From NCBI GenBank assembly GCA_001275005.1, contig JWZX01002948.1, positions 1 to 39,106 on the forward strand: a stretch of 39,106 bases of DNA. Direction: 5' to 3'. Positions 1 through 39,106 of the stretch are shown here, piece after piece (positions within the stretch are counted from its first letter, which is position 1; each line of letters starts with the position of its first letter). The stretch comes from Chrysochromulina tobinii. Taxonomy: Eukaryota > Haptophyta > Prymnesiales > Chrysochromulinaceae. The notes under the pieces were generated by a model. It was given only the letters and a program-made list of their open reading frames with translations, was not told the origin of the DNA and did not search any database. Made by a program: the position numbers and the translations under genes.

Positions 1-95
1 GGTGGCGACGGCGCCTGGGGAGGGCGGCGGCGGCGGTGGCGAGGGTGGCGGTGGCGAGGGTGGCGAAGGCATCGAAGGCATGGGAGAGGAAGAGG
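1..95 (-). other. Proline-rich SPPPP coding fragment, cut by left edge
   Basis: Read on the minus strand, the first ~95 bases give an open stretch of the type MPSMPSPPSPPPPSPP. The same SPPPP composition occurs in the surface-protein genes at 23.9-27.7 kb. Further right (about 120-240) the sequence is GCC/CGG triplet-rich and stays open, but no splice sites or domain could be fixed. This could be an internal exon of a cell-surface or wall protein whose 3' part lies outside the window. It could equally be simple-sequence DNA. On the plus strand it reads as glycine/arginine-rich noise. Confidence 0.25.
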
Positions 96-663
96 ATCCT
101 TCCACCTTCCGGCGGTTGGATTGAGGACAGGCGGCGGCGAGGCGGCGGCGGCCGAGGCGGCGGGGGCCGAGACGGCGGCGGCCGAGACGGCGAGGGCCAG
201 GGCGGCGGCGGCGAGGGCGGCGGCGGCGATGGTCTTGTAGGTATCGGCGGCGGCGAGGCTGCCCACCCATTCAGCACTTACTGTACTGGTCTCGTTGGAA
301 AAGGTTGCCGCGCGATGAAGTCTACCGGTAAAAAAGTCACCAGAGGAGCCGGGACACACAAATGGGCTATGACGGAGCGCGCGCCGCGCGGGGAGGGTGG
401 TTACCAGTTTCAAAAACACCGGGGGAGCCGGTACACTCAGGACAGACACACGAATAACCGGGTTGATCGCACAAACTCCCTCACAGAACCGAACCGACTC
501 ACACCGCCGTCACAGACCGCACGCGGCGCGCAAGTCTCCAGGTATCTTCACAAGAGCCGAATTCGTGGGTTGATTATGACTCTTTCGCTATGTCTTGTAC
601 CGCTCTATTCGCGGTCCCGGAGCCCGCGCCCGCACCGGCTCTGCCAGTCCGGCAACGCGGCGC

Positions 664-766
664 GGCGTCGAGCGCCAAAAACGGTGCCACGGATTCAAAT
701 GACCCCTCGCTGGGGCGTCGAGCGCCAAAAACGGTGCCACCGATTCAAATGACCCCTCAGCTGGGG
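664..766. repeat. 50-bp direct tandem duplication
   Basis: A unit starting ggcgtcgagcgccaaaaac is present twice with a period of exactly 50 bp (664-713 and 714-763). The copies differ by about one substitution and a short indel at the end. It lies in otherwise featureless DNA right of the proline-rich fragment. The rest of 240-838 holds no gene that I can support. Confidence 0.8.
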
Positions 767-838
767 GGAACCGTCCTCTGCGCAGGCCCACACGAGATTC
801 TCGAGCGTCCCTCGCACCGACGATGCAAACGCGCGCGG

Positions 839-1665
839 CTAGGTACTCTGCAGATACTCCTGCACGCGCCGTGCAAAGGGCCCGCGCGGCGCGGGCGTCG
901 TCTCCGCCGGACGGCTCGCGAGCAGCCCGAGTCGATCCTGCACCATCTCGTGCTCCTCATGCCGGTTCCAATCACGCTGCACGCGCCCGCCGCCGTCGTA
1001 GCACCCCTTCCAAGTCACCCCTGGAATGAGTGAGGCGATATGGCACTCAGCGGCAATCGGTGGCACTCGAAGGCAATCTCCATGGGCATTTATGTCCATC
1101 AGAAGCTATCAGCAGCAATCAGTGGCCATCAGAGAAACTAACCTGCAGCGGACCGAGCTTCGCTAGGCGGCAAAAGTCGCGCCGGCCGAGCGGCGGCAGC
1201 GGCTGTTTGCGTCCGTCGATCGGGACGACCTGACCGCCAATCACGGAGAGAACATCAGCGTACAAGGGGGAGGGCGATCAAGATGCCACGGAGAGAGAGA
1301 GAGAGAAAGAAACCATCAAGATGCCATGAGAGGAAGCAAGCAGCATGGGATGCGAGGATATGATCGGGCTCTTCGATTCTCACCGAGCACTGGCCGAGAT
1401 CATCGAGGCTCGGCCGGCCATCGGCGGTGATCAGCAGCTGCGCGGGGTGGATGTCGGGGTGGATGAGTCGTGCGCACTGCATGCTCCAGCAGGCGTGGAG
1501 GAACGCGACGCTCATAAGCAGCCCGAATGAGAGGAACTTCAGCGGGTGCGCGTCCTGAGCTCCTGAGCAGCATCTCCTGAGCAGCATCTCCCCGCTCAGC
1601 GCCGTCAGCATGCTGGATGAGTTGTTTGAGCGAGCAGCACGCGCCCGGGCGGCACCAAAAGGCAA
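839..1665 (-). CDS. Kinase-like protein with degenerate catalytic motifs, C-terminal exons
   Basis: The minus frame 1384-1665 reads FLHACWSMQCARLIHPDIH, then PAQLLITADGRPSLDDLG. This matches the spacing of the kinase catalytic loop and activation-segment start, but HRD is HPD, the loop asparagine is Q and DFG is DLG. It may be a pseudokinase. Downstream, donor GTGAGA at 1383 and acceptor CAG at 1230-1232 leave an exon 1143-1229 that reads VVPIDGRKQPLPPLGRRDF. Donor GTTAGT at 1142 leads to a last exon beginning near 1020, which reads VTWKGCYDGGGRVQRDW and stops at 839-841. The simplest joins do not keep one phase from exon 2 to exon 3, so an exact junction (perhaps acceptor GCTGAG near 1048) or intactness is unresolved. 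The N-terminus beyond 1665 is unknown. Divergent gene 1736-2401 is close by. Confidence 0.4.
1021..1142 (-). other. Intron with degenerate CTGATNGCC repeats
   Basis: Minus-strand donor GTTAGT (1142) to acceptor TTCCAG (1021). The interior carries several degenerate copies of ctgatggcc / ctgattgct / ctgatagct, like the decamer-type inserts in the FAM91 and armadillo introns. No flanking duplication is visible, which would fit an older, decayed insertion. Confidence 0.45.
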
Positions 1666-1735
1666 GCAACCTCTTTCGCGGCGCCGCCACCCTACCTAGG
1701 TGCCGCCGAGACCGCAAGAAGACCGCGAGTGACAG

Positions 1736-2401
1736 ATGCCGCCGCTCAAGAAGCAGAAGGCGTCACCGGCTGGCACGGCAGCGCTCACACCCAAGGATGC
1801 ATACATCGCGCGGCTGGAGAAGACAATCGACGAATATCGTTGCAAGGGCTCCATGCTGATTGTCTGCGTGCACAATCACGAGCACGACGAGGAAGATGAT
1901 GACGATGACGACGAGGAGGAACATGACACCAAGGAGTACACCGCAGAGGACATCTCGAGGTTGCGCCACATCCTCATCAACGACAGCCGCGACAAGGCGC
2001 TCAAGAAGGCGCAAAAGTTTGCCACATGCGGCTCGAGCATGATGTTTGGGACGAGTGAGGGGAATCAGATCTGCATCGGGCTCCCGCGCGAGGTCAAGAA
2101 GGCGCTCAAGCTCAAGACACTGCCCGAGCGCTTCGACACGCTGTTCGCGCTCACGTACGCCATCAAGGAGTATGACTTCTGGATGAACGACAACGAGTGC
2201 TGGGAGTCAGGGGCGGAGCTCGAGACTGCGATGAAGGTGCTTGCCAAGGCGTGGCGAGACCTGCTCAAGCGCAGCGACGCCGAGCTTGGCATCGACGCGG
2301 AGTTTACGCGCCCGGGCATCGAGGCGCTCCTCGAGCAACTCGAAGACGACTTCAAGGGCTGCGAGCCAACGGCCGAATTCGACTTCAAGTGGCGCGCGTA
2401 G
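1736..2401 (+). CDS. Hypothetical acidic protein, 221 aa
   Basis: A single uninterrupted frame from ATG at 1736 (MPPLKKQKASPAG) to TAG at 2399-2401. The start is basic. Residues ~17-35 could form a short helix, followed by a run of Asp/Glu (residues ~51-62). A mixed helical C-terminal half reads FDTLFALTYAIKEYDFW and CWESGAELETAMKVLAKAW. There is no signal peptide or membrane segment, so it is probably soluble. The lysine-rich start with KKQK and the acidic tract would suit a nuclear or chromatin-associated protein, but I recognise no family and assign no function. Its ordinary amino-acid variety and balanced coding pattern make it more credible than the surrounding overlapping frames. Confidence 0.65.
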   Translation: MPPLKKQKASPAGTAALTPKDAYIARLEKTIDEYRCKGSMLIVCVHNHEHDEEDDDDDDEEEHDTKEYTAEDISRLRHILINDSRDKALKKAQKFATCGSSMMFGTSEGNQICIGLPREVKKALKLKTLPERFDTLFALTYAIKEYDFWMNDNECWESGAELETAMKVLAKAWRDLLKRSDAELGIDAEFTRPGIEALLEQLEDDFKGCEPTAEFDFKWRA

Positions 2402-3362
2402 TCGTTGAACTGAACGACGTCTGAACGGCATCCACAGATCCACTCTCTCCGGCGGCCGGTCTTTTCGGGTCCGGACGCCCCGCGGGGTCTACCGGGGTAC
2501 TACCGGGGTCTCGGGGGCACGGCGGCGGGTGGGGGGCAGGGGGCCGCGGAGAACACATGCGCGGAGACCGCGCGTGGTTTCACTCTTTCACACATCGCGC
2601 GGCTATCGCGCGGCCGCCGGACGGTGTGACGAGATCGGTGTGGCGTTGACTCAGTTTCCCGTCCGGGAGCGCATGGGCAGATGGGCTGAGATAAGTGACT
2701 GACGAACTCCCGGTAATAGGCGTCTTGCTTGATCGCGTTCGGGTACATGTACACGGACGTCGTCCGGTAGTCGTACGGGTCGCGCGGCCCTTCATGTACC
2801 GTTGTACGCCCGGCCGCCGGCGTAGCTACGCTGTACGCTCCCACCAGGCGGGCTGGGCGTCCACGACCACGTAGTACGAAAGCGTTATCGCCCGACGACG
2901 CGACCGCGGCCCCGCCGGGTCGCATGACCGCGAGCCGGACATGGAGCCGGACCACCGGTCGGAGACCGCGCAGACGGGCAGACCCTTCGCCGAATGCCGG
3001 GGCCCCTCGTCGCGTCGTAGCACGTAGGTTCGTCCATCGTCGTTGCTTCGACGGGCGCGGGGACGGGACCGGGACGGTCGGGAAAAAGCGCAAAACTGTA
3101 ACGTAAACTGCTAAACTCCAACAGGATATCTTCAACTGTATCGTATTATCTGTCCCGCGCGCCCGTCTGTCCGGACATGCCGTCGCCGCGCGAACGCATC
3201 CATCACGTGAGACGAAACCGCGACAGTGGTTCCACGCGGCACGACACGATGTGTGTGACACAGTCACGACCCAGATAGACGTGGGTCCTTCTCTCTCATA
3301 GTCCACACGCATGCCTCCCTTCACTGGCCTCCCTTCACCACCCCGCAGAGGGCTCAAGCAGC
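2402..3362. other. Intergenic, no gene supported
   Basis: About 960 bp between the 3' ends of two convergent genes. It is very CpG-rich. A minus frame stays open over 2500-3444, but its translation is Arg/Pro/Ser-rich without any recognisable domain and it overlaps the true end of the CFAP210-like gene in another frame. A short imperfect repeat of accggggt(c/a)ctacc occurs near 2490-2515. Confidence 0.5.
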
Positions 3363-4853
3363 CTAATGGGCGCTCTTGATCTTCTTCATGACCATCTCGA
3401 TGGGCTTCGGGTTCTTGCCCTGTGCCACGTACTCGTCCAGGCACATCTGGGCGTACTGGTCGAAGATGGCGTCCTCGTCCTTGCCAAACTGCTTGGTCAT
3501 CTCGGACTCGTACATCTCCTCGAGCTTCTCCGTGTCGAGCTTGTCGGTCTTCTCGGCCATCTGGAGGAGCAGGCCCTCGTCGCGCAGCTTGTTGCGCTCG
3601 AACTTTGCGCGGATGGCCATGGCGTGCTCCTCGCGCAACGTCGCGTTCAGCTTCTGCATCTCAGAGACGTAGTGATGATCCTCTGCCTTCTCCTGCGCCG
3701 CGCGCTCGGCCTTCCAGCGCATCTGCTGCTGCCGCGACATGTGCATCACGAGCAGCTCTGTCTTCTTCTGCTCGTCCAGCCGCTCGCGCGCCGCCTGCGC
3801 CTTGGCCTGCACCTCCATCGCCTGCTTCTCGAGCCGTTGATTGCTCGCCTTGTTCATATCGGTCAGCTTGGCGATTTGCCTGTCGATGAGCTGCTGCCGC
3901 CACGCCTGGCGCTCCTTGAAGCGCGCCTCCTCGCGGTCGCGCCGCTCGAGCAGGTCCTTCTCCTTGTGCGACGCGTACGCGAGCATGCGCTTCTCCTCGG
4001 CCTCGAGGAGCGCCTGGTCCTCGGCACGCCGCTTGAGCAGAAACTCGTTCGCCTCGACGAGCTCGGCGCGCGCGCGCTTCTCGTGCTCGAGATTCTCGAG
4101 CCGCCGCCGGTGCTCCGCCTCGGCGTCCGCGATCGCCATCTGCTTCATCGCCACGCCCTCGCGCTTCATCTCGGCGATCCGCTCCGCCTGGTCGGCCATC
4201 TGCGACTCGATCTGCTCCTGTCGAACCTTTGCCACCGCCGCGCGTTTCGTCATCTCCTCCTCGTCGCGCAGGTCCTCCTCCGCGTCCATCCGCCGGATGG
4301 CGTCCTGCTGCTTCTGGTACCACCGCTCCTCGTTCTCGATCTCCCGCAGGCGCAGCCGCTTCTTCAGCTCGATCTGGCGCTCGCGCTCCTCCATCACGTC
4401 GGCTAGCATCAGCTTCGAGTGCAGCGACTTGACCCGGTCGGTCGAGTCGTAGAGCATCTTGTTGGCGCGCTCGATGGCCAGCCGGCGCTTCTCCTCCTGC
4501 AGCGCCGCCTCCTCCTTGTCAATCTCAAGCCGCAGCCGCTCCTCCGCATCCATCTTCTCGAGCCGCAGCTTCTCTTTGCGTTCGCGGTTGGCCTCGATCG
4601 TATTGGGCCACTTGGCCTTGCGGTCGTTGGAGAGATGGTGCAGCCGATCGCGGTCCATCTGCTTCTCAGAGGCCTCCGCCGGCCCCAATCGCGAGCGGTA
4701 CGCCATAGTCTGCAGCTCCTCCGAGCTAATCACCACCTGGTCCTTGAGGCCCGCCGGCATCGTGGCGGCCCTCTTGACCACAAACTCGTGCGGGTTTCCA
4801 AAGAGGGTCTTGTCGACGTACGACGGGTACGCAATGCGCCCGCGGAATGGCAT
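3363..4853 (-). CDS. CFAP210: CFAP210/CCDC173-like ciliary microtubule inner protein
   Basis: 496 residues with no intron. After a short N-terminus (MPFRGRIAYPSYVDKTLFG) almost the whole protein is charged helix rich in Glu, Lys, Arg and Ala, a trichohyalin/plectin-type coiled coil. The stretch YDSTDRVKSLHSKLMLADV, followed by MEERERQIELKKR, is the part I recognise as the CCDC173/CFAP210 signature. The Chlamydomonas and human proteins line the lumen of axonemal doublet microtubules and stabilise them. I chose ATG 4853 because upstream in-frame sequence looks non-coding and the start is only 248 bp from the divergent PITH gene. The C-terminus (EMVMKKIKSAH) is lysine-rich. Other coiled-coil inner proteins such as CFAP45 or CFAP53 are the main alternatives. 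A real copy implies that the organism builds motile flagella. Confidence 0.78.
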   Translation of the reverse strand: MPFRGRIAYPSYVDKTLFGNPHEFVVKRAATMPAGLKDQVVISSEELQTMAYRSRLGPAEASEKQMDRDRLHHLSNDRKAKWPNTIEANRERKEKLRLEKMDAEERLRLEIDKEEAALQEEKRRLAIERANKMLYDSTDRVKSLHSKLMLADVMEERERQIELKKRLRLREIENEERWYQKQQDAIRRMDAEEDLRDEEEMTKRAAVAKVRQEQIESQMADQAERIAEMKREGVAMKQMAIADAEAEHRRRLENLEHEKRARAELVEANEFLLKRRAEDQALLEAEEKRMLAYASHKEKDLLERRDREEARFKERQAWRQQLIDRQIAKLTDMNKASNQRLEKQAMEVQAKAQAARERLDEQKKTELLVMHMSRQQQMRWKAERAAQEKAEDHHYVSEMQKLNATLREEHAMAIRAKFERNKLRDEGLLLQMAEKTDKLDTEKLEEMYESEMTKQFGKDEDAIFDQYAQMCLDEYVAQGKNPKPIEMVMKKIKSAH

Positions 4854-5100
4854 GCTTCCCGAGCGGCGGCAAACGGAGTGAAGCGGTGCCCGAGAGGAGA
4901 ACCGGACGCAGTCGACTGCAGGAGGAAGAGCACCTCTGCAAACGACAACGTCGTGCAAACCGGTACGGCGCGTCGGCGAATCTTCCGTCTCGTCGGCAAC
5001 GCTGTCTGTAACCACGTGACACACGTGTCACGTAACGGACGATCGGCCGGCTATTTCGCCGAAAGCGATCGAGTGCGCGCGCTCGCTCTGCCGCCAGCGA

Positions 5101-5652
5101 ATGCCGCCAGCGAAGGACGACCTCGTCACTGCGCTCGAGATGCCCCAGTGCCATTGCCTCAACGAGGCGAGCGACCACACGCTCCGTCACTGCCTCTCGG
5201 CCGAGTCGCGTGAGGACTCGGGCGCCTTTCTGCAGTCGGATGCCGACGAGGAGCTAGTGATCACGATCAAGTTCATGCAGGCCGTCAAAGTCTCGGCGAT
5301 CATAGTGCAGGCAGTCCTCGACGACGTCGACAGTGCGCCGACATCCATCAACATCTACAAGAATGTGCCAGGTGGCAACCTGGACTTTGACGACGCCAAG
5401 TCGACGAAGCCGACGCAGGAGGTGACGCTGTCCAAGGCCGACGTGATGGCCGGTGCGCCGCAGGAGCTCCGCTTTGTCAACTTTCAGGATGTTCAGACAC
5501 TCAGCATTTTTGTGCCCGGTAACCACGGCGGCGGCGACGTGACGAAGATTGCCAAGATCGCCGTACTGGGCGAGCTTGTGCAGCAGCAAGGACTAAAGCG
5601 CAGCGCGGAGCAGCAGGCTTCAGCCACCAAAGGCGACTGGCTCAACGGCTGA
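5101..5652 (+). CDS. PITH-domain protein (PITHD1/TXNL1 C-domain type)
   Basis: 183 residues, ATG 5101 to TGA 5650-5652, single exon. The order of features fits a PITH domain filling almost the whole protein: a Cys-containing start with CHCLNEASDHTLRHCL, then LQSDADEELVITIKFMQAV. Next come KVSAIIVQA, SINIYKNVPGGNLDFDDA and the late strand ELRFVNFQDVQTLSIFVPGN. PITH folds as a jelly-roll beta-sandwich and in TXNL1 mediates binding to the 26S proteasome. No thioredoxin domain precedes it here, so it is the stand-alone PITHD1 type. It is probably cytosolic or nuclear. It is divergent from the CFAP210-like gene, and the 247 bp between start codons must hold both promoters. Confidence 0.88.
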   Translation: MPPAKDDLVTALEMPQCHCLNEASDHTLRHCLSAESREDSGAFLQSDADEELVITIKFMQAVKVSAIIVQAVLDDVDSAPTSINIYKNVPGGNLDFDDAKSTKPTQEVTLSKADVMAGAPQELRFVNFQDVQTLSIFVPGNHGGGDVTKIAKIAVLGELVQQQGLKRSAEQQASATKGDWLNG

Positions 5653-6057
5653 CAAGGCGCGCGTCTCTGTGATCACGCGCGCGCGCACACAATACATTCG
5701 ACGTAGATAACCTTCAGGGAATGCAGTGTGTCGTACACCCCTCGGTTCACTGTGGCGTCTCAGGCGTCTCAATGCGTCACGGCCGCACACGCACGCGGCC
5801 CAGGCCGTCATGGCTCATGCGTCAACGAGGCCCGAGCCCCCCGCACGCATGCGACCAGCGCACGCGTGAGGTGCCGGCCGTGCGCGGCGTGCGCGGTGTC
5901 GTGGGGTACATATGTCGTGTGGAGGCGGCACCTGTATGCGAGACTTAAACTAAGGCGATACACAACCGTCGGCGGTCTACACCCGTCACCCCGACCTGAC
6001 GTGACGCGTACCGGGTGTACTACTGTTACCGGCGTCGCGGCGTCGTCACTCGTTACG
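5653..6057. other. Intergenic, no gene supported
   Basis: 405 bp between the ends of the PITH gene and the S/P-rich minus frame. It begins with an alternating CG/CA stretch (cgcgcgcgcgcacac near 5680). Nothing else is recognised. Confidence 0.5.
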
Positions 6058-7911
6058 TCACTCGTCGCCCGTCCACTCACGGTCATGCGAGGGCTGCCTC
6101 TCGCCCCTTGCGCTTACATGTAGTCCGCTGCACGACGCCCGCGAGCACAGCGGACTCAAGTCGCGCTGAGTTGAGCGCTCGTTCGGGCTGCCGCCCATGA
6201 ATCCCGAGATGGACTCTGACCGGAATCCTGAGATGGACTCTGACCGGAATCCCGAGATGCACTCTGACCGGAAGATCGTGGGTCGGTTAGGCGAGGGGGT
6301 GCCCGCACGCGGCGCGCGCTCCCGAGCGGCCACCTGGTTGGGCAGCCCAAAGGCGGGCGGCGCGAGCGCGGGCGGTGGTTCTCGGCCGTCAAGGCTCGCC
6401 GAGATTGCACCGAGATTGCACCGAGATTGCGGTGGTTCTCGGCCGTCAAGGCTCGCGTGCCTCGCAGGGACAGGTCCAGGCACTGTCGGGGAGCCGTGGA
6501 ATTCGGCCAGCCGTTGGGAGAACGGTCCACCGATGCTGCTCACCACGGCGCTGCTCCCGCCGCGGCTCTCGACGCTCAAGAGACTATCTGAGGCTCGCGA
6601 ACCACGCGCCGCCAAGCGCCGTCGCGGCACGGGAGTGAGCGCACCAGGCACTTCGCCCATCCCCGCGAGTAGGGCAGCTGGGTGCATGGGGAGCAGTGCA
6701 GGGTGCGGGCGCGGCGGGTGCTCGGCGCTCGGGCTGCTCGGCACGGCGCTCGGGCTGCTCGGCACGGCGCTCGGACTGCTCGGCACGGCGCCGTGCCGGT
6801 AGGACGCCGTCGGTGCCCAACTCGGCGCTGAGGCGGTTGGACTGATCAGCACCGGAGGCGAGTGGGGATCCCTGTGGGGATCTTCCCCGTGGGGATCCCT
6901 GTGGGGATCTTCCCTGTGGGGATCCCTGTGGGGATCTTCCCTGTGGGGATCCCTGTGGGGATCTTCCCTGTGGGGATCCCTGTGGGGATCTCCCGAGCCA
7001 GCAGCGGTGGCGGTGACCGCGGCCGCCTCTGCGCAGTACTCGCCCTCATCGACACCGCTCATGCGCTCCCCGCTCGACGAGGCACCACAGCAGCCGGCGG
7101 ACGCGGGGCAGCATGCGGGCGTGGCGGTACCGGCGCGGGTGGCGGCGGCGGTGCGGTACAAGGGGCCATGAGCGGCGCCCATCACAGCGCCATCGCCGCC
7201 GCCCATCGTACCGGTATGGCTCTCCCATCGTACCGGTATGGCGCTGTGATGGGCGCCGCTGATGGCCAGATGGCGCTGCAGCATGCCCGGCCGGCCACAA
7301 AGCAGCATCTGCGACACGGGCGAGAGGCGCTCGTTGTCTGATGGGCTGCGTCGCCACGGCTCGCTCACATACTCGCAGCGCGTGGCCTCGTCCATCGCAG
7401 GCGAGGCGAGTCCCGACGGCATGCCAGAGGTCGAGCCGCGAGTTGCCAAGTCCGCGTCGACGGACAAGTTGCCGGGGGAATCGACGCGCGGCCAGGGGCT
7501 CGCTCGCAGCCGCTTCGGCTCGTGCTGCGTCGCGTCCGACGCCGAGACACCGAGCCGCTGGAAGGTGTTGACCAGTGCTGAGGGCGGCGGACGCTCGAAG
7601 CCCTCCTCTCCCCAGCCGTGGCCGAGCAGCGGCGAGATCTCGTCCGACGGCGTGCGCACAGCCCCGGAGGGCGAAGGCACACCCGAGCCGATGAAGTCGT
7701 CAGGATGCCGTCGCTTCAGGTGGTGTTGTGGCGGCACGAAAAGAGGAGGCGGACGGTGCTGGTCATCGTCGCTCACGGAGTCGTGCACGGCGCCGCCAAC
7801 GCTGAAAGGTCGCGGAAGCGGTACGCGGGCAAGATTGCCCCGGCAGATAGCAACAGGCTGCGCGATGGGTCTGTTACAGGCTCGCTCATGACTGGGCCAT
7901 TGTCCTTCCAT
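6058..7911 (-). CDS. S/P-rich repeat-containing hypothetical protein
   Basis: A minus frame of 617 codons from a candidate ATG at 7911 to TGA at 6058-6060. The frame stays open to 8208 but without a convincing start. An intron ending at a TTTCAG near 7802 is also possible, so the 5' end is uncertain. The product is low-complexity and rich in Ser, Pro, Arg and Gly. Better-looking parts are HHLKRRHPDDFIGSGVPSP and TPSDEISPLLGHGW, like phospho-regulated linkers. In-frame tandem repeats include REDPHRDPH (27-nt unit), AVPSSPS (21-nt unit) and FRSESISG (24-nt unit). It also contains a 28-bp direct duplication around a short insert and a 22-bp perfect inverted repeat, both listed separately. I recognise no domain. 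It could be a disordered regulatory protein, or partly non-coding. Confidence 0.45.
   Translation of the reverse strand: MEGQWPSHERACNRPIAQPVAICRGNLARVPLPRPFSVGGAVHDSVSDDDQHRPPPLFVPPQHHLKRRHPDDFIGSGVPSPSGAVRTPSDEISPLLGHGWGEEGFERPPPSALVNTFQRLGVSASDATQHEPKRLRASPWPRVDSPGNLSVDADLATRGSTSGMPSGLASPAMDEATRCEYVSEPWRRSPSDNERLSPVSQMLLCGRPGMLQRHLAISGAHHSAIPVRWESHTGTMGGGDGAVMGAAHGPLYRTAAATRAGTATPACCPASAGCCGASSSGERMSGVDEGEYCAEAAAVTATAAGSGDPHRDPHREDPHRDPHREDPHRDPHREDPHRDPHGEDPHRDPHSPPVLISPTASAPSWAPTASYRHGAVPSSPSAVPSSPSAVPSSPSAEHPPRPHPALLPMHPAALLAGMGEVPGALTPVPRRRLAARGSRASDSLLSVESRGGSSAVVSSIGGPFSQRLAEFHGSPTVPGPVPARHASLDGREPPQSRCNLGAISASLDGREPPPALAPPAFGLPNQVAARERAPRAGTPSPNRPTIFRSECISGFRSESISGFRSESISGFMGGSPNERSTQRDLSPLCSRASCSGLHVSARGERQPSHDREWTGDE
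6200..6271. repeat. 24-bp tandem repeat, 3 copies
   Basis: Three copies of a 24-bp unit beginning aatcccgagatg and containing ctctgaccgg. On the minus strand they encode FRSESISG-type repeats near the C-terminus of the S/P-rich frame. The length keeps the reading frame. Confidence 0.8.
6372..6456. repeat. 28-bp direct duplication flanking an 11-mer insert
   Basis: A perfect 28-bp duplication (6372-6399 and 6429-6456) flanks 29 bp. On the minus strand those 29 bp are repeats of GCAATCTCGGT. The spacing between copies is 57 bp, so the reading frame is kept and the protein shows ASLDGREPP twice. The geometry is the same as at the introner-type introns of the FAM91 and armadillo genes, but the insert ends without a splice signal. 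Confidence 0.75.
6727..6789. repeat. 21-bp tandem repeat, 3 copies
   Basis: Three near-perfect copies of a 21-bp unit built on gctcgggctgctcggcacg. They encode AVPSSPS repeats on the minus strand and are a multiple of three long. Confidence 0.8.
6860..6992. repeat. 27-bp minisatellite containing GGATCC/GGATCT
   Basis: About five copies of a 27-bp unit made of gtggggatccct plus gtggggatcttccct. On the minus strand it encodes repeats of REDPHRDPH. The unit is nearly homogeneous, which suggests recent expansion or ongoing slippage. Confidence 0.85.
7171..7260. repeat. 22-bp perfect inverted repeat around a tandem core
   Basis: The arm 7171-7192 (agcggcgcccatcacagcgc plus ca) is perfectly complementary to 7239-7260. 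The 46-bp loop holds two direct copies of catcgtaccggtatgg, each carrying the palindrome taccggta. As single-stranded DNA or RNA it would form a strong hairpin. It lies inside the S/P-rich minus frame. Confidence 0.85.
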
Positions 7912-8264
7912 GACCGGCCTTCCTTCAGCGATCGCGGAGGTGTGAATTGGCTGTGAAGCTTCTTTCCTCAGTATGCACTCCAAGCCACAACATGCCTCCC
8001 CATGCACCCATGAACCACTGTACAACATGCACAACAGCCACAACATGCACCACAGTACAATATGCCAGACAATATGCAGTCCCTCCACACCTCGTTCTAA
8101 TCGTCGGGTTGCCCTCGACGGCTCATAGCCACATGCGGGCGCACTCGGGTATCGCTGCGTCATCGGCGCACCGCACCCTGGCGCACACAGCGAGGTAAGG
8201 ATGCTCACATGTGCTGAACCTCATGCATGCAGGCGTACTCCTCCTCGAGCATCCGCGCGAACAA
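7912..8264. other. Intergenic or 5' region, repeated acaacatgca motifs
   Basis: 353 bp between the candidate start of the S/P-rich frame and the stop of the V-ATPase c-like gene. Several copies of acaacatgc(a/c) occur at about 7986-8065. The minus frame stays open here with a hydrophobic stretch (CMLWLLCMLYSG) produced by this repeat, which I consider more likely non-coding leader than protein. Confidence 0.4.
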
Positions 8265-8870
8265 TCACTGCGGGTTGCAGTCCGTGGACACGTTGATGGA
8301 CATGAGGAGCGCGATGATCAGCCCGTACATCGCCAGGGCCGATGCGCAGCCCTGGATCAGCACCATGCCGACGTACACTTTGGTGACGTGCGCCGGCTTG
8401 TGCTTGGGCGCCTCGGCAACGGACCGAATGCCCGCATCGCCCGAGATACCGATGCAGATGCCGCATGCCAGACTGGCCAAGCCGACCGTCAGCCCCGAGC
8501 AGAGGTGCGCGCACGCGGTGTACAGCGAGTAGTCCGAGTACGTGCCCGACCCTTTGGAGAAGGGCTGAATGCCCGTGCCGATGACGACTGCAATGATGAG
8601 GCCAAAGATACCCAAGACGCCCGCCATGACGATGGGGATGATGTTCTTGAAGGTCAAATCCGGGCGCGTCACGCCCGTCGCCGACAGTGCCTGCCCAGCC
8701 TTGCCAGTGCCATATGCAGCGCCAAGGTTTGAGAAGACGAGGGCAGACATGGCACCCATGAAGCCGAGCAGCGGACCGTAGACGGGGCAGAGCTCGAGCA
8801 CGCCTTCGGGCATCGGGATCAAAGGCAGCTTGGGGGGCGGGGGCGGGAACGACTCCTCGGACAAGTTCAT
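8265..8870 (-). CDS. V-ATPase V0 subunit c-like proteolipid lacking the essential Glu
   Basis: 201 residues, ATG 8870 to TGA 8265-8267, single exon. Four membrane helices lie at about 31-53, 77-98, 117-142 and 167-191. Family landmarks are clear: ELCPVYGPLLGFMGA, FSNLGAAYGTGKAG, TRPDLTFKNIIPIVMAG, GISGDAGIRS and MYGLIIALLM. In normal subunit c, helix 4 contains the proton-carrying glutamate in the context FAEVLGLYG. Here the aligned stretch is CASALAMYG with Ser177 (codon TCG at 8340-8342). Helix 2, where subunit c'' carries its acidic residue, also has none (PIVMAGVLGIFG). It is longer than usual by a proline-rich N-terminus (FPPPPPKLP) and an insert KHKPAHVTK before helix 4. It probably sits in a V0 ring or a ring-like assembly, but cannot itself carry protons by the known mechanism. 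Confidence 0.88.
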   Translation of the reverse strand: MNLSEESFPPPPPKLPLIPMPEGVLELCPVYGPLLGFMGAMSALVFSNLGAAYGTGKAGQALSATGVTRPDLTFKNIIPIVMAGVLGIFGLIIAVVIGTGIQPFSKGSGTYSDYSLYTACAHLCSGLTVGLASLACGICIGISGDAGIRSVAEAPKHKPAHVTKVYVGMVLIQGCASALAMYGLIIALLMSINVSTDCNPQ

Positions 8871-9216
8871 CGCGTCGGGCGGAGTTCGCGTCCTTCCATG
8901 AACACGAGTGTAAACATTGGCTGTGAATGGTGTCTTCTTTTTCGTCTTCCCCTCTCCATCGCAACTCCGCATCTCTGATCTCTCTCTCATCACATGTCTC
9001 TCATCTCTCAACTCGTCCGTGTGTTCCCGAACCACAGACATGTCCGTCCCACATCCACCCTCCATCGTCGACCGCTCATGATACACATGTAACTCGGCTG
9101 GTCGCCGATGACGCACGCAGCAACGGCACTGCACAAGGCAACCAACGAGGACCTCAACCACGCGGCGTGCGGCACGTCACATGCGCCATTGATGCCGGGC
9201 ATTTCAGCTCAACTCG
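8871..9216. other. Intergenic, promoter side of the V-ATPase c-like gene
   Basis: 346 bp between the V-ATPase c-like start and the RING gene stop, both on the minus strand. It includes a CT-rich stretch (tctctgatctctctctcatc) about 100 bp upstream of the start codon. No gene is recognised. Confidence 0.5.
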
Positions 9217-10290
9217 CTACTCGGTCTCGGAACTCATTTCGCCGGAATGTTGATGACCCGGTGCAGACCCCGCGGGGAGGACGGCATGGAGAAATTCGTC
9301 ATGGCGGCACAGCGGGCAAAATGCATGCGCACCCTGCATCTGACGCCACTCGCTCCAGCACTCTGTGCACACCTTGTGCGCGCAGCCGAGGGTGGTAGCA
9401 GGCTTGGCGCCATCCGCATCGGTGAAGCTCTCGTAGCACACGGGGCAGGTGTGCTGAGCGCTGAGCAACCCCAGCTTGGTGCGGATGGCGGAGAGCACTG
9501 TATCGAGTGCCCGCGCATTCCTGGCCGCCTGTGCGGTCATTGCGTGCACAAACCACACTTGGGTGTCCTCCGCGATGCCGAGGTTGCGCTCCTGGTCAAT
9601 GGCCTTGAGGGCGTGCTCGATGGTGGATCGCACGCTTGTCGCACCCGCGAACTCACCCTTGACCTCTTCCCACAGCGCGAGCGTGGCTTGTCGCGAGTTG
9701 GTCACAGAGCTCGCGTACTGCTCGAACAGGCGGAACTTGACTGCGCAAGCCTCAGCATTGGGAGGCTCTACCTCGAGCTGACCGAGAACTTCCTGAAGCT
9801 CGGACTGCTCCGCCGCGTGCGCGTGCGCGAGCCCCGCCTCGAATGCGGCCTCCGCTCGTCCATTTTGCTCATCTTCATCGTTCATGACCAAGGTGAGGTA
9901 TGCAGCGGGCACGCTGCCGTCAGCCACGAGTGCTTCGGCCGTCTGCGCGAGGCCGCGTGAGATCAATGCCTCATCGTCGACAAAGCGGACTGGTGACGTG
10001 AAGGAATCCAGCGTCCTCATGGCTGAAGTGGCTCGGTCCGCGATGATGGCAGATGTGCGTGCGAAGTCGGCAATGGGCGATGCTTCTGCAACTGAAATGT
10101 CACGCGAGGCCGTGCGCCACGCCGCTGACGACAGGTGATTGGAAGTGCTCAATCGCCTGCATTTTTTCTGTGCTTCGGCCTGCCGACTAGCCGCTTCAGC
10201 TTGCTGTCTCACACGGTCAATCTGCTCGGGAGACGCGTTTGCCTGCTGAATGGAACGCACGCGCTCGAGCCATGGCGACCATGGCTGCAT
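9217..10290 (-). CDS. C-terminal RING-HC finger protein (putative E3 ubiquitin ligase)
   Basis: 357 residues from ATG 10290 (MQPWSPWLERVRSIQQANAS) to TAG 9217-9219. The RING is C-terminal, residues ~282-328: CPVC, then C303-x-H305, C308-x2-C311, and C325-P-L-C328. This is the full C3HC4 set in order, so zinc binding should be intact. The region before it (~150-275) is alanine/glutamate-rich and helical, with no domain that I can name. By family knowledge, RING proteins of this form recruit an E2 and act as ubiquitin ligases. Substrate and location are unknown. The frame is open a little upstream of the chosen ATG (to 10332, GTG), so an extra 5' exon cannot be excluded. No signal peptide or membrane helix is seen. 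Confidence 0.82.
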   Translation of the reverse strand: MQPWSPWLERVRSIQQANASPEQIDRVRQQAEAASRQAEAQKKCRRLSTSNHLSSAAWRTASRDISVAEASPIADFARTSAIIADRATSAMRTLDSFTSPVRFVDDEALISRGLAQTAEALVADGSVPAAYLTLVMNDEDEQNGRAEAAFEAGLAHAHAAEQSELQEVLGQLEVEPPNAEACAVKFRLFEQYASSVTNSRQATLALWEEVKGEFAGATSVRSTIEHALKAIDQERNLGIAEDTQVWFVHAMTAQAARNARALDTVLSAIRTKLGLLSAQHTCPVCYESFTDADGAKPATTLGCAHKVCTECWSEWRQMQGAHAFCPLCRHDEFLHAVLPAGSAPGHQHSGEMSSETE

Positions 10291-10550
10291 AACTCGACTG
10301 CTGCTCTCACAAAGCGAGCACACCCTCCCCACCCGCGGGAAGCAGTGGAGCTTGCTTTCTGCTTGAATTTTCTTGATGTGTCTGTAGCACCATGTCTAAG
10401 GAGCACCATGTCAACGCGCGCCTTCCTCAGGCGCGTATGATCGCGGCCCGTGAGTGCTTTCTTTCCTTCCGCGGCAAAGTCGCGCGAGAGCCGAAGGCCC
10501 GCCAGTCATCTGACACTCGTGACACGCGAGACACAACCCTGTGACACGAA

Positions 10551-11012
10551 ATGACCCAGTTCGGCAGCAAGCGCCGCGCCCCACTTGGTGCACCATCGCC
10601 GGCCGTGGTGATAGCCCAACCGTCGCTCGTCTTTCAGGCCGCATCGTCGACACTTGGCTCCGGCTTTGGTTCCCATAGGCGAGAGCACCCTACCCATTTC
10701 CCCCACCCAGCAAGCGCTCCGTGGGCGGCCTGCTCATCGAGCACCTCACATGACCGCGGGGAGGCGCAGACCACTGTGCAACCAACGCAGCTACAAGCGA
10801 CAGTTCTTCTACCGACGTGGGACCCAACCCAGCAGTCCTTGATGGCCAATCTGCTCGCCGATGCTCTTGCGGATGCACTGGCCTCCAGCGGTTCGTCCCA
10901 TGGCTCAACCGCCTCTAACCGCTCAGCAGCGTCGACTTGTGCTGACGCACCGGCCATTCGCAGGCAGACATCCGCGGCGGAGGCGTTGATGTTCCTGGCA
11001 CGGGCCTTCTAA
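10551..11012 (+). CDS. Small hypothetical protein, 153 aa
   Basis: ATG 10551 (MTQFGSKRRAPLGAPSP) to TAA 11010-11012. The product is Ser/Ala/Thr-rich, with a basic start, a possible helix (LMANLLADALADALASS, around residues 97-113) and a late hydrophobic end (AAEALMFLARAF). I see no domain, signal peptide or membrane segment. It lies head-to-head with the RING gene, 260 bp away. The gene is plausible because it is the longest frame here and has a helix with regular polarity, but it could be a chance frame in GC-rich DNA. Confidence 0.35.
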   Translation: MTQFGSKRRAPLGAPSPAVVIAQPSLVFQAASSTLGSGFGSHRREHPTHFPHPASAPWAACSSSTSHDRGEAQTTVQPTQLQATVLLPTWDPTQQSLMANLLADALADALASSGSSHGSTASNRSAASTCADAPAIRRQTSAAEALMFLARAF

Positions 11013-11555
11013 GAAGTACCATATCGATGCAAAACAGAGCACAGAGGAGAAGAGACGCCTCTCGGTACCTGCTGAGCACAGGGTCTAACCACGGTGCGAC
11101 CCATGCTCGTGAGGCTGCCCTCTCTGGGGGCCTTTGGGCGCAACGGAGCGCACACCGTGCATGGCAGCACATGGGATGATCTCACACGATGGTACAAAGT
11201 GTGTAAATGAGTAACATGTCAACAGTCTGTGTCCCCCCCGGAGCCCCCGTCACCCAGGTCACCTTGCAATACCTTGCGTCACGGATCGAGGGAGTGACAC
11301 CTCGTTCTTTTGGGGTCGGAAGTTTTAGACCATTTTGAGAGTGGCACTCGGCAGGGTACTCGGCAGCACGGCGACACACGCGCTTTTCTGCGAAGCCTCC
11401 ACAGAATACCTTGCACACCTATTTCGGTTATGATTCGACACCCAAGACACCAGACCGGCGTAGATACGGATGAGGTTACCGCTAGCTCGGGGCCCCCTTA
11501 TTTCACACTTGACTTGACTTGACTTGACTTGAATCACACCTACGAATGGCGCCGC
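11013..11555. other. Intergenic upstream of alpha/beta hydrolase gene
   Basis: 543 bp without a supported gene. Its right part contains the shared motif and CTTGA tandem described in the next entry. Part of the rest is AT-richer than the neighbours. Confidence 0.5.
11433..11532 (+). promoter_or_regulatory. Shared upstream block: attcgacacccaagacacc plus (CTTGA)5
   Basis: A 19-bp motif, attcgacacccaagacacc, at 11433-11451 is followed by gaccggcg. A pure tandem (cttga)x5 lies at 11508-11532, ending 24 bp before the ATG of the hydrolase gene. The same 19-mer and a (cttga)x3 tract occur in the same order and strand before the FAM91 ATG (27776-27909). Two independent plus-strand genes with the same ordered pair suggest a promoter or 5'-leader element, or a dispersed repeat that brought one. 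Confidence 0.4.
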
Positions 11556-12302
11556 ATGTGCGAAAACCCCATCGAAACCGTGGAGACGCCTCGTCTCGTG
11601 AGGAGAATGCCGTCGCAGCCGTCGGAGTACTCAGTAGCCACATCCGCGGGTGCTCTTCTAGTCCACGCCTGGGTTGCCAGTACTGCTCCGCCTAATATGG
11701 TCATCGTCACTGTGCATCCGTGGGCACCACTTGGTGGCGGTGAGCACAACACAGTTGGCTACGGAAAGGCGCTCCCCGAACAGATTCCAGGTACCGTGGT
11801 TCTGACCTTCAACATGCGCTCGTCCTCCATGGTGTGGGGTGTACTGAGCGGTCACAGGAGCGAGGTCGCTCAAGTCAAGGCCGTGTGCGAGTGGGCTCAG
11901 AAGACGTGGAGCAACGCGCGATTGCTGCTGCTGGGCTCTTCGGCAGGAGCACCTGTGGCGGGCAGCGCTCTCGATGCCACTGCCGCAGCGGGTGCCATCT
12001 TCATCGGCTATACGTTCGGACGGCTTTCGTCCATTGCATTCGGCTCGCACTTTGGTGGTGTGCTGCGTTCAACAAAGCCGAAGCTCTTCCTGATGGGCGA
12101 AAATGATGAGTTTACATCGCCCACGGTTCTGCAGGCCAAGGTGGCGTCCTCGAAGGGCAAGAACGCGATGCACATCTTCCCGGATGTGGGTCACTTCGAG
12201 CTCGAACGGTCGGACTTCGATGAAGAGCTATCTTCGGTGATTGCCCAGTGGCTGACGAAAACATGGCCAGTCGATACATCTTGCAGCTCTGCCTCAGGCT
12301 AA
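11556..12302 (+). CDS. Alpha/beta-hydrolase fold protein
   Basis: 248 residues, ATG 11556 (MCENPIETVETPRLVRRM) to TAA 12300-12302. The frame upstream has only a TTG codon inside the CTTGA repeat, so I use the first ATG. Motifs in order: a strand plus oxyanion-type loop VIVTVHPWAPLGGG (residues 49-62), the nucleophile elbow LLGSSAGAP with G-x-S-x-G around Ser129, a probable acid Asp184 in MGENDEFTSP, and a probable base His213 in DVGHFEL. The triad spacing fits a compact hydrolase of the dienelactone-hydrolase / COG2945 kind. Substrate is unknown. No signal peptide or transmembrane helix is seen, so it is probably cytosolic. It converges on the PDZ-ferredoxin gene, 247 bp away. Confidence 0.82.
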   Translation: MCENPIETVETPRLVRRMPSQPSEYSVATSAGALLVHAWVASTAPPNMVIVTVHPWAPLGGGEHNTVGYGKALPEQIPGTVVLTFNMRSSSMVWGVLSGHRSEVAQVKAVCEWAQKTWSNARLLLLGSSAGAPVAGSALDATAAAGAIFIGYTFGRLSSIAFGSHFGGVLRSTKPKLFLMGENDEFTSPTVLQAKVASSKGKNAMHIFPDVGHFELERSDFDEELSSVIAQWLTKTWPVDTSCSSASG

Positions 12303-12549
12303 ACGTACGGCGCTCATGGTAAAACAAAGCCGTAGCTCGTTCTGACTGACAACTTCGGCTGCCGGTCTGCGGCCTGGGCACACCACAAGGGGGCAGCTGC
12401 CGAGACGTGCCAATGTGAGACGTACCGATCGCGGATGTGTTGAATGCCGCACGGCTCGAACGGTATACACTCATGACTTTTAGGGAACCTAACTGTACTA
12501 CACGCATTCTCACCACGGGTAACCTGGTATACGCAAATTTTCTTCTGTA

Positions 12550-13323
12550 TTACGGAACCTTCACGCACACATCCCCATTGATGACGCTCTGGCACGCCAT
12601 GCGGTAATTCGCGGGCCGTTTCGTGCCCTTCTTCTCCTCGACGGCCGTCTTCGGCGAGAGATTCTCCATGCCACTGGTCACCTCCACCCAGCACAACGAG
12701 CACTGGCCGACGCCGCCGCACTGCTGCATCTTCGCCATCACGCCCTTGTAGAGGTCGGCTCCGGCCGCTTGCGCCGCAGTGCGCAAGATCACGCCCTTTT
12801 GTACCTCGACCTTCTTGCCGTCAACGGTCAAAGTTGTCGGAGCGATCGCCTCCTTGGGCTTGCGCACCACGACGAAGCGCAGCACGCCAATCTCAACTTC
12901 CGCAGGAGCGGCGACCAGCTTTTCCATCACCGCGTCAACCCCAGCCTGCGACACGTCCTCCCCTTGCACCGTTCGGATGCGGTCACCCTTCTTGAGCAGG
13001 CCCGTCGTGGCGGCCGAGCCGCCGTCTTGCAGATCGTCGACACGCACGCCAGCTGGCGCGCAGTCCACGATCACCGCACCGAGCGGCTTGGTGAGAGTCA
13101 CGGACAGCTGCTTCGGTTGCCGGAAGTAATCGAACTCGTCGTCAGATTTGAAGGGCTTCTCCTGGGCGGTAATGCTCGCAGCCCGTCTGACCGTCGCTGC
13201 CCTTGGCTGCATGAGCGAGTGTTGAGTCCAAGCTGACCAGCTGACAACGCATAGCACGCTCAGACCGAGCATCCGGAAAGCCTTGTGGAGAGAGATCCAC
13301 GAGCACACCGTCGAGGTCTTCAT
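12550..13323 (-). CDS. Plastid-type PDZ plus 2Fe-2S ferredoxin fusion protein
   Basis: 257 residues from ATG 13323 to TAA 12550-12552. An alternative ATG at 13272 (MLGLSVLCVVSWSAW) would also start a signal peptide. The N-terminus has a hydrophobic signal-like core (~18-33), then a Ser/Ala/Arg stretch without acids (LMQPRAATVRRAASITAQ). This is the bipartite pattern of complex-plastid import. Residues ~70-155 form a PDZ domain, with KPLGAVIVD as the carboxylate-binding loop and KKGDRIRTVQGEDVS. Residues ~163-257 resemble a ferredoxin, with C202, C208, C211 (CGGVGQCSLC) and C244 in RMACQ, enough for one [2Fe-2S] cluster. A further Cys253 is present. Likely a stromal or thylakoid-associated electron-transfer or assembly factor bound through its PDZ. 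The partner is unknown. Confidence 0.8.
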   Translation of the reverse strand: MKTSTVCSWISLHKAFRMLGLSVLCVVSWSAWTQHSLMQPRAATVRRAASITAQEKPFKSDDEFDYFRQPKQLSVTLTKPLGAVIVDCAPAGVRVDDLQDGGSAATTGLLKKGDRIRTVQGEDVSQAGVDAVMEKLVAAPAEVEIGVLRFVVVRKPKEAIAPTTLTVDGKKVEVQKGVILRTAAQAAGADLYKGVMAKMQQCGGVGQCSLCWVEVTSGMENLSPKTAVEEKKGTKRPANYRMACQSVINGDVCVKVP

Positions 13324-13738
13324 ATGAATACACACAACACGTATAAAGCAAATTTCACCGTGCCATCTCGGGTCCCCGGAATCCGCAAGCCATTTCACAC
13401 AGAGCTGCACACACTTGAGGGACGGGCGATTCCGCAGCGCAGGCACGGCAGGGGATCGGTATGAATTTGAATTAAATGAATTCGGGAGGTCTCGAAACTC
13501 GAAGCGAAGTGGTAGTCGGAACAAGTCGTATAGTGTCGGAAGAGCTTGAATATCTTCTCTCTCGCAAGCTTTCTGGCACACCGTCACGCCGTCGCATAAC
13601 ACATGAACATGTCCGCGGTCTCTCAACTCTCTGCCCGCCGCGCGAGGACCCGTGCAGCGTGCATAGGTGCACTCCAAACGCCCGCGCGAGCCCCACACGC
13701 GCCACTCTTCTTGGGCGTCACTAGGGCCGTCTCACGGC
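13324..13738. other. Intergenic, promoter side of the PDZ-ferredoxin gene
   Basis: 415 bp between the PDZ-ferredoxin start and the stop of the Sec7 gene, same strand. A frame remains open on the minus strand, but its translation has no domain. It includes a locally AT-rich patch (tatgaatttgaattaaatg near 13460) 140 bp upstream of the start codon. Confidence 0.5.
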
Positions 13739-16700
13739 TCACGCCGCCTCGGCGGGGACCGTCCCACCCTCGGCGGCCTCGGCCGGTGCGGCGGGTACAC
13801 CCCCCCAGATCTGCGCAACGTCGGGCGCCGCGGTGAGCTCGGGGCAGAAGCCCTCGATGACCGCCTTCGTGATCGATGCGAGCGACTGCTCGCCAGTACC
13901 GGGCGGGCCGGTCGCATCGAAGGCGCCCGCCGTGGCCATCACAAGCAGCATATTCTTAAGGGTCTCGGGCACCGCTTCGAGGAGCAGCTCGTTGTTGGGC
14001 GCGTGGGTGTATGACTGGAGCAGCTCGAGCGCGCGCAGCCATAGCAGCGAAAACGTTGGGAGGCTGAGCAAACCGGCGAGGTGATGGAGCAGCCCCTTGG
14101 ACAAGAGCGTGACGGCACGCAGCATGAGCCGCTCGTCGTCGAGCTCCCCCCCCACCGAGCGGTGCAGCACCTCGGCGAGCATCGGGAAGACGACGCCCTC
14201 GAATGCCGCCGCCCACACCTCCGCCGGCTCGCTGCGCACGTCGGGGTGGAGGAGCGCGCGCTGAAGCGCGACGATCGCCGCGTCGCGCACGGCATTCCGT
14301 GAGACGACGCACAGGGAGGCGAGGCCGCGCAGCCACGGCAACCACATGCGCAGCCACGGGCCGTGCGGCGCGAGCGCGGCGGTCGTTAGGTCGACCGTCG
14401 GCGGCAGCGGCGCGAGCGCGCCCGCAGGCAGCGCGCCCGCGACGGCGAGCGTGCGCAGTGAGGCATGCATCTCGGAGACGAGATCGACTGCTCGGATCGC
14501 ATGCTCGAGTGGAGTCGCGTCCGACGCCGCGTGCCTGATGACCGCGCTCATCACGCCCGCGAAGCAGCCCGCCAGCGGTGAGCCGGAGCCTGCAGCGGTG
14601 GCATTGGAGGCGAGGACGAGGGCGTTGAGCGCGTTGAGCGTCGCGGCGGCCGCTGCTTTGGAGGCGAGCACGTCGGGCGACGAGGCCAGCGCGAGGAGCA
14701 CGCGCGACGACGACTCGTCGACGCTCGAGACGACGCTTGGCTGCAGGAGCTCGGCGATGCCTGCGGCCATCATGTCGACCGCGGGGGCGACGAGGACGCC
14801 CTTGGCCTCAACGGTCGTCGCGAGCGGTGGCAGCAAGAGCGGCAGCGTCTCGGGATGGCTCGGCAGCAGCCGGAGGGCCATCCGAAGAGACGCGAGCACC
14901 GCCCCACGTGCGAGGGCGCGGGGCGGCGACTCGCCGAGCGCCGTATCGAGCACCGGCGCCATGCGCGGCCAGAGCGCGCCGAAGCGGTGCCCGTTATGGA
15001 TCGTCACCTCGGCGAGCAGCTGCAGCAGCAGGCTCGCGCGCCGCGCCGTGCCGGGCGCGGTTGGGGCCGCGTCGGCGCCCTCCCCCTCGAGGGGCCGGAT
15101 GCCCAACGCGGCGCGCGCGGCGTCGGCGCCTCCGAGAGGCGCGCTGCCGTCGTGCGCGGCGAGGAGCGCGGCGAGGAGCGCCTCGAGCGAGGCCTCGGTC
15201 ATCGCCGTCGTGCTTGCGAGCAGCTCGGGCAGCTTGTAGCCGCCCACCTCGGCGCGCGCGTGCTCGATCGCGCGCTGCAAGCGCAGCTCTGCCGTACGGT
15301 CGGGTTCAGCCGAGCCGACCAAGTAAGTGACGGCGCCCCAGAGCGAGAAGGACGAGGATGAGGCCAGCTTGGGAGGCTGCGCGGAGAGCTTGGGCTTCTC
15401 CTTGGCGTCGTCCCAGCAGCGGCCGAGCACCGGGTCGGCGCACAGGCTGCTCGGGAGGAGCTCCATCTCGTGCAGCGTGCAGAGCGCCTCCACCACGGGC
15501 AGCCAGTGATGCGCGCTCGTGAGCGCCGGCGCGCTCGAGTGCGCGGTCGCGAAGAGCGCGCCGCCCGCGAGCAGGCACTTTTCGCGCAGCCGCTTCGCGG
15601 CGCTCGCGGCGGCCGCTGGCTCGTCGACCGCGACACTCCCGTCGGCCCCCGGGGTGGCGGCCGTTGCCGCGCCGGCCGGGGCGGCGGCGGCGGCGGTGGT
15701 GGCCTTGGCGGCGGCGGCGGTGGCGGCAGCGGCGGCAGCGTCGACGTCGGCGGCGGCGGCAGCGCACAGGCACGAGGCGACGCCGAGCGAACGTAGGACC
15801 GCCTCCACCATGGGCTGCAGCCCGTGGATCGATGCGAGCCGCGCACACCGGCCGTAGCCCTCGAGGGCCGTGGCCACCGCATCGCGGGAGTCGGCGCGCG
15901 CGAGCATGGCGCCGAGCGCCTCCAGAACGCCCGCCGAGAGCGACGAGAACAGCTGAGCCCGCAACGCGCGCTCAGCGGGCCCGACGTGCGGCGGCGGCGG
16001 CGGCGGAAACAAGGGCAGCGCGCGCGCGGCCGATCGCGCCGTACCGGGCACTGGGGTCGAGGGCGCCGTACCGGGCACACCGACCGAGAGCGCCGTACCG
16101 AGCGCGGCGGGCGGCGGCGGCGGCCCTCCGGGGGGCTTGCCGACGGGCTTGTCTTCGAAGGCTCTCCACGCGGGGCGCGAGAGGACCAGCATCTCCTCGT
16201 TGAGCTTGATCTCGTCGGACTGGATGACGGTGTACACTCGCTCGAGAAAGGGGCGTGGCAGGTCCTTGTTGTTGTTGATGCCTCGGTTGTTGGAGACGAA
16301 CTGGTCCAGAGTCATCTTGTTCGCAATCTGGGGCGAGTGCAGGTCTGTGTTGAGCATGATGATCGCAAAGGCGAGCACGTACGCCGCGTCGCTGTTGGCA
16401 AAGACGCTCGGGTTCGCTTCGAAGACGCCGCGAGCGAAGGCCTCCATCAGCCGATCGATCTTCTGCGCCTCTCCCGGCAGGCGGAAGGACTGCAGGAACA
16501 TGCGGAGCGCCCCCTCGATCTCGTAGGCCGAGAAGTCGAATTGCGCGACGAACGCCCTGAGGACGCTCGCCGACTCGTCGCCGGGCGACGAGAGGAAGTC
16601 GCCTAGGGCCGCCTTCTCCAGCTGCGGCGTCGCACGCAGGAAGGCGGCCACCTCGGCCGGATCGAGAGGCGTCGAGACCAGGCCGGCTTTCTGCAGCGCG

Positions 16701-18529
16701 GCGAGGCCCTTGCCAGGCTTCTTGTTGAACGCATCGGCCGCGGCCTGCACCTCGGACTTGCGCCTTCGTGCGGCGAGCAGCTGCGCCGCCGACTCGTCCG
16801 CCGCGGCGTCGGCGGCCGACAGCGGCGCGCCGTCGCGGGCGCTTGCTTCGGCCTCGAGGGCGAGCACCGAGGGCAGCTCGAGGCCGTCGGCATCGAGGGT
16901 AGTGGACGCGAGCACGTCCAGCAGAGCCTCGATGGCGAGCAAATGGGCCGTGTCGACGGGCACATGCGCGGCGGGGTGCGCGGCGGCTGCGAGCGCGCCA
17001 GCGAGCGCGTGCAGCAGGTCGGAACGCTGCATGTTGCAGTCGAAGGCTGAGAGGAGTCGCATGGAGAGCAGCGGTTGCGAGAGGAGCATAGGCACGCTCT
17101 CCAGCACGAGATGGCGACGGTCGGGAGGGGGCGCGGGCTGCTTCTCGGCGGGCGGCTTGAGGAGCGCAAGGTGCACGCGCGTGAAGAGCGCCTCCTGCTG
17201 TCGGCTGCCGAGCACGCCGACCGTCTGGAGCAGCGCCTGCGCCGTCTTGAGCAGCAGCGAGAGCAGCTCAGTTGGGGGCCCTGGCTCGGGCTCCCCTTCC
17301 TTGCCGTACTTGCACTCGATGTTGGCGATGAGCAGGTAGGAGAGCGAGTCGGTGAGCAGCGTCGAGAGCGCGGGCGTCGCGCCCAGTGGCGCGCCGCCCG
17401 CCCGCAGCGCCGCGAGCAACGCCGCCAACGCAAACTCGCGCACGGGCGGCGGATTATGCGGCTCCGCCGGATCGATCAACCCGATTAGGAAGCGTAGCAC
17501 CTCGTACAAGCAGCCCACCCCGTAGGGTGCCAGCGCCGGCGCTGCCGGCGCCGCCGACGTGCCGTTCGCCGCCGGCTCCGGCTCCGCGCCACCGCCCAAA
17601 CCCGAGCGCGCAGGGGTGCTGGGCGGCTCGGCCTCGGCCGCCGCACCGACCGATGCCGCACCGACCGACGCCGCACCTTCCGCACCTTCCGCGCCTTCCG
17701 CGGGCAGCGCTTCGGCGTCGGCGTCGGCATCGGCCGTCGTGGCCTTTGTGTCGGTGGGCACCTCCCCGGCATCGGCCCCTGCCGCGGCCTCAATCTTGGC
17801 GGCGGCAGCGGCCGCGGCCGCGGCTGCTACCTTTTGGCCTGCCCAGGGAGTCGAGTGGACACGCGCGACAGGCGGCGATGTGGCGCCCGTTCGGGAATCT
17901 GGCGGCAGGGCGGCGGCGCTGGGGTCGGCGACGGTGATCTCGGGGATGCGCGCGAAGAGCGTGCGCACCATCGCGCGCAGCCCAGCCTCCGCCTGGTGGC
18001 GCAGCAGGTCCGACAGCGAGCCTTGCGATGAAATGCGGTAGCACGAGTGCACCACCTCGCACACGGCCTCGTCCGAGAGAGCGCCGCCGCTCGGGCACTG
18101 CACGCAGGCGACGAGCAGCTGCAGGATGCACATGAGCACCACCTCGTCGGCGGCCGGGTCGGTCACCTCGAAGCGGCAGTAGGTCGCCGCGCGCACGATT
18201 GCCACGATCGTTTCAGGCTCGGTGGCTGGATCAAGCGTGAGCAGCCCCGCCTCGAGGAAGGTGTGAACAGCGAGCAACGCCCGCTGCGTGACGACGCCGC
18301 TCGTGTTCTCCTGCCGAATGGTCTCCAGGAAGGGCTCGATGTACTCGAGGCTGCTCACCCGCCTCGTGAGCACGGCGCGGCGCGCCTGGTTGAAGTGGCG
18401 CAGCAGCTTCGTGCCGGACGGGGGCGGCGCTCGGTAGGCGCTAGTCGCGGCTCGCCAGTCGGCGCGAAGCTGCGTGGTGATGGATGCAATCTCGAACGAG
18501 ACGATGTCGCGCAGCTCGCCGCGCGCCAT
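13739..18529 (-). CDS. GBF1: Large Sec7-domain ARF-GEF, GBF1/GNOM type
   Basis: 1596 residues in one uninterrupted exon, ATG 18529 (MARGELRDIVSFEIASITTQ) to TGA 13739-13741. The N-terminal DCB-like region includes SSLEYIEPFLETIRQENTSG. Next come an alanine-rich linker (~230-340) and a HUS-like region. The Sec7 domain (~590-780) has the catalytic Glu687 in FRLPGEAQKIDRLMEAFA and the second motif MLNTDLHSPQIANKMTLDQF, then NNRGIN. Long helical HDS-like regions follow. The protein should exchange GDP for GTP on class I/II ARF at the Golgi, recruiting COPI. It is shorter than human GBF1 but has the same order. The residues equivalent to the brefeldin switch are Phe721-Ala722 (resistant type) with Asp729 and Met739 (sensitive type), so drug response is not predictable. 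The gene is divergent from the armadillo gene. Confidence 0.88.
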   Translation of the reverse strand: MARGELRDIVSFEIASITTQLRADWRAATSAYRAPPPSGTKLLRHFNQARRAVLTRRVSSLEYIEPFLETIRQENTSGVVTQRALLAVHTFLEAGLLTLDPATEPETIVAIVRAATYCRFEVTDPAADEVVLMCILQLLVACVQCPSGGALSDEAVCEVVHSCYRISSQGSLSDLLRHQAEAGLRAMVRTLFARIPEITVADPSAAALPPDSRTGATSPPVARVHSTPWAGQKVAAAAAAAAAAKIEAAAGADAGEVPTDTKATTADADADAEALPAEGAEGAEGAASVGAASVGAAAEAEPPSTPARSGLGGGAEPEPAANGTSAAPAAPALAPYGVGCLYEVLRFLIGLIDPAEPHNPPPVREFALAALLAALRAGGAPLGATPALSTLLTDSLSYLLIANIECKYGKEGEPEPGPPTELLSLLLKTAQALLQTVGVLGSRQQEALFTRVHLALLKPPAEKQPAPPPDRRHLVLESVPMLLSQPLLSMRLLSAFDCNMQRSDLLHALAGALAAAAHPAAHVPVDTAHLLAIEALLDVLASTTLDADGLELPSVLALEAEASARDGAPLSAADAAADESAAQLLAARRRKSEVQAAADAFNKKPGKGLAALQKAGLVSTPLDPAEVAAFLRATPQLEKAALGDFLSSPGDESASVLRAFVAQFDFSAYEIEGALRMFLQSFRLPGEAQKIDRLMEAFARGVFEANPSVFANSDAAYVLAFAIIMLNTDLHSPQIANKMTLDQFVSNNRGINNNKDLPRPFLERVYTVIQSDEIKLNEEMLVLSRPAWRAFEDKPVGKPPGGPPPPPAALGTALSVGVPGTAPSTPVPGTARSAARALPLFPPPPPPHVGPAERALRAQLFSSLSAGVLEALGAMLARADSRDAVATALEGYGRCARLASIHGLQPMVEAVLRSLGVASCLCAAAAADVDAAAAAATAAAAKATTAAAAAPAGAATAATPGADGSVAVDEPAAAASAAKRLREKCLLAGGALFATAHSSAPALTSAHHWLPVVEALCTLHEMELLPSSLCADPVLGRCWDDAKEKPKLSAQPPKLASSSSFSLWGAVTYLVGSAEPDRTAELRLQRAIEHARAEVGGYKLPELLASTTAMTEASLEALLAALLAAHDGSAPLGGADAARAALGIRPLEGEGADAAPTAPGTARRASLLLQLLAEVTIHNGHRFGALWPRMAPVLDTALGESPPRALARGAVLASLRMALRLLPSHPETLPLLLPPLATTVEAKGVLVAPAVDMMAAGIAELLQPSVVSSVDESSSRVLLALASSPDVLASKAAAAATLNALNALVLASNATAAGSGSPLAGCFAGVMSAVIRHAASDATPLEHAIRAVDLVSEMHASLRTLAVAGALPAGALAPLPPTVDLTTAALAPHGPWLRMWLPWLRGLASLCVVSRNAVRDAAIVALQRALLHPDVRSEPAEVWAAAFEGVVFPMLAEVLHRSVGGELDDERLMLRAVTLLSKGLLHHLAGLLSLPTFSLLWLRALELLQSYTHAPNNELLLEAVPETLKNMLLVMATAGAFDATGPPGTGEQSLASITKAVIEGFCPELTAAPDVAQIWGGVPAAPAEAAEGGTVPAEAA

Positions 18530-18800
18530 CTCTGTCTCAGTGGGTTGGGTGGCGAGGTGCGAGGAACTTCGCACCGCGACGCGATGACGGCGACAATCAA
18601 GGGCTTGGAGTCGTCTCACGCACCGCTATCTCGGATGGTTGATATACGTCTGTTTGAGACCTAATCAAGGAGACCTAATCATGTAATTAAGGCCAGGGTG
18701 AGCGCTACCGTATCGCCGAACGCACGACGCGAAGACTGCGCTCACAGCCGCCGCGGCCCCGTGCTGCTTTGGCGAGGGAGGAGCCGCACGCGATTGTCTC
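18530..18800. promoter_or_regulatory. Divergent promoter region between ARF-GEF and armadillo genes
   Basis: 271 bp separate the two start codons. It holds a small direct repeat around 18660-18680 (gacctaatcaaggagacctaatca) in an AT-richer patch. No TATA box stands out. It must contain both transcription starts. Confidence 0.5.
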
Positions 18801-21800
18801 ATGCCCAAGCCAGAGCCTGCTTTCTCGACGACAGACGCGCAGCGCTTGACGACGTGCCTCGACGGCATCGCGGACGACGCCAGTGAGTTGCGCTGGGCCG
18901 CGCTCGATCAGCTCCGCTACTTTTGCGACGGCGCCAATGCGGCGCTGCTCGAGGCCATCGGCGGCAAGCGCTTCCCGACGCTCGCGGTGCTAGTCGAGCT
19001 GCTCGACACGGCCGCGCGGCTCGGCGGGCCCATCGCGGTGCGCAAATGCGTCGACGTTCGACAGCGCGTGCCTGTCGGCCTCGTCGTCCAGCTGCTCGAG
19101 TGCCTGCTGTGCAATGCGACGTCCAACCTGAAGCCGTTTCTCAAGATGCCCAACGGCATCAAGAACCTCGTGACCACGCTCTCGCACTACGAGGACCTCA
19201 TCTACGACGCGGAAGGCCCCGACATCCTCGACCGCGCGTGCAACGTGCTCTCCTACTGTACCTTTTACCACCCTGCGAGCGCTGCCTCCATCTTCATCGC
19301 CGCCGACGGCGTCGCGGTCGTGACGCGCATGCTCAATGCGGCCATCACGCACTACACGCGCACGCTCGCGCGGCCCGGCACCGCGCTCCCCTCGCGACCA
19401 ATGCCTCTCTCCGGCTCGTCCGCGCAATGGGACTCGCTCACGGGCAACATCTGCGAGCTCGTCTCGAATGTCTCGTCGGCAAACAGTCAAGCCCAGAAGG
19501 CCTTCACGCAGGGCGGCGCCTTGCGCTCGCTGATCGACCTGGTGCCCTTGCTCACGACGACGCGCTCGATGACCGTCGCCCAGGGGCAGCCCTCGCTGAC
19601 GTTCGCCACCGAGCAGGTGCTCCTCGCCGCGGCAACGCTCGTCTGGTGCACGCCGCAGTCGCAGACCATGCTCCTCGAGGCGGGGACCATCGTAAGCGCC
19701 TTGGCCCCGCCGCGCCCTCACCCGCCGCCGCGCCCGAATGCCCCACGCGCCCCACCGCTGGTCTCCGCCTTGAGCTCTTTCATCTCCGCCTTGAGCTCTT
19801 TCATCTCCGCCTTGAGCTCTTTCTTCTCCGCCCCCTCCCGCCCCCAGGACGCATGCCTCAAGTACATCGACCAGTCGGCCGCGGCAAGCGCGCCCGCAAG
19901 CAGCAACCTGGACAATGGCGAGGCGCACCACGAGGCGCACCCCACCCCGGACACGATCGTGTCGCAGGCGTGCCTTCTCCTCGTGCTCAACAGCCAGCTC
20001 GAGAACAAGCCGATGCAGTCCTCGGTGCTCCAACGTGCTGAGAAGGTGAGCTCGCGGGCCGCCAAGGCGGGCCACACGCACGAGCTGCGCAGCGAGTTGG
20101 CCGCGCTCTACACGCTGCACCAGGAGATGTTCGAGGCGATCGAGCACATCCGGCTCAACCATTACCACAGTGACGAAGTGGTCAAGAGCCTCAAGCTCCT
20201 CGCTCGCTCGCTCCCTTCGAAGGGGGAGGCACCCTACCTACTCGTGCACATGCACGGGACCCAGACGCTCGAGCTCATGATCCGCTGCGTGTCCAACATT
20301 GACGAGGAGGTGCTCTCGCATGCGTGCCTCGCGTGCCTGCAGCGCTGCATGCAAGTGCTCACCACGACGCCTCGCCTCCTTCCCCACAGGTGCTCTCGCA
20401 TGCGTGCCTCGCGTGCCACGCGCTCATACAGCGCTCGCCGCCCGCGCGCATCCTCTTCCTTCGCAAGCAAGGCATCGCTGAGCTCGCCGAGTGCTTGCGC
20501 GACTACAACACCGACGTCAAGGCCACCTCGCTGCGCATCCTATGCCTGCTCGCGGCCGAGTCGGCGCACGCGCGTGACGAGATGCGCACCGAGGAGGTGC
20601 TGCTGCAGGTGCTGCGCACTATCCAAGCGTACCCAGCCGACGACGTGACCTTGCCAGTGCTCGACGCAGCGCTCGAGGCGGTCGCACACATCGTGCTGTC
20701 CTCGCGCACCAACCAGGACTACATCCGCTCGGTGGCGGGGCTCGAGCCGCTCGCTACGGCGCTCAAGCACTGCGTCGCCTCCCTCCCTCGCCACTCGCCG
20801 CCAGCGCACACGACGCGCGGCGCCGACGGCTTCGACGGGATGGGCGGCAACATGGGGGCTGCCCATGGCGGCGCGGCCATGGGCAGCGCCGGCATGGGCG
20901 CGCGGCGTGGGCGCGCGGGCATTCACGGCACTCCGACGCGCGTTGAGCCAGCGGCCACGTGCGGGGCCCCGTCGGCGGTCACGGCCGCGCAATCGCGGCC
21001 GACCACCGCGGGCCGCTCACGCCCGACCACCGCGGGGCGCGTGCGCGGCGAGAGGGCATCGGACGAGATCTCGGGCCCGGACGGTCGCTCCGCTCGCACG
21101 ACGACGGCGGTGGCGCCCAGCGGCGCGATCGACCTGTGGAAAGTGACCGAGACGGCGTGCGACGCGCTCAACAACGTGGCGTACCGTAACGTCGGCAACC
21201 AGGAGGCGCTGCTCGAGCTTGGGGTGCTCCCGGCTTGCCTCTCGCTGCTGGCGCGCCACGAGAGCGGCGATGGCGGCGAGGGCGTGGGTGCGTCGCTCGC
21301 CGCGGGAGCGCTCAACCTGCTCATCAACATGGCCGACACCAACAGCGCCACTCAGGACGCCCTCGGCTCGCGTGAGGCTGCCGAGGCGGTCCATCGGCTG
21401 CTCAGTGCGACGGGCGCGCCCCGGATCGTGTGCGCCGCGTGCCTGCTGCTCTCGCACGTCGCGTGGAACCATCCGACCAACCAACGTCTGTATGGGACCG
21501 AGGCCGCCATTCGCACCCTCCTCTCCCTCCTCTCGGCCGAAGGCCGGGCTGCGGCCCTGGGGCAGAAGAGGGCGGATGCCGCCGCCGCTGAGGGGCTCGC
21601 GGCCGTGGAAGGGCTTGCCCCGGGCTCGGCCGAGGGCGGCGCGGAAGCGGTGGGCCAAGCGGTCGAGCTCGCCCTCTACGCGATGATGGCGCTCGTCAAC
21701 CTGTCGTACTGCAACGCGACGGTGCAGGAGCTCGTGCGCGCGTGCGGCGGTGTGCCGCTGCTGCACCAGCAGCTGGCGAGCCCTCTGTACGAGGCGCGCA

Positions 21801-23263
21801 AGACGGCCGCCTTCTGCCTGGGCAACCTGGTGCGCGATAACTCCGCGAACGCGCGCGACGAACGTGATTGCATGCTGATTGCATGCTGATTGCATGCTGA
21901 TTGCATGAATGAGGATTGCCTCCCTCATCAGGTGCGCGATAACTCCGCGAACGCGCGCGACGTTGTCTTGCACGGCGGCATCGAGTCGCTGCTCTACTGC
22001 CTCAACGACGACGACGACGACGAGCTCTCGAAGACGGCCTACTCGACGATCCTGCACTTGGGCGACTCGGGCGTACAGCAGCTCCTCCACTTGAGCCGCG
22101 ACGCCGCCAAGCAGCTCGCCGATCTCCATGCGCGCACGCCGGATCTCAAGGCCGCGCTTGCGGCGGCCATGGCTGCGGACGAGGACGAGGACGAGGACGA
22201 GGAGGACGAGACGGACGAGGCGGCGGCTGGCGCGCCCGGCATCGGCGGTGCGCGCGCCGGCACGCCCTCCACGGCCAGCGGCGCGGCCAGTGGCGCCCGG
22301 GACGGCGCCGACAAGCTTCTCATGGAAGACATCGAGGATGACATTGAGACCCTCTCGCTCAATAGTTTGATCGCTCGGCACGCGCCCGCGCCCGCCACGT
22401 CACAGCATCAGCAGCAGCATCATGAGCAGCAGCAGCATCAGCCGACTCGCCGCCCCGCCTCGGCGGCCGTCGGCGGCGGCTCCTTCTTCGCGGCGCGCGC
22501 TGAGGGCGGAGGTACCGGTACCAGTGGCGCCCGGGACGGCGCCGCCTCCACCGCGTTGCGGCCGTCGACTGGGCGCCGGGGTGGTGCGGCGGCCGCGGCG
22601 GGCGCGGGTGCCCTCTCGTCAGTGCCGACGGAGACGTTGGTCACGTGCCGTACGGCGATCGCGCTCCTCGAGCGCTGCCTGCCTGTGCTCAACGGCACAG
22701 TTTACACGGCCGAGGCCCATCAGCGCGCGTTGCTCACTGAGCACGGGATGGACTGCCTGCTGCCGCTCCTCTGTGACGCCGTGCCCTTCAACCTGCAGGA
22801 GCAGGCGCTCTACGTGCTACTGAACGCGACCTCGCTCAAGGATGGCAAGGCGCTGTCGCTCGCGTGCCGACACGGCGCGGTCGGCGCGATCCTCGCGGTG
22901 GCGGCCGTGGCGCACGGCATCAAGCACGAGGACGCGCTTGGGAAGTGTCTCTCGGTGCTTGAGCACCTCGTAGAGGGCAGCCGGGAGGGGCGCGAGAAGT
23001 TCTGTGCGACCGAAGATGGCACCAAGCTCCTCATGACCATCCTTCAGGTGGGTGATGTGCAGGCGCTCAATCCTGAGGTGCGCACGGGCTCGGCGAACCT
23101 GCTCCTCGCGCTGGTCTCCGCCGAGCCCTCGCAGAAGGCTGTGCTCAGGCTGGGTGGCCGGCGGGTGCTCGAGCAGATCGCCCTTTGGGACACGAAGCGG
23201 CGCGACACCATGGTCCTCGCCGCGCGCGCCAAGCAGGCGCTGCGCGAGCTGACAGAGTCGTGA
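18801..23263 (+). CDS. Armadillo/HEAT-repeat scaffold protein, four exons
   Basis: Exons 18801-19691, 19848-20309, 20390-21829 and 21932-23263 are all multiples of three and join in phase 0 to 1374 residues, with no internal stop. ATG 18801 (MPKPEPAFSTTDAQRLTTCL) to TGA 23261-23263. The protein is mostly helical repeats of armadillo style: LLECLLCNATSNLKPFLK, DACLKYIDQ, ALNNVAYRNVGNQEALLELG, LNLLINMADTNSATQDALGS, MALVNLSYCNATVQELV, FCLGNLVRDNSANARDVVLH. An acidic run (DEDEDEDEEDETDE) and a Gln/His-rich linker divide the last third. I cannot name the family. Armadillo scaffolds usually bind other proteins, and one ciliary group (ARMC-type) is possible. Two of the three introns are introner-like insertions with perfect flanking exon duplications. 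Confidence 0.85.
19692..19847 (+). other. Intron with 21-bp minisatellite (156 nt, frame-preserving)
   Basis: Donor GTAAGC after GGGACCATC and acceptor CGCCCCCAG before GACGCATGC, phase 0. The interior is C-rich and contains three copies of ctccgccttgagctctttc(a/t)t. The length is a multiple of three and it has no in-frame stop, so retention would add 52 residues rather than truncate. No flanking duplication is seen, unlike the next two introns. Retained coding sequence is the alternative. Confidence 0.7.
20310..20389 (+). mobile_element. Introner-like insertion, core family, 28-bp target duplication
   Basis: Intron of 80 nt, phase 0 (DEE|VLSHACLAC). The exon stretch gtgctctcgcatgcgtgcct continues for 28 bp and is perfectly repeated at 20310-20337 and 20390-20417. 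The 52-bp insert 20338-20389 carries gctgcatgcaagtgctcacc, then a C/T-rich tract and CACAG. Near-identical inserts occur in three FAM91 introns. The donor GT belongs to the left exon copy, while the acceptor belongs to the insert. Confidence 0.85.
21830..21931 (+). mobile_element. Introner-like insertion, decamer family, 31-bp target duplication
   Basis: Intron of 102 nt, phase 0 (LGNL|VRDNSANARD). A perfect 31-bp exon duplication (21830-21860 and 21932-21962) flanks 71 bp made of gattgcatgct repeats followed by gaggattgcctccctcatcag. The repeat holds CTGAT, a branch-point-like motif, and the insert supplies the terminal CAG. The left copy supplies the donor. The perfect copies suggest a very recent event. 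Confidence 0.85.
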
Positions 23264-23932
23264 ACGTGCCATGTGGCGGGCGCCACACGGCCACACGTGG
23301 CCGGCGCGGCGGCCGCGGCGGCGTACCCCCGCGGCGGCGTACCACGCCCGCTCCCAACGTATCGTCTAAGGACAGCCCTGGAGGTGCTCGGCGCGCGGAG
23401 ACAGAGGAATCGACATGTGGAGTCGAGAGAGGCCGCAAGTCTTCATCTGTTCGCACATTGTGGGTAACATGTACTTTGTACTAGAGGTTGTATGGCGCAG
23501 GTCACCTCAGGTCACTTCACAGTTCGTTGTTTGCAATGGTCACGCTTCAACCTTCAAGCTTCATCTTCCGACGTCCACGGTCGCCGGTCCATGTCCGAAC
23601 CTTTCCATGGACCGTGCCGTTCACGGCTCTGACTCGCGGCGTGCACTCAATTAGTCTGCACAGAGATCCGTGCGCCCATCCCGGCATCCGGTCCGATCGC
23701 GGAGCTCTGCCTTGTGGCGGAACCACTTTCCCAAACCGACGAAATCTCCAGTCCCCGCGCGAGTCGCGCGTGCCAGTACCATAAACCACTGACACCCATG
23801 CTTCTCCTCACTCTTGCGTGTGTGATGCAGTCTCGTGTGTCTTCCGTGTGTCTCGAGCGTCCGTGTCTCGCGGGTGTGATCACTGTAGCCCCCCCCCCGC
23901 GCGCGCCAGCGCGCAGCGGCCTGTTTTAACGT
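23264..23932. other. Intergenic, no gene supported
   Basis: 669 bp between the convergent 3' ends of the armadillo and membrane-protein genes. It begins with a short repeated gcggcggcgtacc(c/a)c and later has a C-run at about 23889. Open frames are short and without domains. Confidence 0.5.
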
Positions 23933-25194
23933 TTACAGCTGTATAGAGAGGTCCATGCTCCCCGATGGGCCGCTGCTGCTGCCGGTGACGCGGCCGCCTG
24001 CTGACGAGGCGCGGTCCCCGCTTTGTTCAACGCCGTGGCCCCCGCCGTCGTCCCCCTCCTTGCGAAACTCATAGTCGCTCAGCTGGTACTCGCCTGCATC
24101 GAGATGGTAGTCATGAGAGTCGTTCACAACGGAGAGGTCGGGAGCCGAGTGTGCGGAGGAGAGCCCCCACTGCTGCTCATGCACGATCGTCGCACCCTCC
24201 CGCGCCAACACCGCCGCCACATGCTGTGCCTCCTCCTTTTGCTGATGAGCCTCCTCTGCGGAGACCGTGCTCGCGGACGTATTGCGGAGCCAGTTGTTGA
24301 CGTCTTTGCGCCGCAGCTCGACTTGTCTGCGCCTCGTCCACCAGCAGACCATCGCCAGGCAGCACAGCAGCGCAACTACCGCGACGAGCACGGCGCTGAC
24401 GAGGATCGTGATGGCCTCACCAACGGCGCTGTTTAGCGCGCCTGGCGGCCGTTGCGGGGGCGGCGAGGGCGAGGGCGAGAAAGTTGGCGAGAAAGTGGGC
24501 TGCGGCGGCGGTGATGCGACGTCCGTGATGGTGGGTGACGTCACCACCGCAAGCACGGCGATCGAGACGCCGGTGACGCTCGCGAGCATGGCGGTCGCGC
24601 TGCTTGGGCTGCTCGTTGCGCTTGCCATCGCCGACTGCACCGAGGTCGCCATGACCGTGGGCGTGAGGACGCGCACGCCGACGATGACGCTGCCCGACGT
24701 TACAGTCACCGTCACCGCCGACGGGTCAACGTCCGCCCGGGCTGCGATCGCGCTCTTCATCTCGGTCCGCACGCTCGGGGTGAAGGAGGAGACGTCGCCG
24801 GCGAGCCGCAGGGCGAGCTCGACGACGCTCATCGCCGGCGGCGGTGGCGACTCCGAGGGCGGCGGGAGTGAGGGCGACGGTGGGGGCGAGGGCGGAGCAG
24901 GCGAGCGCAAGGGCGGCGGTGGCGAGGGTGCTGGCGACTGCGGGCTGGGCGATGTCGAGGGCGGCGGTGGTGATGGCGGCGGCGGCAATGGCGGCGGAGG
25001 CGATGGCGATGGCGGCGGAGGCGATGGCGATGGCGGCGGCGGCGATGGCGGCGGCGGTGATGGCGGCGGCGGCGATGGTGAAGGTGGCGCACTGGGCGGC
25101 TGACAGAACGACTGTCGCGCCACCGCCTGGCACGTGCTCAGGGCGCTCTGGAGGCGGCGTAGGTTGGGATGCAGCTCGCGTTGAGCCGCAAATT
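23933..25194 (-). CDS. SPPPP-rich type I membrane protein, 3' exon
   Basis: A minus reading frame ending with TAA/TGA at 23933. It starts after a good acceptor (CCTTCCTTTTCAG, last base 25195) or a second one at a CTCCAG slightly downstream, because no ATG opens the frame before residue ~134. Order: ELHPNLRRLQSALSTCQAV, a long SPPPP linker, and an alpha/beta module reading VVELALRLAGDVSSFTPSV with SAVTVTVTSGSVIVGVRV (SEA-like in style). Then a second Pro-rich spacer, one membrane helix AITILVSAVLVAVVALLCC followed by WWTRRR as stop-transfer, and an acidic/Ser-rich cytoplasmic tail of ~130 residues. It is likely a wall-facing or scale-facing surface protein. It may be the membrane-anchoring end of the next gene (25249-27746): donor GCG|GTGAGC at 25356 and the CTCCAG acceptor would keep phase 0. 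This is unproven. Confidence 0.6.
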
Positions 25195-25248
25195 CTGAAA
25201 AGGAAGGTGCAGGGATGGGCAAAGGAAACAAGCCGACGGTCGCTTGCC

Positions 25249-27746
25249 CTATGCGAGCGCCGGCTGCCCAAAAAGCTGCTTGAGTCGTGAGCGGAGCTCC
25301 TCATCTTTGGTGCTGGCTGTGACCTCCGGATGCTTCTCCAGATAGTAGCTGCTCACCGCGTCGAACACTTGGTTGGCAAGGATCTGGGCGTCATCGGAAG
25401 AGTCGGCGATCTCGGGTGGCACCTCGGTGGCCATGCGCCGGCCGTTGCTTGGGCTGCACGCGATCTCACATTGGTTGGTGATGGAGTTGAAGAAGGTGCC
25501 AGGGCCGCACCTCATGCTGGGAGGCGGTGGAGGCGCAAGTAGCGGAGATCCGTTAATGACCAACAGCTGCGTGGCCGACAGGTAATCAAATTGATCATCC
25601 CACACTGGGTTGGGTAGCGTTGAGAGGCAGGTCTTATAGAGACCGATGGTGGTAAGCTGGACCGAGACGGTGCCGTTGCTGATCGTTCCGCCCAACTGAG
25701 TGGCACGCGCGAAGGCTGCGCCCGCGCAAGTCCGGGAGCCGGAAGGTAGGAAGACGAGGTGGTTGCCATTGCTTGCGATCCCGCTCACTGTGACGATGGT
25801 CAAGAAGCTGTGCACGATGGTGCTGGGCGTCAGAGTCACGCTCGGAGGGGCGGGTGGAGGCGAGGGCGGCGGGGGGAGGGCGGTGGGGGCGACGGAGGCC
25901 GACGAGGAGGAGGGGGGGAGGGCGGTGGGGGCAACGGAGGCGGCGGACGAGAAGGAGGTGAGGGCTGCTGCGGCGGTAACGAGGGCGGCGGCGGTGAGGG
26001 TGGTGGAAGCGACGCTGGCAATGGCGGTGGATTTGAGGGCGAAGGTGGAGGCGGCGAGGGCGAAGGTGGAGGCGGCAACGGTGCTCCCCCAGAGGGCGGC
26101 GGCGAGGGCGGCGAGGGAGGCGGGGGTGCCGGGCAAGGAAAGGTTGTGAGGGATGGGTTTACGCCGGTGAGGGTCGTTGCCCAGGAGCAAACGCGACCAG
26201 ATGAAAAGTAGACATTGTGACCATACAGCCCATTATTGCAACAATCATATGAAGCTGTGTTACCACTGATGGTGGATGATGAGATGGCCACTATGGCACC
26301 CCCGACAAGGATACCGCCGCCGTGGCCGGCTCGGTTGGAATACACTTGGCAGTTGACGATTGAGACAGTGCCTCCCAAGAAGGCGACACCACCGCCTCCA
26401 CTGTATCCAGCTGAGTTCCCGTATATCGAGGAAGATGTGAACGTGACCGTGCCAGAAGTGACATAGACACCGCCGCCCCCATTGCTAGTAGATAAGCTAG
26501 CTGAGTTGTAGTAGATCTGTGAGCTGATGATGGAGACGGTTCCAGATGCAACGAAAACACCGCCGCCTCCATAAACATCCTGAGACCCTGATGAGGAGGT
26601 CACTGTGTTCTCACTGATGATGCACGATGAGAAGGTCACTGTGCCACCCTGGACGAAGACACCGGCGCCTCCGGTGAGAGTGTAGCCTCCCGTGATCCTG
26701 AGCCCGAACAGTTGCACGACGCCCGACGAGCCCGGGTTGATGTTCAGCACACGGCGCGGACTCGAGGAGCTCCCTTGTGCGTTCAGGATGACCGTGGCTC
26801 CCGCCGCCGCCTCGAGGATGACGCTCCTGGTGATGCTGAGCTCGGCGGTGAGGTAGTAGGTGCCGGAGGCAAGGACGATGCGGCCGACGGCGGTGTTGGC
26901 GAGTGCACTGGTCAGGTCGGCGACGGTGCTCACCGCGGTCTGCAGCGCACGGCGGTGGCTCGTGAGCACATGCTGAACGGAGTTTATTACGGGAACGTCA
27001 TTGTCGGTGGCCTCGGTGCATGGGAGCATGGTGCACAATGCAAGGAGAGTGCTGAGGAGAACGAGCTTTTCATGCTTCCCTCGAGGCTGAGACCGAATGT
27101 AAGGAGACTTGGCGAAACGATGGTGCCATGCCATGAGCGAACATGCCATCAGCATGCACCCCCAACACACAAGCTGCCGGGGAATGAGGATGATGCTGCC
27201 GCCGTCCAAACCATGAGCAGGCGCCACCGAAAGGCGAGCGGACGCCACCAGTTGGCAAGTAGGCGCCTCTGCAATGGATAGCCGCGACGAGGCGGGCGGA
27301 GCGGAGCGCGCATTGGCACGCCTCAACGAGAGGCCGACCAATGCATCGGTGAAGTTGGTGATCTGGACCAGCACTTGGCTTCGCAGGTAGTCGGTTGCAT
27401 CAAACAGAGTTCCACCGCCGTCGCTGCACGAGCTGCCGCTGGCGTTGAGACAGTTGTTCGTGCATGCTATGCCAGGGGAATGTGGCGGCGCGGGCGGCGA
27501 CGCGGTTTGCCAGTCGCAGTCGACGCAGTCGTTGTCGTACGCGCACTTCGGGACCTCCGAGGCGAACTCGCAAGCGTCGACTGTACAGAGTGACGGCAGG
27601 GGAGGCGAACTGACGCCGAGGAAGAGCTGACGGCTCGCCCGGGTCCAAGGCGCCTCAGCCCCGACAAAGGGGGTAGAGGTCGTTCTTTCGGCGCTCGCGC
27701 GCGCGCCCAAAGCGGCGGCGACGAGAAGGAATAGGAGCGGCCGCAT
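25249..27746 (-). CDS. Secreted beta-helix (pectin-lyase-like) SPPPP surface protein, frameshifted
   Basis: ATG 27746 opens with a signal peptide (MRPLLFLLVAAALGARASA) and a Cys-rich part (CAYDNDCVDC, CTNNCLNASGSSC). A second signal-like segment (KLVLLSTLLALCTMLPCTEA) follows around 27020-27070, so a hidden intron or a fusion of two units is possible, with ATG 27149 as alternative start. Then come parallel beta-helix coils (GGGGVFVASGTVSIISSQIY, GGGGVYVTSGTVTFTSSSIY, GGGILVGGAIVAISSSTISG), the motif WATTLTGVNPSLTTFPCP and an SPPPP linker. Within the linker the frame is lost. The homologous frame resumes after the G6 run at 25871-25876 (minus C6), as if one C were missing, and continues VTLTPSTIVHSFLTIVTVSG to QLFGQPALA and TAG. 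Sequencing error, polymorphism or true frameshift are all possible. Confidence 0.62.
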
Positions 27747-27775
27747 TTTGTGGAAGTTCACAGCCAATTTTTAGA

Positions 27776-27909
27776 ATTCGACACCCAAGACACCGCGGAC
27801 CGGCGCACGACAAGAGAAGCGTCCTCTCCCCACAAAGAGGGAAAAACTTCCTAAAACCCCCCTGTGAGTGTCTTTTTAATTAGCACCAAGTCGACTTGAC
27901 TTGACTTGA
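27776..27909 (+). promoter_or_regulatory. Shared upstream block: attcgacacccaagacacc plus (CTTGA)3
   Basis: The same 19-bp motif as upstream of the hydrolase gene lies at 27776-27794, again followed by gaccggcg, with (cttga)x3 at 27895-27909. The latter ends 44 bp before the FAM91 ATG. The intervening 100 bp is AT-richer (tctttttaattagc). It lies between divergent genes, so it may also serve the surface-protein gene. Confidence 0.4.
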
Positions 27910-27952
27910 GAAGAGTTTGACGATTCACGTCTGCGATTCACTGCCAATTCAC

Positions 27953-30900
27953 ATGGCACTGCCTCGCGCTCTCGCCGAGTGCCTCGAGGCGGCGGCGGAC
28001 GCGGACCCCCCCGACTGGCGCTGGGGTTTGCTTCCAGAGGCCGTGCGCGCATCCATCAGCGAAGGAGAGTGGCAGCGGGCGGCTCGTGCACACAGCCTTG
28101 GCGTGCAGGGGCCGTGGTCCACTGCGCTGGGAGGCGACGAGGCCTCGTACCTCGAAGAGCTGCTTCGCAAAAGCCGTGAGAAGTGCATGCTCTACCCGTA
28201 CCACCTCGCGGATGCGCTCGGCCGAAACCCGCGCCTCCCCACCATCACGCCCTTTGATTACTACCAAGAGATGCTCATCGAGACGATGCGCGCCGAGAAA
28301 TCGTTTGACACAATCCCCAACTTCACAGCGGCCGACTGCGGGCGCCTGGTAGGCGTGGGGCGCAACGAGTTCTTGCACGCCCTCAACCAGTGCCGCAGCA
28401 AGGGCTGGCTGTGGAAGCGTCGACGCGCCATCATCGCTAGCTCGCTGCCGGCGGCGGCGGCGCTGCCTACGATGCCGGTGCTGCACTGGTGGCAGGTGCA
28501 CCTGACCAAGGCGGCGCACAAGCTGCTCGCGCAGCGAGCCGCAGCGCGCGCGCAAGGCGCCGCGCGCCAGGAATCGCTCCGGTCGTCCATCGGCGAGCGC
28601 ATCAGCCAAGCTCTCAAGGAGGCCCGAGAGGCCGCGGCTGCCCACCACGGCGCCTCCGGGGCCGCCGCCGCTGTGAATGGCGCCGTGTTGGGCACCGCGA
28701 CCGGAGGGCCCGTCCCGCCGCCCACCACGGCGCTCCACGCAGCCAGCAATGACGGGGACGAGCTCGGCGCCGACGGGGCTGACGAAGAGGGCGCCGCGGT
28801 GGGCGGCAGCAAGGACGTCGCGGGGCCGCATGGCTTGTCCGCGGAGCAGTTGAGCGTGCTCGGAGCGATCGAGGTGGCAAGGGGCGCTCCGAACCGGATG
28901 ATTGCCTCTGATTGCCACTGATGGTCTCCCTCATTGCATGCGGCTGGCAGGCGGCGCTCTGCCCGTACCGGCGCTGCATGCAAGTGCTCACCACGACGCC
29001 TCGCCTCCTTCCCCACAGGTGGCAGGGGGCGCTCTGCCCGCTGGCGAGCTGCCGCGCGACGCGCTGCCCGCTCTGTACTCGCTCGGGTTGGTGCGCTACG
29101 ATGTGCCCGTCGCCGCGTGCGATCGGATCGCGGTGCCGCCACTCAAGGGCTTCGTCATGAATCGCGTCGGGCATGACTACCTCGAAAAGATGCTGTACGA
29201 GGTCTTCGTGTCCAACGACGAGGCCATGACCGTTGGGGAGGTAGCGTCGATGCTGGGCCACTCGCTGCATGCAAGTGCTCACCACGACGCCATACCTCCT
29301 TCCCCACAGGTGGCGTCGCTGCTGGGCCAGCCACTCCCTCGCATCCTGCGCGCCGTCTCGATCGCGTGCTTGCTTGGCTTCGCTGTCAAGCTCACCGCGC
29401 CGCCGCTCAGCTCGCCGCCGCCTCCCCGGCCGACGGCAGCCACGACGGCGAGCACACCCGCTGGGTCAGAGAATGGAGCGGAGCCAAAGCCGCTGGCGGA
29501 GCCAGCGTGGCATGCCTCGTGGCATCACCTTGCGGAAGGCGGGGGCGCCTGCAAATCTCGGGCACATATCGCGGAAGGCGGAGGCGCCACGCCTGACCCG
29601 GCGGCTGCGGGCGATGGCGCTGCGGCGGGCGCGCCCAGGACGGCGCCGGAAGCTCCGGCGGATGAAGGTACGCGCACGGCGAGCGAGGCTGCGCCGCCGC
29701 TGCAGCGCATCGGCCTGCTCGTCGATTCGAAGCTGGCGGCGTGCCTCATGATGTCCAATTTGGCTGACGGGCTCAAGCAGCACGCGGTCACGCTGTATGA
29801 GGTGGGCAAGATCCCCAACGCCTCTGATGGCCTCTGATTGCCTCTAATTGCCTCTGATTGCCTCCCTCTTCACAGGTGGGCAAGATCCCCAACGAGGCAC
29901 TCGACGCCTTCCTCGCAGCCACAGAGAAGGTGGAGCGACCGCAGATCTCCTCCGATGGCCATTGATTGCCTCTGATGGCCTCTGATGGCCTCCCTCCTCA
30001 CAGGTGGAGCGACCGCAGATCCACGAAGCTGATCTCCTCGAGTACTTTGACCAGGCGATCGCGCTGCGGCACGCCCTCCTCTTCCTGCGCAGCGACCCAG
30101 CGTGTGCGATCAACGGCAGTCTGCGGCCCCTCGACATCGTGCGCACCTGATTGCCACTGATTGCCACTGATTGCCACTGATTGCCACTGATTGCCACTGA
30201 TAGCCACTGATAGCCACTGATAGCCACTGAGCGGCCCCTCGACATCGTGCGCACCGAGTCACTCGCTCCAGTGCCCGAGCGACTCCTCAGCATGCAGGGG
30301 CTCATTACGGCGCCATCTCCCCAATGCCCCACAGGTGCGCACCGAGTCACTCGCCACCCTCGATGGCGCCACGCGCGCGCGCGTGCTGCAGCGCCAGTAC
30401 GCGCTGCTCGTCTCGATGGCGCCGATGGAGCCCCTCTGCGAACACGTGTACACCGCCGGGCTGCCGGTGATGCACTTCGGGCCCACATTCTCGCTCCTCA
30501 CCTCGCCGTGGCTCCAGCTCGCGCTCTATACGACGCTCGGCTGCGGCCCGCCCTCGATCCTGCTGCCACGTGGCGCTCGGCTCCGGCGCGTGCCGGAAGG
30601 GTTGCGACCGTATTCACACCTCCTCCTCACACCCTGGGGCGGGGAGCCCGCCGTGACCTCCACGTCACACCTGCTCTCGGTCGCCGCCGAGCTCCTCACG
30701 CGCGCCCCTCTACTGGTGCAAGCCTACGTGGCCGACGCCAGCGCCGGCACGGCCAGGCTGCCCATGCCGGTCGCCGCCGACGCCGCCGAGACGCCGAAGG
30801 CAGCTACCAATCTCGGACAGAATCTCGGGCATAATCTCGGGCGGATCGCCGACGCCGCCGAGACGCCGCGGCTCGAGTCGCCGCCCGCCGCCACGCCCTC

Positions 30901-31625
30901 GCCGGCCATGCCCACAGGCGAGGGCAGCACACGCACCGACACCGAGGCCGAGGGCGCTCACGAGGACGCTCACGAGGGCGCCCATGACGGCGCTCACGAG
31001 GGCGCCCATGACGGCGCTCACGAGGGCGCCCATGACGGCGCTCACGAGGGCGCTCACGAGGACGCGAGCCGAGCGGGCGGCGGCGAGGGTCCTCATGCCG
31101 CCGCTCGACGCGTCATGCACGCCCTCGGCCTCGAATCGTCTATAGGGATGCTCCAGCTGGTCCGTGTGCAGGCGGCGGCGGACGCGGGAGGGCCGCCTAG
31201 CACGGCGTGGGTGCCCCTCATGTTGCACTTCGGTCTGCCACTCTGCGACGTGCCCACGTGCGAGGCGGTGTGCGAGCAGGTGCGGCAGCGACTACTCTTC
31301 AGTGCGAGCCGTACCGGCGCTGCATGCAAGTGCTCACCACGACGCCTCGCCTCCTTCCCCGCAGGTGCGGCAGCGACAGCTCTTCAGTGCGAGCCAGCTG
31401 CAGGCCCACACAGACGCAGTGCGCGCGCTGCTGCGGCGCGTGCGCGCCTTCGTGCACGAGTACACAGGCATCGAGGCGGAAGCTGCGGGCAGGGGCATGG
31501 AGACCGCGACCGCGGAGGAGAGCGACGTGACGCTTGCCGACTCGGCCGAGAGCGTCACGTACCCGTGCGTACCGCTCTTCTTCGACGGCCGCTGCATGCA
31601 AGTGCTCGCCGAAGCGGCGAGGTGA
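27953..31625 (+). CDS. FAM91A1: FAM91 homologue (WDR11-complex subunit), seven exons
   Basis: Exons 27953-28873, 29019-29240, 29310-29801, 29876-29929, 30004-30138, 30335-31279 and 31365-31625 are all multiples of three and joined in phase 0 to 1009 residues. Recognition is firm: ASYLEELLRKSREKCMLYPY, SFDTIPNFTAADCGRLVGVG, KIPNEALDAFLAATEK, YFDQAIALRHALLFLRSD, RVLQRQYALLVSMAPMEP and WVPLMLHFGLPLCDVPTC match FAM91 in order. In animals FAM91A1 works with WDR11 and C17orf75 and bridges to TBC1D23 when endosome-derived vesicles are captured by trans-Golgi golgins. Lineage-specific inserts include GAHEGAHD repeats in exon 6. The C-terminus after FFDG (RCMQVLAEAAR, stop at 31623-31625) differs from the family tail and overlaps a possible donor GAG|GTGAGG, so a further exon is possible. 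All six introns are introner-like. Confidence 0.93.
28874..29018 (+). mobile_element. Intron with two successive introner-like insertions
   Basis: 145 nt, phase 0 (GAIE|VAGGALPAG). Three related target copies are present: 28874 gtggcaaggggcgctcc, 28944-28965 ctggcaggcggcgctctgcc, and the exonic 29019-29040 gtggcagggggcgctctgcc. Between copies 1 and 2 lies a decamer-type insert (gattgcctctgattgccact, then ccctcattgca). Between 2 and 3 lies a core-family insert ending CCCCACAG at 29018. The outermost GT is used, since the frame would be broken otherwise. Confidence 0.8.
29241..29309 (+). mobile_element. Introner-like insertion, core family, 20-bp duplication (18/20)
   Basis: 69 nt, phase 0 (VGE|VASLLGQ). 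The left copy gtagcgtcgatgctgggcca (29241-29260) differs from the exonic gtggcgtcgctgctgggcca (29310-29329) at two positions. The insert 29261-29309 is the gctgcatgcaagtgctcacc core. The length is a multiple of three without in-frame stops, so retention would insert 23 residues. Confidence 0.83.
29802..29875 (+). mobile_element. Introner-like insertion, decamer family, 19-bp duplication
   Basis: 74 nt, phase 0 (LYE|VGKIPNEA). A perfect duplication gtgggcaagatccccaacg lies at 29802-29820 and 29876-29894. The 55-bp insert is cctctgatgg / cctctgattg type decamers ending cctccctcttcacag. Confidence 0.88.
29930..30003 (+). mobile_element. Introner-like insertion, decamer family, 18-bp duplication
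   Basis: 74 nt, phase 0 (TEK|VERPQIHE). A perfect duplication gtggagcgaccgcagatc lies at 29930-29947 and 30004-30021. The 56-bp insert holds tgatggcc/tgattgcc decamers and ends cctccctcctcacag, closely matching the insert only 54 exon bases upstream. The two introns isolate an 18-codon exon. Confidence 0.88.
30139..30334 (+). mobile_element. Intron enlarged by a second, nested insertion
   Basis: 196 nt, phase 0 (LDI|VRTESLATL). Inner event: gtgcgcaccgagtcactcgc perfectly repeated at 30247-30266 and 30335-30354 around 68 bp ending ccccacag. Outer event: a perfect 25-bp repeat (30123-30147 and 30231-30255, gcggcccctcgacatcgtgc plus gcacc) around 83 bp that are exactly (tgattgccac)5(tgatagccac)3tga. 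The outer duplication copied the existing donor GTGCGC, and only use of the upstream copy keeps the frame open. This moves the intron's 5' end 108 bp upstream. Confidence 0.87.
30775..30868. repeat. 22-bp direct duplication flanking AATCTCGG repeats inside exon
   Basis: The stretch cgccgacgccgccgagacgc plus cg is repeated at 30775-30796 and 30847-30868. The 50-bp insert has three spaced aatctcgg units. The offset is 72 bp, frame-preserving, and the protein shows ADAAETP twice with NLGQNLGHNLG between. AATCTCGG repeats also fill the insert at 6400-6428. No splice sites are present. Confidence 0.75.
30951..31063. repeat. 24-bp minisatellite (GAHEGAHD)
   Basis: About four and a half copies of gcgctcacgagggcgcccatgac-like units within FAM91 exon 6, encoding GAHEGAHD repeats in frame. 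It probably lies in a disordered, lineage-specific loop. Confidence 0.85.
31280..31364 (+). mobile_element. Introner-like insertion, core family, 31-bp duplication (29/31)
   Basis: 85 nt, phase 0 (VCEQ|VRQRQLFSASQL). The left copy 31280-31310 and exonic copy 31365-31395 start gtgcggcagcgac and end cttcagtgcgagcc, with two differences between. The 54-bp insert starts gtaccggcgctgcatgcaag, shared with the copy at 28965, and ends ccccgcag. Confidence 0.87.
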
Positions 31626-32056
31626 GGTGTGGGGTGCGAGGATCCGCCACTTTATCGCCACTAACCGCCTCACCCGCCATTCCGCGCACAGCAAGGCTCG
31701 GCCGCCGGGGGGGCGGGGGGGGGAGCGAGCGTGGAGACTCTCGGTCTCGCCGAGCTCTGGTCTCTGGTCTCTGCCTTCTGGCGGGCGCGGTCTGGACTGG
31801 CGGCGTAATATGTGGGACGAACTTAAATCAAACCGCCGTGCACGCACTGCTCGTTAGAGTTGACGGTTCTACTTTATACAATTATAGTTCGTCGCCGTCG
31901 CCCAATTCGCCCCGTCCGGTCGGAGAGCGTCGTATTCCTATAATTCGATGATCGATGTACGGTTCGTTAAGCTTGGTGACGTCGAGGTCACGCTGCTGGC
32001 CACTAGCCCGATAACTGAACATGCACGTCCAAGATACACGCACCTGCCACCCAGGC
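31626..32056. other. Intergenic between convergent FAM91 and carrier genes
   Basis: 431 bp. It contains a G-run (31708-31725 area) and an AT-rich patch (ctactttatacaattatag near 31870) that may serve transcript ends. No gene is supported. A FAM91 terminal exon could lie here if the GAG|GTGAGG donor at 31620 is real. Confidence 0.45.
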
Positions 32057-32962
32057 CTAGTATTTCTGCAACAGCTTCTTGAACACGTCCACGAGGCTGA
32101 ACTGAATCGCCTGCGAGAGGAAGAGGCGCGGCACGCGTACCGAGAGACCGGACGCCAGGCCGATGAAGCCTCGCTCGCGGACAAAATCTTGCAGGCAGAG
32201 GATGATACTTGAGTGCTTGCCCGCCTGGATCTTCGATTTCGCGATGTCGATGGGATTGTTCAGGCACACTGAGAGCGCGCCGCCACACCCTCCGGCTAAA
32301 AACGAGACCCACGCCGGAGCGTTGCCGACGTCGTGGCCGAGTGCACGGCAGAGCACCGCCTTGACCTCACCAAAGCAGAAGAAGCGCACGGCAACGCTCG
32401 ACGATTGGCGCAGCGCCGTGGCGGTCGCGCCCACGTAGAGTGTGCCAACGCCTCCCTCGCGCACCAGCTGCAGCGCTGTCAGCGGTACCGAACCCTTCTG
32501 GGCCGACATTGCCTGCGACAGGACCTTGACGCGGTCGGTCGGCGCGGTCAGCGAGAGGGACTCGATGACACCCGAGCCGAGGCCGCATGCGAGCGAAGAC
32601 AGCCCAGGGTACTTGCTCCTGTCCACACCGATATGCTTGAGGTTGTCAGACAACAACTCGAAAGAGAAGAACCGTACTGAGGTCTTGGCTGCCGACTGCA
32701 AGAAGAAGGCCCAGAAGCCGTTATAGAGGCCAATAATGCCATTGGCCTGCACGATGGCCCGGGTGCACTCAATCGGAGAGCGGTACTTTTGCAGCTGCAC
32801 CTGCGTTGACAAGGTGTCCATGGGCATCGTGAAGCAGCAGTCAATGGCGCCAGCGCCTGCACCAGCAGCAACGGTGCGCCAGCCGCCCTTGCTTTCGGAG
32901 GTGGTGGGCTTGGGTGTCAGCATCGGCTGAGTCGTGACCTTGAGTGATATGTGAGCCGCCAT
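32057..32962 (-). CDS. Mitochondrial carrier family protein, citrate-carrier-like
   Basis: 301 residues, ATG 32962 to TAG 32057-32059, single exon, the usual length for the family. Three repeats are visible with signature motifs P47-M-D49 (PMDTLSTQV, the usual Lys/Arg replaced by Ser), P141-TDRVK and P237-IDIAK. Each is followed by a GLYNGF / TLYVGA / GLASGL turn. The general look (SAAKTSVRFFSFELLSDNLK, ATATALRQSSSVAVRFFCF, ACGLGSGVIESLSL) resembles tricarboxylate carriers of the SLC25A1/Ctp1 group. It would exchange organic acids across the inner mitochondrial membrane. Substrate assignment is tentative, and succinate/fumarate or oxodicarboxylate carriers are alternatives. The N-terminal ~25 residues are polar without a clear presequence, as usual for this family. 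Confidence 0.85.
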   Translation of the reverse strand: MAAHISLKVTTQPMLTPKPTTSESKGGWRTVAAGAGAGAIDCCFTMPMDTLSTQVQLQKYRSPIECTRAIVQANGIIGLYNGFWAFFLQSAAKTSVRFFSFELLSDNLKHIGVDRSKYPGLSSLACGLGSGVIESLSLTAPTDRVKVLSQAMSAQKGSVPLTALQLVREGGVGTLYVGATATALRQSSSVAVRFFCFGEVKAVLCRALGHDVGNAPAWVSFLAGGCGGALSVCLNNPIDIAKSKIQAGKHSSIILCLQDFVRERGFIGLASGLSVRVPRLFLSQAIQFSLVDVFKKLLQKY

Positions 32963-33203
32963 GTGAGCCGGTGTGCGAGTGGTCCAAGTCGTCCACGTGA
33001 GCCTTTCGGGATCGCAACCAACCGCGGGGTCTTAGAGTTGGACGCCATGTTCGTAGATGCACCTCAGTCGACGTGGAGATTCACATTCAAGATTCGTGGA
33101 GGTCTTGTGAAATTGTGTTCACAAAGGTTATATAACCGTGTACTAACCAGTCGTTCCGCATCACCTGTGTTTTCAGCACACCGATTGTGTCCGTCTGAGT
33201 CCG

Positions 33204-33890
33204 TCATGCCATCGCGAGCCGCAGCACAGCCCAGTCGCCTACCGTCACTTGGCAGCCCTTCTTGCCGATGGCAGCCTGGATGGCTGCCTCGAGCTTGCGC
33301 TCCGTTGCCGCCTTGGCATCTTCCGCCTTGGCCACCTCGGCCGCCAGGCGTGCCGCCTCGAGTTCCTCGGCTGTCCGCACAGTGTACTCCATGGGCACCA
33401 CGTCCAGCGTGATGGCCGTGCCCCCGGCTGCGACGGCGGCGTAGGCCTGCTGGAAGGCGAGCTCGGCGGCTGCGGCAGCCTGGCGCTGCTTCTCTATCGC
33501 GCGCTGGCGCTCCTCAGGGGTGATCACCCGCGCGGGCGCTGCTGCCTTAGTCTTGCCCGCCTTCTTTGGCGCTGCACCCTCCGCGGCTGCCTCAACAGAG
33601 GGCGCGCCCTCCGCGTCCGCGCTGCCGCTCGGCTCGCCCGCGGAGTCATCCGTCGCAGCCTTCGTGTCCTTCTTTTCCTTCTTCTTCTTCTCCGGCTGAG
33701 CCAGGCCAGCCACCATCGCCGCGGCCTTGGCCTTGGCCTTCTCGAGCTTCTTCTTTTCATCAAGCGCTGCCTGCTCCTTTTTGGTCAGCACCTTGGGCTG
33801 CGCGAACTCCGCTGACTTCATGTCCTGGACCTTGAAAGGCCCTTCAATGGCCTTGCCGCCCAGTGACGCCAGCGCCTTGTTGATGTCCAT
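33204..33890 (-). CDS. Charged Ala/Lys-rich hypothetical protein, 228 aa
   Basis: ATG 33890 (MDINKALASLGGKAIEGPF) to TGA 33204-33206, single exon. It is strongly charged and helical: EKAKAKAAAMVAGL, EKKKKEKKD, then an acidic Ser/Ala linker and PEERQRAIEKQRQAAAAAEL. The C-terminal part (AITLDVVPMEYTVRTAEELE, KKGCQVTVGDWAVLRLAMA) looks more globular. There is no membrane segment or signal peptide. I do not recognise the family. The lysine-rich helices would suit RNA, ribosome or cytoskeletal binding, but nothing settles it. It is head-to-head with the giant ankyrin gene, with 109 bp between start codons. Confidence 0.7.
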   Translation of the reverse strand: MDINKALASLGGKAIEGPFKVQDMKSAEFAQPKVLTKKEQAALDEKKKLEKAKAKAAAMVAGLAQPEKKKKEKKDTKAATDDSAGEPSGSADAEGAPSVEAAAEGAAPKKAGKTKAAAPARVITPEERQRAIEKQRQAAAAAELAFQQAYAAVAAGGTAITLDVVPMEYTVRTAEELEAARLAAEVAKAEDAKAATERKLEAAIQAAIGKKGCQVTVGDWAVLRLAMA

Positions 33891-33999
33891 CTCTCAGTGA
33901 CGCTGCTTCACCACGAGAACCGCGTTTTGCGACGACGTGCCGAGGTGTGAACGTTAACACGCACACAAGCAAGCAAGCAAGCAAGCAAGCACGCAAAAC
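33891..33999. promoter_or_regulatory. Compact divergent promoter with (AAGC)n microsatellite
   Basis: Only 109 bp separate two start codons on opposite strands. About a quarter of it is a tetranucleotide array (aagc, roughly 33967-33990) just upstream of the ankyrin gene ATG. Both transcripts must start within it, or inside the opposite gene. Confidence 0.5.
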
Positions 34000-36900
34000 A
34001 TGGCGCGCGCCCTGCTCGTCGCGGACCCGCTCCTCGCGGCGACTGCGGATAACGACGCGCATGAGGCACGGCCGGGGCATACGCCTGCCGGCACACCGAC
34101 AACTACGCTGTCCTTTGCGTGCGGGCACGGGCGCGACTCGCACCGCCCGCATGCAGAAAAAGCAAAAACTATGCTGAACACAGAAACCGATACAGAAAAG
34201 CTGTCTGTGCAGCCGCGGCCTGACGCTGCGCAGGCGCCAGAGCAGGCGAAGAACCAGACCGTGTCTCAGCCTTGCGACCTGGAGCACGCGGAGCAGCAGA
34301 CGCAACATCTTGCGCAACAGCAATCGCAGCAACAGCTGCTGCTGCTGACGCAGCAGCAGGAGGCCAGCTCGGACGCTACGGCTGCGTCAGCGCAGCCGCA
34401 GCTCGGCGGTGCACATGCTTCAGAGCAGGCGCAGGAGCTCCAGGCCGCAGTGCAGCCGCGCGTTCCGGCTCGGGTGGAACTGCAGACGCAGCATCCAGCG
34501 CCGCAGCAGTCGCAGCAGCAGACGCTGCCAGGTGGGCGCGGCGGGCGCGAGCGCACAGTGTCTGGCGAGATGCTGGCGCGCGCTGAAGGCGCCGCCGGCA
34601 CCAGCAGCGAGCCGGCTGCCACATCCAACGCAGCCCAGACTGACTGGGGCTACGGCTTCGACGAGGAAGTCGGGTATCCGGGCGAAGGTAACACGGATGA
34701 AGAGAGCACGAGCGACGACGAGCGCGACGAAGGCGAAGCTGCAGCAGTGCAGCGACGCGCGCAACGACGTGCCTCGGCGCACGCCAGGCTAATCTGGCAG
34801 AGCCAAGCGCAGCAGCAAATGCAACAGCAGTTATTGTCGCAAACGCAGCTGCAGCTGCAAGATCAAACGCAGCGGCAGGCGCAGCAGCAAATGCAGGTTG
34901 ACATGGGCCACGGCCCTGACGAGGAGGTTGGCATTCCCGGCGATGGGAACTCGAACGTGGACTCGAACGAGGAGAGCGACGACGAGCACGACGACGGCGA
35001 CGCCGCTGCGCAATTGCGTGCAATGGCGCGAGCGATGCAGCACCAGCAGCTGCAGGAGCAAGCGCAGCAACAAGCGCAGCAGCAGACGCAGCTGCAAACA
35101 CAACAGCAGGAGGCTGGCTCGAGCGCGAGCGGCGCGAAGCGCGAACGCGGCGAGCGAGGTGGGCGCAGGCGCAAGAAGAAGTCTGGCGAGAAGCAGGCAT
35201 GCAACGAAGGGGCCGCTGGCTCCATCTCCGGACTCACCACCACCGCCACCTTCGCGTCGACGCAGGATGCCGCGCTGCGAGAGCACGAGGCGAGCGTCGC
35301 AGGGCTGAGCGGCGAGCTCAAGCGCCACGCGCTACGCGCATTGGAGCAGATGAGAAGCACGCACGCCCTTGGCGCACATGCCCCGGTACAGGCTTGGGAG
35401 CTGGCTGCAGCGCAGCTGCCCGTTCCGGCGCATGCGGTGCACCTGCAGATGCAGCATCCAGCTCTGCAGCAGCCGCAGCAGCAGACGCTGCCGCAAGCAG
35501 CTCACTCGGATGCCACAGCGGCAGGCGGAGAAAAGCGCGGGCGCGGCGAGCGCGGCGGACGCGGGCGCAAGAAGGCTGGCGAGAAACAAGCGCGCACCGA
35601 AGGGGCTGCCGGCTCCAGTACCGACCCGGCCGTCATCGAGTCGGCCACCATCGCCACTTCCTTGGCGACTGTGGACGCCGCACATCATGAGCACGCGACG
35701 CATGTTGCGGGGCTGAGGGGCGAGCCTAAGCGCCACGCGCTTCGCGCACTCGAGCAGATGAGTGCGACGCGCGCTCGACTACTGGATGCCATCCAGGGGG
35801 CGAGCGGTCGCAACGACGCGGAGGCGTTCAACGCGATTGCGAGCGTCCTGCGCGGCGCAGCTGGCGCGCTGCAACGCTTGGCCGGAGGAGTCGAGCAAGC
35901 CGGGCATGACATGCATCACAAGCGCAGGGGCGCTGACGCGCGTCACGCACAACACGACGCGCGCCAAGGTCACCGCGGCCCGGCGGCGACGCACACGGGC
36001 CACGCGAGCGGCAGCGGCAGATACGGCGGCGGCGGCAAGGGCGGCGGCGACAAGGGCGGCGGCAGCAAGGACGGCGGCAGCAAAAGCAGCGACGCACGCC
36101 AACAACAGCTGCAGCTGGCCAGTGCGGACGCTGCGACGGCGCGCGACGACGCGGCACACGCTCCAGTGCAAGCTCAGGAGCAGACGGGCGTGGCCGTGCA
36201 CGCCAGCTTCCTCTCAACAGCAAACTCAACTGGCGACGCAGCAGCAGCAATCTCGCCCAGAGACATGCAGACTGACTGGGGCTACGGCCCCGACGAGGAA
36301 GTTGGCTATCCAGGCGAGGGAAATTCGGACGAGGAGAGCAGCGACGACGAGCGCTACGGCGACGAAGCTGCAGCGCTGCGACGTGTGCAGCGACGCGCCT
36401 CGGAGCATGCTAAGCTGCTCTGGCAGAACCAAGCGCAGGAGCAACAGCAACAGCAGATGTTGCTGGCTGGCACGGGCAGCACGAGTAGACATCACCCTCC
36501 CTCGTCGCCACCGCCACCGAGCGCGCCGCCGTCACCGCCAAACAGCGACAGCGAGGAGGACGGCGAGGCAGACGGCGAGGCAGACGGCGAGGGAGACGGT
36601 GAGGAAGACGGCGAGGAAGACGGCGAGATGCACCCTGGCGAGGATGATGACGAAGAGGAGGGCGCCAGCGGCGAGGACGGCAGCGGCACGGCACACGTGC
36701 CAGCTCCAGCTGTGCCAATGGACGAGATGGACGGCGACGAACCTGAAGATGAGGCTGCCCTCCAAGCCGGCGCTGACGACGACTACGATTACTACTTCTA
36801 CTCCACGGCTCTGGTGCCTGGTGGCGAGGGCACTGGCCTGAGCATTCTCGCGGCACAATTCGGAGACACAATGGAGCTGCGTCGGCGGCTCGCCGCGGGC

Positions 36901-39106
36901 GAGGACATCCAACTTGCAGACATGTCAGGTTTGCCGCCAGTGGCGGCAGCGCTCGGCATTCATCGCAGGTCCTACAGTCACTATCCGGCGTATGCGAACG
37001 CGCATCCGGTGCACGAAATCGTCACGCTGCTTCTCGAGCACGGTGCTAGTGCAAACACGCCCGATCATCACGGCTACACGCCGATGGCGTATGCGTGCTT
37101 GATCAACAATCTTGACACGGTTCAGCTCCTCTCTTCCTACGGCGCCAGGCGCAGCTTCCCCCCTTACATCTTCCGCCCCGGAGAGCCTGTGCCCGCGTTC
37201 CACCACTTGCTGTTCCCGAGAGCCGCCGAGGAAATCGCGGGGCGCGCGATCAAGGCCTGGCTCGTCAGGACGCAGGCGTGGAAGACGCCGCTCCACCACG
37301 TGGCACTTATCACGGGCCCGCGCGCTCTGGCTCTCTTACGCAACGGCGCGACCATAGATCACGCCGACGTGCTCGGCGAGCCCACGCCGCTCTCCCTGGC
37401 AATGGAGCTGGAGGCCGAGGGCGCGGCGCCGGAAGGCTCCGCGCCGGCGCTGGTTCTCTTGGCGGCGGCACCCTGGGGACGAGCGACGCATCGACTCTTT
37501 CCCACAGAGGCGAGAGCATACGCGGTGCAACTGCTACTACTCGGGCACAACCTATCTCGACAACTTGAGCTCGCTGCAGCGGCACAGCAAGGCATGCTAG
37601 ATCCGTGGGTCGACAATATCATGCCCCGCCTAGTCGCTCGAGAGTACCGCGACGGCAGCAGCGACGCAGGCGACGGCAGCAAGGGCGACGGCAGCAAGGG
37701 CGGCAGCGGCTCGGGCGGCCACGACAGGACAGGCGGCAGCAGCACCAGCAAGGATGGCGGCGGCAAGGGCGGCGGCGGCAAAGACGGTGAGCCCGCGCCA
37801 GTCCGAGATGTGGCGTCTGAATCCACGACCGCGCCGTTCCGAGATGAGGCGTCTGAATCCACGACCCAATCTTCATCCCAACAGAACCGCATGACTGAGC
37901 CACCTATGATCGCCACGGCCGTCACTGGAATTTCGGTCATGCCAGACTGTTCGATGCTGATGGTCAACGACAAAGGCCCTCTACCTCGTTGCAGCGGCGC
38001 GGGCAACGATGAAGGCCCTCTACCTCGGCCAGATCTAGCCGCCGCCAGAACAAGGCCGTCTACTCCTGTCCCGCTCCTTGAGCTTGACGACGACGACGGC
38101 GGCAAGGGCGCCGACAGCAAAGAGAGCGGCGACGAGAAGGGCGACGGCAACACGAGCAGAGTTCACCCTCCCTCGTCATCACCGCCACCAAGTGCACCGC
38201 CGTCACCGCCAGGCAGCGACGGTGAAGAAGACGGTGAGGAAGACGGCGAGGGGCATTCCGGCGACGATGGCACCGTGAGCAGAGGCGACGCTGCGCTGCC
38301 CGCAATACTGCCCATCAGCGAGACTGCCGTGGCTGCACAGGTGCAACCGCGAGCACCGCAGCAACGGCTAGAGCGGCCAGCGCGTGCGCGCGTGTCACCG
38401 TCTAGGCTGCAAGCAATCGACTGGACGCTGGTGCGTTCAAGCGGCGGTGCGGGCAAGAGCGCGGCGCCTTCTTCGGTCGGCAGAGGCGACGGCGCAAGCG
38501 CCAAACTCGCTGGCAAGGCCAAGGCGAGCGGCGAGCGACCGTCTCGACCAGCGCGAGTACGCCAGTCACCGGATCGAATGCAGCCGGCCAATTGGTTGCG
38601 CAGCACGCCTGCACTGGGCGCCGGCGGCAGCTCAAGCATTCACAGCGGCGGCAAGGCCAAGGCAAGCGACGTGCCACCGAGACTCAAGGCGGTCGTCAGC
38701 AGGCCAACGGCGGCGGGCGACAGGATGATGGCTGAGGAGCGGCAGGCCGCGCTGGGTGATCGGAGGTTACTCACCAGCCTTGCAGGCCCCTCTACCAAAG
38801 GCGCGACAGATCACAGTGAGCTCCTGCTACAGCTTCGAGCGGCACGCTTCAGACACGAAGCGCGGCTACCAGCGCCTGAGCTACCAAGACACCGCGTCAC
38901 GGTCAACGAAGGGAAAGCAGTCATGTCGGATCCCGTCGATGTGCTGCTCAAGCTCGCACTGCGTACTGTCGTGTTCCTGAACGAACAGCGGCAGATGCAC
39001 ACTGGTCTCAATACGGCGCTCATCGAGGCTAAGGAGGCTCAATTGAACATGATCCGCGAGAAGCTTGCGGACAGGGGTGTCCAACTCGAGGAGACTGGAA
39101 GTGAGG
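34000..39106 (+). CDS. Giant Gln-rich ankyrin-repeat protein, 3' end beyond window
   Basis: ATG 34000 (MARALLVADPLLAATADNDA) opens a frame that has no stop to 39106: 1702 codons, truncated by the window edge. The N-terminal third is Gln/Ala-rich and built from repeated modules. DEEVGYPGEGN-type blocks recur at ~34635-34690, 34895-34950 and 36267-36325. LKRHALRALEQM recurs at 35318-35353 and 35726-35761. Gly/Lys-rich (GGGDKGGGSKDGGSK) and acidic PPSPP-DGEEDGE blocks follow. Ankyrin repeats lie at about 36815-37430: LLLEHGASANTPDHHGYTPM, then TPLHHVALITGPRALALLRN and GATIDHADVLGEPTPLSLAM. They continue into PWGRATHRLFPTEARAYAVQ and an IMPRLV ending. The C-terminal part is basic and disordered. 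Probably a scaffold; function unknown. Confidence 0.8.
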   Translation, partial: MARALLVADPLLAATADNDAHEARPGHTPAGTPTTTLSFACGHGRDSHRPHAEKAKTMLNTETDTEKLSVQPRPDAAQAPEQAKNQTVSQPCDLEHAEQQTQHLAQQQSQQQLLLLTQQQEASSDATAASAQPQLGGAHASEQAQELQAAVQPRVPARVELQTQHPAPQQSQQQTLPGGRGGRERTVSGEMLARAEGAAGTSSEPAATSNAAQTDWGYGFDEEVGYPGEGNTDEESTSDDERDEGEAAAVQRRAQRRASAHARLIWQSQAQQQMQQQLLSQTQLQLQDQTQRQAQQQMQVDMGHGPDEEVGIPGDGNSNVDSNEESDDEHDDGDAAAQLRAMARAMQHQQLQEQAQQQAQQQTQLQTQQQEAGSSASGAKRERGERGGRRRKKKSGEKQACNEGAAGSISGLTTTATFASTQDAALREHEASVAGLSGELKRHALRALEQMRSTHALGAHAPVQAWELAAAQLPVPAHAVHLQMQHPALQQPQQQTLPQAAHSDATAAGGEKRGRGERGGRGRKKAGEKQARTEGAAGSSTDPAVIESATIATSLATVDAAHHEHATHVAGLRGEPKRHALRALEQMSATRARLLDAIQGASGRNDAEAFNAIASVLRGAAGALQRLAGGVEQAGHDMHHKRRGADARHAQHDARQGHRGPAATHTGHASGSGRYGGGGKGGGDKGGGSKDGGSKSSDARQQQLQLASADAATARDDAAHAPVQAQEQTGVAVHASFLSTANSTGDAAAAISPRDMQTDWGYGPDEEVGYPGEGNSDEESSDDERYGDEAAALRRVQRRASEHAKLLWQNQAQEQQQQQMLLAGTGSTSRHHPPSSPPPPSAPPSPPNSDSEEDGEADGEADGEGDGEEDGEEDGEMHPGEDDDEEEGASGEDGSGTAHVPAPAVPMDEMDGDEPEDEAALQAGADDDYDYYFYSTALVPGGEGTGLSILAAQFGDTMELRRRLAAGEDIQLADMSGLPPVAAALGIHRRSYSHYPAYANAHPVHEIVTLLLEHGASANTPDHHGYTPMAYACLINNLDTVQLLSSYGARRSFPPYIFRPGEPVPAFHHLLFPRAAEEIAGRAIKAWLVRTQAWKTPLHHVALITGPRALALLRNGATIDHADVLGEPTPLSLAMELEAEGAAPEGSAPALVLLAAAPWGRATHRLFPTEARAYAVQLLLLGHNLSRQLELAAAAQQGMLDPWVDNIMPRLVAREYRDGSSDAGDGSKGDGSKGGSGSGGHDRTGGSSTSKDGGGKGGGGKDGEPAPVRDVASESTTAPFRDEASESTTQSSSQQNRMTEPPMIATAVTGISVMPDCSMLMVNDKGPLPRCSGAGNDEGPLPRPDLAAARTRPSTPVPLLELDDDDGGKGADSKESGDEKGDGNTSRVHPPSSSPPPSAPPSPPGSDGEEDGEEDGEGHSGDDGTVSRGDAALPAILPISETAVAAQVQPRAPQQRLERPARARVSPSRLQAIDWTLVRSSGGAGKSAAPSSVGRGDGASAKLAGKAKASGERPSRPARVRQSPDRMQPANWLRSTPALGAGGSSSIHSGGKAKASDVPPRLKAVVSRPTAAGDRMMAEERQAALGDRRLLTSLAGPSTKGATDHSELLLQLRAARFRHEARLPAPELPRHRVTVNEGKAVMSDPVDVLLKLALRTVVFLNEQRQMHTGLNTALIEAKEAQLNMIREKLADRGVQLEETGSE

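What the first reader, a model, noticed from the sequence alone, without database searches (positions are those of the whole stretch)
28874..31364. Six introns of one gene each lie between long duplications of the host exon
All six FAM91 introns are bordered by direct repeats of the adjoining exon sequence (18, 19, 20, 20+25, 22 and 31 bp), one copy inside the intron at its 5' end and one in the downstream exon. The same holds for two introns of the armadillo gene (28 and 31 bp, perfect). Introner-like elements that multiply introns are known (Micromonas, Aureococcus and others), and short target duplications have been described for some. Duplications of 18-31 bp with variable length do not fit a cut-and-paste transposase with a fixed stagger. 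They suggest staggered break repair, target-primed copying or template switching. This may be an undescribed intron-birth mechanism.
Basis: partly seen in the sequence, partly recalled or inferred. Interest (0 to 1): 0.95.

Follow-up and report, generated by a model that had tools for sequence, protein, structure and literature searches.

The report
Introns born inside long exon duplications
In this alga (probably a haptophyte), new introns seem to arise when a short copy of the end of an existing intron is pasted into an exon while about 28 bases of the exon are duplicated, and close relatives of the alga still lack two of these introns.

Summary
Confirmed and extended. All six FAM91 introns and two of three introns of an armadillo gene lie between direct repeats of exon sequence (18-35 bp). 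Removing them gives intact conserved proteins. Two close relatives (97% and 94% protein identity) have uninterrupted frames with one copy of the repeat at both armadillo sites, so these two introns are recent gains. The inserts belong to large families: 620 copies of family A, 2,914 of family B, in 53 Mb. In family A, 38 of 64 testable copies have a significant duplication, 14-45 bp, mean 28; in family B 26 of 54, 8-45 bp. No inverted ends were found. The 5' end of the insert varies, shows microhomology, and in some copies carries part of a donor locus's own duplicated exon. So the 3' parts of existing introns are being copied. Best reading: such copies are patched into staggered breaks (or target-primed nicks), and spliceable insertions survive. 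Printed duplications that I saw for introners and Daphnia are 3-12 bp. Enzyme and template (RNA or DNA) are unproven. New variant of a known kind.

The parts
27953..31625 (+). FAM91 gene, seven exons, 1009-aa product
   Evidence: ATG and TGA checked
28874..29018 (+). FAM91 intron 1: two insertions (family B-like, then family A); duplications 28872-28889/29017-29034 (18 bp, 1 mismatch) and 28945-28965/29020-29040 (21 bp, 1 mismatch)
29241..29309 (+). FAM91 intron 2, family A insert; duplication 29239-29260/29308-29329 (22 bp, 2 mismatches)
29802..29875 (+). FAM91 intron 3, family B insert; duplication 29800-29820/29874-29894 (21 bp)
   Evidence: P0001 reads into the same insertion
29930..30003 (+). 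FAM91 intron 4, family B insert; duplication 29928-29947/30002-30021 (20 bp)
30139..30334 (+). FAM91 intron 5: first insertion with duplication 30247-30266/30335-30354 (20 bp); later insertion of 83 bp (30148-30230) with duplication 30123-30147/30231-30255 (25 bp) that copies the exon end and the 5' splice site
   Evidence: the downstream donor would leave a TGA in frame
31280..31364 (+). FAM91 intron 6, family A insert; duplication 31276-31310/31361-31395 (35 bp, 2 mismatches)
18801..23263 (+). Armadillo-type gene, 1374-aa product after removal of three inferred introns
20310..20389 (+). Armadillo intron, family A insert; duplication 20308-20337/20388-20417 (30 bp perfect); absent in P0018 and P0019
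21830..21931 (+). Armadillo intron, family B-like insert; duplication 21829-21860/21931-21962 (32 bp perfect); absent in P0018 and P0019
30775..30868 (+). In-frame coding insertion in FAM91: 22-bp perfect duplication (30775-30796/30847-30868) around 50 bp of AATCTCGGGCA-like repeats, net 72 bp
6372..6456 (-). Similar insertion: 28-bp perfect duplication around 29 bp, net 57 bp, inside a minus-strand ORF not shown to be a gene

Best explanation
These are young introns made by insertion. Two breaks or nicks on opposite strands of an exon, about 28 bp apart (14-46), open the site. A target end anneals by a few bases to another intron (its DNA or its RNA) and a polymerase copies that intron's 3' part: branch site, pyrimidine tract, AG. 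The copy is joined to the other end, and filling in the stagger leaves two copies of the exon stretch. Insertions survive in exons when the first exon copy offers a GT and the insert an AG, or the insert a GT and the second exon copy an AG, because splicing then restores the old message; others survive if they stay in frame. Each new intron can be a donor in turn. Shown: insertion layout with target duplication, empty sites at two introns, membership in repeated families, donor exon pieces carried along in some copies, 5'-junction microhomology. Inferred: the staggered break, the polymerase, the template, and that splicing occurs.
For: Window repeats against 0 in 30 shuffles, and family A duplications significant in 38 of 64 copies, 14-45 bp from the GT, mean 27.9, SD 8.4. 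Families of 620 and 2,914 copies with reversed control 0. Uninterrupted frames and a single repeat copy at both armadillo sites in P0018 and P0019; P0019 lies on a 28,187-base contig and starts with M at an internal GTG, the mark of an intron-blind gene call. Microhomology at the 5' junction 2.89 against 0.47, 0 of 5,000 resamplings. Donor exon pieces in other copies' inserts: L028 from L036 (21-bp match), window introns 1 and 6 and L026 from L013 (16 bp). Splice sites recruited from either side. Same layout with a non-intron insert kept in frame inside FAM91. Plain tandem duplications are common too: 43 in 139 kb of unselected sequence. Staggered breaks are known to give such duplications (PMC8355091, PMC5730883, passages).
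Against: No enzyme, no RNA reads, no observed event. Family A duplications end in C at 29 of 38 sites, a site preference that random breaks would not give, though family B shows none (12 of 45). 26 of 64 family A and 28 of 54 family B copies have no significant duplication; some of these are decayed or out of reach of the test, but that is not shown for all. Family B has several short duplications of 8-13 bp, against a sharp lower limit.
Confidence: 0.55

Rival explanations
1. Target-primed reverse transcription: a LINE-type enzyme nicks the exon, reverse-transcribes excised intron RNA from its 3' AG end, and nicks the other strand about 28 bp away. The introns are then very short non-autonomous retroelements.
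For: Variable duplication length with a mode, constant 3' end at the intron AG in spliceable copies, variable 5' end with microhomology; 26 reverse-transcriptase domain matches in the genome, 22 over the cut-off; C preference at one nick in family A.
Against: Inserts kept unspliced do not end at the AG (L037, L059, L061 twice, L071), L015 holds a permuted copy, and family B inserts at L016:2884 and L045:764 begin at the intron's GT and lack its 3' end. Whether the reverse transcriptases are LINEs was not tested, and no shared tail is known.
Confidence: 0.27
2. Replication template switching (microhomology-driven): the nascent strand jumps to another intron, copies it, and returns about 28 bases upstream.
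For: 5'-junction microhomology, same-contig clustering of like copies, mixed inserts such as L021:1343.
Against: It does not predict a preferred return distance; family A has no duplication of 9-13 bp among 38. Insertions with target loss were not searched for, so their absence is not shown.
Confidence: 0.12
3. Cut-and-paste DNA transposon (MITE-type introner).
For: High copy number on both strands.
Against: No inverted ends: longest end-to-end complement 3.55 bases in 58 family A inserts against 3.63 shuffled, 4.16 against 3.58 in 45 family B inserts. Duplication length is not fixed.
Confidence: 0.03
4. Plain tandem duplication of an exon stretch with AGGT, or reverse splicing of an intron RNA.
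For: AGGT or GGT starts many of the duplications; plain tandem duplications occur.
Against: The middle of each intron is a member of a foreign family, not exon; reverse splicing would leave no duplication (recalled).
Confidence: 0.02
5. Assembly artefact.
For: Fragmented genome, 2,253 contigs.
Against: Many loci with diverged repeat copies; an independent contig (P0001) reads into the intron 3 insertion at the same codon.
Confidence: 0.01

Closest known systems
Introners (PMC9860276, passages seen)
   Same: Families of near-identical introns at unrelated places; splice sites partly recruited from the target duplication; described in marine protists, including Chrysochromulina.
   Different: There TSDs of 3-9 bp (4 bp in the Chrysochromulina example) and often inverted ends; here mostly 14-46 bp, no inverted ends, no fixed 5' end, donor exon pieces carried along.
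Daphnia new introns from staggered double-strand breaks (PMC4202315, passages seen)
   Same: Repeat of the adjoining exon at the other end of the new intron; nested later insertions; empty alleles.
   Different: Repeats of 4-12 bp and fillers of mostly unknown source; here longer repeats and inserts from high-copy intron families.
Amoebophrya introners (PMC7789003, passages seen)
   Same: Repeated introns that spread in a marine protist.
   Different: 3-5 nt direct repeats, 8-20 nt inverted repeats, non-canonical splice sites.
Tandem duplications at staggered breaks in mouse and human cells (PMC8355091, PMC5730883, passages seen)
   Same: Breaks with overhangs (43 bp in one design) leave duplications tens of bases long; polymerase theta products use microhomology and occasionally carry templated inserts.
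   Different: Induced breaks, mostly without foreign inserts, no introns.
Direct repeats near introns, survey (PMC11782384, abstract seen)
   Same: Direct repeats at intron borders, 4-30 bp.
   Different: Mean 11.4 bp over all classes of introns; no mobile families, no empty sites.

Membership tests
Introner (intron-generating repeated family) | Highly similar introns at many non-homologous positions | tested here: met
   620 and 2,914 pattern copies; aligned inserts in unrelated flanks. That each is an intron is inferred.
Introner (intron-generating repeated family) | Insertion creates the intron (empty site in a relative) | tested here: met
   At 2 of 2 armadillo sites with repeats, in P0018 and P0019, by protein frame only; FAM91 sites undecided.
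Introner (intron-generating repeated family) | Splicing shown by RNA | not testable with these tools
   No reads; only frame restoration.
Cut-and-paste DNA transposon introner | Terminal inverted repeats | tested here: not met
   family A 3.55 against 3.63 shuffled; family B 4.16 against 3.58.
Cut-and-paste DNA transposon introner | Fixed short TSD | tested here: not met
   14-45 bp in 38 family A copies, 8-45 bp in 26 family B copies.
LINE/SINE-type retroelement | Variable-length TSD | tested here: met
LINE/SINE-type retroelement | Shared 3' tail and a reverse-transcriptase partner | tested here: inconclusive
   22 reverse-transcriptase matches over cut-off; type and tails not examined; 3' ends vary in unspliced copies.
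Daphnia-type staggered-break intron | Direct repeat of adjoining exon | tested here: met
   longer than the printed 4-12 bp.
Tandem genomic duplication (AGGT) intron | Intron consists of duplicated exon only | tested here: not met
   Inserts of about 20-90 bp from other families lie between the copies.

The most novel reading that the evidence does not exclude
In this alga any existing intron can act as template: introns multiply as bare 3' splice-site modules (branch site, pyrimidine tract, AG) patched into staggered breaks of exons, with no transposon ends and no transposase of their own, so that intron number grows by a self-feeding repair process.
Probability: 0.35. Interest if true: 0.92.

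Novelty: new variant of a known kind. Interest (0 to 1): 0.8.

Why it matters
How introns are born is an old open question with few recent, datable cases. Here a compact genome holds thousands of candidate copies, many with identical duplicated ends (37 of 75 family A rows), and relatives with empty sites. Duplication length, junction homology and donor identity can be measured on a large scale, so repair, target-primed and template-switch models become directly testable.

Tried and rejected
Allele test: contigs C101 and C235 looked like haplotypes with an indel. They are 99.87% identical over the longest match, and the only internal indel of 5 bp or more is a 72-bp length change in a 12-base repeat array, so they gave no presence/absence case. 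Contig C949 holds a decayed copy of about 650 bp of the armadillo region with the intron already in it. Taxon by 18S: the RF01960 search did not complete; 'haptophyte' rests on Emiliania huxleyi being the nearest named FAM91 relative. P0001 as an empty-site case for FAM91 introns 1 and 2: it is uninterrupted there but reads into intron 3, and its 2,055-base contig may be a transcript, so it was not counted. In-frame counts: of 36 family A rows without an exact GT-AG fit, 18 have a net length divisible by three, but several of these are GC-AG or indel-decayed introns or arrays, so only single cases are cited; L015 and L059 could also be spliced with a GC donor. The first microhomology figure (4.96) was inflated by tandem arrays and is replaced by that. 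An 18-base match between family A and the last FAM91 exon was considered as the family's origin and left open.

Rows dropped: one search removed rows whose repeat contained the element, rows whose insert lacked a core string, and duplicates (85 to 75); one search kept 64 family A copies, those with a recognisable acceptor and enough flank, one per acceptor sequence; one search used 64 of the 75 family A rows, and 45 family B rows with a repeat of at least 16 bp free of family B motifs; one search dropped 9 of 28 rows as arrays, and two or three of the 19 left may still be arrays.
Full report
What was checked. The window is contig C1789 of an unnamed 53.15-Mb genome in 2,253 contigs. The nearest named FAM91 relative is from Emiliania huxleyi, so the organism is probably a haptophyte; the 18S search did not complete. 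Five GT..AG pairs with at least 15 identical bases after both sites occur in the window, and none in any of 30 shuffles.

They behave as introns. Removing them gives a 1009-aa FAM91 protein with both Pfam domains and a 1374-aa armadillo-type protein. At I2-I6 the spliced FAM91 protein is collinear with P0002-P0004, on contigs of 2.8-3.3 kb; at I1 it is 1-3 residues shorter than they are. Unspliced, the second armadillo site has a stop and the first a frame change. Splicing itself was not observed.

Two are recent. P0018 (97% identical, 5,788-base contig) and P0019 (94%, 28,187-base contig) run without interruption, with one copy of the repeated stretch, through both armadillo sites. P0019 begins with M at a codon that is an internal GTG in the window and V in P0018, the mark of an intron-blind bacterial-type gene call on genomic DNA; so the introns are absent there, not removed. 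This is inference from protein records; their DNA was not seen. P0001 (92% identical to FAM91 in the alignment) reads through the intron 3 duplication and into its insert (GKIPNASDGF; the window's own frame there reads GKIPNASDGL and then a stop), so that insertion is older than the split from that relative.

They belong to big families. Family A core: 297 + 323 copies with up to 3 mismatches, reversed control 0. Family B 3' end: 1,411 + 1,503 copies with up to 2 mismatches, control 0. Of 104 family A copies in the loci then held, 85 had a flanking direct repeat by a permissive score. The stricter anchored test found 38 of 64 significant, 14-45 bp from the GT, mean 27.9, SD 8.4, none of 9-13 bp. 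Family B: 26 of 54 significant, 8-45 bp, mean 22.7, six of them under 14 bp; with a 16-bp floor, 45 rows average 27.1.

Anatomy. Family A copies share (C)GCTGCATGCAAGTGCTCACCACGRCGCC, a pyrimidine tract and CACAG. I read GTGCTCAC as the branch site (recalled consensus, no call). Inverted ends are not above shuffles in family A and barely so in family B. The 5' part differs from copy to copy. In some copies it is a piece of another locus's duplicated exon: L028 from L036 (21-bp match), window introns 1 and 6 and L026 from L013 (16 bp). Thus the copied unit looks like the 3' part of whatever intron served as donor, not a bounded element. At the 5' junction, 19 non-array inserts that start inside the core show 2.89 bases of microhomology on average against 0.47 expected. 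Family A duplications end in C at 29 of 38 sites, seen after the fact; family B at 12 of 45. Copies cluster: 11 same-contig pairs among 58 copies with 0-1 mismatch, null means 1.0-1.5; the null used simulated contig lengths, and six of the pairs are in this contig, from which the search pattern came.

Splice sites come from either side. Of 71 intron-like exact fits (of 119 fits, filtered for pyrimidine content and repeat length), 50 use the start of the duplication, 10 the end and 11 the middle. At L016:2884 and L045:764 the insert brings the GT and the second exon copy the AG. Intron 5 of FAM91 shows an order of events: a second insertion duplicated 25 bp spanning the exon end and the 5' splice site of the first, and the upstream copy must now be used, since the downstream one would leave a TGA in frame.

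The same layout without splicing. Inside FAM91 a 22-bp perfect repeat surrounds 50 bp of AATCTCGGGCA-like repeats, net 72 bp in frame. Similar cases in open frames: L015, L037 (antisense to the frame), L059, L061; coding status there is not proven and L061 may be a pseudogene. Plain tandem duplications of 12-59 bp number 43 in 139 kb of unselected sequence. So duplication of short stretches is common here, and the introns may be the insertions that splicing makes harmless.

Mechanism. Best: copying of intron 3' ends into staggered breaks with fill-in of the stagger, 0.55. Main rival: target-primed reverse transcription of intron RNA, 0.27. They share most predictions. Decisive data are the 3' ends of antisense or intergenic copies and the ends of the reverse-transcriptase elements (26 domain matches, 22 over the cut-off).

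Relation to print. In the listings, and in the passages that I opened, I saw no report of intron families with duplications of this length; only open-licence papers are held and most listed papers were not opened. Introner duplications are given as 3-9 bp, with 4 bp in a Chrysochromulina example (PMC9860276, passages); Daphnia 4-12 bp (PMC4202315, passages); Amoebophrya 3-5 nt (PMC7789003, passages); a survey gives 4-30 bp, mean 11.4 (PMC11782384, abstract). Intron-gain routes are reviewed in PMC3443670 (passages). Mirusvirus introners (PMC12768974, passages) carry no duplication data there. Tandem duplications from staggered breaks: PMC8355091 and PMC5730883 (passages); a rice study with the same idea was seen only as summarised in PMC7407515 (passages).

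Noticed in passing
window 31590-31607: The last FAM91 exon shares 18 bases (CGCTGCATGCAAGTGCTC) with the family A core, and aligns with the homologues' C-terminus, so it may be native; possible origin of the family or chance reuse.
   Followed up: partly
L021:1459-1660, L038:1493-1740, L052:480-760: Tandem arrays in which duplication plus insert are repeated two or three times, lengthening the intron.
   Followed up: partly
L015:1459-1530: A family A insert in permuted order (intron 3' end, a short stretch, then the core) inside a 24-bp duplication in a long open frame.
   Followed up: partly
L049/L050 (C101) and L051 (C235): Two nearly identical contigs that differ by 72 bp in a 12-base repeat array; probably haplotypes or a recent duplication.
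   Followed up: yes
L072:4272-4890 (C949): Decayed copy of an armadillo-gene segment, 87% identical, with its family A intron.
   Followed up: partly
window 22287-22310 and 22521-22544: A perfect 24-bp repeat (CCAGTGGCGCCCGGGACGGCGCCG) 234 bp apart, in frame in the armadillo gene.
   Followed up: no
L050:72, L021:1300, L062:366: Duplicated-end insertions that fit exact splicing only with a GC donor (the last by eye), so GC-AG introns may be common in this genome.
   Followed up: partly
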